DNA from: an uncultured Muribaculaceae bacterium
GTDB lineage: Bacteria; Bacteroidota; Bacteroidia; Bacteroidales; Muribaculaceae
Assembly (NCBI GenBank): GCA_947628305.1
Contig: CANQZG010000008.1
Coordinates: forward strand, 62,001-126,000
Direction: 5' to 3'
Length of the DNA: 64,000 bases
Notes under the pieces: generated by a model
What the model was told of the DNA's origin: nothing
Databases searched by the model: none
The model's input: only the letters and a program-made list of their open reading frames with translations
Translations under genes and position numbers: made by a program
In this document: piece by piece, positions 1-64,000 of the stretch
Layout of the letters: the number at the start of each line of letters is the position of its first letter
Numbering within the stretch: the first letter of the stretch is position 1

Positions 1-7948: not shown

Positions 7949-10398
7949 TCACGGAGGTTCGTGCGTGGGACGATTGGTTCGAACTCTGCGGCGAACTGAA
8001 AGAACCTGTCGCGCAGTATGAAGAGTACGCTTACGCGTTGCTGTCGCTGTTCCATCACAGAAAGGACCCGCGGCTGACGGAAAAGGAGCTTGACGCGTAT
8101 AAGCATGAGGATATGAAGCGGACGTTCTATAAGAAGCCGCCGGGAGGCGCGAAACGGCTCGCCGTGCACGCGCTGAAGCGCCGCCTCGGGTGGTTTGCCG
8201 TTCTGCCCGTTCTGTATATCGTGCTATTCGTGTACAGGCTGTTCCGGGACGGTTTCGGCGAGGCTGGCGCGTCGGCTGTCGGCGTGATCCTGCCGACGGT
8301 ATTGCTCGGGCTGGGCGTCATCGCGTTCGTCTGGGCGTGCGCGTTCATGCATATGCTGATGAAATGGAAATCGCTTTCGCGTAAGCTGTCGGCGCTTGAA
8401 GAGCTGATCACGGATCAGGTGCGATGGGTGCCGCCGAAGTATCGCAACAGTTTTTGCGTCGAGCAGCTGCACAAGCTGTGGCAGGATTATTCGGATATGA
8501 CGTTTAGCGAAGCATGCGAGTCGGTGGACGCGCATTTGCGCAAGTACGGCTTGCGGACGCGATTTAAGAGCGTCCTGTTCGATGTGCCGTATCAGAAATC
8601 CGAATATACCGGCGACGCGCCGAATACGCAAAAGCCGTATGAGCCAACGTCCGACGAAGAAAAGACGGCGGCAAATAATCCGAATCTTCCGCCGGACATT
8701 GCGTCGAAGACCTTTTCGGGGTCGGAAGACGCCGAGGCGGAACTCGCCGAGATGGTCGGGATGGAATCCGTAAAAGACCAGCTTAAACGCATGAAAAACC
8801 GCATTTCGTTTTACGGTTCCAGCAACGCCGGAGGCGGACAACACATCGCGTTTCTGGGCGCGGCGGGCACCGGAAAGACGGTCACGGCGCGCATCGTTAC
8901 GCGGATCCTCTATGATTTCGGCTATATCAAAGAGAATAAATGCGTTGAGATCGACGGCGATTACTTAAAGTCGCCTTATGTCGGGCAGACCGGCGAGCGT
9001 ACCGCGGCGATCGTTCAGTACGCCATGGGCGGCGTGCTGTTCATCGACGAGGCATATTTGCTGTACGATAAGAACAACGCAACGGCGGGCGAAGCCGTCG
9101 GCGTGCTTCTGAAGGCGATGGAGGACAACAGAAAGGATTTCGTCGTGATCTTCGCGGGGTATTCCGATCAGATGAACCGTCTGCTCAATATGAACGAAGG
9201 CTTCGCGTCGCGCATCAAGTATCGCATCTATTTCGACGACTATACGGTCGACGAACTGTGGCAGATCTTCATGCTGTTCGTCGACAAATACACGCACGGG
9301 AAAGCCTATGTCGTGGACGAGGCGGCGGAAAAGCTGGTGCGTCAGCAGTTCGCGATCGAAAAGAGCCTGCCGCATTTCGGTAACGCGCGTACGGCGCGGA
9401 ACGCCGTGGATGCCATCATGGATTATCATGCCGATAACTGTATGTCGGGCGTCAACACGAAGGATCAGGAGTCCCGCATCACCGAGGCGGACGTCCGTCT
9501 GTGGCTTGCCGACAGAGCGGCGGAGACGGCGAACGACACGCGCAATTTCGTCGGCGCGTCCGATATGGACGAGAGCATTATCACGACGGCGGAATTGAAA
9601 CGGCATGACAGGGACGGCGCGTCGGAGCCGGAAAAGGCGCTTAAAGGGTTTATCGGTCTGGAAAAGGTCAAGGACGAGCTCGAACACATTAAGGCACAGG
9701 CGGACTTTTACGGAGAGGGACAGCCCGTCGGGAATCTGTTCTTTGTCGGTCCCCCGGGAACGGGAAAGACGTCCGTTATGCCGGTCGTTACCGGGTATCT
9801 GTATCAGTTGGGATGCATTCGAGATAACCGCTATGTGTCCGTCACGGGCGATTTCCTGCGCGGTATCTACGTCGGACAGACGGGACGGCGCGTGCAGGCG
9901 GTCGTACAGTACTCTCTCGGCGGCGTCCTGTTTATCGACGAGGTCGCCGCGCTGTGTAATCCCGAAGCGGACGATTCGTTCGCAAACGAAGCGTTCACGG
10001 TGCTTCAGCAGGCTATGAGCGAGCATGAGGACGATCTGACCGTCGTGTTCGCGGGTACGTCCGAAGAGATCGACTATGTGTGCCGCGCGAATCCGGGTCT
10101 GGAAGGGCTGGTCCGGCAGACGCTTCACTTTACGCCGTTCACGGCGCGCGAGCTGTGCATGATCTTCAAGAAGTACGCCGCCGCGAACAAGTTCACGGTG
10201 GACGAAGCGGTCTGGGCGCCGCTGCAGAAGTACTTCACGGAGCAAATGCGGACGTCCGGTTTCGGCAATGCCCGGGTGGCGCAAAAATTGTTCGAAGACA
10301 GCCGGAAGTATCACATCAGGACGTTTGCGGGCGACGTTTCGTCGAAGTTCGTTATCGGGCTTCGCGACGTTAACGCGGTCATTGAACGCGTTCGGTAG
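7945..10398 (+). CDS. Membrane-anchored protein with two CbbX/SpoVK-like AAA+ domains
   Basis: Two TM-like segments; two Walker A (GAAGTGKT, GPPGTGKT) and two Walker B (GGVLFIDEAY, GGVLFIDEVA); 'YVGQTGERT..IVQYAMGGVLFIDE' as in CbbX/SpoVK/EccA. Confidence 0.85.
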   Translation: MITEVRAWDDWFELCGELKEPVAQYEEYAYALLSLFHHRKDPRLTEKELDAYKHEDMKRTFYKKPPGGAKRLAVHALKRRLGWFAVLPVLYIVLFVYRLFRDGFGEAGASAVGVILPTVLLGLGVIAFVWACAFMHMLMKWKSLSRKLSALEELITDQVRWVPPKYRNSFCVEQLHKLWQDYSDMTFSEACESVDAHLRKYGLRTRFKSVLFDVPYQKSEYTGDAPNTQKPYEPTSDEEKTAANNPNLPPDIASKTFSGSEDAEAELAEMVGMESVKDQLKRMKNRISFYGSSNAGGGQHIAFLGAAGTGKTVTARIVTRILYDFGYIKENKCVEIDGDYLKSPYVGQTGERTAAIVQYAMGGVLFIDEAYLLYDKNNATAGEAVGVLLKAMEDNRKDFVVIFAGYSDQMNRLLNMNEGFASRIKYRIYFDDYTVDELWQIFMLFVDKYTHGKAYVVDEAAEKLVRQQFAIEKSLPHFGNARTARNAVDAIMDYHADNCMSGVNTKDQESRITEADVRLWLADRAAETANDTRNFVGASDMDESIITTAELKRHDRDGASEPEKALKGFIGLEKVKDELEHIKAQADFYGEGQPVGNLFFVGPPGTGKTSVMPVVTGYLYQLGCIRDNRYVSVTGDFLRGIYVGQTGRRVQAVVQYSLGGVLFIDEVAALCNPEADDSFANEAFTVLQQAMSEHEDDLTVVFAGTSEEIDYVCRANPGLEGLVRQTLHFTPFTARELCMIFKKYAAANKFTVDEAVWAPLQKYFTEQMRTSGFGNARVAQKLFEDSRKYHIRTFAGDVSSKFVIGLRDVNAVIERVR

Positions 10399-10443
10399 CG
10401 CATCGGCGCTTTCGATAAAAAATTCACAAAAGGAGTTGTAAAC

Positions 10444-10737
10444 ATGGCAGTCAAAAGCATGGCGGACCTTTCGGACGCTCTGTACGAACGGAACGCAAAG
10501 GACTTCAAGTCCAAGGCGGCGGCGCAGAGAGCCGCCGGAACGGTCATCGCGTACATCAAGGAGGCGCTGGAAGCGGGCGACTCGGTGCAGCTGCACGGGT
10601 TCGGTACGTTCCTCGTCAAGGATTGCGCGCCTCGCACGGCGATGAATCTGCAGACGAAGGAACCGATTCAGGTGCCCGCGCGCCGCGTCGTGCGGTTCCG
10701 TTCGGCGTCGGCTCTGTCGAAGAGCGTGAACCCGTAA
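10444..10737 (+). CDS. HU-family DNA-binding protein
   Basis: 'EALEAGDSVQLHGFGTFLVKDCAPRTAMNLQTKEPIQVPARRVVRFRSASALSKSV'. Confidence 0.9.
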   Translation: MAVKSMADLSDALYERNAKDFKSKAAAQRAAGTVIAYIKEALEAGDSVQLHGFGTFLVKDCAPRTAMNLQTKEPIQVPARRVVRFRSASALSKSVNP

Positions 10738-10756
10738 ATTAACGACGGCATTCCGT

Positions 10757-10787
10757 GAAAAAAGTGGTGAAAAACCACTTTTTTTTT
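10757..10787 (+). terminator. Intrinsic terminator
   Basis: aaaaaagtggt gaaaa accactttttttt. Confidence 0.85.
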
Positions 10788-10797
10788 CGAAATCCTA

Positions 10798-10826
10798 TTG
10801 ACAAAGTTGTATAAGTATGATACAAT
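10798..10826 (+). promoter_or_regulatory. SigmaA-type promoter
   Basis: ttgaca-17-tacaat. Confidence 0.7.
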
Positions 10827-10863
10827 ATGAGTAAGAAAGTATAAGAAAAGAGGTTTCAAGTAT

Positions 10864-12186
10864 ATGTTGATCAACAGTGTTCCCAAAAAAAATATTCCGC
10901 AAGAGTTGACGCCCCGGGCGATCGCATGGAACAGCGGTTTTATGTTTTATGAGGGGTTTGCCGATTCTTCGAGGTTCGCACGCTATTGCGACAAGATGGA
11001 TGCGACGATCGCCGCGTTCATCGAAGAGCAGGGATTGACGAAATTAAACGGTACGTCGCCGTCGGTGGTCGTGGCGGAAGCCACACGGGATTTCTTCAAT
11101 ACGCTGTTCGCTACGGAAGGCATGGGGGCGTTTCTCGGAAAAGAAAGCATGGATTGGCGTTTTAATCTGTTGCCTATGATGTATGCAATACCGTATAATC
11201 TGAAGACGGCACGCAAAGAGGTCGCCGCCGCGATACATGCGCAAATTAAGGACGATCGCCTGTTTTATATGATCATCCCCGCGGTACGCCGGGACGCGGC
11301 TCTGCATTTCCTGCACACGATGTTCATCCGTTACGAGGACGTGACCGAAGAGAGTTTCTGCATCTGCGGTCTGCCGCGGGACGCGTCCGAGAGCATGCTG
11401 TATATGAAGCTCTATTTCAATATCGCATGGATCCGCTTCTATGAGTTCGCGATGGATGTCGTCAAACAGAAGGATCTTCGGAACGGCGCTATCCTGCTTC
11501 CGGAACAGCAAAAGCAGATGGACAGGTTGACGCGCACGGCGGATAAGCTCTCCAAGAAAAAAGACGCGGTAGAAGCCAAGGCGAAAGCCGACGAGACTGT
11601 GTATAAGAGCCGTATCGCGGAATTAGAGAAGCAGTTGCGCGAGCTGGAAACGAAGCAGGAAAGCATCGTCAGACAAAGCGTACGCGTCTGTAAGAAAGAA
11701 TACGCGGAAAAGTTGACGGATGCACGTCGAACGGCTAAAAACGCACTGAAGACGCTTGAGAGCGCGAGAGAACGTATCAGGGCTCTCGAGGAAGCGTCGC
11801 GCATCGAAGAAGACGCGGCAGAGGACAGCGCGGAGCGCGCGCCGGACACGACGCTGGAATACACGTCGAAAATTGTCTTTATCGTATCGCCGCCCGCGAA
11901 CGGACGCGTCGAGAGGACGTTTGAGAAGCTGCGGCAAAAATTCCCGAACGCGACGTTTGCGAACAAACCCGACGACATTCCCGTCACGGCGGAATGCTGC
12001 GTGTTTCTCACGAAGTACATCCTGCATCACGCGTTGTATCACTCGGCACGGGATCTCTGCAACCGGCGGGGCTATGCGTATATCCATTCGGCGAAACAGA
12101 ATCCCGAGATCATCGCACAGGACATCTTCGGACGGACGCGTTACATGCAGGGCATCCGGACGGACGCCGCGACGCCGCAAGCATAG
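10864..12186 (+). CDS. Coiled-coil protein with C-terminal DUF2325-like domain
   Basis: Long Lys/Glu/Ala coiled coil; C-terminal 'CVFLTKYILHHALYHSARDLCNRRGYAYIHSA' resembles DUF2325. Confidence 0.5.
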   Translation: MLINSVPKKNIPQELTPRAIAWNSGFMFYEGFADSSRFARYCDKMDATIAAFIEEQGLTKLNGTSPSVVVAEATRDFFNTLFATEGMGAFLGKESMDWRFNLLPMMYAIPYNLKTARKEVAAAIHAQIKDDRLFYMIIPAVRRDAALHFLHTMFIRYEDVTEESFCICGLPRDASESMLYMKLYFNIAWIRFYEFAMDVVKQKDLRNGAILLPEQQKQMDRLTRTADKLSKKKDAVEAKAKADETVYKSRIAELEKQLRELETKQESIVRQSVRVCKKEYAEKLTDARRTAKNALKTLESARERIRALEEASRIEEDAAEDSAERAPDTTLEYTSKIVFIVSPPANGRVERTFEKLRQKFPNATFANKPDDIPVTAECCVFLTKYILHHALYHSARDLCNRRGYAYIHSAKQNPEIIAQDIFGRTRYMQGIRTDAATPQA

Positions 12187-12367
12187 TACGCGCACGCGCG
12201 CGTGTAGGCGTGCGTACGGGTGCGTATGCGGGAAAGGACGGCAGAGACCGTTCAAGACATCGTCAGACGGCGCGAGAGAGATTTTAATCGAAAATTGATA
12301 AAGTTATACCACGAGACGGAAAAACGCAACAGAGAGCCGCTCACGCGGTCAGAAAGGGATATGAAAA

Positions 12368-12574
12368 ATGGAAGGCAAGCAGAATAACGTCAAGACCATG
12401 CGCATCGACGCGTTCGCAAAGCGGATCGGCGTCAGCTGTCAGACGCTTCGCCGGTGGGACGCACAAGGGCTGTTGAAGCCCGCGTACGTATTTCCGTCGG
12501 GACAGCGCCGGTATACGGAGCAACAGGTAACGGAATACATAGAAGCGTGCAAAAAGAAAGCCGAAAAGAGCTGA
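12368..12574 (+). CDS. MerR/excisionase-like helix-turn-helix protein
   Basis: 'MRIDAFAKRIGVSCQTLRRWDAQGLLKPAYVFPSGQRRYTEQQV'. Confidence 0.8.
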   Translation: MEGKQNNVKTMRIDAFAKRIGVSCQTLRRWDAQGLLKPAYVFPSGQRRYTEQQVTEYIEACKKKAEKS

Positions 12575-12592
12575 CGAAAGGGGCGTTGTGCT

Positions 12593-14257
12593 ATGGCAAG
12601 AACAAGAGACGCTACCATTCGGGAAGTCACGCAGACATATCTGTCCGCATTGGATACGGCGAACCCGCCCGACGAAACGGTCGTCGCGGCGGACTTACTG
12701 GAACAAGTCAACGCGGTGCTGGAAATCGAGAACGCGTCGCGCCCCAGAGGACAGAAATGGCAGTTGCTGACGGCGCTTACGGCGGCGCAGATCGCGGACA
12801 TCATTATGGCGTGCTATCACGTCGTTAATATCGACATGCTCGCTGCGTCCGGCGGCAGAGCCATGACGGACCAGACGCTGCTCGCGTATTACGCGCCGAG
12901 CGGGGAGTCCGAGGGGATTTATGTTTCCGACGAAGCGAAGTTCCGGCAGATCGCGAAAGCATATTCGTATAATATCACGGAGCGGGACTTGGCGCGGGTC
13001 ATGCAGATCCTGCACGACGAGTCGCCTGTCGTGAAGCGCACGGATAATCGCGACTTCGTTCCTCTCGCGAACGGGGTGTTCGATTACGCGTCGAAAACGC
13101 TTCTGCCGTTTTCGCCGGAATACGTCTTTATTGCGAAGGCGGCGGTCGGCTACAATCCGCTTGCGGTCAATCCGACGCTACATAACGCCGACGACGGAAC
13201 GGATTGGGACGTCGAAAGCTGGATGCAGGGTCTGTCGGACGATCCGAACGTCGTGGAACTGCTGTGGAAGCTCATTGGCGCCACGCTGCGACCGTTCGTC
13301 TCATGGAATAAAGCCGCATGGTTTTATTCCGAGACCGGAAACAACGGGAAAGGGACGCTGTGCGCGTTGATGAAGAATATTCTCGGTGAGAAAGCGTATA
13401 CATCCATTCCGCTGTCGGATTTCTCGAAGGAGTTTATTCTCGAAGGTCTGACGCGGGTATCGGCGATCATCACGGACGAGAACGACGTGGGCGTGTTCAT
13501 TGACAAAGCAGCGAACCTGAAGGCGATCATCACAGGGGACAGCATTCTGATCAATCGAAAGTTCAAAAATTCCGTTTCGTATATGTTCCGCGGCATGATG
13601 GTGCAGTGCGTCAACGAGCTGCCCCGCGTCAAGGATAAGTCCGAGTCGTTTTACAGGCGGCAGCTGGTGGTTCCGTTCTCGAAATGCTTCACGGGGCAGG
13701 AGCGGAAGTATATCAAGGACGAGTATCTGCGCAGGCAGGACGTGCTGGAATACGTCGTGGCAAAGGTGCTGAATATGGATTACTATGACTTGCCCGAACC
13801 GGCGGCATGCGTCAGGCTGTTGTCCGAGTATCGCGAGTACAACGATCCTGTCAGGCAATTCGTCAGCGACGTGTTCCCGCAGTTGCGCTGGGATCTGCTT
13901 CCGTATACGTTCCTGTATGATCTATATAAGGCATGGTTCCGGGAGGCGTCGCCGTCCGGGCAGATGCAGGGACGGAATACGTTCGTGATGGACCTGATGC
14001 ATGCATTACACGGAAATTCGTCGTGGGCATGCGGCAGTCCACAGGCGAAGATCCGGTCGAAGGACCGCATGAACGGTCCGGAGCCGTTGATCGCACGGTA
14101 CAATCTGAAGGAATGGTTCAATCCGAATTACGCCGGACATGATACGGATAAGTTGTGTCTGCCGCCGTTACGGGATAATTACGCGGGAGTGCAGCGCGTC
14201 GTGCCGTCAGGGCTGTATATCGCAGCAAGCGATGAAGACGACGAAGAAGAAGGGTAG
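12593..14257 (+). CDS. Phage/plasmid P4-type (D5/SF3) replicative helicase
   Basis: 'AWFYSETGNNGKGTLCALMKNILGEKAYTSIPLSDFSKEF' Walker A, 'IITDEND', 'FKNSVSYMFRGMMVQCVNELPRVKDKSESFYRR'. Confidence 0.85.
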   Translation: MARTRDATIREVTQTYLSALDTANPPDETVVAADLLEQVNAVLEIENASRPRGQKWQLLTALTAAQIADIIMACYHVVNIDMLAASGGRAMTDQTLLAYYAPSGESEGIYVSDEAKFRQIAKAYSYNITERDLARVMQILHDESPVVKRTDNRDFVPLANGVFDYASKTLLPFSPEYVFIAKAAVGYNPLAVNPTLHNADDGTDWDVESWMQGLSDDPNVVELLWKLIGATLRPFVSWNKAAWFYSETGNNGKGTLCALMKNILGEKAYTSIPLSDFSKEFILEGLTRVSAIITDENDVGVFIDKAANLKAIITGDSILINRKFKNSVSYMFRGMMVQCVNELPRVKDKSESFYRRQLVVPFSKCFTGQERKYIKDEYLRRQDVLEYVVAKVLNMDYYDLPEPAACVRLLSEYREYNDPVRQFVSDVFPQLRWDLLPYTFLYDLYKAWFREASPSGQMQGRNTFVMDLMHALHGNSSWACGSPQAKIRSKDRMNGPEPLIARYNLKEWFNPNYAGHDTDKLCLPPLRDNYAGVQRVVPSGLYIAASDEDDEEEG

Positions 14258-14311
14258 AGCATAGGCTCCGCCCTTTCTTTTTTATGACGCGAGGTCGGGC
14301 GGGGAAATGCC

Positions 14312-14898
14312 TGTACCTTTTTTCGGAACGCCGCTGTACCTCTTTGTACCTTTTTTGGAGAATCGTTGTACCTTTTTTTTCTGTTTGGGCGTGCATGCGG
14401 TTCTGCAAAAAAGAGACTTGTACCTTTTTTCAAAAAAAAAAAGGTACAGACAAAATCGTTGTCTCCCAAGGGTTTTTGGTGAAAAAAAAGGGCTTGTACC
14501 TTTTGTACCTTTTTTTTTCAAACCCATATATATGTGCGTGTGCGTGTGCGGGGGCGCGTGCTTATATTATATGATTTAATAATAGATATTATGAATCGCG
14601 TGTGCATGCGCACATGAGGTGTAACTCTAAAAAAAAAGGTACAAAAGGTACATACAGTATTTTTTAGAAAAAAATATAGATATACCAAGGCTTTTTGACA
14701 CCTTTTTTTTGTACCTTTTCGTGAAATCAAAAAAGGTACAAAAGGTACAAAAGGTACAGACGGTACTTTTTCAGAGGTATGTTGTACCTTTTTTATGAAA
14801 AAAAAAAAGTACAGACGGTACTTTTTTATGCGTATGTTGTACCTTTTTTGTGAAAAAGGTACAGACGAAATCGTTGTCTCCCAAGGGTTTTTTGGGGT
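14312..14898. repeat. Iteron-like array of TGTACC/GGTACA hexamers embedded in T/A tracts
   Basis: 17 exact hexamers by eye (10 TGTACC, 7 GGTACA) in 14312-14863, some at 9-bp period (aaaaggtacaaaaggtacaaaaggtaca). Confidence 0.85.
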
Positions 14899-15067
14899 TT
14901 GTTCAGGTGGTTTGTTTAAGAGAAAAACACAGGTGTGCGGCGCGGCTCCACCCCCTCTTTTCCTCTTCGTGTTTTTCGGGGGCGCCGGGGGAACGGCGCC
15001 TGTATACGCATCAGAGCGGATCGCAACGGTTTTTCGTATTTTTTAGAAATTTTTTTCCGAAAACCTA

Positions 15068-15096
15068 TTGATTTTTGCTGACATTTGTGTTATACT
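15068..15096 (+). promoter_or_regulatory. SigmaA-type promoter
   Basis: ttgatt-17-tatact. Confidence 0.65.
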
Positions 15097-15160
15097 CTTA
15101 TCAGAACATGTGCGGACGGCGCTTTCGTCAGCTTGCCGTTTCGTATGAGATCGAAATGGA

Positions 15161-15673
15161 GTGGTACTTATGAGAAAACGTGTTTTGATCGGTTTGATCG
15201 CAGGCGGCGCCACGGCGGTTGCCGCGTCGTCAATTCTTTTGCGGCAACGCCTGAAACAAAAAACCCCGACGGATCCGTCGGAACGGAAGGACGAAGAGAA
15301 CGATTTCGATCTGTTTTCTCTCGACGACGACCCCGACGACTGTCCCTGTGATCGTTCGGGGAAGACGTTCACGAAGGAGTATACCAAAGAGGGTCTGCTG
15401 TTGGAACTGAATATCTGTAACGAACGCCTCGGCGACGCGGAAAAGATGTTTTATGAAACGGAGGATCGGCAGCGGCGCCTGCTGACCTGTCGCGAACAAC
15501 TGCAGGAACGCAGGAAGACGTTGACGAGCGCGCTGGAATTGCTGGACAACGCCGTCGCGGACGCCGACAGGAAAGGTCTGAAGGATTCCCCGCGCGTACG
15601 CGTGCGCATGGATCATATTGATATGACGCCGATCGGTGAAGATCTGTTTGAAGAAGGAGACGATGTAAAGTGA
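15161..15673 (+). CDS. Small membrane-anchored protein
   Basis: N-terminal hydrophobic 'VLIGLIAGGATAVAASSILL', then charged/coiled region; promoter upstream. Confidence 0.6.
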   Translation: MVLMRKRVLIGLIAGGATAVAASSILLRQRLKQKTPTDPSERKDEENDFDLFSLDDDPDDCPCDRSGKTFTKEYTKEGLLLELNICNERLGDAEKMFYETEDRQRRLLTCREQLQERRKTLTSALELLDNAVADADRKGLKDSPRVRVRMDHIDMTPIGEDLFEEGDDVK

Positions 15674-16758
15674 TTTCCACAAGCATTCTTTTCGTGCTGA
15701 TCCTTGTCGTAGCGGTCGCCGTGATCATTATCCGCAACATTCGTATCGTGCCGCAGGCGCACTGCGAAGTGCTGGAACGTCTCGGCAAGTTTTCGGGGAT
15801 CAAGCATGCGGGATTGTATATCAAGATGCCTTTTATCGAAAAGGTCGTATCCCGCGTATCGTTGAAGGAACAAGTCCTTGATTTTCCGCCGCAGGCGGTC
15901 ATCACGAAAGATAACGTCACGATGTCTATCGACTCGGTCGTTTACGCGAAGGTCTTCAATCCCCAGCTTTATGTTTACGGTATCGAGAATCCCATCAGTG
16001 GTCTGCAGAATCTCGCCGCGACGACGCTTCGTTCGATCATCGGCGATATGGAACTCGACCAGACGCTGACGTCCCGCGAGCAGATCAACTCCAAGATGGA
16101 AGCGGTGCTTGACGCCGCGACCGACGAGTGGGGCATCAAGGTCGTCCGCGTTGAGATCAAGACCATTCAGCCGCCGCATGAGATCGAAGAGGTCATGACG
16201 AAGCAGATGCGCGCGGAGCGTGAACGCCGTCAGACGGTGCTGGAAGCGCAGGCGCATCAGGAAGCCGCCGTCACCCGTGCAAAAGGCGATAAAGAGGCGA
16301 AGATCCTCGCGGCGGAAGCCGAGAGGGACGCACAGGTGGCTCTCGCCGAAGGTCGCGCCCGCAGTATCCAGCTCGTGTACGACGCGGAAGCGGAAGGCGT
16401 GCGGAAGCTGTCCGCGGCGAACATCAGCGAGAACGCCTTACGCTGGAAAGGCATCGGCGCGTTGAAGGACGTCGCCGACGGCAGGGCTACCAAGATCTTT
16501 ATGCCGTCGGACATCGCGTCCGCGGTGTCCGCCCTCGGCGTCGCCGGGGAAGCGCTCGGTATCGGCGCGGCTATGCCCGTGAACACATCGGCGCGTGAGC
16601 AGGAAAAGCTCACGGACGACTGCTGCGACGACGAGCCGCGCAGTAAGGTCACGAAAGAAGTGTCGCGCAAGCAGGCGCAGGTCGAGAAAGACCTCGGGAA
16701 ATCCGTCGGCGAACGCGTCCGGGAGCATCGCGATCAAGCCTTCGGCGACGAACGGTAA
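15670..16758 (+). CDS. SPFH/Band 7 (stomatin/prohibitin-like) protein
   Basis: N-terminal TM then 'IVPQAHCEVLERLGKFSGIKHAGLYIKMPFIEKV...VVRVEIKTIQPPHEIEEVMTKQMRAERERR'. Confidence 0.9.
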   Translation: MISTSILFVLILVVAVAVIIIRNIRIVPQAHCEVLERLGKFSGIKHAGLYIKMPFIEKVVSRVSLKEQVLDFPPQAVITKDNVTMSIDSVVYAKVFNPQLYVYGIENPISGLQNLAATTLRSIIGDMELDQTLTSREQINSKMEAVLDAATDEWGIKVVRVEIKTIQPPHEIEEVMTKQMRAERERRQTVLEAQAHQEAAVTRAKGDKEAKILAAEAERDAQVALAEGRARSIQLVYDAEAEGVRKLSAANISENALRWKGIGALKDVADGRATKIFMPSDIASAVSALGVAGEALGIGAAMPVNTSAREQEKLTDDCCDDEPRSKVTKEVSRKQAQVEKDLGKSVGERVREHRDQAFGDER

Positions 16759-16770
16759 GGCGGTACGGAT

Positions 16771-17790
16771 ATGAGCAGAGGCGGCGGTCACAGCGGCGGT
16801 TCCTCTTCGCACGGCGGCGGAAGCTCGCATATGCATTCTTCTTCCGGCGGGCACAGCAGAGGGTATTCGTCATCGTCTTCTACGCGCTCTTCGCATACGT
16901 CCCGCGCATCGCACGGCGGATCCCGATCCGGTTGGCGCGGGCGTCCGTACACGCGCACGTATTACCGCCACGGCGTTCCGTATACGCGGACGGTCTACAC
17001 GCGTCCGCTTGGGTGCGTGTCGGTGTTCATCATCTGCTTTACGCTGCTGTTCATTTTCATGCTCGCTCGCGGGTGCAGCTCTTCCGGGAGCGCGGATGCG
17101 GAGCCGAGGTCGACGCTTGAGCGTCATCCTCTTTCCGCAAGCGCGTGCGGAGAGATCGACGTCTGGTACGAAGAGCATATGAGCGATCGCTGGATCAATA
17201 ATACGTCGGTCCTCAAGCAGGGTCTGGAGCATTTCTACGACGTGACCGGCGTGCAGCCGTACGTCGTCATCGTCGAGTCGATCCCCGACGTGAACGGATG
17301 CCCGACGGATAGTGAATTTACGAACTATCTGAAGGACGTGTATGACGACGTGATGCCCGACGGCGGACATCTTGTCATCGGCATATTCGATAACAGCGGC
17401 GTCGTCTCGGGCGATTATGATTGGGGCTTCGGCTGTTACGCGGGAAAAGACGCGGAGACGGTCATGGATCCGGAAGCGCGTGAGATCCTGCTCGATCATC
17501 TTGAACGGTATTATACCGACGACAGCTTGACGGACGAAGCGTTCCTCGCGCGTGCGATCTCCGAAACCGGCGATAAGATCATGACGGTGGACAAAGTCCA
17601 GTCGTCAAACGTGAAGACGATCGTTATCGTGCTTTCGTGCGTGGCAGTTGTTGCGCTTGTTGTCTGGTTCGTGATCCGCCGCAAGAAATTGCGCGTGGAA
17701 CAGGCGGAAGCCGATGCGGAGATTCTCGGGAAGGACCTCGGTTCGTCATCCGACGGCGATCCGCTGAAGGACAAATACAATGTTCCGTAA
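16771..17790 (+). CDS. Membrane protein with TPM-like domain and Ser/Gly/His-rich N-terminus
   Basis: Low-complexity N-terminus, TM, 'HFYDVTGVQPYVVIVESIPDVNG...LKDVYDDVMPDGGHLVIGIFDNSG' TPM-like, second TM. Confidence 0.65.
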   Translation: MSRGGGHSGGSSSHGGGSSHMHSSSGGHSRGYSSSSSTRSSHTSRASHGGSRSGWRGRPYTRTYYRHGVPYTRTVYTRPLGCVSVFIICFTLLFIFMLARGCSSSGSADAEPRSTLERHPLSASACGEIDVWYEEHMSDRWINNTSVLKQGLEHFYDVTGVQPYVVIVESIPDVNGCPTDSEFTNYLKDVYDDVMPDGGHLVIGIFDNSGVVSGDYDWGFGCYAGKDAETVMDPEAREILLDHLERYYTDDSLTDEAFLARAISETGDKIMTVDKVQSSNVKTIVIVLSCVAVVALVVWFVIRRKKLRVEQAEADAEILGKDLGSSSDGDPLKDKYNVP

Positions 17791-17816
17791 TTCGAATTTG
17801 AAAAGGAGATATAATC

Positions 17817-18500
17817 ATGGCAACCATTTTTGAAAGGATTTCTCTCATTTGTAAATCCAAGGTCAATTCACTTCTGGACCGCTTCGAAGACCCGGCGGAG
17901 CTGATCGACCAGACTATCATCGAGGCAAAGAAGGAATACGCCGAGAGCATCAAGGCGTCTTCCGAGGTGTTTACCGCCGAGAAGAAGGCTCTTGCCGACC
18001 TGCAGAAGGTGAAAGCCGAAAAGGCACAGTATGAGACGGTCGCCGAGAGAGCGGTCGCGGCGGGCAACGACGACGACGCTCGTCAGGCGCTCACCAAGGC
18101 GGCGGAGCTTGACGCCAGTGTGTCCAAGGCGGACGCGCGCTATCTGACGATGCGCAAGAACGCCGACGACCTGCGCAGGAAGCTGCAGGAGCTCAAAGAC
18201 GGTATCGCCGGGATGGAATCCAAGGCGGCAGAGATCAAGGCGGATATGGCGATCGCCGACGCTACGAAGAAGACTTCGAAGATTTCCGGCGCCATCAACG
18301 CGAACGCGTTTGAGACGTTTGACCGTCTTGCCGAGAAAGCCGAGAAGGAGCGTCTGTCCGCGGAGGCGATGGCGGATTATGAGGATTCCGCCATGAAGGA
18401 CGAAGACGCCGAGCTGCTGGCGAAGTATGCCGGTACCGCCGGGGACCCGTCCGTCGAAGAGAAACTTGCCGTGCTGAAAGCGAAGCTCGGCAAGGCTTAA
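17817..18500 (+). CDS. PspA/IM30 (Vipp1-like) family protein
   Basis: 'MATIFERISLICKSKVNSLLDRFEDPAELIDQTIIEAKKEYAE' and long coiled coil. Confidence 0.85.
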   Translation: MATIFERISLICKSKVNSLLDRFEDPAELIDQTIIEAKKEYAESIKASSEVFTAEKKALADLQKVKAEKAQYETVAERAVAAGNDDDARQALTKAAELDASVSKADARYLTMRKNADDLRRKLQELKDGIAGMESKAAEIKADMAIADATKKTSKISGAINANAFETFDRLAEKAEKERLSAEAMADYEDSAMKDEDAELLAKYAGTAGDPSVEEKLAVLKAKLGKA

Positions 18501-18617
18501 GGTTTGTTTGTCTGTCTACCTAATATTACCTCCATGCTGGGCGCACGACTTCGGTCGTGCGTTCGGCGTTTTCGGAAGAAAATCGGAAGAAGATCCGCTG
18601 AATTTTCACGGTATCTC

Positions 18618-18646
18618 TTGATTTTTGCATCGGTTTGTGTTATAAT
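18618..18646 (+). promoter_or_regulatory. SigmaA-type promoter
   Basis: ttgatt-17-tataat. Confidence 0.75.
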
Positions 18647-18670
18647 GGATGTATAGAAAGGTGATGTCGT

Positions 18671-19381
18671 ATGGCAAAGAATACGTTTTATGCGGTGCAG
18701 AAGCATCCGGATCCGACGAAGGTCGGTATTTATTCGTCGTGGACGGCATGCGAAGCCGTGGTCAAAGGCGTTCCCGGCGTGATTTACAAGGGATTTGCTA
18801 CGGAAGTCGAGGCGACCGCTTTTTTAGGCAAGGACGGTTACGACCCGAAGCCGAAGCCCGCTGAGATCAAGGTCCCCGATACGCCTTATGCGTTCGTAGA
18901 CGGTTCCTATAATCCGAATACCGGCGTCGCGGGCTACGGCGGGTTCCTCTACGGTCCGCTGCGTTCCGACGGCACGCGTGTGCAGATGTTGGTGCTGGGG
19001 ACCGTGTCCGACAAAGAGTTCTGCAAACAGCGGAATGTCGCCGGAGAAGTCGCGGGCGCGACGCGCGCCGTTGAGCTTGCGCGGGAACGCCGCTACGATG
19101 ATCTGACGATCATTCATGACTACATGGGTATCGCGTCGTGGGCGAACGGCTCGTGGAAGGCGGGCAACGCGTACACGCAACGGTATGCCGCCTCCGTGCT
19201 GGACGCGCGGGCGGACGGCATGCAGATCCGCTTTGTACACGCGCAGGCACACACGGGGATCGAGGGCAACGAGATGGCGGACAGACTCGCCAAGGAAGCC
19301 GTCGGTGTGTCTGCTGGAGTACATGCGCCGTCGGTAGACTTCTCGGGCGTTGAAAGGACGGACGCGGCATGCGAGTATTGA
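18671..19381 (+). CDS. Ribonuclease HI with N-terminal viroplasmin-like domain
   Basis: 'YAVQKHPDPTKVGIYSSWTACEAVVKGVPGVIYKGFATEVEATAFL' and 'AFVDGSYNPNTGVAGYGGFL...HAQAHTGIEGNEMADRLAKEA'. Confidence 0.9.
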   Translation: MAKNTFYAVQKHPDPTKVGIYSSWTACEAVVKGVPGVIYKGFATEVEATAFLGKDGYDPKPKPAEIKVPDTPYAFVDGSYNPNTGVAGYGGFLYGPLRSDGTRVQMLVLGTVSDKEFCKQRNVAGEVAGATRAVELARERRYDDLTIIHDYMGIASWANGSWKAGNAYTQRYAASVLDARADGMQIRFVHAQAHTGIEGNEMADRLAKEAVGVSAGVHAPSVDFSGVERTDAACEY

Positions 19382-19827
19382 AGCGGGTTCTGCTGTGGCT
19401 GTGCGCTCTTGTGTGCGTGGCGGGGGTTTGCGCCGGATGCGCGTTGAAGCCGTCCGGCGACAGCCTTCGGCTGTCCGTCGGAACGGGGGATACGCTGGTC
19501 GTGACGCTGGATGGCGTCGGCGGATTGACGATGCGTATGGCGGATTCGAAAATTTATTTTACGGATGCCGTCGGACAGGAAGGCGCCTATATGATGTTCA
19601 TCGACGAAGCCGAGATCGAGAATCTGTTCGGGCAGGTCGGCGACGAGATGCGCGAGCAGACTATCGGCGGGCATACCGTGCAGATCGCATACGTCATGCT
19701 GGACGAGACGCTGTCGACGGTCGCCGTCGAGAAGGTCGGGAGCACCGGCGTGTGCTATGTCTCGGCGATGTTCATCGACGTGCTGGAGGCGTTGCTGCCG
19801 CACCTGACGGTCGTGCTCGATGCGTAA
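19369..19827 (+). CDS. Putative lipoprotein
   Basis: Signal peptide with lipobox-like 'LVCVAGVCAGCALK'. Confidence 0.65.
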   Translation: MRVLKRVLLWLCALVCVAGVCAGCALKPSGDSLRLSVGTGDTLVVTLDGVGGLTMRMADSKIYFTDAVGQEGAYMMFIDEAEIENLFGQVGDEMREQTIGGHTVQIAYVMLDETLSTVAVEKVGSTGVCYVSAMFIDVLEALLPHLTVVLDA

Positions 19828-19848
19828 GACTTGCGCGTCGATATTGTG

Positions 19849-19879
19849 AAAAAAAATGCGCATTGACGCATTTTTTTTC
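19849..19879 (+). terminator. Intrinsic terminator
   Basis: aaaaaaaatgcg cattga cgcatttttttt. Confidence 0.85.
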
Positions 19880-19889
19880 TGGAAATCTA

Positions 19890-19918
19890 TTGATTTTTGT
19901 GCGCGTTTGTGTTATAAT
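19890..19918 (+). promoter_or_regulatory. SigmaA-type promoter
   Basis: ttgatt-17-tataat. Confidence 0.75.
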
Positions 19919-19934
19919 AGATGCGTAAAAAGAA

Positions 19935-22412
19935 TTGGATATGAGAGGGCTTTTTGTGAACGGAACTGTTATGTTGAAGAAAGTCGAATCCCTGCTTGCC
20001 CGCGGGTATATGCGCGTGCGGGTACAGCAGATGTTCCGCGGCGGGCAGAAGCCGGACGGATGGTTCGGCTGTTTTGCGACGATCTATGAGTATCCGCATG
20101 ATCGGTTTCGTTTGACAGGCGTCTGCGCGGATTCCGTCGCTACGGATTGTTATCTGCTGGTCAAGGGAAAGCTGACGATGTCGAACGGGTATGAACAGGT
20201 GGCTTGTTCTCAAGTGCTTCTGGACGTTGACGACTACAACGGCATTATCACGTTTCTTTCCGGCAGGCGGTTTCCGCGTGTCGGTCGCGTCGAGGCTGTG
20301 CGTATGTATACGGCATACGGCAATATGCTGTTGCGTAAGATTCTGGAAGATCCGGATGGCGTAAGGACCAAGGCGGGCTTGTCAAAGGATCTGATGCGGG
20401 ACATCGTTGACGGCATGCGCATGCGGAACGTCGAGCAGTATCTTCAGCAGACGCTGCCCACACTGTCGGAGAAGTATTTAGGGCGTATCCTGCGGTCGTA
20501 CCGGGGAAACGTCGTCAATATCATTCAAGAGGATCCGTATCGACTGCTGGACGCCGGTGTTCCGTTCAAGATCGCCGACGGCATCGCCCTGCAGGCGTTG
20601 CATATGCGTCCCGACGCGCCGGAACGCATCGGGAACGGCATTGTCTATGTCATGAAAGACTTGCTGAACGGGGATACATATCTGAATCTGTCGGAGAACG
20701 ACGTTTTTACGTCGCTGTATGAACGAACGACGGAATTACTGGGTCTGCAGTGCGACAGGGTCGCGTTCGCGGACATGATCCGCAACGCTTGCGCGAAGAA
20801 GGCGTCGCTGTTGACCTTGCGCGTCGAGAAGGGCGAGAACCATCTGTATCGTTCCGACACGTATATCAACGAGCTGCGCATCACGACGTTCGTCAATGAA
20901 AGTCATCTTGTGCCGTTGGCGTCGGATCCTTCGACGGCGATCGTCTGCTACGAAGGCTCCCGCGGTAAATTGTTGACGGACGAACAGCGGAACGCCGTGC
21001 GTACGGCGGCGATGAACGGTCTGTCGTGCATCACCGGCGGACCCGGTCGCGGAAAGACGTTTGCCATTGATTGCCTCGCTTATGTGTTCCGGACGCGTCA
21101 TGTTGTGTCGTCCGCATCGCTTCGTTCGCATGTCGGCGCGACGGTGCTGCTCGCGCCTACCGGCAAGGCGGTCCGCCGTCTGCGGCAGTTGCGCGTGTGC
21201 CGTGATATGGACCTGCCCGTGTATACGATCGCAAAGTTTTTGCAGATCGCGAATGCCAACAAGTATATGTTCTCGTCGGTGGAGCATTTCATCGTCGACG
21301 AGGCATCCATGGTGTCGACGGACGACATGGGGCAGTTGATGATACACATGCAGGCGTATCGCCGCGACGGGTCGCGGGCGACGCTGACGCTGGTCGGCGA
21401 CGTCGATCAGTTGCCGCCCGTGGACGTCGGGTGTCCGTTCCGGGATATTCTTACGTCGGGAATGACGCCTGTGGCGTCTTTGACGGCGAATCTGCGGACG
21501 GATGCGCCGTCGATCGCAGAGAACGCCGACCGTGTGCGTGCCGGGGACGTCCGTCTGAAGTCCGCGTTGACATCGGACGGGGCTATCGAGTCCGTATTGG
21601 TCCCGACGGGCGACGACGAGGCGTCGCTGAAATACGTGCTGAATTTTTATAAGACGGCGCTGCTGCAGAACGATTTGAAAGACGTCGCGGTGCTGTCGCC
21701 CGTGAATAAGGGACCCGTGGGCGTCAGAGCGTTGAACATCACGCTGCAGGATCTTCTGAATCCGTCCCGGCAGGCGGTTTTTACGGCTGTCCCTTCCCCG
21801 GGGTATCCTATGGCGAGGACGCGTTGCGATACGCGGGGCGCGAGCGTTCCGGGGTTGTTCTATCGCGAGAGCGAAGAGAACCGGACGACCGTTCGCGTAG
21901 GCGACCGCGTGATGCTGACGAAGAATTGCGACAGTATCGAGTATTTTTACGTCGACAGGGAGTGCATGGTCAATCCCGACGCCGTGCCGACGTTCGATCT
22001 GATGAAGCCTGTCGTAGACAGGGACAGCGGCGTGTGCAACGGGGATTGCGGCGTCGTGCTGGACTTTACGCCCGCCGACGGCAATTGTCTGCTTGCGGTG
22101 ACGATTGGACTTGACGACGGACGCATCGCGCGGGTGACCGAGGACTTCTTTGAGCATGTCGCGTTAGCGTACGCGATGACGGTCCATAAGGCGCAGGGGT
22201 GCGAGTACGACACGGTCCTTTACGTCAGTCCGCGGCGTCTGCTGTCGACGCCCGGAGGGTTTGCAAGCAGAAATCTTGTATACACCGCGCTGACGCGCGC
22301 CAAGTCGTGCATGGAGATCATCGGTTCCAAGGAAGCGTTGGATCGGTGCATTCTGACGCCGTCGGCAGACAGGCATTCGATGCTGAAAGACCGCTTGAAC
22401 GATGTGATTTGA
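19935..22412 (+). CDS. RecD2/TraA-like SF1B DNA helicase
   Basis: 'LTDEQRNAVRTAAMNGLSCITGGPGRGKTFAIDCL', 'FIVDEASMVSTDDMGQL', 'LVGDVDQLPPVDVGCPFRDIL', 'AYAMTVHKAQGCEYDTVLY'. Confidence 0.9.
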   Translation: MDMRGLFVNGTVMLKKVESLLARGYMRVRVQQMFRGGQKPDGWFGCFATIYEYPHDRFRLTGVCADSVATDCYLLVKGKLTMSNGYEQVACSQVLLDVDDYNGIITFLSGRRFPRVGRVEAVRMYTAYGNMLLRKILEDPDGVRTKAGLSKDLMRDIVDGMRMRNVEQYLQQTLPTLSEKYLGRILRSYRGNVVNIIQEDPYRLLDAGVPFKIADGIALQALHMRPDAPERIGNGIVYVMKDLLNGDTYLNLSENDVFTSLYERTTELLGLQCDRVAFADMIRNACAKKASLLTLRVEKGENHLYRSDTYINELRITTFVNESHLVPLASDPSTAIVCYEGSRGKLLTDEQRNAVRTAAMNGLSCITGGPGRGKTFAIDCLAYVFRTRHVVSSASLRSHVGATVLLAPTGKAVRRLRQLRVCRDMDLPVYTIAKFLQIANANKYMFSSVEHFIVDEASMVSTDDMGQLMIHMQAYRRDGSRATLTLVGDVDQLPPVDVGCPFRDILTSGMTPVASLTANLRTDAPSIAENADRVRAGDVRLKSALTSDGAIESVLVPTGDDEASLKYVLNFYKTALLQNDLKDVAVLSPVNKGPVGVRALNITLQDLLNPSRQAVFTAVPSPGYPMARTRCDTRGASVPGLFYRESEENRTTVRVGDRVMLTKNCDSIEYFYVDRECMVNPDAVPTFDLMKPVVDRDSGVCNGDCGVVLDFTPADGNCLLAVTIGLDDGRIARVTEDFFEHVALAYAMTVHKAQGCEYDTVLYVSPRRLLSTPGGFASRNLVYTALTRAKSCMEIIGSKEALDRCILTPSADRHSMLKDRLNDVI

Positions 22413-22430
22413 GAGGAGGAAAAAAAAAGG

Positions 22431-23840
22431 ATGTGCAGAAGAGTACTGCCGCTGTTGGTCGCGTGCGTCCTGCTGTTGTGCGGGTGCGGTGATCGGCTGT
22501 CGGCGTTCGAGACAAGCAGCGCGTCGTCGGAGGACGCCGCGGACAAGGGCGTCGGCAGGGACGGCTGGGAGGTGCATGCGTATGCGAAGCCGGAGCTGTC
22601 GGCGACGTCGTATCGGCTGTACTATCCGGTCAAGCCTTCCGGGTCGGTCACGCCGCTTGCAACGACGGCGCTTGACGCCGAGACGTACGCAGTCGACCGG
22701 TTCAAGGACGACGCATGGCTGAACGGCGTGTTTGAGTTGCGCGATGCGTATTACGAAGAAGGACTGTCGGAGACATACGCGGACGGCGTTTTTACGTCGT
22801 ATATCGTGCATGATTTCCTCGTCGGCAGACGCGGAGACGGAGCTTTCGACGATTTCCGCCTTTCAACGTATTGGGATACGTCCATGATCGAAAACAGCTT
22901 CGCCGCCGTCGGCGTTGAATTTTACGGCGTCGAAACCGCCGCAGGAACGCAGGAAACTTCGCAGGACGCAGTAACGCAAGAGACGATCGCGTCGTTTCTG
23001 TCGGCGTATTTTCCTCAAGACCTTGCAGAGGTATTGGCGTACGGTGCCGATAAGGACGGCTTGAATGAGGATGGCGGCGAGATCGCCCCCGGGTGTCTGT
23101 ATGAGACGGTCGCCGTGGGGGATGATATATACGCGCTGATCCGCACGGTGACGGACGCCGGGGACGGTCGTATCAACGTAACGATGCAGGTGTCGGTCGA
23201 GTCTTTGCAGGGCGTCGCGTCGATGTTTGACGAAGATACCGATTGGGTTTCCGTGGACGTGTTCGAGCATTACGACGGCGGATACGTTTCCGTCATTGAC
23301 GACCTGCAGACGCTTTTGTCTGAAAATACGGACGTGTCTTTCGCGTCGGCAGGGTCGACCGCGCTTCGTTCGGGCACCGCTTTTGACGGACTGTTCCGCC
23401 TGTCCGCCGCAGAGTATCGCCTGACCAAGCCGCTGTCGTATGCGTATCAGGAAATCCCTTCGGAAGAAGAGGAGGGAGGTCTTGTGCGTACGCTCTCGGC
23501 TTCTTTCCGGAATTGCCCCGCGAATGTTGACAACGCACATTCCCCCGTGATGACGGTCACGGTAACGGATATTGACGGTCGTGCCTGCGTGTCTGTGTCG
23601 GATTCCGTCGGCTATGCGTCCGGGGAAGACGCCGAAGAGGAAGTTCTGTCGTTGTTCCGGCAGCGCATCGAGATGCTTCTGGGCGCGGCGCCTTCGTTCG
23701 ACGCCGACGCGGTGCGTTATTGTACGGTCCCGTTTGCCGCGGGAGACGCTTCCGGGACCGTAGCGCTGGAAGAAGACGCGCAGGGCGTTACCGCTTCGTA
23801 TGCTTTCACAGCCATAGACCTTCTCTCGGTACTATCGTGA
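22431..23840 (+). CDS. Putative lipoprotein
   Basis: N-terminal 'VLPLLVACVLLLCGCGDRLS' lipobox. Confidence 0.7.
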   Translation: MCRRVLPLLVACVLLLCGCGDRLSAFETSSASSEDAADKGVGRDGWEVHAYAKPELSATSYRLYYPVKPSGSVTPLATTALDAETYAVDRFKDDAWLNGVFELRDAYYEEGLSETYADGVFTSYIVHDFLVGRRGDGAFDDFRLSTYWDTSMIENSFAAVGVEFYGVETAAGTQETSQDAVTQETIASFLSAYFPQDLAEVLAYGADKDGLNEDGGEIAPGCLYETVAVGDDIYALIRTVTDAGDGRINVTMQVSVESLQGVASMFDEDTDWVSVDVFEHYDGGYVSVIDDLQTLLSENTDVSFASAGSTALRSGTAFDGLFRLSAAEYRLTKPLSYAYQEIPSEEEEGGLVRTLSASFRNCPANVDNAHSPVMTVTVTDIDGRACVSVSDSVGYASGEDAEEEVLSLFRQRIEMLLGAAPSFDADAVRYCTVPFAAGDASGTVALEEDAQGVTASYAFTAIDLLSVLS

Positions 23841-23880
23841 AATGCTCATGGAAAAATTTTGATAAAAATACATTCAGGTC

Positions 23881-23909
23881 TTGACTTTTCACGCGGTCCG
23901 TGCTATAAT
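23881..23909 (+). promoter_or_regulatory. SigmaA-type promoter
   Basis: ttgact-17-tataat, overlaps the ORF-track N-terminus of the RNAP ORF. Confidence 0.75.
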
Positions 23910-24042
23910 AGAAGCAAGAAAGAAAAACCATCTTCCTTGCGTCGGCGGACGCGTACGGGCTTGTGTTTTCAAGTTGGTTCTCTTTACGCCGGAGCGCACG
24001 GAAGGTACGCTCCGGTTCGTTTTGTATAGGGGGAGAAATCGC

Positions 24043-27000
24043 ATGAGCGTTACGTTGCGCTATTTCAATGAGTACGTCTATTACAGAGCCGTAACGAATT
24101 TAGGAAAATACCGTGCGGAAAACGGCGGGGAGCCGTTGACGACGTCGCAGGCGCGCGCGTTGCGCACGGCTGTCGGGAAAGCTCTTGAACAAAATTCCGT
24201 GACGGTCGCCACGGCGAACAAGACGGCGATGTTCTCGGCGCTTCGCGAAGCGTTCGGTCCGGACGGCGCGTCGGCGTTTACCGACGCGGATTATACGGAT
24301 GCCGTCGGGACGTTTTCCCGGTTTACCGGCATCGCGTCCGCTTCGGGATCTCGCGACGGGGCGACGACGTTCGCGGACCCCGTCGTTCCGCTGTCGCCGT
24401 ACGACCCCGCGCATGCGCTCCGGGACGCGTTCATGCGGAACGGATCGCAGTTGCTTTTCGCGAGACGCGGCGATATTATGACCGACAGGCAGACGCCTGC
24501 CGAGATCGATCCGTCGACGGTCCCGCTGCAGACGGCTCGCGGACTGCAGACCGCGAACGGACACGATCCGTGGAGCACGCGTCTGCGTTTGCTTTCGTCT
24601 GCGGATAAGTCCGGCGCGTCAATGCTTGCGCCGTATATGTCGCAGGAAGAGTACGAGACGGCGTCTGCGTGGATGGAACGCGCCGGGGAAGACGACGAGA
24701 CGAAATTCATGTCCCTTCAGGCGCTTCGGAAGAGCGCCGGACTGCTTCGCCTGATGAAGGAAAACGGAATCTCTTATGAGATCCTCGCCGACGATAATCC
24801 CGGACAGCTGCGCGCCCGCATCACGGGGACGCGCACCAGCGTCCGCATCGCGGATACGCGGGATAACGAAGCGTATATCGGACGCGTATACGATAACGGG
24901 ATCGTGTATCGGTATATGACGAATAAGCCTGTCGCGCAAGACGTGCGGTTGACCGAAGGGTATACGCCGCGGAATGCACAGGAGTGTTTTGATTTGCTGC
25001 AATACGCGATGGGGCATTCGGTGCGCCGCTGGGACGACAGCGCGAACGTCGGCGAAGCGACGGACGTCCTGTCGCGCCGTCAGCGCTGGACGAACGGCGA
25101 GAAGCGCTTTGCGTCCGTGCGTGTGAATCAGTCTTACCATTCGGCACAGAACGCGTCGTATTTCATCGGCGCTCTGCCGTCGAACGAGCGCTACAGCGTT
25201 TTGCTTCATGCGGATTATCAGCGCGGGCGCGAGCTGGTCCATTTCAGTACCCCGTCCGCCGCGGAACAGTATCTGAAGGACGCCGTGTCGTCGGCGCGGG
25301 ATGCGTTCGCACAGGATGTGCGGCTGGACGAGTTGATCGCCGCGGCGGCGGAGCATAAAGACGATGAAGATTACGCGTTTGATTTCAGCGGCGACGAGGT
25401 CGTCGCGTCCGTACAGAGGGGTTACTGGGATATTCTGACCTCGAAGGAACCGCTGGAGGTGTATCACCCCGGCGCGAAGTATGATGCGTATCTGGAAGGG
25501 CTGGACGAGAGCGACGACGACGTCGCCGAGGCGGTATCGCTGCGTGATGTTCCGACTTATGAGGGAACGCCCGAGGAGAAGGTCCGTCAGCACATGGCGG
25601 ATAATCTGGATTATTTCATCGGTACGTTTGAGCCGGACGCGGAAGGTCTGCGGTTCGATCCGACGCGCGTCAGTCAGTATATGTCGTCGGCATACAGCAT
25701 GTTCTCGAATGAGCGGAACATGATCCGCGTGCTCCGCGCGTGCGATATTCCTGCCGAAGCATTGCGCGGGAATCATTACTACACGTCATACGTCAAGGAT
25801 AATCTGATCAAGTTCGACCCGTCGACGGCTTTGCCGATGTGCAAGTCGGAGAGTCCGTTTGTAAAGCGGACGTTTGAGAAGATCGCCTCAACGATCCGTG
25901 AGTCCGGCTGCGAGCTGGACGACGAGGCGGTACTGATGGATGCACAGGGCATCGTGCATTATACCGCGAGCAGGATCACCGGGCGGAACGTGACGGACAG
26001 CAAGGGGAATCCGAATAAGAAGACGTTCGAGGGGGAAATCGGTCAGGTGTTTATTCCCCGAGAGGACGGTATGATCGAGACGCAGTTTGCCGGTACGGAT
26101 AATTACTTGTTCGTGCCGGGATACGAAGCGTCGGTCGTGACCGGCGCGTCTACCGCCGGACAGACGCTGGAGCAAAGGACACGTCTGCGCGGGTATGAAC
26201 AGATCCTGCACGACGAGATCGCGCACACGCTCCGCGGCGACCTGATGCTGACGGACGCCGAGGTCGGTTCGCCCGCCGTGCTGAACAGCACGTACCGGCA
26301 CATGTACGGCGAACGGCATCCGCTGGATTGGGTCGAGCAGACGACGGAAGAGGGCATGGACGACGCGCTGCGCAACGCAATTATTCAGACCGAGGCGCGT
26401 CGCGTGAAGTACGACGGCATGTTCCGCGAAGGGTCTACGGTCAACGCGGACTATCGTGCGAACCAGTATGCGCAACCGGGCGACATCATCAACGATAACT
26501 TCTATAGCGCCTACGACGCGTCCGGGCGGCGCAATATGGCGTTGCTTTCGGAGGAAGGCAACGGGTATTTCGATAAGACGATGACCTCTTCGGGCATGGA
26601 GCAGGGCATGACGCGGTATCTGTGCGAAGGCACGGAAGTATTGCCCGACGGGTCGATGAAGCCGTCCGATAAGGGCGACGCCGTGCCGTTGATGAAGCAT
26701 GACGCGTTCCGTTTTGCCGAGTTCGATCCGTGGGATCGTCTGTTGATGACGTCTATGAACGCCATCAAGGCGTCAAGCATCACGAAGCCGTCGAAGGTCG
26801 CGCTGGTGACGTTGGACGGGCTGAACAGCAACGACGGGTTCATCGTCAGCAGTGCGTTCGCGGAAGCGAATCAGATCCGTTTGCCGAACGGATTGATCCG
26901 TCCGTTGCAGAAAGGCGATAAGATCTCGGATATGCATGGCAACAAGGGCGTCATTTCCGTGGTCGTCGATCCGGAAATGGACCCCGAGGAGGCGAAGGAG

Positions 27001-33898: not shown

Positions 33899-36604
33899 TC
33901 AGGGCTGTACTTTGCTTGCGGCGATCGCTTTTGCGCGAAGTTCGCTTACGACCGTCTTGTAGTCCGCTTCGATTTGCGGGTTCTTCAGCGTGCCGTACGC
34001 GAGGACGAATTCCGATTTCATCGCGCGCGTCAGGGCTACGTAGTACATACGCTTGTCCTCTTCGGACATCGCGCTGTCGTTTCGGTAGATGACGACGGTG
34101 TTCTGGAACTCAAGTCCCTTCGCGGAGTGAATGGTGGACAGGATGAAGTTTGCGTCCTTGACTTCATCAGACGTTTTCTGTTCCGCGTTGCGGGCGGACA
34201 GAAGGGCTTGGTGGACCGCGTTGACGCTGATTTCGAAGTCAATCAGCGTTTCTTTGATGTTATCAAAGAAGTCGCGTGCGGAGATCTGTCCGTTATCGTA
34301 CTGATGGTACCAGCTGGTAACGGGGACGATATACTTGGTTTGCCAATCGCCGAGCATTTTCTGTGCGAACGGAAGCGCCTTCGCGGAATCTCTTACGAGA
34401 TACGGCAGGCGGTTCGTGATGGCGTGCGCGATCGTTACCATGCTGTTTGCCGCGGGTGCGAACCGGATCTCGTCCCAGTATTTGCGGATGAATGTCGTGA
34501 AGATGGCGCTGTCGTATTGCTTTTCCGGAACGAGCGTGACGATTTTCTTTCCCGGATATATCGTCTGCAGGGTCTTCTGGATCTTATAGACGTTGTTGCG
34601 GGTGAAGGCGAGGAAAGCGACCTGTTCGCCTGCGGCGAGCTTGGCGTCGATGAACGCCTTGGCGTTCTTCGCAAGACTCGGTCCCATCGCTTCGTCCCAG
34701 TCGCCGATCTTCGACAGCTGTTCGTAGTGCAGATGGACCTTGTCGCGGAAGGATTGCTCGGTGACGTTCGCAAGCGAGTTCGCCTGCAGTTGGATGTTGG
34801 CGAATTGATTCGCCTCGATGTTGCGAAGCATGACGTTGGCGAAGTCGAGGATCTCTTGGTTCGAACGGAAGTTGATCTGGAGCGGGTAGGTCGCGAAGAC
34901 GCCGGAGCTTTCGAGGATGTTCATCGCCATCGGGTTCGCGGCGCGGAACGCGTAGAGCGTCTGACTGCAGTCGCCTACGATGAACAGGCTTTCGTTGTGC
35001 TTGTCGACGTATTTCAGCGTGTAGATGAACTCAAAGATCGAGTTATCCTGTACTTCGTCGAGGATCAGGTACTTGGAGCGGACGTTGTCCGGTTCCTGCA
35101 GTTCGCCGATCTTCTGATAGCAGATGATGATTTCCAGCGCGAGCGTGGTCATTTGCGTCTTGTTCAGAATGTCGATGACTTCGTCGTAGTGCTCTTCGAT
35201 GAAGTTGTTCATGCGGGTGTACCCGGCTTTTTCGTCGAACTGCATCTCGCGGATGATGGACTGGAACTTGTCGACGACATCGGTCCGTGTGGTCGGATAG
35301 AGGATGCTGATCTGGTTGTCCAGCGTCGTCAGTCCGCACAGGCGGTGCAACGGGAAATTCACGCTGTAGATCGTGTGGATCATCGTTGCGATGGTCATCG
35401 AGTGGACGCCGGGGTTGCGATTGGTGATGTTGTCCGCGGCGGCGTTCGTGAAGGAAAGGACGGTGATGTCGTCGCGGTTGACGCCGGATGTGATCATAAA
35501 GTCCATTCTCTGCATGATGGTGTGGCTTTTGCCGCATCCTGCGCCTGCCTGTACCAGCACGAGGGGTTCCGCCGTTGATACGGCGTTCTGCTGTTCGCGG
35601 GACAGCTTCCGGAATCCGGCGGGGAGCTTCTTCGGGTCGGTTTCCGGCGTGAACGTCTGGATCTTCGATTTGTTCTTCGAGAGGTTCTCCAGCGTGTCCG
35701 AAAGGAGCAGGTTCATGTTGGATTTGCAGAGACGGGTCGCCTCGGTTGCCGGGAGTTCGCGCTTGATATGATCGTAGATCTTGCGGTAGATCTCCAGCGG
35801 CACTTGATAGTTTTCCATCGCCGGGAATATCGTTTCGCCGAGCGTGACGCACATGTTGAAGTCCGTCTTTGCTTCTTCGATGGCGTATCCGATGTCTTTG
35901 TCGATCGTCGTCTGCCAGCGTTCGGACAGCCTGCAGATCTCGTTGTAGAGATTGTAGTCGGTGAGATAATCGTCATAGGCTTTCCGGTCGTCATGACTGG
36001 TGCGATAAGGCGCCCTGTGCGCATTGTATATCAGCGCGACACCGCTGTTGAACAGATTGGCGATTTCCTGCGGATCGGCGGGGTTGCCGATCTTTTGGAC
36101 GAAGGCGTTCTTCCCGATGACGTACTGCTGATTTGTGTTGCCAACTTCTTGGAAGTACAGTTTGCGAAGATAGCCGACGAATGTGCGGCGGTTGGCGCCG
36201 TTCTGCGCCTTGGTCTCTTCGATGACGATGCACTCCGGTTCGACAGAGCAGATCACGTTGATCGCGGGAAGCGCGGCGACCGCGCTGTAGGTCGCGACGG
36301 TAACGCTGTTGCCCGGGTCGGGCGGGTCGATGCGCGCGCCGTTGCAGTAGATCGGTTCCAGATTGACGTTGATGTGCTTGACGACACAGCCGTTGTTCGA
36401 CGTCGTGCGCTTGCCGTAGATGTTCGTGGTGTACGGATTGTAGATGTTCACGCCGGATTGGACGACGGCGAGCGGGTTCAGGTTCTCGTTCAGCAGACCG
36501 GTCTTTTTGCCGTTGCCGGTCAGGTCGCCGGAGAAGAACTTCGGCGTATAAGTCTTTTTGACGGTCGTCGCGTTTGCGACGAGGTCGTTCAGTTTGATAG
36601 GCAT
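33899..36604 (-). CDS. UvrD/Rep-like SF1A helicase with long N-terminal extension
   Basis: 'LSREQQNAVSTAEPLVLVQAGAGCGKSHTIMQRM', 'YLILDEVQDNSIFEFIYTL', 'NFILSTIHSAKGLEFQNTVVIY', 'YVALTRAM'. Confidence 0.85.
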   Translation of the reverse strand: MPIKLNDLVANATTVKKTYTPKFFSGDLTGNGKKTGLLNENLNPLAVVQSGVNIYNPYTTNIYGKRTTSNNGCVVKHINVNLEPIYCNGARIDPPDPGNSVTVATYSAVAALPAINVICSVEPECIVIEETKAQNGANRRTFVGYLRKLYFQEVGNTNQQYVIGKNAFVQKIGNPADPQEIANLFNSGVALIYNAHRAPYRTSHDDRKAYDDYLTDYNLYNEICRLSERWQTTIDKDIGYAIEEAKTDFNMCVTLGETIFPAMENYQVPLEIYRKIYDHIKRELPATEATRLCKSNMNLLLSDTLENLSKNKSKIQTFTPETDPKKLPAGFRKLSREQQNAVSTAEPLVLVQAGAGCGKSHTIMQRMDFMITSGVNRDDITVLSFTNAAADNITNRNPGVHSMTIATMIHTIYSVNFPLHRLCGLTTLDNQISILYPTTRTDVVDKFQSIIREMQFDEKAGYTRMNNFIEEHYDEVIDILNKTQMTTLALEIIICYQKIGELQEPDNVRSKYLILDEVQDNSIFEFIYTLKYVDKHNESLFIVGDCSQTLYAFRAANPMAMNILESSGVFATYPLQINFRSNQEILDFANVMLRNIEANQFANIQLQANSLANVTEQSFRDKVHLHYEQLSKIGDWDEAMGPSLAKNAKAFIDAKLAAGEQVAFLAFTRNNVYKIQKTLQTIYPGKKIVTLVPEKQYDSAIFTTFIRKYWDEIRFAPAANSMVTIAHAITNRLPYLVRDSAKALPFAQKMLGDWQTKYIVPVTSWYHQYDNGQISARDFFDNIKETLIDFEISVNAVHQALLSARNAEQKTSDEVKDANFILSTIHSAKGLEFQNTVVIYRNDSAMSEEDKRMYYVALTRAMKSEFVLAYGTLKNPQIEADYKTVVSELRAKAIAASKVQP

Positions 36605-36631
36605 ACTGTTTACTCTCCTGTTCTATTGTTG

Positions 36632-38464
36632 TCAGATGACGGTGCCGTAGACTTCTTTTTCGATGAATTTCTCAACGGCAGAGCGTGCGGAACGCGCGCC
36701 GAGTTTCGGCACGTAGTTTTCTTTGACGAGTTCGTCCACGGCGTCGTCCGGGATGATCGCCGGAAGCGTTACGCGGCTGTTTTCCGCACGGATGCGGGCG
36801 GATTCCTCCGCGTAGATGCTTTGCAGGATCTCGCGGTAGACGTCCTCGGTCATGTCATTGAAGGTGACGATGGTGCCAAAGCGTCCGATCAGTTCCGTGC
36901 GGAAGCTCTTCGAGAGGTCGTTGACCGTAGACTGCAGGTTTTCGCCTTTGGAAGACGTGAAGCCGATGCTTGCGGACTTGTTCGTGTGCGACGCGTTGGT
37001 GGTGGCGATGATGATGGACTTCGAGAAGTCGATCGTCTTGCCTTTGTTGGTTTTGATGATGCCTTCTTCAAGAGCCGACATGAAGAGCGCCTGAACGGAC
37101 GGGTCGCACTTTTCGAACTCGTCGAGCAGGATGACTTGATACGGGTTCGTTTCGAGGCAGTCAAAGGGAAGCTCCGCGTTGCTGTCTGAGCCGACGTAGC
37201 CCGCCGGGGAACCGATGATGCGATTGATGGACGCCGAAGAGTGATATTCCGTCATGTTCAGCATGATCGGCTTGTTGCCGGTGAGGACGTCCGCAAGAAT
37301 CTTGCAGATCTCTGTTTTGCCGACGCCGGAGGCGCCCGCAAAGACCATGCTGACAGGCTTTTTCTTTGGGAAGAGATTTCCGTCGATGCGCCGGACCTTC
37401 TCAATAAGCAGGTTCACGACGTGGTCTTGTCCTTTGATGGAAGAGAGCCGTTGACGGAGCTCGTCGAGGTCGGTTGTTTCTTTCTTGGCGTTTCCGGTCA
37501 GCAGACGGAGCGCCGTCTGCCGGATGCGTGCTTCGGTGATGGGGATCAGCGGTATCGAAGCGAGCGCGGCTTTTAGCGCGGGGTCTTTCTTTGCGGCTTC
37601 TTCCTGTTCTTTGCGCTTCAGGATCGCGTCGGCGCAGGCTCTGTCGAGCAGGGTGATGGCGTTGTCGGGGCGGTGGTTGCCCGCCGTGCCGAAGCTGTTT
37701 GCCATGCGTACGACGGTTTCGAACGTGTTGTCGTCGAGCGCGATGCGGTTCGCGTAGTGCGTGAAGAAGCTGTTCTTCATGGTCTTCAGGACCTCGACTG
37801 TCTGCTCGTTTGTGAGTTCGTCGACGAGGATGCGCGTGAACCGGCGGTTGAATGCAGGGTCGTTCATGAGGTTCTTGGCTTCCTGTACGGTCGTCGCGCC
37901 GATGACGCGGATGTCGCCGCGCGCAAGGGACGGCTTGAGGATCTGCGCGATCTTGCCGTAGATCTGATTGTCGCCGACGAGTTGGTGGATCTCGTCGACG
38001 AAGAGGATCACATGGTTGTCGGGGTCGGTCGCGAAGTCGACGACGGCTTTGACTTTTTCTTCCAGCTGTCCGACGAAGGACGAGCCTGCGACGACGTTTG
38101 ACAGCGGCAGTTCGAAGATCTGCATGTTCTGCAGTTTGTTCGGCAGGAGCGGATCGTCCGTCGCGATGCGGCGGGCAAGATCTTCTACGATTTTTGTCTT
38201 GCCGACGCCCGCTTCGCCGATCAGGAGCGCGTTTGGTTTGAATTTGCCGATCAGTACGGATTCAAGCTGTTTGATGACGGCGTCACGGAAAAGGATCGCG
38301 TTGCCGGAAGCGAACTTCGCGTTGTAGCTGATCAGGAAGTCCATCGGGTCGATGGCGTCGCCGCCTGCATGATCGAAGGGGGTTCCGCTTCCGGGCGTTC
38401 CTGTGGGAGTTCCGGGCGGGAAACCGTTGCCGCTGTTTCCGCCGGAGAAGTCGTTAAGTGCCAT
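36632..38464 (-). CDS. ClpA/ClpB-like double AAA+ ATPase
   Basis: 'LIGEAGVGKTKIVEDLARR', 'GSSFVGQLEEKVKAVVDF...VILFVDEIHQLV', 'VFAGASGVGKTEICKILADVL', 'VILLDEFEKCDPSVQALFMSALEEG'. Confidence 0.85.
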   Translation of the reverse strand: MALNDFSGGNSGNGFPPGTPTGTPGSGTPFDHAGGDAIDPMDFLISYNAKFASGNAILFRDAVIKQLESVLIGKFKPNALLIGEAGVGKTKIVEDLARRIATDDPLLPNKLQNMQIFELPLSNVVAGSSFVGQLEEKVKAVVDFATDPDNHVILFVDEIHQLVGDNQIYGKIAQILKPSLARGDIRVIGATTVQEAKNLMNDPAFNRRFTRILVDELTNEQTVEVLKTMKNSFFTHYANRIALDDNTFETVVRMANSFGTAGNHRPDNAITLLDRACADAILKRKEQEEAAKKDPALKAALASIPLIPITEARIRQTALRLLTGNAKKETTDLDELRQRLSSIKGQDHVVNLLIEKVRRIDGNLFPKKKPVSMVFAGASGVGKTEICKILADVLTGNKPIMLNMTEYHSSASINRIIGSPAGYVGSDSNAELPFDCLETNPYQVILLDEFEKCDPSVQALFMSALEEGIIKTNKGKTIDFSKSIIIATTNASHTNKSASIGFTSSKGENLQSTVNDLSKSFRTELIGRFGTIVTFNDMTEDVYREILQSIYAEESARIRAENSRVTLPAIIPDDAVDELVKENYVPKLGARSARSAVEKFIEKEVYGTVI

Positions 38465-38638
38465 AGTGTGTATCGTCCTTTCTGCTGTATTTCTATGTAA
38501 AAATCGAATTTCGTTCTGTCTGACGGGACAGACGTTTTCAAAGGTCACCCCGTATTTTTGCCCGGGGCGCGGCGCGGGCAAAAATGCCGTAGTCCTTGCG
38601 TCGGGGCGACGCGTAGGAAAGAGACGCCTCCTGTCCGG

Positions 38639-40291
38639 TTAGAACAGGAGGTGTTTGCGAACTTTCGGATCGTTTGCCATCATCGACCTGCAGAAGTCTT
38701 CGGCACATTGTTTGATCGTATCGTAGTTCATGTGCGAGCAGGGCGCGTAGTACAGGTTGATCGGATGCTTGAACGAGTGGTTCGGCGCGGTGTACTCGAA
38801 GTCCGTAATGAGAAGCGACAGCTCTCTTTTGCGTTTCGGGTTCGCTTCGATGAAGTTCCAGATCTGTTCGTAATCCGTGCCGCCGGATACTTTCGGGATG
38901 CGCTGGAACTCGCGGTAGACGGCTTCGATGCTTTTGTCACGGACGCGCAGGTGCGTCGTCTGACTCATGATATGGCTGAAAGAGTTGAAGTACAGGTTGA
39001 CGTTCAGTTTCTTTGCCATGATGATGCAGGCTTTGATAGCGTCCTGATAGTTCCGTTCGGAGATGGATCCGCTGGTGTCGACGTACAAGTGGATGTCCGG
39101 CTTGTATTTGACGGATACCATTTTGCCCATCTTGTTGAAGTCGTCGGGATCGCGCCGGTTCGGACGCTGAAACGACATTTTGACGGATTTATAGCTGTTT
39201 TCGGATTTCGCGACGGTTTCCATCTTGGATATGACGCGCCGGACGTAACGGGTAAGGTCCGCGGTGGTCGGCGCTGTTTTGCGGAACCGCAGGTTCGCCG
39301 CGCGAATGGCGTCATCGGTCGTTTTGCGCGATGCGAGCGCCGCCGCCTGCTTGATCTTGTTCAGGCTGCGGATCTTTGCGGTGAGGCGCTGCAGCTTCTT
39401 GTTGGATACCATCTTGATGGGCATTTGCGCCGCCTGCTTGATCAGGCTCCATTCGTCGGCGATCTCTTTCGCCGTCGCCTTGGCGTGTCGCTCGACGTTG
39501 ATGAAAACGAGGTTTTCGGGGATGAAGAGCTGTCCTACGTCGAACGGCATGCAGCCGAACTCGGCGCCGGATACGACGCGCGTGTAGTCCATCAGGCTCG
39601 CGACGATATAGCGCGCGAAACTGCTGGGGTCGTTGTTGCTGTTGGAATCGTTGCGGAGCTTCAGCGATTCGGTAAGCCCTTTCAGGCTTAACGACAGGAA
39701 CTGTCCGACGAGCGTGTTGGTGTCCTGCGGCAGGACGGCGGACATCATGGCGTGCTGTTTGGTCAGCCATGCTTTGAAGTCTTCGAATGTGTTTTCGCAC
39801 GAGAAGTAGAACGCGAGCGTTTCGCTTCGCGTATAATACGCCATGGTAGCGAACCATTCATCGTAGGTGGTCTGTCCCGCAAGGAATTTCTTTGCGACGG
39901 GGATCACGTCCGTGCTGGGCGTGTAGATGGTGTTGCCGTCGGGCTCGTCGAGTCCGGCTTTGACAGCGGATTGGATGGCGAAGAGCTCGCGCATGGAGAG
40001 GTTCGTCTTATCGTCGAAGCTGACGAGCGTCTTTGCGAGGATCGTTTTCAGCGCCGTCTGCGGGGCGGCGAGGAACGCGTCGTCGCAACAGTCGAAGACG
40101 TACTGCACGATCTCGTCGTCTGTGATCGTATGCCCGTTTGTGCTCATGATGACGTTCGCGGATGCGACGAGGGGCGTGAACAGCGGCGCGACGATGGTCG
40201 ACTTGACGAGTCCGTGCGGATCGAAGTCCTTGGTGTAGACGTCCCGGTAGATCGGCGAGAGGTCGACGGGCTTTTGATTGGAGATGTTCAT
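38639..40291 (-). CDS. VWA-domain protein
   Basis: MIDAS-like 'IHLYVDTSGSISERNYQDAIKACIIMAKK', 'VSGGTDYEQIWNFIE', 'LLITDFEY'. Confidence 0.8.
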   Translation of the reverse strand: MNISNQKPVDLSPIYRDVYTKDFDPHGLVKSTIVAPLFTPLVASANVIMSTNGHTITDDEIVQYVFDCCDDAFLAAPQTALKTILAKTLVSFDDKTNLSMRELFAIQSAVKAGLDEPDGNTIYTPSTDVIPVAKKFLAGQTTYDEWFATMAYYTRSETLAFYFSCENTFEDFKAWLTKQHAMMSAVLPQDTNTLVGQFLSLSLKGLTESLKLRNDSNSNNDPSSFARYIVASLMDYTRVVSGAEFGCMPFDVGQLFIPENLVFINVERHAKATAKEIADEWSLIKQAAQMPIKMVSNKKLQRLTAKIRSLNKIKQAAALASRKTTDDAIRAANLRFRKTAPTTADLTRYVRRVISKMETVAKSENSYKSVKMSFQRPNRRDPDDFNKMGKMVSVKYKPDIHLYVDTSGSISERNYQDAIKACIIMAKKLNVNLYFNSFSHIMSQTTHLRVRDKSIEAVYREFQRIPKVSGGTDYEQIWNFIEANPKRKRELSLLITDFEYTAPNHSFKHPINLYYAPCSHMNYDTIKQCAEDFCRSMMANDPKVRKHLLF

Positions 40292-40322
40292 AGCGTGACT
40301 CCTTTCCGGTTAGATTTTGTTG

Positions 40323-40352
40323 CTTCCCCTCGCGTCGGGCGAGGGGAAGCGT
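40323..40352. terminator. Strong intergenic hairpin (terminator or mRNA stabiliser)
   Basis: gcttcccctcg cgtcggg cgaggggaagc, 11-bp stem. Confidence 0.5.
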
Positions 40353-40363
40353 TGCGTTTGCCG

Positions 40364-41602
40364 TCAGGCGTTGACGGATAAGACGACGTCAAGCGTTTCG
40401 GCGATGTGCGTTTTGCTTGCGATAAGCGTTTGGACGTTCTGCGCGTCGAGCTTGTCTTCCGAAGAGAGCTTCATCAGCACTTTCATGTCGGAAGGCGTGA
40501 TCGTCTCGATATGCGGCGCGAGCGCGCGGATGAACGCCACGTTGTCCTGCTTTTCGTACAGCAGGTAGAGAAGCGTGCCGGACTTTTCGTTTTCAGACAT
40601 GTTCTCGATGAATGCGTTGAGGACGGTCATGTCGGAGCACGCTTTGAACTCGTCGTAGCAGGTCGGCTTGCCGACGCTGACTTGTGCGGACGTCGACCCG
40701 AGCGTCATGACGCCGGATGCGATCTCGGCGAGCAAAAGCATTGTGAACTGGGTTTTGCCGACGAACCCTTCGAGGATCTCCTGCAGAAGGGATACGTCTT
40801 CGCCGTCGCGCTGGTATGTGTTGCTGGTCCATGCGAGCAGTTGTTCTTGCGTGCATTGGTTCAGCCAACGGGATACGCCCGTGATGGTTCTCGGCGTTGT
40901 GATCTGGTTCATTTCATCGCCGTCGTCGATGATGTCCTCGATGGAAAGATCCTGATCGTCGTCTTCATCGTCGTCCTTCTTTCCGTTATCGGCAACGGCT
41001 GCTGTCTTGCAGAAGAGCAGGTTCGGATGCTGCTCCAGCACCTTGCGGACGAACGGATTCAGGTTCTGATCGAGACCGAGGAAGGTGTCGATGTCGGGTC
41101 TTACGTGGAACAGGACGAAACGAGAGACGCTTGCGGTGTCCAGCGCTGTAATGTTGCCCTTGTCGTTGCCCGCGATGACGACCTTCAGGTTCGACGGCAG
41201 CTTTTTATTGCCGATGCTCCGCATCGTCGGTATGGACAGCGCTTCAGAGGTGACGTCAGGCGTAGTCCTGTTCAGTTCGTCAAGGAATAGGATCGGCGTT
41301 TCGCGCGGGTTCTCGAGGGCGTACTCGATGGCGTTGTGGATGACTGCGTGCGGGTAGAACTCCTGCTTGTAGTCCACGACGTTCCCGTCCTTGTCGGTGA
41401 TCGGCACGAGGCGTGCGCCGGTGAGGTCGGCTTTGTCGGCGAGCTGGTTGCAGGCAAGTGTGAAGCACTTGGTGTGCCGGGAAGTCGCGAGGGCTTCCAG
41501 CCACGAGGATTTGCCGATGCCCGGTTCGCCCAGAAGCATCGGGATCAGATTGTTATCGAGACAGTTGTTGACGACGTCGGTCAAGTCTTGGTTGAAAAGC
41601 AT
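40364..41602 (-). CDS. MoxR-like AAA+ ATPase
   Basis: 'LLGEPGIGKSSWLEAL', 'DLTGARLVPI', 'ETPILFLDELNRTTPDVTSEALSI', 'VVIAGNDKGN'. Confidence 0.85.
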   Translation of the reverse strand: MLFNQDLTDVVNNCLDNNLIPMLLGEPGIGKSSWLEALATSRHTKCFTLACNQLADKADLTGARLVPITDKDGNVVDYKQEFYPHAVIHNAIEYALENPRETPILFLDELNRTTPDVTSEALSIPTMRSIGNKKLPSNLKVVIAGNDKGNITALDTASVSRFVLFHVRPDIDTFLGLDQNLNPFVRKVLEQHPNLLFCKTAAVADNGKKDDDEDDDQDLSIEDIIDDGDEMNQITTPRTITGVSRWLNQCTQEQLLAWTSNTYQRDGEDVSLLQEILEGFVGKTQFTMLLLAEIASGVMTLGSTSAQVSVGKPTCYDEFKACSDMTVLNAFIENMSENEKSGTLLYLLYEKQDNVAFIRALAPHIETITPSDMKVLMKLSSEDKLDAQNVQTLIASKTHIAETLDVVLSVNA

Positions 41603-41991
41603 TTTCTTTACGGTCCTTTCTTGTTTAGTTTGCGGCGGCGGTCGCCGGAGCGGAGGCGCGGACGGCTGTGCCGTTCCGAACGAAGAAGGCGTCAAGCAGG
41701 TCGTAGGCGTTCAGGGCTTCTTCTTCGTATTCCCGAATACGCGCCTGCAGGCATTCGTCTTCTGTGGTCAAGGTCTGTTCTTGGGTTTGCGTCATAGTGA
41801 TGGCTCCTTTGCTTTTTTTATAGTTTTTTTTTTTGTAAAACAGCGCTTTCTCGATATAAGAGAAAGAACGTCAATGAGTTTCCCGGTTTTTGTCCGTTTT
41901 CACGATACGGGCAAAAACTTTTTCAAAACTATTGCAATTGGATCCATTTTGTGGTATACTGTTAATACCCTATATAGAAGGAGTCCGGTTT

Positions 41992-42582
41992 ATGACAGGT
42001 AAAAGCCATCTGTTGTGCAACGCATCGGTCGCTGTTGCGACCGGAAGTTTGTTGTGGCGTTCCTGTCAGTATCCTGACGCGTCAGCGTTCAATCAGGCGT
42101 TCGGCGAGTTCTTTTATGTCGTCGCGGAGTTTCTGCAAGGGGATCATATGTCCCCGATGTGGCTCTGGTGGACGCTTGCGGCGTTCTTGTTTGTCTTGGG
42201 GACGCTGTTGCCTGATTGCGACACGAAAAGCTCGATGATCGGTCGTGTCTTTCATTTACCCTTTGAGCATCGAACGTGGACGCATACGATCTGGGCGCTT
42301 GCCCTGTGTTATGCGTTTGCGTGCTTTGTGCAGGTGGGTTTTTATTTGTTTGCCGGATATGCGCTGCACTTGATCTTCGATGCGTTTTCTTACGGCGGTA
42401 TCTGCTGGTTCTATCCGTTGTCGCGGTATCGGACGTATCCGAACGGAGCGCGGGTGAAGAAGCGGCATGTGTTCCGCTTATATCGCACCGGGCAACGATC
42501 GGAGGGGATCTTCGACGTTGTGGTGTTTACGGCTTGCGCCGTCGTCGTTGTGACGACGGTCGCCTCTGTCGTAGGCATATAA
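41992..42582 (+). CDS. YdjM-like membrane-bound metal-dependent hydrolase (DUF457 type)
   Basis: 'MTGKSHLLCNASVAVATG', 'LGTLLPDCDTKSSMIGRVFHLPFEHRTWTHTIWAL', hydrophobic segments. Confidence 0.8.
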   Translation: MTGKSHLLCNASVAVATGSLLWRSCQYPDASAFNQAFGEFFYVVAEFLQGDHMSPMWLWWTLAAFLFVLGTLLPDCDTKSSMIGRVFHLPFEHRTWTHTIWALALCYAFACFVQVGFYLFAGYALHLIFDAFSYGGICWFYPLSRYRTYPNGARVKKRHVFRLYRTGQRSEGIFDVVVFTACAVVVVTTVASVVGI

Positions 42583-42614
42583 AAAATCGTCCCGCCCGAT
42601 CGGGCGGGATTTTA
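42581..42614. terminator. Bidirectional terminator
   Basis: aaaaaatcgt cccgcccgatcgggcggg atttt. Confidence 0.8.
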
Positions 42615-42635
42615 CATGGGGAATCGTTGCGTGCG

Positions 42636-43430
42636 CTATGCGTCGGTCGCCGAGGCGAACGGTTCGTGATGGCTGTTCAGCCACATCTCGCAGATGTTCG
42701 CTCTGTTGCTTTCGTTGCTTAAGCAGATGGCGGAGAACACGTCCGTCGGGGCGCCGCACACGATGCCGTCGTCTGTATGTCTGATGCGGATCTCGTCGCC
42801 GGTATCGCCTTTGTAGTCGGCGACGAGCGTTTCTTCTCTGAGAAGGTCGTCGACGATGCGGCGCATGTTATCGTGACGGACAAACGCGTTGCGGATGGTC
42901 GCGACGATCTGCAGCAGAGAGTCTTCGTCGTAGTGATTCTCAAGGCTAACGATCGCGGCGGCGTTGCTGCACAGGAAGCGTTCGTCGGTATGCTCGATGA
43001 ATCGTTCCAGCTCGGCGAACCGTTCGGCGTCTTCTTTGTCGCGCTGTTCGAACGTCGTTTCGCCGTTCTCCGGGTCGCGCCGCAGGAATTGTTCTTTGCG
43101 CGCTTCCCGGTCGGCTTTCAGGTAGACGACGTAGACGGCTTCGGTCGGGACGGCTTTGCAGACGGCGTCTATGCCGGAAGGCTCGACGATGATGACGTCG
43201 GACTTGTCGATCTCTTCTTTCGTGAGGAAGTAGTCGTATCCTTGTATCTTCACGGGCGCGACGGCGGCGTATCCTTCGGCGGATTCGACGAAGTGATGTC
43301 CTCGTTCGTCAGGCGTGCGCTTGGGTCGCGTCGTGTAGCTTTCGGCGCGGCGATAGCCGTAGGCTTCGTTGAGGGCGGTCGCGACGGTGTCTTTGCCCGT
43401 GGCGGATTTGCCGACAAGTATGAGTTTCAT
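42636..43430 (-). CDS. Guanylate-kinase-like P-loop nucleotide kinase
   Basis: 'MKLILVGKSATGKDTVATALNEAYGYRRAESYTTRPKRTPDERGHHFV'. Confidence 0.7.
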   Translation of the reverse strand: MKLILVGKSATGKDTVATALNEAYGYRRAESYTTRPKRTPDERGHHFVESAEGYAAVAPVKIQGYDYFLTKEEIDKSDVIIVEPSGIDAVCKAVPTEAVYVVYLKADREARKEQFLRRDPENGETTFEQRDKEDAERFAELERFIEHTDERFLCSNAAAIVSLENHYDEDSLLQIVATIRNAFVRHDNMRRIVDDLLREETLVADYKGDTGDEIRIRHTDDGIVCGAPTDVFSAICLSNESNRANICEMWLNSHHEPFASATDA

Positions 43431-43448
43431 ATGTGGTTTGTCCTTTCG

Positions 43449-43943
43449 TTATTCGTTGAAGAGCGCTTTGAGTTCTTCTTCGGTGTCGATGCGTTTACCG
43501 TCCGCGTAGAGCGGTTTGCGGTTGCGGATCAGCTCGACGCCCATTTCACAGTACCAGACGCGAAAACGCGTTAAGGTCTGTTTTGTCGCCGTCCATTTCC
43601 GGTTGATGCTGAACTGCAGTTCGTCTCCCGTGTCCGTGACGGTCATCGAAAGCGTTTGGTTTTCGAGGATGGGATAGGTGACGCCGTCGCCGAACGTATG
43701 CTTTCGCCAGTCGGCTGTGCGGATGGCGCGGCGGAAGCGATGCTTCATGCCTGTCTGCAGACTCTCAATGAGGTAAGCGACGCCGAAGTCCGTGAGCGTT
43801 TTGTCGATTTCGTATTTGCCGCGGTCGTCGCGGCAGTTGCGCATCAGTTCCGACTTGTTCGGATCGTATGTCGGATGTTTTGCGCGGGATATTTTCTTCA
43901 GGTAGACGTAGTCTTCCTGTTTGATGCAAATGGTCTGCAACAT
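43449..43943 (-). CDS. Uncharacterised protein
   Basis: ORF in - strand operon with upstream RBS. Confidence 0.6.
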   Translation of the reverse strand: MLQTICIKQEDYVYLKKISRAKHPTYDPNKSELMRNCRDDRGKYEIDKTLTDFGVAYLIESLQTGMKHRFRRAIRTADWRKHTFGDGVTYPILENQTLSMTVTDTGDELQFSINRKWTATKQTLTRFRVWYCEMGVELIRNRKPLYADGKRIDTEEELKALFNE

Positions 43944-43962
43944 GAGCGGTAGCTCCTTTCTG

Positions 43963-44625
43963 TCAGTTTTGGAATTTGACGCCGTCGGTGTACTGATCGC
44001 GAATGTCTATGATCTTGTCCCAAGCGTCCGGGAAGAAGTGCGTTCCGTCGGGATCTCTGAAATAGAGGTTCTCGATATAGAATTGAGATTCGCCGAAGGC
44101 GTTATGCGTTCGGATATACAGGAATGACGGTACGGTCAGGTTTGCCACGGGGCATTCGGTGCGCAGGTATTTGCCCTGCTCGGAACGTGTGGAGACCCAG
44201 TAGATCCGCGTGCCGGTCTCGCGTTCGAATGCGTCGATGTGCTCCTGAATCGTGTCATGAAGCGCTTCGCATTCGTCGCAGCCGAAGCGATAGTACACGA
44301 CGAGCGTGTCGTCAAGGTCGCTCGGAAGGACGTCCTCGGCAGGGGACAGGCGGATGCCTTGGAACGCCTCGGACAGCGTCGTCGCGTTGTCGTAGAGCCC
44401 ATGCTTCATCGCTACGTCGAGGAAGACGTGCGAGCAGATGACGCCGAGGGCGATCAGCAGGGTCAGTCCCGTCGTGACGCCGAAGGTGATGTTGGCACGT
44501 TTCGTCGGGCGTTTCTTGTTGCGTTGCAGCAGGCGTATGACGCCGAGGAGCACGACGATTGCGGCGAACAGAAGCATAGCGACGTGAAGGAAGGTCTGTA
44601 AATGAATAAGCGTTGCGATCGTCAT
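43963..44625 (-). CDS. Membrane protein with thioredoxin-like region
   Basis: Start MTIATLI at 44625; TM helices then 'LVVYYRFGCDECEALHDTIQEHI' (ORF-track start 45462 is a frame extension over rarA). Confidence 0.65.
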   Translation of the reverse strand: MTIATLIHLQTFLHVAMLLFAAIVVLLGVIRLLQRNKKRPTKRANITFGVTTGLTLLIALGVICSHVFLDVAMKHGLYDNATTLSEAFQGIRLSPAEDVLPSDLDDTLVVYYRFGCDECEALHDTIQEHIDAFERETGTRIYWVSTRSEQGKYLRTECPVANLTVPSFLYIRTHNAFGESQFYIENLYFRDPDGTHFFPDAWDKIIDIRDQYTDGVKFQN

Positions 44626-45851
44626 GATCGTTCTCCTTTGATTTGTTGCCAGTAGGCTTTGAGCCGCTGTTCGGTGCTGTTGGCGCCGAACGCGTAGTAC
44701 TGTTTGTTTTTCAAGTCGTCGGGCAGGTATTGCTGGGCGACCCATGCGTTCGGAAAGTCGTGCGGGTACAGGTATCCTTTGAAGAGCGGACTGCGCAGGT
44801 GCGTCGGGATGTTGACGCCCAGTCCGGCTTTGATGTCCGCTTCGACCTTTCCGTACGCGATATGCGTGCTGTTGGACTTCGGCGCGGTCGCGAGGAACAC
44901 GGCGGCGTGTCCGAGCGGGATCGCCGCTTCGGGCATGCCCAGTTGCTTTGCCGCTTCCGTGCATGCATAGGTGATCAGCGGCGCCTGCGGCATCGCCATG
45001 CCGACGTCCTCGCTTGCGATGACGAGCAGGCGTCTGCAGGCGGACAGGATGTCGCCTCCCAGCAGAAGCCGTGCGAGGTAGTATAAGGCACCGTCCGGGT
45101 CGGACCCGCGGATGGACTTCTGCAGTCCGCCGAGCAGGTCGTAATGGACGTCCGCGTCGGCGTCGAAGCCGAGTCCGCGACCTGTCGGAGCGAGTGCGTT
45201 CAGGTCGTTTGTTGTAAAGCAGAACGGCTCCGGCATCTCGCGTATCTTGTCGATGATAAGTTCGAGCAGGTTGACGGCGGAACGGACGTCTCCGGCGGCG
45301 GCGCGGGCGATGCGCGGCAGGACTTCCGGGTCGAGCTGCTCGTCGCGGATGTTTTGCGCGGCGGTTATGTCGTGCAGGCGTGCGGCGATAGAGGCTTTGT
45401 CGACGGACTTGAACGCAAAGGTGTAGCATCGCGAACGAAGGGCGTCTTGGCAGCAGAACCACGGGTTATCCGTGGTGGATGCAATCAGCAGGATGCTGCC
45501 GTCTTCGACAAAGGGAAGCAGGCTTTGCTGCTGTTTCTTGTTGAAGTATTGAATCTCGTCCAGATAGACCAGAACGGTTTCGCCTTTATGATCGGCGACG
45601 GCTTGCTTGATGTCCGTGACGCCGTTTTCAATGGCGTTCATTTTGCGGATGGGCATACCGGCAGCGTCTGCTATCAGACAGGCGGCGGTAGTCTTGCCGC
45701 ATCCGGGCGGTCCGTAGAAGATCATGGACGAGAGTTTTCCGCTGTTCAGCATGCGGCGGACGATCCCGTCCGGACCGAATAGGTGTTCCTGCCCGACGAG
45801 TTCGTCGAAGGTTTTCGGGCGCACGGCGTCCGCGAGCGGCTGTCGTATCAT
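44622..45851 (-). CDS. rarA: RarA/MgsA-like replication-associated AAA+ ATPase
   Basis: 'PLADAVRPKTFDELVGQEHLFGPDGIVRRMLNSGKLSSMIFYGPPGCGKTTAACLIA', 'ASTTDNPWFCCQDALRSRC'. Confidence 0.85.
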   Translation of the reverse strand: MIRQPLADAVRPKTFDELVGQEHLFGPDGIVRRMLNSGKLSSMIFYGPPGCGKTTAACLIADAAGMPIRKMNAIENGVTDIKQAVADHKGETVLVYLDEIQYFNKKQQQSLLPFVEDGSILLIASTTDNPWFCCQDALRSRCYTFAFKSVDKASIAARLHDITAAQNIRDEQLDPEVLPRIARAAAGDVRSAVNLLELIIDKIREMPEPFCFTTNDLNALAPTGRGLGFDADADVHYDLLGGLQKSIRGSDPDGALYYLARLLLGGDILSACRRLLVIASEDVGMAMPQAPLITYACTEAAKQLGMPEAAIPLGHAAVFLATAPKSNSTHIAYGKVEADIKAGLGVNIPTHLRSPLFKGYLYPHDFPNAWVAQQYLPDDLKNKQYYAFGANSTEQRLKAYWQQIKGERS

Positions 45852-46825
45852 GCTTTACCGCCTCCTTTCGTTTCTGCTTGTTTGTCGATTTCTGCCTGTT
45901 CGTTGCGTGCGACGCATGTTTTTGTCTCCGACAATAGATACGGAAGTCCGTTGCGTATCTCGTCGTGCTTCGATCTGTGCGGCAGCGTCTGTTTGACGGC
46001 TTCGTATAGAAGCCATATCTTGTCGTTCGCCGTGTACTTGTCCTTTTGATTTCGCGTCAGGTATTTCAGACGTGCGTACAGGTAGCCGATGACGCCAAAC
46101 TCATAGGTCGACATGTCGTTGTGGAAATCCGCCGGGGTCCTCTTGTAGGTTTTTCCGTAGGTGACAAGGTTGCGAATGAGGGCGTCTTTGATGGGTTCCG
46201 CGACGTTCGGACCGAATTTCGCAAGGTCGACGGCGACGGCGTGCACTTCTTTTGCTTGTGCCGCCAGTTCGTAAAAGAGTTCGTCGAAGCTCTCGGCGCC
46301 GTTTGGGTTCGACGGCGGATCGAGCATGTTGACGGTAAAGATGCTGTAATGATTCAACAGGATCTCATACCATCGGTGTTCTTCTTTGAGCGCCGGTTTC
46401 TGCATCGCCGCGCTGTAGTCGAGATAATGCTTCGGCAACGGGAACAGCAGATGGATCCCTTTGCCGGACGACGATCGTTCGCCGTACAGGTACGGCATTT
46501 TCAGCAGTCGCTGGCGAACATCGTCGGGACATGTCTTTTCGATGTCAAGGATGCAGAATTTTGTTTCGACGGCTTTGCAGTAGTAAGTCAGCGGCAGTGA
46601 CAAGTGACTATAGACAGGACGATCAAGTAATATGTTTGCTCTTTGTGCGATTTCCGACAGGGAGCACAGCGAGCGTTCGTCTTGATATTTTGCGCCGCAT
46701 GGCTTTGTGTCACTGAATAACAGGCGCCGCATGTCCATGGGCTTCTTGTCTTTTGCGTCGGAAACCGTCCAGCGTCGGTTATCGGCAATGCTTGGGATAA
46801 ACGGTTGGTCAAGAATGTTCGGCAT
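45848..46825 (-). CDS. Archaeo-eukaryotic-type (AEP) primase/polymerase-like protein
   Basis: 'WTVSDAKDKKPMDMR', 'FCILDIEKTC', 'GERSSSGKGIHLLFPLP', 'RWYEILLNHYSIFTVN' match the order of AEP motifs. Confidence 0.6.
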   Translation of the reverse strand: MPNILDQPFIPSIADNRRWTVSDAKDKKPMDMRRLLFSDTKPCGAKYQDERSLCSLSEIAQRANILLDRPVYSHLSLPLTYYCKAVETKFCILDIEKTCPDDVRQRLLKMPYLYGERSSSGKGIHLLFPLPKHYLDYSAAMQKPALKEEHRWYEILLNHYSIFTVNMLDPPSNPNGAESFDELFYELAAQAKEVHAVAVDLAKFGPNVAEPIKDALIRNLVTYGKTYKRTPADFHNDMSTYEFGVIGYLYARLKYLTRNQKDKYTANDKIWLLYEAVKQTLPHRSKHDEIRNGLPYLLSETKTCVARNEQAEIDKQAETKGGGKA

Positions 46826-46873
46826 GACGCCTGTCCTTTCTTTTTTTACTTCTTTTTTTTTTTTTGCGGATCC

Positions 46874-47515
46874 TTACGGCAGAATCTCTTCGTGCCGTTC
46901 CTGCTGCGCTTGCTCGGTCGGAAATTGCGCAGCGTGTTGCCTGCGGCGTTCTTTTTTTACGGCTTCCGCGGCGACGTATGCATCGACGCTCCAGTCGCGG
47001 TCTTCGTCGGCGAGATACCCGTAAGGGTCGCGCGCGTAGGTCTGCGCCCGGTCGGACAGCCGCGTGATACGCGACAGTTCTTCTTCGACGAGCGTTTGCC
47101 CGTCGGCGGCAAGCCGCGCTTGTTCGCGGAAGAGTTCGACGTAGGGGATCATGTGGCGGTTTTCCGTCTGCACGATGGTCGTGTGGGACGGGTCGCGGCT
47201 GAACGGCGGATACTGTGAAGAAGGCGGCAGGTTGTAGTTCCCAGCCATGTAGTCGTGCCGGTTGCTCGCGAGCAGTTCTATCTCTTTATTCGCGTTGTAT
47301 TTATGCCGCCGGGGGTCGTTGCCTGTGGAACAGAGAACTGCCTCGACGCATTCGCCGTCGGCACGCAGAATCAGCCACGGGTGGACGCCGATGTACTTCA
47401 GCGTACGGTCGCAGTCCCCCAGAGGGATGTCTGCGAAGAATACTTGACCGGGCTTCAGTTGCGTGTCCGGCGTGATGCAGTTACGCGGCTGGAAGTTTCG
47501 TTCAACGGATGTCAT
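46874..47515 (-). CDS. Uncharacterised protein, N-terminus faintly PemK/MazF-like
   Basis: 'LKPGQVFFADIPLGDCDRTLKYIGVHPWLILRAD'. Confidence 0.4.
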   Translation of the reverse strand: MTSVERNFQPRNCITPDTQLKPGQVFFADIPLGDCDRTLKYIGVHPWLILRADGECVEAVLCSTGNDPRRHKYNANKEIELLASNRHDYMAGNYNLPPSSQYPPFSRDPSHTTIVQTENRHMIPYVELFREQARLAADGQTLVEEELSRITRLSDRAQTYARDPYGYLADEDRDWSVDAYVAAEAVKKERRRQHAAQFPTEQAQQERHEEILP

Positions 47516-47535
47516 GACGGATCCCTCCTGTTCGG

Positions 47536-48099
47536 TCATTCCGGGCAGTGCCCGACAAACGGCGCGTTGTTGTTGCGGATGTTGAGGTCGACTGGCAGGT
47601 CGTTCTCGGAGATCAACATGACGCGTTGCTTCTTGAAGCGTTCGACGAGGTTGAGAAGCCATTTGACGTCCTGACTGTTGTGGGCGTCGTATACGCCTTT
47701 CTCCGCGACGATTTCGGTGCCGTCGATACGGAACCTTTCCTCTTCGTAAAATCGCGCTGAGAGGGCGCTACAGACGCACACGTCGTGCTGTGCGTTGACA
47801 CAGACATACATGGTTCTGTTCTTGTGCCGGTCGGCAAGGTCTTCGAGGAATTTGCGCACGCTCGCGTGCCACATGACGTTGGGATTTTTCAGAAGCGTCT
47901 GTTTGACGAGGAACTCGACGCCGAATGCGGTGAACACGACGTATCCGTCGGGGATCTTATCGCCGCAAACGCCTGCGTCGCGTTCGAAGAGAACGCTTTG
48001 CGGCGTGACGTACTTCGACAGATGATTGATGACGGGGCGCTCTTTCGGCTGTTCGGGGAGTGCGCGCAGCTTCTGTTGTGCTTCCCGGATGGTAGGCAT
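47536..48099 (-). CDS. Uncharacterised protein
   Basis: ORF with RBS 'gaaaggagag' on - strand. Confidence 0.6.
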   Translation of the reverse strand: MPTIREAQQKLRALPEQPKERPVINHLSKYVTPQSVLFERDAGVCGDKIPDGYVVFTAFGVEFLVKQTLLKNPNVMWHASVRKFLEDLADRHKNRTMYVCVNAQHDVCVCSALSARFYEEERFRIDGTEIVAEKGVYDAHNSQDVKWLLNLVERFKKQRVMLISENDLPVDLNIRNNNAPFVGHCPE

Positions 48100-48119
48100 A
48101 GGATCTCTCCTTTCAGAGG

Positions 48120-48623
48120 TTATTTTTTCAGTATGAGAATGCAGATCCCCTCAATGGCGTCGACGGATACGGCGCCGAACGTGCGGGAGTCCGCGCTGTT
48201 TTCACGGTTATCGCCGAGGACGAACACGCCGCCGTCTTCGACGGTGATCGGGAAGGCGTCTTCGGCGGGCGTCGCCGCGGCGTTGAGGTATGGTTCGTCG
48301 AGCGGTTCTCCGTTGACGGTAACGCGTCCGTCTTCGACGTCTACGACGTCGTGCGCGGTCGCGATAACACGCTTGACGAGTCGCCTGTCGCTGTCGTCGT
48401 GGAATACGACGACGTCGCCTGCGGCGGGAGCGATTGCGATTTTTCGGATCAGAATGATACTGCCGTTGTGCAGGCTCGGCTCCATGGAGTCTCCGTTGAC
48501 GACGACGATGCCGAGGCAGATGTTGACGAGGTACAGCAGGATCAGGAGGATGCCGAGGCATAGCGCTTCGGCGCTGATGCGTTTCAGTTTTGACACGATC
48601 GGGTCCCTCTCGTTGAGATGCAA
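48120..48623 (-). CDS. Signal peptidase I (S26) family
   Basis: TM then 'VVNGDSMEPSLHNGSIILIRK', 'GDVVVFHDDSDRRLVKRVIA', 'VFVLGDNRENSADSR'. Confidence 0.9.
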   Translation of the reverse strand: MHLNERDPIVSKLKRISAEALCLGILLILLYLVNICLGIVVVNGDSMEPSLHNGSIILIRKIAIAPAAGDVVVFHDDSDRRLVKRVIATAHDVVDVEDGRVTVNGEPLDEPYLNAAATPAEDAFPITVEDGGVFVLGDNRENSADSRTFGAVSVDAIEGICILILKK

Positions 48624-48625
48624 AA

Positions 48626-48655
48626 GGGGACGGACCTTGCGTCCGCCCCCATGCG
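48626..48655 (-). terminator. Intrinsic terminator
   Basis: - strand GGGGGCGGACgcaagGTCCGTCCCCTTTT. Confidence 0.7.
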
Positions 48656-48729
48656 TTATTGATTCACAGTTTCAGACAGCAGGCATTCAGCGTTTTATAC
48701 GGATGGAAGTATCGTATGACGTCAGCGGC

Positions 48730-49467
48730 TCAATACTTGTCGTCGCCGTTGTACACGACGCCCGGTCCGACTACGTCGTAGGCGTCCGCGTACGGACTCG
48801 GAGCGGAAGACGCGTTGGGCGTCTCGTTTGCGACAGGCTTGGAGAACGGATTCTCTGCAGTCGCCGTCGCGGGTGCTTCGGTTTCGGCGGGAGCCGCATC
48901 GTCCGGCTCTTCATCGGGCAGACTGTTGACGGTCAGACCCATCTGTTCGAGCTTCGACACGATGTCGTTGCTATAGTACCGCAACGGTTCGTGGACCAGT
49001 ACGGTATCGAGGCGTACGCCGTTGTTCTGTTGGGTTTTGTAGGCGCTAAAGCCGAGCGTGACATGAAGCCCTTTGTCGAGTTCCTTTTCGAGCCGGACTT
49101 CGTCGTAGATCTTCTTGTTCTGGTCGTTCTGTACGAAGATGCGCGGCAGGAATTTGCTCTTGTTGTCGAAATTGACGCGCCATTCGGATTGGTTCGTGTC
49201 TCGATTCATGCTGACGAACAGGATGGTTTCCGCGGCGTAAATTTCTTCCGGGGTCTGATGCTGCGGGTCCTTGCACTTCACACGCGCATTCGTAAGCGAA
49301 ATGTGCGTATGCGGTCTGGGCGGACAGTTCTTGTATCGCCGTTGCTTCTCCTTCAGTTCTTCGCCATCGATCAGAGATGCGAGGCGCGAATAGGTGACGG
49401 TTCCTTCAACGTAGAACTCTACGCCCGGGGTGAGGTCATTTGTCGTTACGGTTTTGTTTTTTGCCAT
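48730..49467 (-). CDS. Uncharacterised protein, possible ssDNA-binding role
   Basis: Start MAKNKTVTTNDLTPGVEFYVEGTVTYSRL with acidic C-terminal tail; function is a guess. Confidence 0.5.
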   Translation of the reverse strand: MAKNKTVTTNDLTPGVEFYVEGTVTYSRLASLIDGEELKEKQRRYKNCPPRPHTHISLTNARVKCKDPQHQTPEEIYAAETILFVSMNRDTNQSEWRVNFDNKSKFLPRIFVQNDQNKKIYDEVRLEKELDKGLHVTLGFSAYKTQQNNGVRLDTVLVHEPLRYYSNDIVSKLEQMGLTVNSLPDEEPDDAAPAETEAPATATAENPFSKPVANETPNASSAPSPYADAYDVVGPGVVYNGDDKY

Positions 49468-49584
49468 GATGAAAGTCTCCTTTAGGATGCTATTTTTTGA
49501 CTGTCTTGTTTTGGCGTGTGCGAAGGGCGGACGGCAGTCAGTCCGCGCGCGCCGTGAGAGATATGCCTGTTGTCTGCTGGAAGT

Positions 49585-49613
49585 ATTATAGCATAAACTT
49601 CTTGAAAAATCAA
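49585..49613 (-). promoter_or_regulatory. SigmaA-type promoter, - strand
   Basis: TTGATTTTTCAAGAAGTTTATGCTATAAT on the reverse complement (17-bp spacer). Confidence 0.75.
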
Positions 49614-49763
49614 GTGGTTTGACGTAAAAAGTTTTGCCGTGTGCGCCGCTGTGCGGCGTGGCGACAGCCGTTGGAAAAGACCTTGTAAAGATTCTCGAAA
49701 GCGCGGGCGCTTTCTTTTCTTTTCCGTAAAGAGAAGACGGCGTCCCGGCTTTCAAGGAAGGAT

Positions 49764-51209
49764 TCAGTAGTCGTCGCTCTCCGCGTCAGCGATCGCGTCT
49801 TTGACGGCGGCGCGCTCGGCGTACATGAGCTCGTCGTGCGTGATATGCTTTTTTTCGAGGATCTTCGCGATGCGCGTGTCAACGGTGTTGCTCGTCATAA
49901 GACGCCACACGGTGACCGGTTCGGTTTGCCCGTTGCGCTGCAGACGTCCGATGGTTTGTTCGTATTCTTCGTAGGTCGGCGTCAGCGAGTACCAGATCAG
50001 CGTGTGCCCGCCCTGCTGGATATTTAATCCGTGTCCGCAGGACGCGGGCTGAAGAAGCAGGATGGGGATCTTCTTTGCGTTCCACGCGGCGATCATTTCC
50101 GGCGTGCCGTCGAGGACGGCGGGCTTACAGCCGCGCTTGGTGAAGTACTCGATCAGCAGTTCTTTATCGGACTCGTAGTGGTAGGCGATGATGACGTTGT
50201 CGTCGGTGTTGTCGACGATGTATGCCGCAAGCTCCAGCTTGCCCGCGTGGATGCGTTCAAATTCACGCTTGCCGTGTGCGTTCGGGTCGAGCGGCTTATA
50301 GAGCGCGCCGGACGCCATCTGCGCCAGTTTGTTGAACAGGACGCCGCTGTTCGCGGCTTCGATAATGGTGCCGTCGGAGAGGGTCAGGACGTACTGCTTC
50401 ATCAGGTCGCGGTACTGCAGTCGTTCCTTTTGCGACATATGGTAGTATAGGTCGTTGACGGTCAACGGCGGCAGGTTCAGCGACTGGTTCGTCATCGAGA
50501 TGACGACGTCGCCGATGGCGTCGTAGATCTCTTTCTCCGCGCCGTAGCGCGGTTGCCAGTTGACAGGGTGGTTGTCGACGATGATCCCCGGCTCGAACCA
50601 CCTGTTGCGGTATGCCGTGATGTTCCTGCCGAGGCGATCGCCTTGGTCCAGCAGGTACATCTGCGACCAGAGGTCCATGAGGTCCCGCGGGACGGGCGTG
50701 CCCGTCAGCAGGATGACGCGCTGACAGACGGGACGGATCTCTTTGAGCTTCTTGAAGCGCACCGACGCGTAGTTCTTGAAGCCTTGGCTTTCGTCGATGA
50801 TGACGGTACCGAAGGACCATACGCGCTTGCCGTTGTATACCGGCAGGTGGTCGACGAGGTCGGGGATCTTTTCACGATTGATGAAGTAGAGCGTCGGCTT
50901 TTCCGTCAGCGTGTCGGCGTACATCTGATGCCGTTTTGCGGGCGGGATGTCGCGTCCGCGTTCGTCGACGAGCAGCGACTTGGTGCGGAACGGGTAGTTC
51001 CATTTCTTGATCTCGTCCACCCATGTGGAGCGGGCGATGCTTTTCGGCGCGATGATCAAGACGTGGTGCCTCGGGTTCATCTTGTAAAGGCTGTCAAGGA
51101 CGACCAGCGTCTTGCCTGTGCCGACCTGCATGAACAGTCCGCAATAGGGATGATCGAAGACCCATTGTTGCGCGACTTTCTGATAATCTTTCAGAGCGGG
51201 TGCGGGCAT
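49764..51209 (-). CDS. SNF2-like SF2 helicase
   Basis: 'LKDYQKVAQQWVFDHPYCGLFMQVGTGKTLVVLDSL', 'VIIDESQGFKN', 'ILLTGTPVPRDLMDLWSQMYLL', 'QTIGRLQRNGQTEPVTVWRL'. Confidence 0.85.
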   Translation of the reverse strand: MPAPALKDYQKVAQQWVFDHPYCGLFMQVGTGKTLVVLDSLYKMNPRHHVLIIAPKSIARSTWVDEIKKWNYPFRTKSLLVDERGRDIPPAKRHQMYADTLTEKPTLYFINREKIPDLVDHLPVYNGKRVWSFGTVIIDESQGFKNYASVRFKKLKEIRPVCQRVILLTGTPVPRDLMDLWSQMYLLDQGDRLGRNITAYRNRWFEPGIIVDNHPVNWQPRYGAEKEIYDAIGDVVISMTNQSLNLPPLTVNDLYYHMSQKERLQYRDLMKQYVLTLSDGTIIEAANSGVLFNKLAQMASGALYKPLDPNAHGKREFERIHAGKLELAAYIVDNTDDNVIIAYHYESDKELLIEYFTKRGCKPAVLDGTPEMIAAWNAKKIPILLLQPASCGHGLNIQQGGHTLIWYSLTPTYEEYEQTIGRLQRNGQTEPVTVWRLMTSNTVDTRIAKILEKKHITHDELMYAERAAVKDAIADAESDDY

Positions 51210-51227
51210 GATACCCTCCTTTCGCGG

Positions 51228-51782
51228 TTACGTCGCGGACCTGTACAGGTCGCGTACGACCGCGGCGAATTTTTCGGCAGTCTCTTGCGGGATGCCGTCG
51301 GCGCCTTCTTTGTCGTTGACGAAGATGACGTCGTAGGGGTAGTACTCTACGTTGTCGTCGGACGCGTTGCCGTAGACGGTGCCTTGTAAAGAAGGGCGCT
51401 TCACGAGCAACGTCGCGACGCGGAAGGACTTGTCGCGGAACGCGCGGGTTACTTTGGCGATCTCGTTCGGCTCTCTGCAGTGCACAAAGAAGACGGGTTC
51501 TGCTTCGACGTTCTCGCTGCACCATGCGACGTCGTTGAGGATGGTCGTCAGCGGATAGTCGTTGTATTCGGTAAAGAGCCGCTTCAGGTCGGACAGGAGC
51601 TTGCGTCCCTTTTCCGATTTATCGTCGTCCCAGCCGCCGACGCGCGCGAGGCGTTTGATCGGTGTGATCGTCGAGAGGTTATAGACGACGTGTTCGCCGT
51701 CGTCGATTTCGACGGTTTTGCCGAGCGTTTGGATCAGCGCGTCCTTGCCGGACGCGCCTTTGCCGTTGATGATGATGACCAT
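51228..51782 (-). CDS. P-loop kinase-like protein
   Basis: 'MVIIINGKGASGKDALIQTLGK'. Confidence 0.6.
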   Translation of the reverse strand: MVIIINGKGASGKDALIQTLGKTVEIDDGEHVVYNLSTITPIKRLARVGGWDDDKSEKGRKLLSDLKRLFTEYNDYPLTTILNDVAWCSENVEAEPVFFVHCREPNEIAKVTRAFRDKSFRVATLLVKRPSLQGTVYGNASDDNVEYYPYDVIFVNDKEGADGIPQETAEKFAAVVRDLYRSAT

Positions 51783-51785
51783 TTG

Positions 51786-52328
51786 TCATGCCTCCTGTTC
51801 GGATGATTTGCTGTAGTCGGCGAAGTCGATCTCCAGCGCGATGATTTTCTTGGTGTTCGACTCAAACGTGCCATAGACGTCGTAGTAGCCGTCGCCGTAG
51901 CCCGACGTAGAGAAGAATCCGCTGTCGCAGAAGAACACGTTGCCGTATGCCTTGGCGACATCACTGCGTTTTCGTATATTGAAGTCGTCGGGTTTGTCGT
52001 GGAAGAATCCTGCGAGACCGGAATCGACGCCGATGGAACCGATATAGTCTGTGTTTCGGTGCGCGTCGGCGATCCTGTCGCCGACAAGACCGATGTGGTA
52101 AATGCCGATGCGGTCGACATTGGTATAGTAGATGCGTTTCTTTTCGGCGTTCGCTTCCGGGCTCGGATACCAGTGCTTGCTGGTGTACGCGATGCAGAGG
52201 AAGGTCCCGTCGGCGACCTCGAGGTGATCGAGGCGGCACCAGACGTCCTTGTTGTAGCAGGGATCGGTCACGTCGACGGAACCGTGGAAATCTTTTGCAC
52301 CGCAATATAGCAGATGACGGGATGACAT
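51786..52328 (-). CDS. Uncharacterised protein
   Basis: ORF, RBS 'gaaaggagg' upstream on - strand. Confidence 0.6.
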   Translation of the reverse strand: MSSRHLLYCGAKDFHGSVDVTDPCYNKDVWCRLDHLEVADGTFLCIAYTSKHWYPSPEANAEKKRIYYTNVDRIGIYHIGLVGDRIADAHRNTDYIGSIGVDSGLAGFFHDKPDDFNIRKRSDVAKAYGNVFFCDSGFFSTSGYGDGYYDVYGTFESNTKKIIALEIDFADYSKSSEQEA

Positions 52329-52341
52329 TTGTTTCCTCCTT

Positions 52342-52725
52342 TCACGGCGTTGCCGCGGCGTAAAGCGGGCTGTCCGCCAAGGCTTTGCGGATGAAATTCG
52401 CAGAGCACTTGCGGATCGACTCTTCAGCCTCGTTGTAGAAGGTCACCGGGTACTTATAGCGCGTCGGCTTGATGCCGAGGATGGTGCACTTCTCGCCGCG
52501 GCTGTTGTAGAAAGAACGCCCGATGTCGGTGCTGTCGATGCCGTATTTTTCTTTGTCGTAGGCGAGATTTTCGGATAAGCGGTACATCTGGGCGTTGTTG
52601 ATGACGCCGTCGCCGGTGAAGACGTATGTGCGTTCGGCGTTCGGGTGCTGTGCTGTGAAACGGTCGATGGAATCGACGCAATCGTAGCGTTGTTCCCCGT
52701 TTTCACGGTAACAGATAACGATCAT
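52342..52725 (-). CDS. Uncharacterised small protein
   Basis: ORF with RBS. Confidence 0.55.
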   Translation of the reverse strand: MIVICYRENGEQRYDCVDSIDRFTAQHPNAERTYVFTGDGVINNAQMYRLSENLAYDKEKYGIDSTDIGRSFYNSRGEKCTILGIKPTRYKYPVTFYNEAEESIRKCSANFIRKALADSPLYAAATP

Positions 52726-52755
52726 AGTGAATGGCTCCTTTCGTATTGTGATTGT

Positions 52756-52959
52756 TTAGTCGGTGACGGTGATCGGGAAGGTCTCGTCGAGCGTATCCGA
52801 GTCGGGAACGTACTGCGGATAAGGCGGTAGCCGAACATCTCTCCAGTGATCGAGGATATAGACGTGCACAGCGATGGGGTCGGTCACGTCGACGTCGTCC
52901 GGCAACGTCAGTTCGGTTTGCCCGGTGACCGTGTAGGTGATGTGAAATACAGCTTTCAT
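52756..52959 (-). CDS. Uncharacterised small protein
   Basis: ORF with RBS. Confidence 0.5.
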   Translation of the reverse strand: MKAVFHITYTVTGQTELTLPDDVDVTDPIAVHVYILDHWRDVRLPPYPQYVPDSDTLDETFPITVTD

Positions 52960-53228
52960 GTTGCGTTTTCCTTTCTGTTGAGCGGGTAGCAGTCGTAGGA
53001 CGCCGTCGCTTCGCCGTGTTCGCTTGCGGAATAGACATATGTTGTCAGAGCATGCGACGGGTCTTCGATGTCGGATTCGACGATGACGAGAGGGACTTCC
53101 GGTTTGGTCTTATCGTCGTGAAGAAATGCGAGGTAGACTCCGGGGCAGGAGCCTTCTTCGTCGCCGATGCTGATCTGCAGTTTGCCCTTCAGGTGAGGCA
53201 GAGGGATTGATATGGTCGCGGGTGTCAC
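52956..53228 (-). CDS. Uncharacterised small protein
   Basis: 4-bp overlapping ORF chain. Confidence 0.5.
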   Translation of the reverse strand: MTPATISIPLPHLKGKLQISIGDEEGSCPGVYLAFLHDDKTKPEVPLVIVESDIEDPSHALTTYVYSASEHGEATASYDCYPLNRKENAT

Positions 53229-53503
53229 GGCTGATGACCTCCTTTAGTCGATGTGACGGTTGTTTGTTCCTGACGCGGAACGAGAGGGCGCAGATATTTG
53301 AGGGCATACCGAAGCGCGGCTTCGTAGCCGACAAGGTATGCCTCCCGTTCCGGTGCGGGAACATTGTGGACGTCGGCAAAGTTGCGCACGGTTGCGTGTT
53401 CGCGTCTGATGCGGTGCATCTGTGCGGTCAATTTGGAGACGACTTCTGTGAGTGCTTTATTATCGTTTGGCATGATTTTATCCTTTTGTTCGGCAGTTTT
53501 CAA
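53225..53503 (-). CDS. Uncharacterised small protein
   Basis: 4-bp overlapping ORF chain. Confidence 0.5.
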   Translation of the reverse strand: MKTAEQKDKIMPNDNKALTEVVSKLTAQMHRIRREHATVRNFADVHNVPAPEREAYLVGYEAALRYALKYLRPLVPRQEQTTVTSTKGGHQP

Positions 53504-53751
53504 CGGGGTCCGTACCCGTTCGGGTCACGGTCGTTGACGCCGAGGCGCGGCTGCGGTTCGGCGTATTTGATGCCGATATTGCCGAGCAGCGCCACCTTTT
53601 CCGGGGTGATGTCGTTGTTTTTCAGCCATTCGTTCAGAATGTCGGCAGCCTCTTTTGTCGTGACCGGACGTTCGAAGGTGAAGCCGAGACGGACGGTGCG
53701 GCTCTGCGGCTCGTCGTCAACGCTCGGTATCGGATTTGGGCGATTGTTCAT
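53500..53751 (-). CDS. Uncharacterised small protein
   Basis: 4-bp overlapping ORF chain. Confidence 0.5.
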   Translation of the reverse strand: MNNRPNPIPSVDDEPQSRTVRLGFTFERPVTTKEAADILNEWLKNNDITPEKVALLGNIGIKYAEPQPRLGVNDRDPNGYGPR

Positions 53752-53765
53752 TTGCGGTACTCCTT

Positions 53766-54119
53766 TTAGGGCTGGTCGTCGTCTTCGCTGTTGAGCAGCG
53801 TGGAGACAAACTCTTTGATTTTGTTTTTGTCATCGTCGGATACGGAGTCTATTTCTTCGTCGCCGAATATGTCCTTGAGGAAGTACCGTGCGCTTTGCTC
53901 GGATATTTCCGCGAGCTGTGCTCTTTCTTGAGCGCCGGTGCAGCGTTCCTGTATATCGACGATGGCTTTGACGCCTTGCCGCAGGTAGGAGCTCAATGCC
54001 CGATAGCCCATGCCGAGACTGTCGGCGAGGCTGCAGTTACCGTTCGCACCTTGCCGGTCAACGACGTTGGCTATGTTCAGGGAGATTTCTGCGAATTTGC
54101 AGAGATAATCCTGTTCCAT
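53766..54119 (-). CDS. Uncharacterised small protein
   Basis: ORF with RBS. Confidence 0.55.
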   Translation of the reverse strand: MEQDYLCKFAEISLNIANVVDRQGANGNCSLADSLGMGYRALSSYLRQGVKAIVDIQERCTGAQERAQLAEISEQSARYFLKDIFGDEEIDSVSDDDKNKIKEFVSTLLNSEDDDQP

Positions 54120-54135
54120 CGCATCGCTCCTTTCT

Positions 54136-54717
54136 TCATCGTTTCTCGATGATTTTGTCGATGATGCCGAAGTTGAGCGCCGATGTAGCCGTCAGCCAAT
54201 GGTCGCGGTCGCAGGCTTTCTCGATTTCGTCTACGTTCTTGTCGCAATTTCTTGCGAGAATGGACTGCAGACGTTCCTTGGTCCGTATGATGTGGTTCGC
54301 TTGGATCAGGATGTCGGAGGCTTGTCCTTGAGCGCCGCCGAGGGGCTGATGGATCATGACTTCGGCGTTCGGCAGACAGATGCGCTTGCCTTTCGCGCCG
54401 GAAGAGAGCAGGAAGGCGCCCATGGACGCCGCCATGCCGATGCAAATGGTGGACACGTCAGGCTTGATGAAGTTCATCGTGTCGTAGATGGCGAGACCTG
54501 CCGAGACAGACCCTCCGGGGCTGTTGATGTACAGGCAGATGTCCTTGTCGGCGTCCTGCGATTCGAGATACAGGAGCTGTGCGCAGATGACGGCGGCGGT
54601 TGTGTCGGTGATTTCTTCCTGAAGCATGATGATGCGGTCGTTGAGCAAACGCGAGAAGAGATCGTAAGCGCGTTCGCCGTTGGATGTCCTTTCAATGACG
54701 TTCGGGATCAGAGGCAT
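54136..54717 (-). CDS. clpP: ATP-dependent Clp protease proteolytic subunit ClpP
   Basis: '[78 protein letters not shown]'. Confidence 0.95.
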
Positions 54718-54856
54718 AGTTGTTTTCTCCTTTCAATTGTTCGTGTGCTGAAATGCGTCGATGACGGGCATGAGAGCATCCGCGAAGTCGCGGAAGGTTT
54801 TTTGCAGAGGATATTTCCCGTTCAAAAATATCCCCGATCGCTTCAGCGATTTTTTT

Positions 54857-55426
54857 CTATATGATGTTCATGGGGTCTTTCGGACACCACATGATGACGT
54901 CTCCTTTTTGCAGGGAAGCAGGCATGTCGATCAGTCGTTGGTTCGCGCTTCCCCGGAAAAGGGCAGTTGCTTTGACTTCCTGTAGGAAGGGTCCGTCCAC
55001 GACGACGTCGCATAGCGACAGGATGTCGGGAATGAGCTGAGTATCGGCTATGTCATGTTCGTCGGCGAACCATGCGCCGATGAACGGCTTTCCGTCCTCG
55101 AAGTGTATGACGCGCCCGGTGTATAGCCATATGGTCTTGCTTGGGAGTTCTGTCTTGACGCGTCGAAGCAGGTGCAGGATCGCCGGTTGGTTCTCCGGCT
55201 CCAGAGGTTCGCCGCCGAGGAGCGTCAGCCCTTCGACCTTTGCGTCGCGCAAAAGGTCTATGACGGAATCTTCGACGGCTTCGTCGAAGGGGATGCCGAC
55301 GGAAAAATCCCAGAGCTCGCTGTTGAAACAGCCGGGGCATCTGTTGCGACAGCCGGTGACAAACAGGGATACGCGGAAGCCTGTGCCGTTGGCGATGTCG
55401 TGATTGATGATGTACGCGTAGTGCAT
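54857..55426 (-). CDS. nrdG: Anaerobic ribonucleoside-triphosphate reductase activating protein (radical SAM)
   Basis: 'NGTGFRVSLFVTGCRNRCPGCFN', 'LTLLGGEPLEPENQPAILHLLRRV'. Confidence 0.9.
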   Translation of the reverse strand: MHYAYIINHDIANGTGFRVSLFVTGCRNRCPGCFNSELWDFSVGIPFDEAVEDSVIDLLRDAKVEGLTLLGGEPLEPENQPAILHLLRRVKTELPSKTIWLYTGRVIHFEDGKPFIGAWFADEHDIADTQLIPDILSLCDVVVDGPFLQEVKATALFRGSANQRLIDMPASLQKGDVIMWCPKDPMNII

Positions 55427-55500
55427 TTCTTGTCACCGTTCCTTTTTTATAGAGTTTCAGCGTACGGGTTGTGAAAAGAAGCGCAAAGGCTTCGACGTTT

Positions 55501-55634
55501 TGGTGCGGACGGCAGGATTCGAACCTGCAGATAACGAAAGAATGGAGGTTTTGACAACATGGAAACAGATGCGTACTTTACAGAAGTATTGTCATGAGGG
55601 AAAAAGTTGCGTCTTCCAGTTGCGCCACGTCCGC
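55501..55634 (-). other. tRNA-like gene with abnormal central insertion
   Basis: Acceptor GCGGACG/CGTCCGC + ACCA, D-stem GCG/CGC, T-arm GCAGG-TTCGAAT-CCTGC; total 134 nt, no canonical 7-nt anticodon loop. Confidence 0.6.
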
Positions 55635-55672
55635 GTAGAGAGGGCAGCCGCGGTCGGCGACTGCCCGTTCTG

Positions 55673-55800
55673 TTAAGTGTCGAAGCCTTGTTGCTTCAGG
55701 GATGGATGGAATACAGCCGATTTCTTGGTGTGCTGGTAGCGCATCTGTACTTCCTGCTGTTTTCCTTTGTTGAATGCGGTGAGATAATCGCCCGTTAAAT
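55673..55800 (-). CDS. nrdD: NrdD exon 4 (C-terminus)
   Basis: Reads ...LTGDYLTAFNKGKQQEVQMRYQHTKKSAVFHPSLKQQGFDT*. Confidence 0.8.
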
Positions 55801-56494
55801 CACGGTTAAGTGGACTGTTTCTTGCCCCGTAAGGCTATCGTGTACAGTCTCTGCATTCAGAAAGATACTTTAAGGTGTACCCGAAAACGCATTTGCGTTT
55901 TGCTTTCAGTTTCTGTCGAATAGTCTCGTAAGAGACGTTCGGGATCTTCTTTGAAAGCCATCGTGCACATGCGGCGTAGGACTCGAACGCAACGATTTCG
56001 CCGTCACGGCAGAGCGAGACGGGCTTTTTCTGTTCGGCGGTCCGTTCGCCTTCGGCGACGTACCGCAGATTACGGTAGTCGTTGTTGTGTTCATTGTCGT
56101 CGCGGTGTTCGGTCTTGTATCCGGCAGAGCGGGGTCCGAGCCAGCATTCCGCGACTGCGTTGCAGATCGGAATGTGTACGATTCGCGCGTGCGGTCCGCG
56201 TCCGCCGAGACGCACCGAAGCGACGTATCGGTTTGCCGTTTCGTCAAGTCTGATTTGGCATTGTTTTTTCGACTTGACGTTGCGGAAGATGGCGCCGTTT
56301 TCGTTGACTTCGTAGAGGAAGTTGAGCGAGGGTATCTTTCTGAACTCAAGGTTTGCATTTGATTGCATCTCTTGATGCCTCCTGAATTATGATTTTACTT
56401 CTGACCCCTGATGGGAGTCCGGTTCAGGAAACTTCTACAGTTTTCGTAGAATTTACGATAATTGTCGGGCATTTCCGTGGCGATTCGTTGGATA
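55801..56494 (-). other. Intron 3 of nrdD, carries HNH endonuclease ORF
   Basis: Exon-terminal T, intron-terminal G; removal restores RRVTGYLTGDYL reading frame. Confidence 0.75.
55835..56368 (-). CDS. HNH-type homing endonuclease inside nrdD intron 3
   Basis: 'HARIVHIPICNAVAECWLG...KTEHRDDNEHNNDYRNLRYV' HNH-like; C-terminal DNA-binding-like repeat. Confidence 0.75.
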   Translation of the reverse strand: MQSNANLEFRKIPSLNFLYEVNENGAIFRNVKSKKQCQIRLDETANRYVASVRLGGRGPHARIVHIPICNAVAECWLGPRSAGYKTEHRDDNEHNNDYRNLRYVAEGERTAEQKKPVSLCRDGEIVAFESYAACARWLSKKIPNVSYETIRQKLKAKRKCVFGYTLKYLSECRDCTR

Positions 56495-57398
56495 ACCCGG
56501 TGACACGGCGCAGGCGGCGGATGTTATTGCTTCCGCACACGGGGCACGTGTTCGCGATTTCGTCGGTGTAGCCGCAGTCCATGCAAGTGTCGTTCGGCAC
56601 GTTGATGGCAAAATACGGTATATCCTTGTCCATCGCGTAGTTGACGAGCGTCTCGAGCGCGCCGAGGTTGTTCTTGGCGGTCGCGTCGAGCTCTACATAG
56701 CAGATTTCTCCCGCGGATGCGTATCCGGCAAGTTGAGATTCGATGTTGATCTTTTCAAACGGGTCGATCTCTTTCCAGACGGGCACGTGCGTAGAGTTCG
56801 TGAAGAACTCTTTGTCGGAGACGTCGGGGATGACGCCCCAGCGGTCTTTGAACTTCTGCATAGCAGTATAGCAAAGATTCTCTGCAGGTGTGTAATATAC
56901 CCCAAAATTTAAGCGATACTGTTTCTTATACTCGGCACAGCGGTCTTTGAAAAGCTGTTCGATGCGTTTCGCCGCAGTCATGCCGCGGGGGTCGGTGTGG
57001 TCGCATCCGAGCAGGATCTGCAGACATTCTGCAAGACCTAACTGTCCCAGAGCGAGCGTGCCGTGCTTGAGCGCCGAAAGAGTCGTCTTGCCGTCGAAGC
57101 CCTCCATGCATCCGTTCTGGTACATGAACGGCGCGGATGACGGCGGCTGGGATGCGATATGGTTGAAGCGTTCGAGGAGCATTTCTTTGGCGTCGTTGAT
57201 GTAGGGGTCGAGCGTCTTCAGGAACGCGTCGATAATGACATCATCGGACGCCTGTGCAACGTCGACGCCGTTCTCTTCGAGGGCTTGCTTCGTGTACATG
57301 GCGACGGTCGGAAGGATGATCGTGACGGGGCAGATGTTTCCGCGTCCGTCTTTGAGCTGACCGAGTCCGTTGATGTCGTATCCGTTGGCAGTTCTGCA
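56495..57398 (-). CDS. nrdD: NrdD exon 3
   Basis: 'CRTANGYDINGLGQLKDGRGNICPVTIILPTVAMYTK ... CMDCGYTDEIANTCPVCGSNNIRRLRRVTG'. Confidence 0.85.
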
Positions 57399-57906
57399 CA
57401 TAGGATTTCTGTCATCACTGACAGCACTGACTATATTATCTTTCGTCCGTTTGGACGAGTAGTCGCCTGCTTGGAGTATGTGCCTATCTCATACTCTACT
57501 CCCTTACATTCATCAGGGATAGTCGATACACATTTCAGTCTAAAAGGGTAAATTGATATTTGTCTACAGTGAATACGTTTTCGTTTGTTTTTTGAATGAG
57601 ATTTCTATTCAGATTTAGTACGCGCGAGGCATAGCGAATGGAAGGAAATTCGGTTGTTGTATTTGTTGTTGTGTCTTTGCAGACGCTGCTTGACAGGTCG
57701 AATCGTTTGACCGATATAGATTTTTCCGTTTTGTTTATTTATAATCCGGTATATATACATGCTGCTATCAATTCCTTTAGACTGTTTAGCACGGTCTCAA
57801 CTCTATCAATACTGCCGTGAAGATAGAGCCCTAACCGTTAGCCCCGCGATAGCGGGACACCCTCGGGCGAGGTTCAAGCGATTTTAGATGGGCTGCAGTT
57901 ACACTT
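57399..57906 (-). other. Intron 2 of nrdD, carries GIY-YIG remnant
   Basis: Exon-terminal T (ATGGGT), intron-terminal G; joining gives ATMG-CRTANG. Confidence 0.75.
57605..57760 (-). pseudogene. Truncated GIY-YIG homing endonuclease (51 aa)
   Basis: MYIYRIINKQNGKIYIGQTIRPVKQRLQRHNNKYNNRISFHSLCLARTKSE*. Confidence 0.65.
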
Positions 57907-58243
57907 ACCCATCGTGGCAAACTCCGTTGCGGGGTTCGTCGGGTCGTAGCCTGCGTTGCCGCTCCAGTCTACGTTTGCGTAGTTCGGATACAGACGCTGT
58001 GCGGTGGACCGCAGGGCGAGCAGAAACAGGTCGTAGTTCGGGTCGCCGGGGTAGCGGTTGACGCCGCTCTTCATCTTGAAGATCTGGCACGGGAAGATGC
58101 TGGTCGTGTGCAGCGAACCGAGTCCTTCGATGGACGTTTCAAGGATCGCCTTGATGATCATCCTGCCTTCCGGCAGAGTACACGTGCCGAAATTGATGGA
58201 GCTGAAGGGAAGTTGGTCTCCGGACCTACTTTGAAGCGTGTTG
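57907..58243 (-). CDS. nrdD: NrdD exon 2
   Basis: 'NTLQSRSGDQLPFSSINFGTCTLPEGRMIIKAILETSIEGLGSLHTTSIFPCQIFKMKSGVNR...EFATMG'. Confidence 0.85.
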
Positions 58244-58514
58244 CGTTATGTTCACATGAAGTCGTTACTTTCATGCAGTTCTCTTATGAACTTCTCTGTC
58301 TTTCGACAGATGGTCAGACTATATCTTCACCCCATGCGAATGGGCATGGGGGGCTGCCGTTTCGAGCCACTTGGCTCTACTCCACGTTGGATGTGAATAG
58401 TCGTTCGGCGTTGCCCGTCACAGACGGGTTTAGCACAGGATCGTCTCGAATGAGAGAGTTTCCCTGTTTAGGCAGCTATGTTCCCTGCATTACTGCAAGG
58501 TCGCCCCAACATTA
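58244..58514 (-). other. Intron 1 of nrdD, ORF-less group I intron
   Basis: - strand 'GCCGAACGACTATTC' (R) and 'GAAGATATAGTCTGA' (S); exon-terminal T, intron-terminal G. Confidence 0.85.
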
Positions 58515-59413
58515 AGGTTGTGGAACATCGCTTCGGTCGCCTGCTTGACCTCTTCGTTTGTCTGCTCGATGGCGTAACGGTAGACGTCAGGCTGGTTGCA
58601 GTAGAGCGGATCGGTGATGCTTCGCGTCGTGTCTGAAATCTTGAAGTCGGGCTGGTTTGCGATGAATTTCATGCCGACTTTGAAGTGTTTCGCGAAGGAC
58701 TTGCGGACGTAAGGCACCATTGTCCAGTCGAGGTGGGATGCCGCGACGCCTCCGAACTGGCAGAGGCTCTGCAATTGGAAAAGTACCGCGACGAGCTGCA
58801 TCGCCGACTTGACTGACCCGGCGGGTCGGACGTCGGTTTGACGCGTGGTGAACCCTTCGGCAAGAAGTCTGTCGAGGGGTACGGTGAGACAGTTGTGAAG
58901 TCCGACGGCGTAGGAATCGAGGTCGTGGATGTAGATCTCGTTGTTGTCATGGTGCTTTCGCGCCATTTTCGACACGAGATTCGTCAACGCGTACTCTTTC
59001 GCGACAAGACTTCGGGCTTCGCCCATGCGCCCGCCGAAGGACCGTTCGTCAAGGTTGGCGTTCTGGTTCTGGACGTTCGTCGCGAGGAGTTTTTCGCCGA
59101 TTTGTTTCATCAGCGACGAGGTCTTCTCACGTTCTCGCGTCCGTTCGTTTCGGTAGGTGATGTAGGCGCGCGCGACGTCTTTGCGGTCGGATGACATCAG
59201 TTTGTCTTCGACCATGTCTTGGATCTGTTCGACGTTAAACACGCGTCCTTGTTCGGCACATTCGCGCTCGATCTCGCAGGCGATATTCTCGGCGAGCAGC
59301 TTGCTGTTCGCGGTAATGCGACCGTCTACGGCACGGATAGCTTTCTTGATCGCCTCCGTGATGCGGTTTGTGTCGAACGAGACTTCGCGACCGTCCCGTT
59401 TGATGATTGTCAT
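58515..59413 (-). CDS. nrdD: NrdD exon 1 (anaerobic ribonucleoside-triphosphate reductase, N-terminus with ATP-cone)
   Basis: 'MTIIKRDGREVSFDTNRITEAIKKAIRAVDGRI ... EIYIHDLDSYAVGLHNCL'. Confidence 0.9.
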
Positions 59414-59445
59414 GAGGATGTCTCCTTTCTTTTCGTGATATACTC

Positions 59446-59474
59446 ATTATAGCATAAAGTATTGCAAAAATCAA
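59446..59474 (-). promoter_or_regulatory. SigmaA-type promoter, - strand (nrdD operon)
   Basis: Reverse complement TTGATTTTTGCAATACTTTATGCTATAAT, 17-bp spacer. Confidence 0.8.
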
Positions 59475-59480
59475 GAGATT

Positions 59481-60335
59481 TTAGCTTTTTTCCCGGCATT
59501 CCGCCGACTTTTTCGCGACGCGGTTCGCGGCTCTGATTTGCTTGCGATAAGGGCAGTCGGTGACGTCGCAGTGTGTGGTATCGTGCGGTTTGGCGAGGTA
59601 GCATGGGATGCCGTATTCGTAGTTCGAATAGGTCCATTTTGCCCATTCTTCGCCGTCGGTTTTGTTTGCCGCATAGAGCTGTCGATGTCGCAGGTTGAGG
59701 GACGCACAATGCTGTTTATCGTCGACCGAGAAGAAGGGAAAGCAGACGTCGACGCCGTACATCCGCATGCGAGACGTGTAGATGTCCCAGATCTCGGCGC
59801 CGTTCAGGTCGTATGCGATCTTGTAGTTCAGGTCGCGTTCCTGCTCGTCGGACAGTTCGACGTCTTTCTGTTCCCGGAACAATGAGACGTAATGCCGGAA
59901 CCAGTACTGCTTTGGGATATACGCAAGCAGGTCGCAGTAGATGTCTGTACAGAGCTTCTGTTTTTTTCGATACGGCATTTTGCATATCTGCTTGGTACAG
60001 TCCATGTGGCTGACCATTTCGGCGATGTGCTGCAGCGCGTCTTCAGGTTTGTTGAGGATAGCGTCGCGGATGACTTGACGCGCAAGTCTGATGCGGGCTT
60101 CGCCTTCTTCGATGCAGACGTTCTCGAACGCTTGGAATTCGCGAACGGCGGCGTCCGCTTGCTTGTCGTATGCATCGCGTTCTTCGTCGGGCAGCGCCTC
60201 GGCGTTTTGCTTCGGCAGTTTGATGTGCTTTGCTTTGAGCATAGACGCGACAATGCCGTTATTGTTCGGTGGAAGTTTGACGAACGGATAGATGCGTGTG
60301 CAATAGTGCGGATGTTTGATCAGGCGGGTCATCAT
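59481..60335 (-). CDS. Cys-motif paralog 1, uncharacterised
   Basis: 'VCFPFFSVDDKQHC ... IPCYLAKPHDTTHCDVTDCPYRK'. Confidence 0.65.
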   Translation of the reverse strand: MMTRLIKHPHYCTRIYPFVKLPPNNNGIVASMLKAKHIKLPKQNAEALPDEERDAYDKQADAAVREFQAFENVCIEEGEARIRLARQVIRDAILNKPEDALQHIAEMVSHMDCTKQICKMPYRKKQKLCTDIYCDLLAYIPKQYWFRHYVSLFREQKDVELSDEQERDLNYKIAYDLNGAEIWDIYTSRMRMYGVDVCFPFFSVDDKQHCASLNLRHRQLYAANKTDGEEWAKWTYSNYEYGIPCYLAKPHDTTHCDVTDCPYRKQIRAANRVAKKSAECREKS

Positions 60336-60371
60336 AGAGCGTGACTCCTTTCGGTAATGATTGTCGGGGTG

Positions 60372-60659
60372 TCAGGAAGCAAGTCCTTCGGACAGAACAG
60401 CTTCGTAGTAGTCGTATTCGTCCTTAAATGTGTCGTCCGTCTTGAAATCCTGCAGGGTATCGAAAATCTTGTCGACGATGTCTGCTATAGAGACGTTCGA
60501 CACGTATGCGTCGGGCTCCAGATTCGGCGCTTCGTCGGTGTCGAAATAGAACCACCATTCTCCGATTTGACAGACAGTCCCGGCGCCTTCGTTCGGGTCG
60601 GTTACGAGTTGAACGAGATGCTTTGCAAGTCCGTCGGCGATCATTTGCTTTGTGATCAT
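60372..60659 (-). CDS. Uncharacterised small acidic protein
   Basis: Start MITKQMIADGLAKHL with RBS. Confidence 0.55.
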   Translation of the reverse strand: MITKQMIADGLAKHLVQLVTDPNEGAGTVCQIGEWWFYFDTDEAPNLEPDAYVSNVSIADIVDKIFDTLQDFKTDDTFKDEYDYYEAVLSEGLAS

Positions 60660-61342
60660 GAGGATCCTTCCTTTCTTTCTCGCATGAGAAGTTTGTATGG
60701 ACAGCGTACCGATACGATACGCGGGTTGGTGTTCGTTCTGCATGTATCGAACGCTTCTTTGTCGACACAGAAGCACGGGCAGCCTTTGGAGTAGTCGTTC
60801 CGGAAGTACGACGGACTGTCCGGCGCGACGGTCGTGTCAGGACATGTTGCGTCCGTGACGGAGAAGTACGGGCGACAGATAGGTTTATCGTTATGCTTCG
60901 GAAGCAACGTGATGATGTTCCATGTGCGTTCAAGGCTTGACATCGGAATGACGCCGTCGATCGGCTGCGGTTCTTCGGCGAAGTGTTCCCGGAAGCGTTC
61001 CCAGTTGACTTTGTCGGGGTCCGCCGCTTCGGATACCTGTCGGAAATACGGACACGACGGCAGGAATTCTTCGAGTGTCTGTCGGATCTTGCTGTAGAGT
61101 TTTTCGGCGTCGCATGTGATTTCGTATTTGCCTTGCGCTTGTCTTTGTTCGCAAGAGACGGACTTGACCAGCCGTCGGATCTGTTCCGTCGCGCCTTTGG
61201 TATCATGTTTTGCGATCGTGACGACGATGTCGAGGACTTGTTCGCGAATCTCGTGGTTGCGCTGCAGGGCAAACGCGTCGAAGGCGTCGTCTTGATAAGG
61301 TCTGTCTGTTGTTGTACAAGGGTATTTCGGGTATACCTTCAT
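60656..61342 (-). CDS. Cys-motif paralog 2, uncharacterised
   Basis: 'ICRPYFSVTDATCPDT ... CPCFCVDKEAFDTC...VRCPYKL'. Confidence 0.65.
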   Translation of the reverse strand: MKVYPKYPCTTTDRPYQDDAFDAFALQRNHEIREQVLDIVVTIAKHDTKGATEQIRRLVKSVSCEQRQAQGKYEITCDAEKLYSKIRQTLEEFLPSCPYFRQVSEAADPDKVNWERFREHFAEEPQPIDGVIPMSSLERTWNIITLLPKHNDKPICRPYFSVTDATCPDTTVAPDSPSYFRNDYSKGCPCFCVDKEAFDTCRTNTNPRIVSVRCPYKLLMRERKEGSS

Positions 61343-61362
61343 TGTTTCCCTTCTTTCTTTTT

Positions 61363-62061
61363 TTAATTCGGGCAGGTGCAGTGCCTCTGACGGCATCGTC
61401 CGACGGCGTAGCACGGCTTGCGGGTGCCGTCGTCTTTGACGGCGAAGTAGGGGATGCACGGCGGGACGTCGTACCGCAGCATGCAGGTATAGACGGATGC
61501 GAGGATGATTTGCATCGGAACGTCTTCGCCTTCGATAGAGATGTGTACCCCGATGCGCTGTCGGATGTCGTGCAGGATGGCGTCAAGGCGATTGGGGATC
61601 ATGACGTGTTCTTTTGTGAAATACTTTTCGCCGAGTTCGCCGAGATCATTTTTATCGGCGCATACTGCGACGACGACGTCGAGGAGCGCTTTTTGAATTT
61701 CCGTTTCGGAGGTCCCTGCGATCAACGCTTGCAGGAGGCGGAACGCGGCAGCGTTCTGCTCGCGGGTGACACGGTCGCAGAAATCCTCGAAGGTGTCTTT
61801 CGGCAGGTGTCGGGCGACGGATACGTCCTTAAAGAAGATGATCTGGTTATCTTTGCCGTCAGGCACGATGTCCGTCACTTCGTCTACGCCGAAGAAGTCG
61901 GCGACGGCGCGGTATATCTCCGCGATGGCGCTGTGCCAGTCGCCGGGATGCGACGCACGGTCGCACGCGTCGAATTTCGTATGGGTCATGACGATGAAGC
62001 CGTATAGCGCGTTTTTGATGCGAAAGCAGGCTTCAAGGTTGTTTTCGTTAAGGTTTCGCAT
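61363..62061 (-). CDS. Cys-motif paralog 3, uncharacterised
   Basis: 'PPCIPYFAVKDDGTRKPCYAVGRCRQRHCTCPN'. Confidence 0.65.
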   Translation of the reverse strand: MRNLNENNLEACFRIKNALYGFIVMTHTKFDACDRASHPGDWHSAIAEIYRAVADFFGVDEVTDIVPDGKDNQIIFFKDVSVARHLPKDTFEDFCDRVTREQNAAAFRLLQALIAGTSETEIQKALLDVVVAVCADKNDLGELGEKYFTKEHVMIPNRLDAILHDIRQRIGVHISIEGEDVPMQIILASVYTCMLRYDVPPCIPYFAVKDDGTRKPCYAVGRCRQRHCTCPN

Positions 62062-62278
62062 CGGATTTTCCTCCTTTGTTCGGCTGTACGCACAGCGTGC
62101 GTTTGTCGTCATCGAGGACAACGCGGAAGGCGGCGCCTGCGGTCTGCAGGCGCCTGTTGATCTCGTCCCGGTATCTGACCGCGGTGCGGTCGGATTTACA
62201 GCTGACTGTTACAGCATCCGAGAGGGCGAGTTCTTCGATGGCGAGCGCGTAGACGTCCATATGCGTCACCTCTTCCAC
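62048..62278 (-). CDS. Uncharacterised small protein
   Basis: ORF in - strand chain. Confidence 0.45.
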   Translation of the reverse strand: MEEVTHMDVYALAIEELALSDAVTVSCKSDRTAVRYRDEINRRLQTAGAAFRVVLDDDKRTLCVQPNKGGKSDAKP

Positions 62279-62616
62279 GTTTCACGTTCGTCGTTGGTGA
62301 GGAAGACCGGCACGCGTTCGATTTTCCAGTCGATGTCGTCGTGGTTTGCCGTTTCAGCGTAGGCGCTGTCCGGCAGCAGTTCGCCGTTGTCGCTGACGTA
62401 GTTCGGTTCGATCGTATCGTCGTCTACTGCGGCGTCGGTGACGGCGAGATACCGCCGACGCATTTCCGCATAGGCATTCTCATAGGTGACGTAAACTTCG
62501 GGAACGCTGATCTCTCTGCCGATGGTTTCGGACAGGATATAACGGTAGACGCATGGACGGGTAGATTCTTCAGACATGGTACAGTCTCCTTTCATAGGAT
62601 GTGGTCGGACGCCCAT
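62266..62616 (-). CDS. Uncharacterised small protein
   Basis: ORF in - strand chain. Confidence 0.5.
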   Translation of the reverse strand: MGVRPHPMKGDCTMSEESTRPCVYRYILSETIGREISVPEVYVTYENAYAEMRRRYLAVTDAAVDDDTIEPNYVSDNGELLPDSAYAETANHDDIDWKIERVPVFLTNDERETWKR

Positions 62617-62984
62617 GCGATCAGCTCGTCGGCGTTCATAGGCTCACTGCTGTTCCAGTAGGTGTTGAATGTTGCGAAAGCGGTGTCGTCTGCCGTGTTC
62701 TCGCACACGTAGTGTTCGCCCCGCTCGTCCAGCAGGTCGAGGAACGCGTCCGCATGGAAGACGCCGTCGGCGTCGGTCGCGTCGCGCTTCGTAAGCAGAA
62801 TGTCTACGGGGTAGAGATAGGATGCGTTGATCCTGCAGACGCCGTCTCCGCCGTCGTCGTACGCGTAGGCGCGAATCAGACAGTTTTCACCGGGCTGGAA
62901 ATAGTGGTTTTCATTGAAGGTGATGCGGTAGTCGGACGTCGGAACGGGACGCCCCGGCGGATCGTTGAGATGCGGGATATTCAT
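62592..62984 (-). CDS. Uncharacterised protein
   Basis: ORF with RBS 'gaaaggagcgg' upstream. Confidence 0.55.
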   Translation of the reverse strand: MNIPHLNDPPGRPVPTSDYRITFNENHYFQPGENCLIRAYAYDDGGDGVCRINASYLYPVDILLTKRDATDADGVFHADAFLDLLDERGEHYVCENTADDTAFATFNTYWNSSEPMNADELIAWASDHIL

Positions 62985-63002
62985 ACATTTCCGCTCCTTT
63001 CG

Positions 63003-64000: not shown

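Follow-up and report, generated by a model that had tools for sequence, protein, structure and literature searches.

What does the dense array of short repeats directly behind a helicase gene in the window (the whole 64,000-nucleotide stretch of DNA analyzed here) do, and what kind of element carries it? The initial annotation had described 17 exact TGTACC/GGTACA hexamers in about 550 bp downstream of a P4/D5-type helicase gene and interpreted them as iterons of a replication origin. Comparative analysis supports that reading, as the helicase is of the P4 family with a SaPI5-like fold and has relatives that keep the same layout with other repeat words. The array is very probably a plasmid origin at which the adjacent helicase would initiate replication and melt the core, and an AEP-type primase of the plasmid would start synthesis. 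Judged by its sequence features, it would be an origin of an already known kind, the P4/SaPI-type iteron origin.

The iteron array

The following features make up the array.

14312 to 14513, plus strand: left iteron cluster, with seven copies of TGTACCTTTT on the plus strand and one on the minus strand
14514 to 14637, no strand (iteron-free interval counted from 14510): iteron-free core between the clusters, the sole long iteron-free interval, in which alternating GT/GC tracts flank an AT-rich stretch
About 14562 to 14596, no strand: AT-rich stretch inside the iteron-free interval, candidate unwinding element
14638 to 14863, minus strand: right iteron cluster, with six copies on the minus strand and three on the plus strand

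A recount again gave 17 exact hexamers, at 14312-14863 (552 bp), the first of them 55 bp past the helicase stop (gene end 14257). Ten read TGTACC and seven GGTACA on the plus strand, and five additional sites have one mismatch. The fusion to T or A tracts reported earlier holds for every copy, since T(T/C)TT follows all 17 hexamers when each is read on its own strand, and the 9-bp tandem register was located in three groups (14495/14504, 14638/14647, and 14735/14744/14753). The left cluster is mostly TGTACC and the right mostly GGTACA, which gives two opposed clusters around the AT-rich core. Hence, two features of P4/SaPI-type iteron origins are present, namely bidirectional short repeats beside a helicase gene and an AT-rich region between iteron sets.

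The whole window contains 32 hexamers against 11.7 expected, a count reached by none of 100 shuffles, and the 15 copies outside the array are near chance. Markov models fitted to the sequence of the array yielded a mean of 0.30 and a maximum of 3 copies (order 1) or a mean of 3.5 and a maximum of 11 copies (order 2), compared with the 17 real ones. In the 3.67-Mb genome, 16 of the 20 copies of the word AAAAGGTACA sit in the array; the generic repeat at many loci, which the initial annotation had named as evidence against an origin, was therefore not found. An ordinary terminator or low-complexity intergenic DNA with T-tracts could be suspected, as the region holds five terminator-like matches versus 1.5 expected, but no shuffle reaches the 17 identical six-base cores in both orientations and relatives retain the layout while the word changes, so that this explanation is hardly credible. 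No known RNA was detected by Rfam over window positions 1-24000, and an exact search of viral contigs for a two-iteron pattern returned no match.

The adjacent helicase and its HTH neighbor

Two genes precede the array.

12368 to 12574, plus strand: small MerR-type HTH protein (Pfam MerR_1, E 1.3e-9) preceding the helicase, possible accessory factor or regulator
12593 to 14257, plus strand: SF3/P4-family initiator-type helicase with DUF5906 and Pox_D5 (TIGR01613, PF19263, PF03288), presumed iteron-binding initiator

The helicase passes the P4-family threshold of NCBIfam TIGR01613 (184.4 bits, cut-off 108.7), and its Walker A, Walker B, and RR motifs are intact (GNNGKGT, ITDEND, and FYRRQ). It matches PDB 7OLA at E 1.2e-53. 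An AlphaFold model (pLDDT 88.5) was compared by Foldseek, with E 1.5e-33 for 7OM0 and TMt values up to 0.86 for the 7OLA chains; the nearest solved structure and fold is that of the SaPI5 primase-helicase (7OLA/7OM0).

In the proposed mechanism, this helicase would act as the initiator at the array. Its C-terminal region would bind the TGTACCTTTT iterons in both opposed clusters, on which two oligomeric rings are probably assembled; the rings would melt the AT-rich core and then load as the replicative helicase, and a plasmid-encoded AEP-type primase would begin synthesis. The candidate gene for the latter is as follows.

45848 to 46825, minus strand: putative AEP-type primase of the plasmid backbone, a motif-level assignment; kept in a Streptomyces plasmid (W1), Gordonia pGKT2 (W2), and contigs G113 and G119

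Its product had no match in Pfam, PHROG, or NCBIfam, and the putative AEP type is assigned purely from motifs and backbone conservation.

The initial annotation had also proposed the HTH protein as a binder of the repeats. It stays a candidate, but ranks below the helicase because some arrays have no such gene beside them. Homologues precede the helicases of the second module on the same contig (described below), L112, and L021, whereas none was found beside the L111 and Streptomyces helicases, and these arrays lacking an HTH gene rule it out as a general iteron binder. The array might still be an operator through which the HTH protein controls the neighboring operon, given that its gene is adjacent here and recurs before related helicases. 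This is quite improbable, as the L111 and Streptomyces arrays have no linked homologue, L021 has the HTH gene yet no array within 6 kb, and 17 sites across 550 bp behind an operon would be unusual.

The probable carrier plasmid

The window lies in contig C8 (150,958 bp), which is not closed. C8 encodes a MobL relaxase, VirD4 and VirB4-like proteins (named by homology to annotated plasmid genes and by inspection), a ParM-like protein, an AEP-like protein, and a 1904-aa fused RNA polymerase. Much of this backbone is common to Gordonia pGKT2, a 639-kb Streptomyces plasmid, a Rhodococcus plasmid, and contigs G113 and G119. Because of this shared backbone, the element behind the incomplete contig is most likely a large mobilizable plasmid, while an integrated state of C8 is possible. 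The element is thus such a plasmid rather than a P4-like satellite, and it has a second helicase-plus-array module. In the Streptomyces plasmid, pGKT2, and G113, VirD4 and the RNA polymerase gene (or the gene corresponding to it) are neighbors; in C8, about 16.7 kb, including the HTH gene, helicase gene, and array, sits between the two.

Other observations concern these two flanking genes. The VirD4-type coupling gene is in three pieces (C8:60580-61980, just before the window, and window 1540-1707 and 5914-7122). Its interruptions hold three paralogous homing-endonuclease-like ORFs (42-1313, 1718-2875, and 3353-4528), and the only Rfam hit near the pieces is a weak group I intron match at 4966-5331. 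The VirD4 gene of G119 is likewise split. The 1904-aa protein, encoded at window 23881-29595, carries beta- and beta'-type RNA polymerase signatures and is conserved in the Gordonia, Rhodococcus, and Streptomyces plasmids.

A role of the array in partition, as an alpS/parC-like centromere to which a ParR/AlpA-type adaptor binds, would agree with the ParM-like gene and RHH proteins of C8 and with the alpAC homologues of the related pGKT2 (PMC4446434). However, the ParM gene (C8:10506-11723) is 65 kb from the array (C8:76312), unlike the adjacency of ParMRC and AlpAC systems, and related arrays are found at a helicase or RecJ locus and not at ParM; we consider a centromere very improbable.

The GC-skew check recommended by the initial annotation was performed over C8 and pGKT2, and the sign switch of a chromosome-like bidirectional origin was not seen at the array. 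In C8, G113, and G119, the skew is one-signed, and in pGKT2, which is a complete circle, it is almost so. As this uniformity means that the skew cannot place an origin, it was dropped as an origin marker; a one-signed skew would fit one-way replication. In both C8 and pGKT2, the GC skew holds its sign along nearly the entire length whichever strand is coding, whereas the AT skew of C8 tracks the coding strand.

A second helicase-array module on the same contig

C8 carries a second helicase gene (C8:8297-9952), the product of which is 53% identical to the window helicase, with an HTH gene in front and a TGTGCC array upstream. The two helicases are sisters in trees (support 98/92 and 96/96), and alternative pairings are disfavored (window helicase with L112, AU p 0.035; C8 paralogue with L111, AU p 0.006). 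Their C-terminal regions are the least conserved part, with an identity of 0.34 versus 0.72 in the core. The two arrays differ in iteron word and are homologous outside the iterons, in a 16-bp segment of the AT-rich stretch (14566-14581) that is identical in both, in the elements listed here, and in other segments.

14453 to 14471, plus strand: non-iteron segment AAATCGTTGTCTCCCAAGG, copy 1, also in the array of the C8 paralogue
14669 to 14696, plus strand: TATACCAAGGCTTTTT element, 14 of 15 positions in the array of the C8 paralogue and 15 of 15 in L116
14867 to 14893, plus strand: non-iteron segment AAATCGTTGTCTCCCAAGG, copy 2, 26 of 27 positions identical to the array of the C8 paralogue

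A duplication of the HTH-helicase-array unit, after which the iteron words split (TGTACCTTTT and GGCACACTTTT) and left one replicon with two replication systems that do not interfere with each other, has about an even chance of being correct. In G113, a single helicase is accompanied by two arrays of the same word, in C8 two helicases by two words; the single word of G113 fits a helicase that sets the word. For the two helicases (L111 and L112) of the 251-kb element G119, the larger tree gives a sister relationship (91/96) that the smaller one does not resolve, and a clear bidirectional array is present at L111 only. By these trees the G119 pair are probably sisters, which would mean an independent duplication.

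The two arrays of G113 also bear on whether the window array is an accessory iteron region that is bound by the helicase, such as the crr of phage P4 or an incompatibility or copy-control region, with the working origin elsewhere. Indeed, crr occupies exactly this position in P4, lying 46 bp past the alpha gene, and the P4 ori is elsewhere. On the other hand, a second TGTACC cluster is absent from the 151-kb contig, itself incomplete, and the opposed clusters of the array enclose an AT-rich core of their own. An accessory role is thus unlikely, and the origin reading is preferred.

Arrays beside related helicases

Relatives were gathered by protein search, and arrays were sought by a motif-blind k-mer scan with shuffles, plus inspection. 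Phage P4 served as a positive control for the cluster scan, which ranked crr and ori as its top two clusters. For about 15 related helicases of other elements, a bidirectional iteron array is present, either close to the helicase gene or elsewhere on the plasmid. The array words differ by element.

C8 paralogue: TGTGCC
L020: TGTATCA
L023 and G113: TGTAACG
L024: TGTGTCACG
L027/L028: TGTGTACC
L034: TGTCCG
L041: TGTGGCA
L012: TGTACCACG
L038: TGTACCG
L018: TGTCGTACT
L017: TGTGACT
L111: TGTACCA
L116: TGTAGTA
L114: GTTCCC, which departs from the TGT form
L113: perhaps TTTCGC, which departs from the TGT form

Nearly all words start with TGT, often with a T-tract, although register and TGT form were picked post hoc, after the words had been seen. 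Opposed clusters flanking an AT-rich core were also found at L018, L020, L023, L024, L034, L111, L114, and L116. The position of the array relative to the helicase gene varies from just downstream to about 0.3-2.5 kb upstream or, in G113, 22 kb off.

In the k-mer scan, the helicase-linked bidirectional arrays of L020, L023, L024, L027, L034, L012, L018, and the window beat all shuffles, L024 and L027 exceeding the strictest one by one copy. L028, L002, and L041 merely equal the strictest shuffle and L017 is below it; these four therefore rest on layout. Five related replicons (1.41 Mb) contain 12 bidirectional word clusters, of which 4 are no more than 1.5 kb from one of the seven helicase genes; the helicase-near DNA is a 2.3% share (P 1.3e-4 at a threshold of 8 copies, 1.8e-4 at 7, and 1.1e-2 at 9). 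No clear bidirectional array was found within about 5 kb of the helicase at L019, L021, L025, L031, L013, or L112.

Several candidates were discarded. The clusters at L030 and L026 have repeats in one orientation. Two candidates for a second element common to the arrays were also set aside: TATACCAAGG(G/C)TTTT is strong at three loci (the window, L116, and the C8 paralogue), with borderline signals at L020 and L024 and no significance at the others, and GTTG-N5-CAA is confined to the window, L114, and the C8 paralogue. Further repeats were noted at L038 8410-8785, where a dense ACTGACG/CGTCAGT cluster (17-19 copies) lies 0.75 kb downstream of the Gordonia helicase with the upstream TGTACCG array, and in G119 (L121-L133 joined), with a TTACACT/AGTGTAA cluster at 109050-109500, at a distance of 19 kb from helicase 1, and, ahead of the HTH gene of helicase 2, six direct repeats of AAACCTT at 217784-217940.

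Implications

For a family of large mobilizable plasmids with their own fused RNA polymerase, known from Clostridia and Actinobacteria, the array offers a specific origin candidate. The duplicated and diverged origin-initiator pair on one plasmid is of more interest than the array itself; if true, the C8 duplication is a natural record of how initiator/iteron specificity splits. About 15 helicase-iteron pairs with differing words are available, including one paralogous pair on the same plasmid, and domain swaps can therefore be used to test how SF3 initiators read and change iterons.

Comparison with known systems

The closest backbones are those of Gordonia pGKT2 and the Streptomyces sp. NBC_01454 megaplasmid, which share with C8 the helicase, MobL, VirD4, VirB4-like protein, fused RNA polymerase, ParM, and AEP-like protein. 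Unlike C8, each has a single helicase. The Streptomyces megaplasmid has a TGTACCACG array 0.5 kb before the helicase gene; near the pGKT2 helicase, no array comparable to that of C8 was found.

Phage P4 resembles the locus in its TGT-type 8-bp repeats (type-1 repeat, TGTTCACC) in both orientations and in a crr just downstream of the helicase gene. It differs in that alpha is a primase-helicase fusion and two regions, ori and crr, use one type-1 word, whereas C8, as far as the contig is known, has a single array for each word. In SCCmec, the C-terminal domain of the Cch2 helicase binds short direct repeats downstream of its own gene, a putative origin (PMC7581432); the repeats are likewise behind the helicase gene, but they are three AAGTG iterons compared with 17 copies of TGTACCTTTT here.

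In SaPIs, the origin has been described as following the helicase gene directly on its downstream side (Ubeda et al. 2007, as cited in PMC7581432). The window shares with SaPIs the helicase family and fold and a short-iteron origin, here a candidate, directly behind the helicase gene. SaPIs are phage satellites, whereas the element here is a large mobilizable plasmid, which has an iteron word of its own that includes a T-tract (the words of SaPIs being outside this comparison), a putative AEP gene set apart from the helicase gene by about 31 kb, and a second, paralogous module.

What the first reader, a model, noticed from the sequence alone, without database searches (positions are those of the whole stretch)
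24043..29595. Single-chain RNA polymerase with both beta-type and beta'-type catalytic motifs on a mobile element
One ~1850-aa ORF contains 'KGDKISDMHGNKGVISVVV', matching the beta-subunit GDK..RHGNKGV motif with its two lysines, and about 440 residues later 'EGDFDGDTVGIMVLHTPSAQKEA', matching the beta' NADFDGD Mg-binding loop. The order is the same as in cellular beta-beta', so this looks like a self-contained two-barrel RNAP. Such single-chain polymerases are known in outline (for example phage YonO, crAss-like phage RNAPs), but this one is large and sits beside conjugation-type and replication genes. Which promoters it reads and when is unknown.
Basis: partly seen in the sequence, partly recalled or inferred. 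Interest (0 to 1): 0.92.

Follow-up and report, generated by a model that had tools for sequence, protein, structure and literature searches.

The report
Conjugative element's own single-chain RNA polymerase
A large DNA element that moves between bacteria by mating carries its own complete RNA polymerase as one 1,850-residue protein, and relatives of it sit directly beside the DNA-export gene of one whole class of mating systems, so it probably does a job in DNA transfer that nobody has described.

Summary
ORF 24043-29595 (+) encodes an intact 1,850-aa protein with a beta-type GDK..HGNKG and a beta'-type DFDGD motif. The profile of 31 homologues matches solved beta' (E 3e-18) and beta (E 1e-7) chains. 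AlphaFold models (pLDDT 86 and 76) match beta' and beta chains in Foldseek. The catalytic lysines, aspartates, sugar-sensing Arg, bridge-helix Lys and trigger-loop Gln/His are near-invariant in 45 members. The sigma-4-binding flap is missing. It is nearer to cellular RNAP than to YonO/RdRP, and no searched library names it.

The new part is the company it keeps. Relatives in Actinomycetota and Bacillota lie in conjugative elements in the order ClpAAA - unknown - T4CP - RNAP - helical partner. The T4CP ends 48-210 bp upstream in most. All 12 plasmids (of 72,556) with this T4CP clade carry the RNAP, and 11 of 11 Streptomyces genomes with this T4CP have it next door. One such plasmid, pGKT2, is proven self-transmissible. 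So this is very probably an active RNAP dedicated to a conjugation system. Whether it works in the donor, or enters the recipient like a virion RNAP, is open. The assembly's other contigs look Bacteroidota and this contig is compositionally foreign, so its host is uncertain (probably a Gram-positive anaerobe).

The parts
24043..29595 (+). single-chain two-barrel RNA polymerase, 1,850 aa
23881..23909 (+). sigma-A-type promoter of the RNAP gene: TTGACT - 17 bp with extended -10 GTGC - TATAAT
   Evidence: function inferred from consensus
25894..29427 (+). catalytic region modelled (residues 618-1795), pLDDT 86.1, pTM 0.82; best PDB matches are beta' chains (E 5.7e-12)
26899..26958 (+). DPBB-B (beta-type) active-site loop, residues 953-972: K960 and K968; no flap insert (22 residues between S936 and G958 in most members)
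27847..27999 (+). two long helices (residues 1269-1319), placed like the beta' clamp helices that bind sigma region 2 in cellular RNAP
   Evidence: correspondence inferred from profile alignment and model
28162..28290 (+). DPBB-A (beta'-type): R1376xP1378 sugar-sensing loop to DFDGD 1412-1416
28801..28905 (+). bridge helix (residues 1587-1621, one 35-residue helix; K1600, G1605)
28912..29013 (+). trigger loop (helix-loop-helix, residues 1624-1657; TQ1635-1636, H1643)
29599..30390 (+). 263-aa ORF between RNAP and partner, no homologue among the loci held
30387..31760 (+). predicted partner: 457-aa protein of no known family; homologues lie directly downstream of the RNAP in about 35 loci (2 bp after its stop in Streptomyces)
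5914..7122 (+). C-terminal piece of the split T4CP (coupling protein) gene; its other pieces lie at window 1615-1704 and 5393-5515 and upstream of the window (contig 59121-60158, 60547-61962)
   Evidence: PF02534 in the 60580-61980 piece
12593..14257 (+). D5-type primase-helicase (DUF5906/Pox_D5), replication gene of the element
19935..22412 (+). RecD2-like helicase

Best explanation
The gene encodes an active DNA-dependent RNA polymerase in one chain: the catalytic half of beta (fork region plus DPBB-B, no flap) joined to the catalytic half of beta' (clamp helices, switch 2, DPBB-A, bridge helix, trigger loop), with a family-specific N-terminal region of about 600 residues. It is a core gene of a MobL/T4CP-type conjugation module and works in that module's transfer cycle. 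The host's sigma-A RNAP reads the RNAP gene (and most forward-strand units) from consensus-like promoters. The element RNAP, lacking the flap that holds sigma region 4, finds its start sites through its own N-terminal region and/or the helical partner encoded just downstream, and transcribes a limited set of element DNA needed for transfer. Shown by computation: fold, intact catalytic residues, missing flap, fixed linkage. Inferred: activity, RNA product, promoter factor, which genes and in which cell.
For: Profile of 31 members against PDB: beta' E 3e-18, from the LPVL..LR segment through switch 2, DFDGD and the SGARGS loop; beta E 1.4e-7 on both sides of the missing flap. Models: catalytic half pLDDT 86, pTM 0.82, Foldseek best matches beta'; N-terminal and beta half pLDDT 76, best matches beta. 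K960, K968 and R1255 in 44 of 44 sequences with a residue there; R1376, P1378, D1412, D1414, D1416, K1600, Q1636 in 45 of 45; H1643 in 44 of 45. Linkage: T4CP ends 48-210 bp upstream of the RNAP in most Actinomycetota loci and in two Lachnospiraceae loci, with ClpAAA and the 57398-type gene before it; 12 of 12 plasmids with this T4CP clade carry the RNAP and the next nearest T4CPs (Lactiplantibacillus) are on plasmids without it; 11 of 11 Streptomyces genomes with this T4CP have the RNAP adjacent. pGKT2, one of the 12, transfers between genera (PMC5640721).
Against: No biochemical or expression data. The N-terminal region and partner have no recognisable function, so promoter choice is a guess. 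Most forward-strand units of this element already have host-type promoters, which leaves unclear what the element RNAP is needed for. The motif found upstream of Actinomycetota module genes may be a host promoter with an operator. Many of the plasmid records are close copies, so the plasmid co-occurrence rests on about four or five lineages plus the genome loci.
Confidence: 0.6

Rival explanations
1. Recipient-side version: the RNAP is exported with the DNA through the T4CP, as virion RNAPs are injected with phage DNA, and transcribes the incoming leading-region DNA (perhaps still single-stranded) and/or lays RNA primers for second-strand synthesis.
For: Gene adjacent to the coupling protein in most loci and co-occurring with it; element genes already have host-type promoters, so bulk transcription in the donor needs no extra RNAP; no sigma-4 flap; precedents: host RNAP on Frpo single-strand promoters (PMC11541004), phage virion RNAP fused to the tape measure (PMC10770324).
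Against: No export signal was tested or is known for this system; adjacency to the T4CP is equally expected for an ordinary transfer operon; 1,850 aa is large for export; several actinomycete elements transfer double-stranded DNA (PMC4057263), although a MobL relaxase argues for single-stranded transfer.
Confidence: 0.28
2. It is a primase rather than a transcriptase: it makes short RNA primers for element or lagging-strand replication.
For: Element carries its own replication genes; priming would need no promoter factor.
Against: The element already carries two D5-type primase-helicases; trigger loop, clamp and a large N-terminal region suggest processive synthesis.
Confidence: 0.08
3. It is a YonO/RdRP-like phage-derived RNAP that only happens to sit on a conjugative element.
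For: Single chain and no flap, as in YonO/RdRP enzymes (PMC7824862); YonO-like genes occur in the same assembly.
Against: PF05183 does not match it; no match in 50,697 phage records and only short, weak matches in viral contigs; closer to RpoC/RpoB than to YonO-like proteins; linkage conserved across phyla.
Confidence: 0.04
4. A decayed or catalytically inactive protein kept for a structural role.
For: A few loci have a broken frame (L046, L048).
Against: All catalytic residues are near-invariant in 45 diverged sequences.
Confidence: 0.03

Closest known systems
Cellular multisubunit RNAP beta/beta' (RpoB/RpoC)
   Same: Both barrels, two lysines, DFDGD, sugar-sensing RxP, clamp helices, switch 2, SGARGS-like loop, bridge helix, trigger-loop His
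   Different: One chain; no flap; bridge helix and trigger loop only about 30 residues apart; family-specific N-terminal region; much shorter; no sigma-70 region 2 gene on the contig
YonO of Bacillus prophage SPbeta and YonO-like RNAPs (PMC5467207)
   Same: Single-chain RNAP of a mobile element, no flap
   Different: YonO is about 100 kDa, phage-borne, no trigger-loop homology detected in the 2017 paper, in the RdRP (PF05183) clade; this one is about twice as large, on conjugative elements and outside PF05183
[quoted passage not shown]
   Same: Single-chain two-barrel enzymes with bridge helix and part of the trigger loop
   Different: Phage genes; no phage record matches this family
[quoted passage not shown]
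   Same: Two-barrel RNAPs on non-phage mobile elements; NCgl1702-like ones also lack the flap
   Different: Could not be compared (figures, supplements and sequences not held), so this family may already be among them; no conjugation linkage is mentioned in the passages read
Yeast cytoplasmic (killer) plasmid RNAPs
   Same: Barrels fused in one chain on a plasmid (PMC7281927)
   Different: Killer-plasmid beta barrels are said to keep the flap-type SBHM insert (PMC7824862); here it is absent

Membership tests
Two-barrel (DPBB) RNA polymerase superfamily | DPBB-A with the DxDxD metal-binding triad | tested here: met
   D1412/D1414/D1416 in 45 of 45; PF00623 match; Foldseek beta'
Two-barrel (DPBB) RNA polymerase superfamily | DPBB-B with two catalytic lysines | tested here: met
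   K960 and K968 in 44 of 44 with a residue there; beta profile match E 1.4e-7
Two-barrel (DPBB) RNA polymerase superfamily | template-directed RNA synthesis | not testable with these tools
   needs biochemistry
Cellular multisubunit RNAP | beta and beta' as separate chains | tested here: not met
   single 1,850-aa chain; alpha and omega genes were not searched for
Cellular multisubunit RNAP | flap (SBHM) insert in the beta barrel | tested here: not met
   alignment to T. thermophilus beta spans the flap with a deletion; insert 22-26 residues in most members, 89-98 in five
Cellular multisubunit RNAP | bridge helix and trigger loop | tested here: met
   35-residue helix then helix-loop-helix with TQ..H; assignment by spacing, conservation and model
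YonO/QDE-1 (PF05183) clade | match to the RdRP profile | tested here: not met
   no match at E<=1 on this contig, while two other loci in the assembly match
[quoted passage not shown]
   sequence not available here
MobL-type conjugative element | MobL relaxase and T4CP on the same element | tested here: met
   PF18555 E 3e-55, PF02534 E 4e-7
MobL-type conjugative element | transfer between cells | not testable with these tools
   reported for the relative pGKT2 only (PMC5640721)

The most novel reading that the evidence does not exclude
A conjugation system that exports its own RNA polymerase: the enzyme enters the recipient with the T-strand and transcribes (and primes) the incoming DNA before the host's RNAP can, the mating counterpart of a phage virion RNAP.
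Probability: 0.28. Interest if true: 0.93.

Novelty: new variant of a known kind. Interest (0 to 1): 0.76.

Why it matters
Conjugation is generally thought to rely on the host's RNA polymerase. A conjugation module with its own RNAP as a fixed core gene, across Actinomycetota and Bacillota and on an experimentally transmissible plasmid, makes a simple question testable: does mating need a private transcriptase, and in which cell? The family also offers a compact single-chain RNAP that keeps clamp helices, bridge helix and trigger loop but lacks the sigma-4 flap, a useful intermediate for dissecting promoter recognition and RNAP evolution.

Tried and rejected
(1) Element-specific promoter in the window's element: a strong repeated motif (TTGAYT-N13-RTGN-TATAMT, 14 of 17 genome-wide copies on this contig) looked like a private promoter. 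Rejected: it is a textbook sigma-A promoter, and the enrichment has a trivial cause, because the rest of the assembly looks Bacteroidota (RpoB, almost no Shine-Dalgarno) while this contig is compositionally foreign. (2) Phage origin: no match in 50,697 phage records. (3) YonO/RdRP membership: PF05183 does not match. (4) A sigma factor on the contig: none of 20 Sigma70_r2 hits lies on it. (5) Partner identity: no Pfam, PHROG, NCBIfam or PDB relative of note. (6) A motif upstream of Actinomycetota module genes (GATAG..[T]gACTGATtTaTCAG..GA, about 50 bp before the start codon, 152 regions, log-likelihood 298 against 93 in a shuffled control) is kept only as a lead: TAGrnT may be a host -10 and CTGAT-TA-TCAG an operator, and many sites are orthologous copies. 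(7) Counting the RNAP in the same 397 Streptomyces genomes failed twice (tool errors), so the 11 T4CP-positive genomes were read directly. (8) 'yono' hits in Clostridium papers were, as far as I can tell, the author name Yonogi.

Full report
WHAT WAS CHECKED. The open frame at 24043-29595 (+) is intact and encodes 1,850 residues. The longer frame that begins at TTG 23881 is not the likely start: this TTG is the -35 box of TTGACTTTTCACGCGGTCCGTGCTATAAT (23881-23909), and homologues align from residue 6, so translation probably starts at ATG 24043 after a leader of about 125 nt.

IS IT AN RNA POLYMERASE BY SEQUENCE? The single sequence gives only weak matches (Pfam Rpb1_2 E 1.5e-6, Rpb2_6 E 1e-4). 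With 31 relatives the signal is clear: a profile of residues 618-1795 finds cellular beta' chains at E 3e-18. The alignment runs from the LPVL..LR segment, through the clamp coiled coil and the switch-2-like segment GKxxxFKxxLxxxRxxxS, the RxP loop and DFDGD, to the SGARGS-like loop. A profile of residues 1-1120 finds beta chains at E 1.4e-7, matching ..D.iVvS.e.. and ..GDKl...HGNKGv.. on either side of the flap, which is deleted in this family. NCBIfam has no model for it; only full-length RNAP models match weakly.

STRUCTURE. AlphaFold2 on the family alignment gave pLDDT 86.1 and pTM 0.82 for residues 618-1795; Foldseek's best PDB matches are beta' chains, E 5.7e-12. Residues 1-1120 gave pLDDT 75.7, with beta chains as best matches, E 1.9e-7. 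TM-scores are low (0.2-0.3), as expected when one chain is matched to parts of two, so these are fold-level matches only. The model shows a 35-residue helix (residues 1587-1621, K1600/G1605), read here as the bridge helix, followed at once by a helix-loop-helix (1624-1657) with TQ1635-1636 and H1643, read as the trigger loop (TQxxxxxxH in both). K1600 and Q1636 are present in 45 of 45 members and H1643 in 44 of 45; the distance from bridge helix to trigger loop is 29-36 residues in all. The assignment to bridge helix and trigger loop is inference from spacing, conservation and the model.

WHICH CLADE. Profile scores against comparators: a cellular RpoC 61 bits, RpoB 27, two YonO-like proteins 18 and 6.5. 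PF05183 (RdRP/YonO) does not match this contig at E<=1. The family therefore looks like a compact, fused relative of the cellular enzymes rather than of YonO/QDE-1. [quoted passage not shown] Their alignments could not be read here, so prior cataloguing of this family cannot be excluded.

WHERE RELATIVES ARE. tblastn finds none in 50,697 phage records and 13 among 72,556 plasmids: full-length on Rhodococcus pGS01, Gordonia pGKT2 and a Streptomyces plasmid; more distant on Staphylococcus and Lactococcus plasmids. All are annotated 'hypothetical protein'. A genome scan gave 47 loci in Actinomycetota (Streptomyces, Arthrobacter, Kribbella, Nocardiopsis and others) and Bacillota (Lachnospiraceae, Oscillospiraceae, Lactococcus). 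In the tree the Actinomycetota form one group (99/99); the window's protein and a Clostridia sequence (L036) branch next to it with moderate support.

THE LINK TO CONJUGATION. In nearly all Actinomycetota loci with enough flank, and in Lachnospiraceae L052, the order is ClpAAA - unknown gene - T4CP - RNAP; a helical partner follows in about 35 loci. The T4CP ends 48-210 bp before the RNAP frame in most; L046 and L048 are exceptions with broken frames, L053 shows T4CP - RNAP only, and in Staphylococcus the T4CP is about 3 kb upstream. In the window's element the same genes occur in the same order and strand: MobL relaxase at contig 51514-53733 (PF18555, E 3e-55), ClpAAA 55596, unknown 57398, T4CP 59121-69128 (split), RNAP, partner; about 17 kb of other genes lie between T4CP and RNAP. 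Two tests were made in the opposite direction. Searching plasmids with the T4CP at E<=1e-30 returns 12 records, and all 12 are among the 13 with the RNAP; the next nearest T4CPs (Lactiplantibacillus) are on plasmids without it. In 397 Streptomyces genomes 11 have the T4CP, and all 11 have the RNAP within 6.6 kb downstream, 10 in one piece. pGKT2 transfers to Gordonia, Rhodococcus and Nocardia strains (PMC5640721). So the RNAP is a fixed partner of one conjugation system, not a passenger.

MECHANISM. Shown: fold, complete active site, missing flap, fixed linkage, co-directional partner gene (2 bp after the RNAP stop in Streptomyces). Inferred: the RNAP is active; with no flap and no sigma-70 region 2 gene on the contig, start sites are chosen by the N-terminal region or the partner; the RNAP gene is itself read by the host enzyme; the product serves transfer. 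Most forward-strand units of this element have their own sigma-A promoters, so bulk transcription by the element RNAP is not needed, which leaves either a small dedicated regulon or action on incoming DNA in the recipient. I give the general statement (active RNAP dedicated to the transfer cycle) 0.6 and the recipient-delivery version 0.28; these overlap.

THE CONTIG. The window is bases 62001-126000 of a 150,958-bp contig in an assembly without 16S rRNA. Other contigs have 43-51% G+C and almost no Shine-Dalgarno sites, and their RpoB is nearest to PDB 8dkc/9n9p (Bacteroidota enzymes, from memory); this contig has 55% G+C, Shine-Dalgarno sites before about 40% of starts, sigma-A promoters and tetranucleotide correlations of only 0.39-0.65 with the rest. 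It is probably a mis-binned piece of a Gram-positive element. This does not touch the gene, but any statement about its host would be unsafe.

VERDICT. Observation confirmed, interpretation supported, and the conserved tie to a conjugation system is the real finding. New variant of a known kind (two-barrel single-chain RNAP).

Noticed in passing
whole contig G000:C8 against other contigs (L074-L079): The window's contig is compositionally foreign to its assembly (tetranucleotides, G+C, Shine-Dalgarno, promoters); the main bin looks Bacteroidota, so the contig is probably mis-binned.
   Followed up: yes
window 1-7122 and contig C8 59121-69128: The T4CP gene is split into at least five pieces (aa 8-396, 397-871, 871-900, 913-953, 955-1339 of its homologue) by intervening sequences; three DUF723/DUF7487 homing-endonuclease-like genes lie among them (window 42-1313, 1718-2875, 3353-4528). 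No Rfam intron model matches convincingly.
   Followed up: partly
window 58294-58533 (-), with 56424-57401 and 58490-59413: Group I intron (71 bits) between two pieces of what reads as an anaerobic ribonucleotide reductase gene, with an HNH-like gene at 55835-56368.
   Followed up: partly
window 55504-55634 (-): tRNA-like sequence with a long insertion in the anticodon region (Rfam tRNA 34.6 bits; ARAGORN finds none); possibly an intron-bearing tRNA.
   Followed up: no
contig C8, e.g. window 7215, 15088, 18638, 19910, 23881-23909, 32766: A uniform sigma-A promoter class (GAAAacc-TATTGATTTTT..TTTGTGnTATAATa) repeats before most forward-strand units; the shared sequence around the -35 box may be an operator for an element repressor.
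   Followed up: partly
Actinomycetota loci, e.g. L018:1635, 3534, 9977; L006:9105, 13543, 27952: Conserved motif about 50 bp before several module genes across genera (GATAG..ACTGATtTaTCAG..GA), a candidate promoter or operator of the conjugation module.
   Followed up: partly
G000:C29:21950-22312 and G000:C21:1435-1746 (L072, L073): The same assembly holds two YonO/RdRP-like single-chain RNAP genes (PF05183, E 3.6e-5 and 0.01, both below the curated cut-off).
   Followed up: no
G289, G327, G491 (Streptomyces): T4CP genes with an in-frame insert of about 350 aa near residue 970 (open frame about 1,711 aa), possibly an intein.
   Followed up: no
contig C8 8297-9952 and window 12593-14257: Two D5-type primase-helicase genes, 53% identical, on one element.
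   Followed up: no
contig C8 10506-11723: Actin-like (ALP/MreB-like) gene, a possible plasmid segregation motor.
   Followed up: no
window 54136-54717, 54857-55426; contig C8 130853-131881: ClpP, NrdG-like and ThyX-like genes, read from their sequences: phage-like nucleotide-metabolism genes on a conjugative element.
   Followed up: no

What the first reader, a model, noticed from the sequence alone, without database searches (positions are those of the whole stretch)
24043..29595. Single-chain RNA polymerase with both beta-type and beta'-type catalytic motifs on a mobile element
One ~1850-aa ORF contains 'KGDKISDMHGNKGVISVVV', matching the beta-subunit GDK..RHGNKGV motif with its two lysines, and about 440 residues later 'EGDFDGDTVGIMVLHTPSAQKEA', matching the beta' NADFDGD Mg-binding loop. 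The order is the same as in cellular beta-beta', so this looks like a self-contained two-barrel RNAP. Such single-chain polymerases are known in outline (for example phage YonO, crAss-like phage RNAPs), but this one is large and sits beside conjugation-type and replication genes. Which promoters it reads and when is unknown.
Basis: partly seen in the sequence, partly recalled or inferred. Interest (0 to 1): 0.92.

Follow-up and report, generated by a model that had tools for sequence, protein, structure and literature searches.

The report
Conjugative plasmid's own RNA polymerase
A large conjugative element carries its own one-piece RNA polymerase next to its DNA-transfer genes, and in this element and in distant staphylococcal relatives a set of hairpin DNA signals in front of early genes looks like the promoters it reads, which would be a new way for a plasmid to switch on its genes in a new cell.

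Summary
In detail: an unbroken ORF (true start ATG 24043; the upstream TTG is part of a sigma-70 -35 box) encodes a single-chain two-barrel RNA polymerase with the beta lysine motif and the beta' DFDGD triad. An AlphaFold model of the core (pLDDT 86) finds bacterial beta' as its best PDB matches. It has many full-length relatives in Actinomycetota and Bacillota, is absent from 50,697 phage records, and is undetectably similar to YonO. It sits in a conserved conjugation module, MobL relaxase > ClpB-like ATPase > T4CP > RNAP: 35 of 36 genome loci with enough upstream sequence have the T4CP beside it. Here the T4CP is split by intervening sequences and 17 kb is inserted before the RNAP. New lead: minus-strand genes of this contig, ssb included, carry a hairpin + CGGGTA 32-46 nt before the start codon, on one strand only; RNAP-carrying staphylococcal plasmids have a different-sequence hairpin + TAGATA in the same place, also before ssb, and in 72,556 plasmids strong matches occur only in those five. 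sigma-A promoters are missing there but present before tra-side genes. I propose these are the RNAP's promoters (about 0.5). The contig is probably misbinned in a Bacteroidales MAG.

The parts
24043..29595 (+). single-chain two-barrel RNA polymerase (1850 aa)
26911..26967 (+). beta-type motif KGDKISDMHGNKGV (two conserved lysines)
28270..28338 (+). beta'-type Mg-binding loop EGDFDGD
23881..23909 (+). sigma-70 promoter of the RNAP gene: TTGACT-17-TATAAT
   Evidence: (direct reading)
1615..1704 (+). T4CP coding piece (30 aa) between two insertions
   Evidence: tblastn with three T4CPs
5393..5515 (+). T4CP coding piece (41 aa)
5998..7128 (+). T4CP C-terminal part; N-terminal parts lie left of the window at contig C8:59121-60158 and 60547-61962
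7945..10398 (+). AAA ATPase (two AAA, AAA_lid_6) in the segment between T4CP and RNAP
12593..14257 (+). D5-like primase-helicase (DUF5906, Pox_D5)
18671..19381 (+). RNase H1-like protein
19935..22412 (+). RecD2-like helicase
30387..31760 (+). gene g70, the conserved neighbour downstream of the RNAP in most relatives
33837..33860 (-). candidate hairpin promoter (GGCGCCG-TTC-CGGCGCC + CGGGTC), 39 nt before the start of the gene 33484-33798
55883..55905 (-). hairpin + CGGGTA (AAAACGC-AAAT-GCGTTTT), no start codon in range; weak

Best explanation
The protein is a DNA-dependent, single-chain RNA polymerase of the two-barrel (cellular) kind and a standard part of a MobL/T4CP conjugation module. Its own gene and the transfer-side genes are switched on by host sigma-A polymerase. 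The element's polymerase then transcribes a separate set of 'establishment' genes of the element, oriented against the transfer genes and including ssb, from promoters made of a short hairpin (6-10 bp stem, 3-5 nt loop) followed by a conserved stretch (CGGGTA..AAAAAG here, TAGATA..AAAA in staphylococci) about 30-46 nt before the start codon. This would give the element its own expression of early genes in a new host. Shown by sequence or model: RNAP fold, catalytic motifs, module membership, hairpins, their strand bias, spacing and co-occurrence. Inferred: that it is catalytically active, that it reads these hairpins, and when. Step confidences: RNAP 0.97; conjugation-module component 0.92; reads the hairpin promoters about 0.5; acts in the recipient soon after transfer about 0.35.
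For: RNAP. Module: T4CP next to the RNAP in 35 of 36 genome loci with at least 5 kb upstream, and in 4 of 5 plasmids looked at; ClpB-like ATPase and g50-like gene before it, g70-like gene after it; MobL in 19 of 22 of these genomes. Here: MobL 3e-55, T4CP 4e-7. Hairpins in C8: 9 of 21 CGGGTA on the minus strand directly follow a perfect hairpin (background 0.8%, binomial 2e-14) against 0 of 60 on the plus strand (Fisher 1e-6); in an unbiased scan of all 6-mers after hairpins CGGGTA on the minus strand ranks first (p 3e-8), AAAAAG second. Staphylococcal RNAP plasmids: about 20 hairpin + TAGA sites, nearly all on the strand opposite to the RNAP and tra genes, mostly 29-40 nt from the start, stem with 5 of 9 pairs compensated. 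ssb is preceded by the hairpin in all four such elements. Strong matches to the staphylococcal motif in 72,556 plasmids fall only in the five Staphylococcus plasmids that carry the RNAP. C8 hairpin genes score 7-8 for a sigma-A promoter, while about half of the plus-strand genes score 10-13. Terminators end about 15 nt before several staphylococcal hairpins, leaving no room for another promoter. Lactococcal RNAP plasmids have another repeated upstream motif, GGATAGTTTAAGTG (8 of 16 upstream regions, 0.25 expected), including before the RNAP gene.
Against: No such motif was found in the actinobacterial elements tested, although most relatives live there. Co-occurrence within staphylococci may only reflect shared descent. 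Only 5 of 11 hairpin + CGGGT sites in C8 have a start codon in range. A regulator, or a host factor acting on RNA, could use the same hairpins. pLS20, another MobL plasmid, transfers the non-template strand of its establishment genes, so the incoming strand itself may not be the template. No transcript data exist.
Confidence: 0.55

Rival explanations
1. The RNAP transcribes the transfer (tra) operon or its own operon in the donor, like a phage late RNAP such as YonO, and the hairpins are unrelated.
For: In lactococcal plasmids the repeated non-sigma motif lies before the RNAP gene itself and before other element genes on both strands. Close linkage to T4CP.
Against: In C8 about half of the plus-strand (tra-side) upstream regions, and the RNAP gene, have clear sigma-A promoters; the genes without them are the hairpin genes.
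Confidence: 0.25
2. The RNAP mainly makes primers: it primes complementary-strand synthesis on transferred single strands at hairpin sites, like Frpo/ssi sites but with its own polymerase.
For: Strand-specific hairpins, including one near the presumed mobilisation region of the staphylococcal plasmids; Frpo is known both as promoter and primer site (reference cited in PMC11541004).
Against: The tight spacing to start codons and the position after terminators argue for mRNA starts.
Confidence: 0.1
3. The hairpins are operators or mRNA leader elements used by another factor; the RNAP has some other role.
For: Palindromes are common operators; absence from actinobacterial elements.
Against: 3-5 nt loops with an asymmetric conserved 3' flank, no sigma-A promoter nearby, terminator immediately upstream; exclusive co-occurrence with the RNAP among staphylococcal plasmids.
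Confidence: 0.2
4. An inactive relic or a non-transcribing protein.
For: No biochemical data.
Against: Catalytic residues invariant across relatives down to about 31% identity and intact reading frames in nearly all.
Confidence: 0.03

Closest known systems
Cellular multisubunit RNAP (beta and beta')
   Same: Both double-psi-barrel motifs, order beta then beta', switch-2-like region and bridge-helix-like GAKGS align with Rpb1/beta'
   Different: One chain, no alpha, omega or sigma found with it, about 620 aa of unassigned N-terminal part, borne by a conjugative element
YonO of SPbeta (PMC5467207)
   Same: Single-chain two-barrel RNAP with the aspartate triad, on a mobile element
   Different: 839 aa phage enzyme for late genes; no profile similarity to this family (hhalign probability 0.2%)
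P23-45 tape-measure RNAP and crAss-like phage RNAPs (PMC10770324)
   Same: Two-barrel RNAPs encoded by mobile DNA; P23-45 found by the family profile at 3.5e-8
   Different: Phage-borne; this family gave no match in 50,697 phage records
Phage N4 virion RNAP (PMC4496689)
   Same: Proposed use of short-stem, small-loop hairpin promoters for early genes, with a link to SSB
   Different: N4 vRNAP is a T7-type polymerase packaged in the virion; here the fold is beta/beta' and delivery is unknown
Frpo/ssi single-strand promoters and EGeRS1 of pLS20 (PMC11541004, PMC8708921)
   Same: Secondary-structure signals before establishment or leading-region genes (Frpo also before ssb)
   Different: Frpo carries host -35/-10 boxes in its stem and is read by host RNAP; EGeRS1 is 400-600 bp; here 15-25 nt hairpins without sigma-A boxes, in elements with their own RNAP

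Membership tests
Two-barrel (DPBB) RNA polymerases | beta' DFDGD metal-binding triad | tested here: met
   invariant in 31 relatives; Pfam Rpb1_2 1.6e-6
Two-barrel (DPBB) RNA polymerases | beta GDK...HGNKG lysines | tested here: met
   both lysines invariant in 31 relatives; Rpb2_6 1e-4
Two-barrel (DPBB) RNA polymerases | RNAP fold around the motifs | tested here: met
   AF2 pLDDT 85.9, pTM 0.81; PDB best matches beta' at 2e-11, though the overall TM-score is low, about 0.3
Two-barrel (DPBB) RNA polymerases | bridge helix and trigger loop | tested here: inconclusive
   GAKGS region aligns weakly to the Rpb1 bridge-helix region; trigger loop not identified
Two-barrel (DPBB) RNA polymerases | template-dependent RNA synthesis | not testable with these tools
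   needs biochemistry
YonO family | sequence similarity to YonO | tested here: not met
   hhalign probability 0.2%
Phage-encoded RNAPs (crAss-like, jumbo) | carried by phage genomes | tested here: not met
   no match in 50,697 phage records; a single long hit in IMG/VR, L063, of unclear nature
N4 virion RNAP | T7/N4-type polymerase fold | tested here: not met
   similarity is to beta/beta'
N4 virion RNAP | hairpin promoters | tested here: inconclusive
   candidate hairpins found, use not shown
MobL conjugative elements | MobL relaxase | tested here: met
   PF18555 3e-55 on the same contig
MobL conjugative elements | T4 coupling protein | tested here: met
   PF02534 4e-7; most of a T4CP found in five pieces
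Frpo-type promoters | -35/-10 boxes in the stem | tested here: not met
   stems vary freely and hold no such boxes

The most novel reading that the evidence does not exclude
A conjugation counterpart of the N4 virion RNA polymerase: a plasmid-borne two-barrel RNAP, made in the donor and sent along or expressed at entry, that starts transcription at hairpin promoters of establishment genes such as ssb independently of the recipient's sigma factors.
Probability: 0.25. Interest if true: 0.94.

Novelty: new variant of a known kind. Interest (0 to 1): 0.82.

Why it matters
Conjugative elements are generally thought to rely on host RNA polymerase; I found no paper in the searched library that describes a cellular-type RNAP as a core conjugation gene. 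If it reads the hairpins, it would explain how establishment genes without sigma-A promoters are expressed in a new host and would make element expression independent of the host. It would also give single-chain, sigma-independent polymerases that are useful for studying how cellular RNAP evolved and initiates.

Tried and rejected
Single-sequence structure prediction: useless (pLDDT 35), replaced by the alignment A5. A C-terminal transfer signal shared by RNAP and relaxase: not seen. Frpo-like host promoters in the hairpins: no -35/-10 boxes. The same hairpin motif in actinobacterial, Lachnospiraceae and Oscillospiraceae elements: not found. Kin of the element among the MAG's relatives or in viral contigs: none. 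YonO relationship: no similarity. The strand transferred and oriT could not be fixed; two structured candidate regions were seen in staphylococcal plasmids, and pLS20's polarity argues against the simple 'incoming strand is the template' model. The Bacteroidales host assignment was rejected: the genome's rpoB is closest to 8dkc and 9n9p, which I recall as Bacteroidota structures (the identification is from memory), but this contig differs in tetranucleotides (r about 0.54 with the host mean, against above 0.87 for most host contigs sampled), carries LPXTG pilins and sigma-A-type promoters.

Full report
What is there. The ORF at 24043-29595 is intact. Pfam recognises the Rpb1 domain 2 and, weakly, Rpb2 domain 6. 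A profile of 40 relatives hits Rpb1/beta' in the PDB at 4e-12 and aligns a switch-2-like region ('..LM..RLPNSATAVW..'), the DFDGD loop and 'GAKGS' at the bridge-helix position. The modelled core (residues 620-1810) has pLDDT 85.9 and pTM 0.81, and its best PDB matches are bacterial beta' chains. About 620 N-terminal residues have no assigned fold.

Relatives. The search found 183 relatives, most about 1850 aa long (only the 8000 best candidates were scored). Named ones are Actinomycetota (Streptomyces, Arthrobacter, Kribbella, Nocardiopsis, Brevibacterium) and Bacillota (Lachnospiraceae, Clostridia), plus plasmids of Rhodococcus, Gordonia (pGKT2), Streptomyces, Staphylococcus and Lactococcus. 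No phage record matches. YonO is not detectably related. The family is rare: no hit in 398 other genomes sampled from the phylum of Streptomyces, and 44 loci in the whole genome collection with the patterns used.

The element. The window is part of contig C8 (150,958 bp). It carries a MobL relaxase, ClpB-like ATPases, a topoisomerase, D5-like helicases, an actin-like candidate partition protein, RecJ, ClpP, an anaerobic ribonucleotide reductase and LPXTG pilins. The T4CP is present but cut into five coding pieces by intervening sequences, three of whose ORFs match DUF7487. The contig does not match the rest of its bin in tetranucleotide use and is probably misbinned from a Gram-positive host.

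Gene order. In 35 of 36 genome loci with at least 5 kb upstream the T4CP lies next to the RNAP, mostly preceded by a ClpB-like ATPase and a g50-like gene and followed by a g70-like gene; MobL lies in 19 of 22 genomes tested, and close by in the plasmids. C8 keeps this order with 17 kb inserted between T4CP and RNAP. In the staphylococcal plasmids two genes separate T4CP and RNAP.

Candidate promoters. Plus-strand (transfer-side) upstream regions of C8 share a sigma-A promoter with extended -10, CTATTGATTTTTGT..TTTGTGcTATAAT. Minus-strand genes mostly lack one. Instead several have a perfect hairpin followed at once by CGGGTA and an A-tract. On the minus strand 9 of 21 CGGGTA have the hairpin, on the plus strand 0 of 60 (Fisher 1e-6; binomial against the 0.8% background 2e-14). 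An unbiased scan of all 6-mers after hairpins puts CGGGTA on the minus strand first (p 3e-8 before correction for about 8,000 words) and AAAAAG on the minus strand second. Five sites lie 32-46 nt before a start codon, including ssb (g16, C8:13902-14324, Pfam SSB 1.7e-7). Stems differ in sequence from site to site but pair perfectly.

Independent support. The staphylococcal RNAP plasmids have the same layout with different letters: a GTGGTTGC-like stem, mostly a 3-nt loop, then TAGATA..AAAA, mostly 29-40 nt before the start, almost all on the strand opposite to tra and RNAP, and before ssb in all three plasmids examined. Five of nine stem pairs show compensated changes; 0 of 500 shuffles match (the sequences are related, so this is a lower bar than it looks). 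Terminators end about 15 nt upstream of several hairpins. Strong BLAST matches to the motif in 72,556 plasmids are the five Staphylococcus plasmids that hold the RNAP; three further records match weakly and partly. Lactococcal RNAP plasmids carry a different repeated upstream motif, GGATAGTTTAAGTG (8 of 16 upstream regions, 0.25 expected), with 5-14 copies in the five RNAP plasmids and single matches in a few others. Nothing comparable was found in actinobacterial elements.

How it likely works. Host polymerase makes the RNAP; the RNAP reads hairpin promoters of establishment genes. N4 virion RNAP is the working precedent for hairpin promoters, with extrusion driven by supercoiling and help from SSB (PMC4496689); Frpo is the precedent for structured promoters before ssb in leading regions (PMC11541004). 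Whether the template is the incoming single strand or supercoiled double-stranded DNA is open: in pLS20 the transferred strand is the non-template strand of its establishment genes and their expression mechanism is unknown (PMC8708921). Whether the RNAP protein is itself transferred was not testable.

Novelty. Searches of the open literature found no description of this family as a conjugation component nor of these hairpins; subscription papers and preprints were not searchable, so earlier bioinformatic mentions are possible.

Noticed in passing
window 1-7128 and contig C8:59121-61962: T4CP gene split into at least five coding pieces (two of only 30 and 41 aa) by four intervening sequences, with three DUF7487 ORFs in low-GC DNA; no Rfam intron model matched.
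   Followed up: partly
window 58294-58533 (-): Group I intron (Rfam 4.9e-16) interrupting an anaerobic ribonucleotide reductase gene.
   Followed up: no
window 55504-55634 (-): 131-nt tRNA-like match, possibly a tRNA with an insertion; ARAGORN finds no tRNA.
   Followed up: no
contig C8:40747-40971 and 16700-16772: HEARO RNA and a RAGATH-18 RNA candidate.
   Followed up: no
L125/L126 (Lactococcus pJM4A): Motif AATGGATAGTTTAAGTG before 8 of 16 genes, including the RNAP relative, on both strands; possibly that polymerase's promoter.
   Followed up: partly
L119-L124 (staphylococcal plasmids): Two conserved structured regions, one near the mobilisation genes with the same stem as the hairpin promoters and one at the convergent gene junction with paired small hairpins; oriT candidates.
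   Followed up: partly
L063 (IMG/VR contig of 251 kb): Distant RNAP relative with a close D5 helicase, RNase H and g70-like gene but no T4CP in 25 kb.
   Followed up: no
contig C8 against the rest of the genome: Contig composition and Gram-positive pilins indicate misbinning into a Bacteroidales-like MAG.
   Followed up: yes
contig C8:34377-40133: 1918-aa protein with no Pfam or PHROG match in the transfer region.
   Followed up: no
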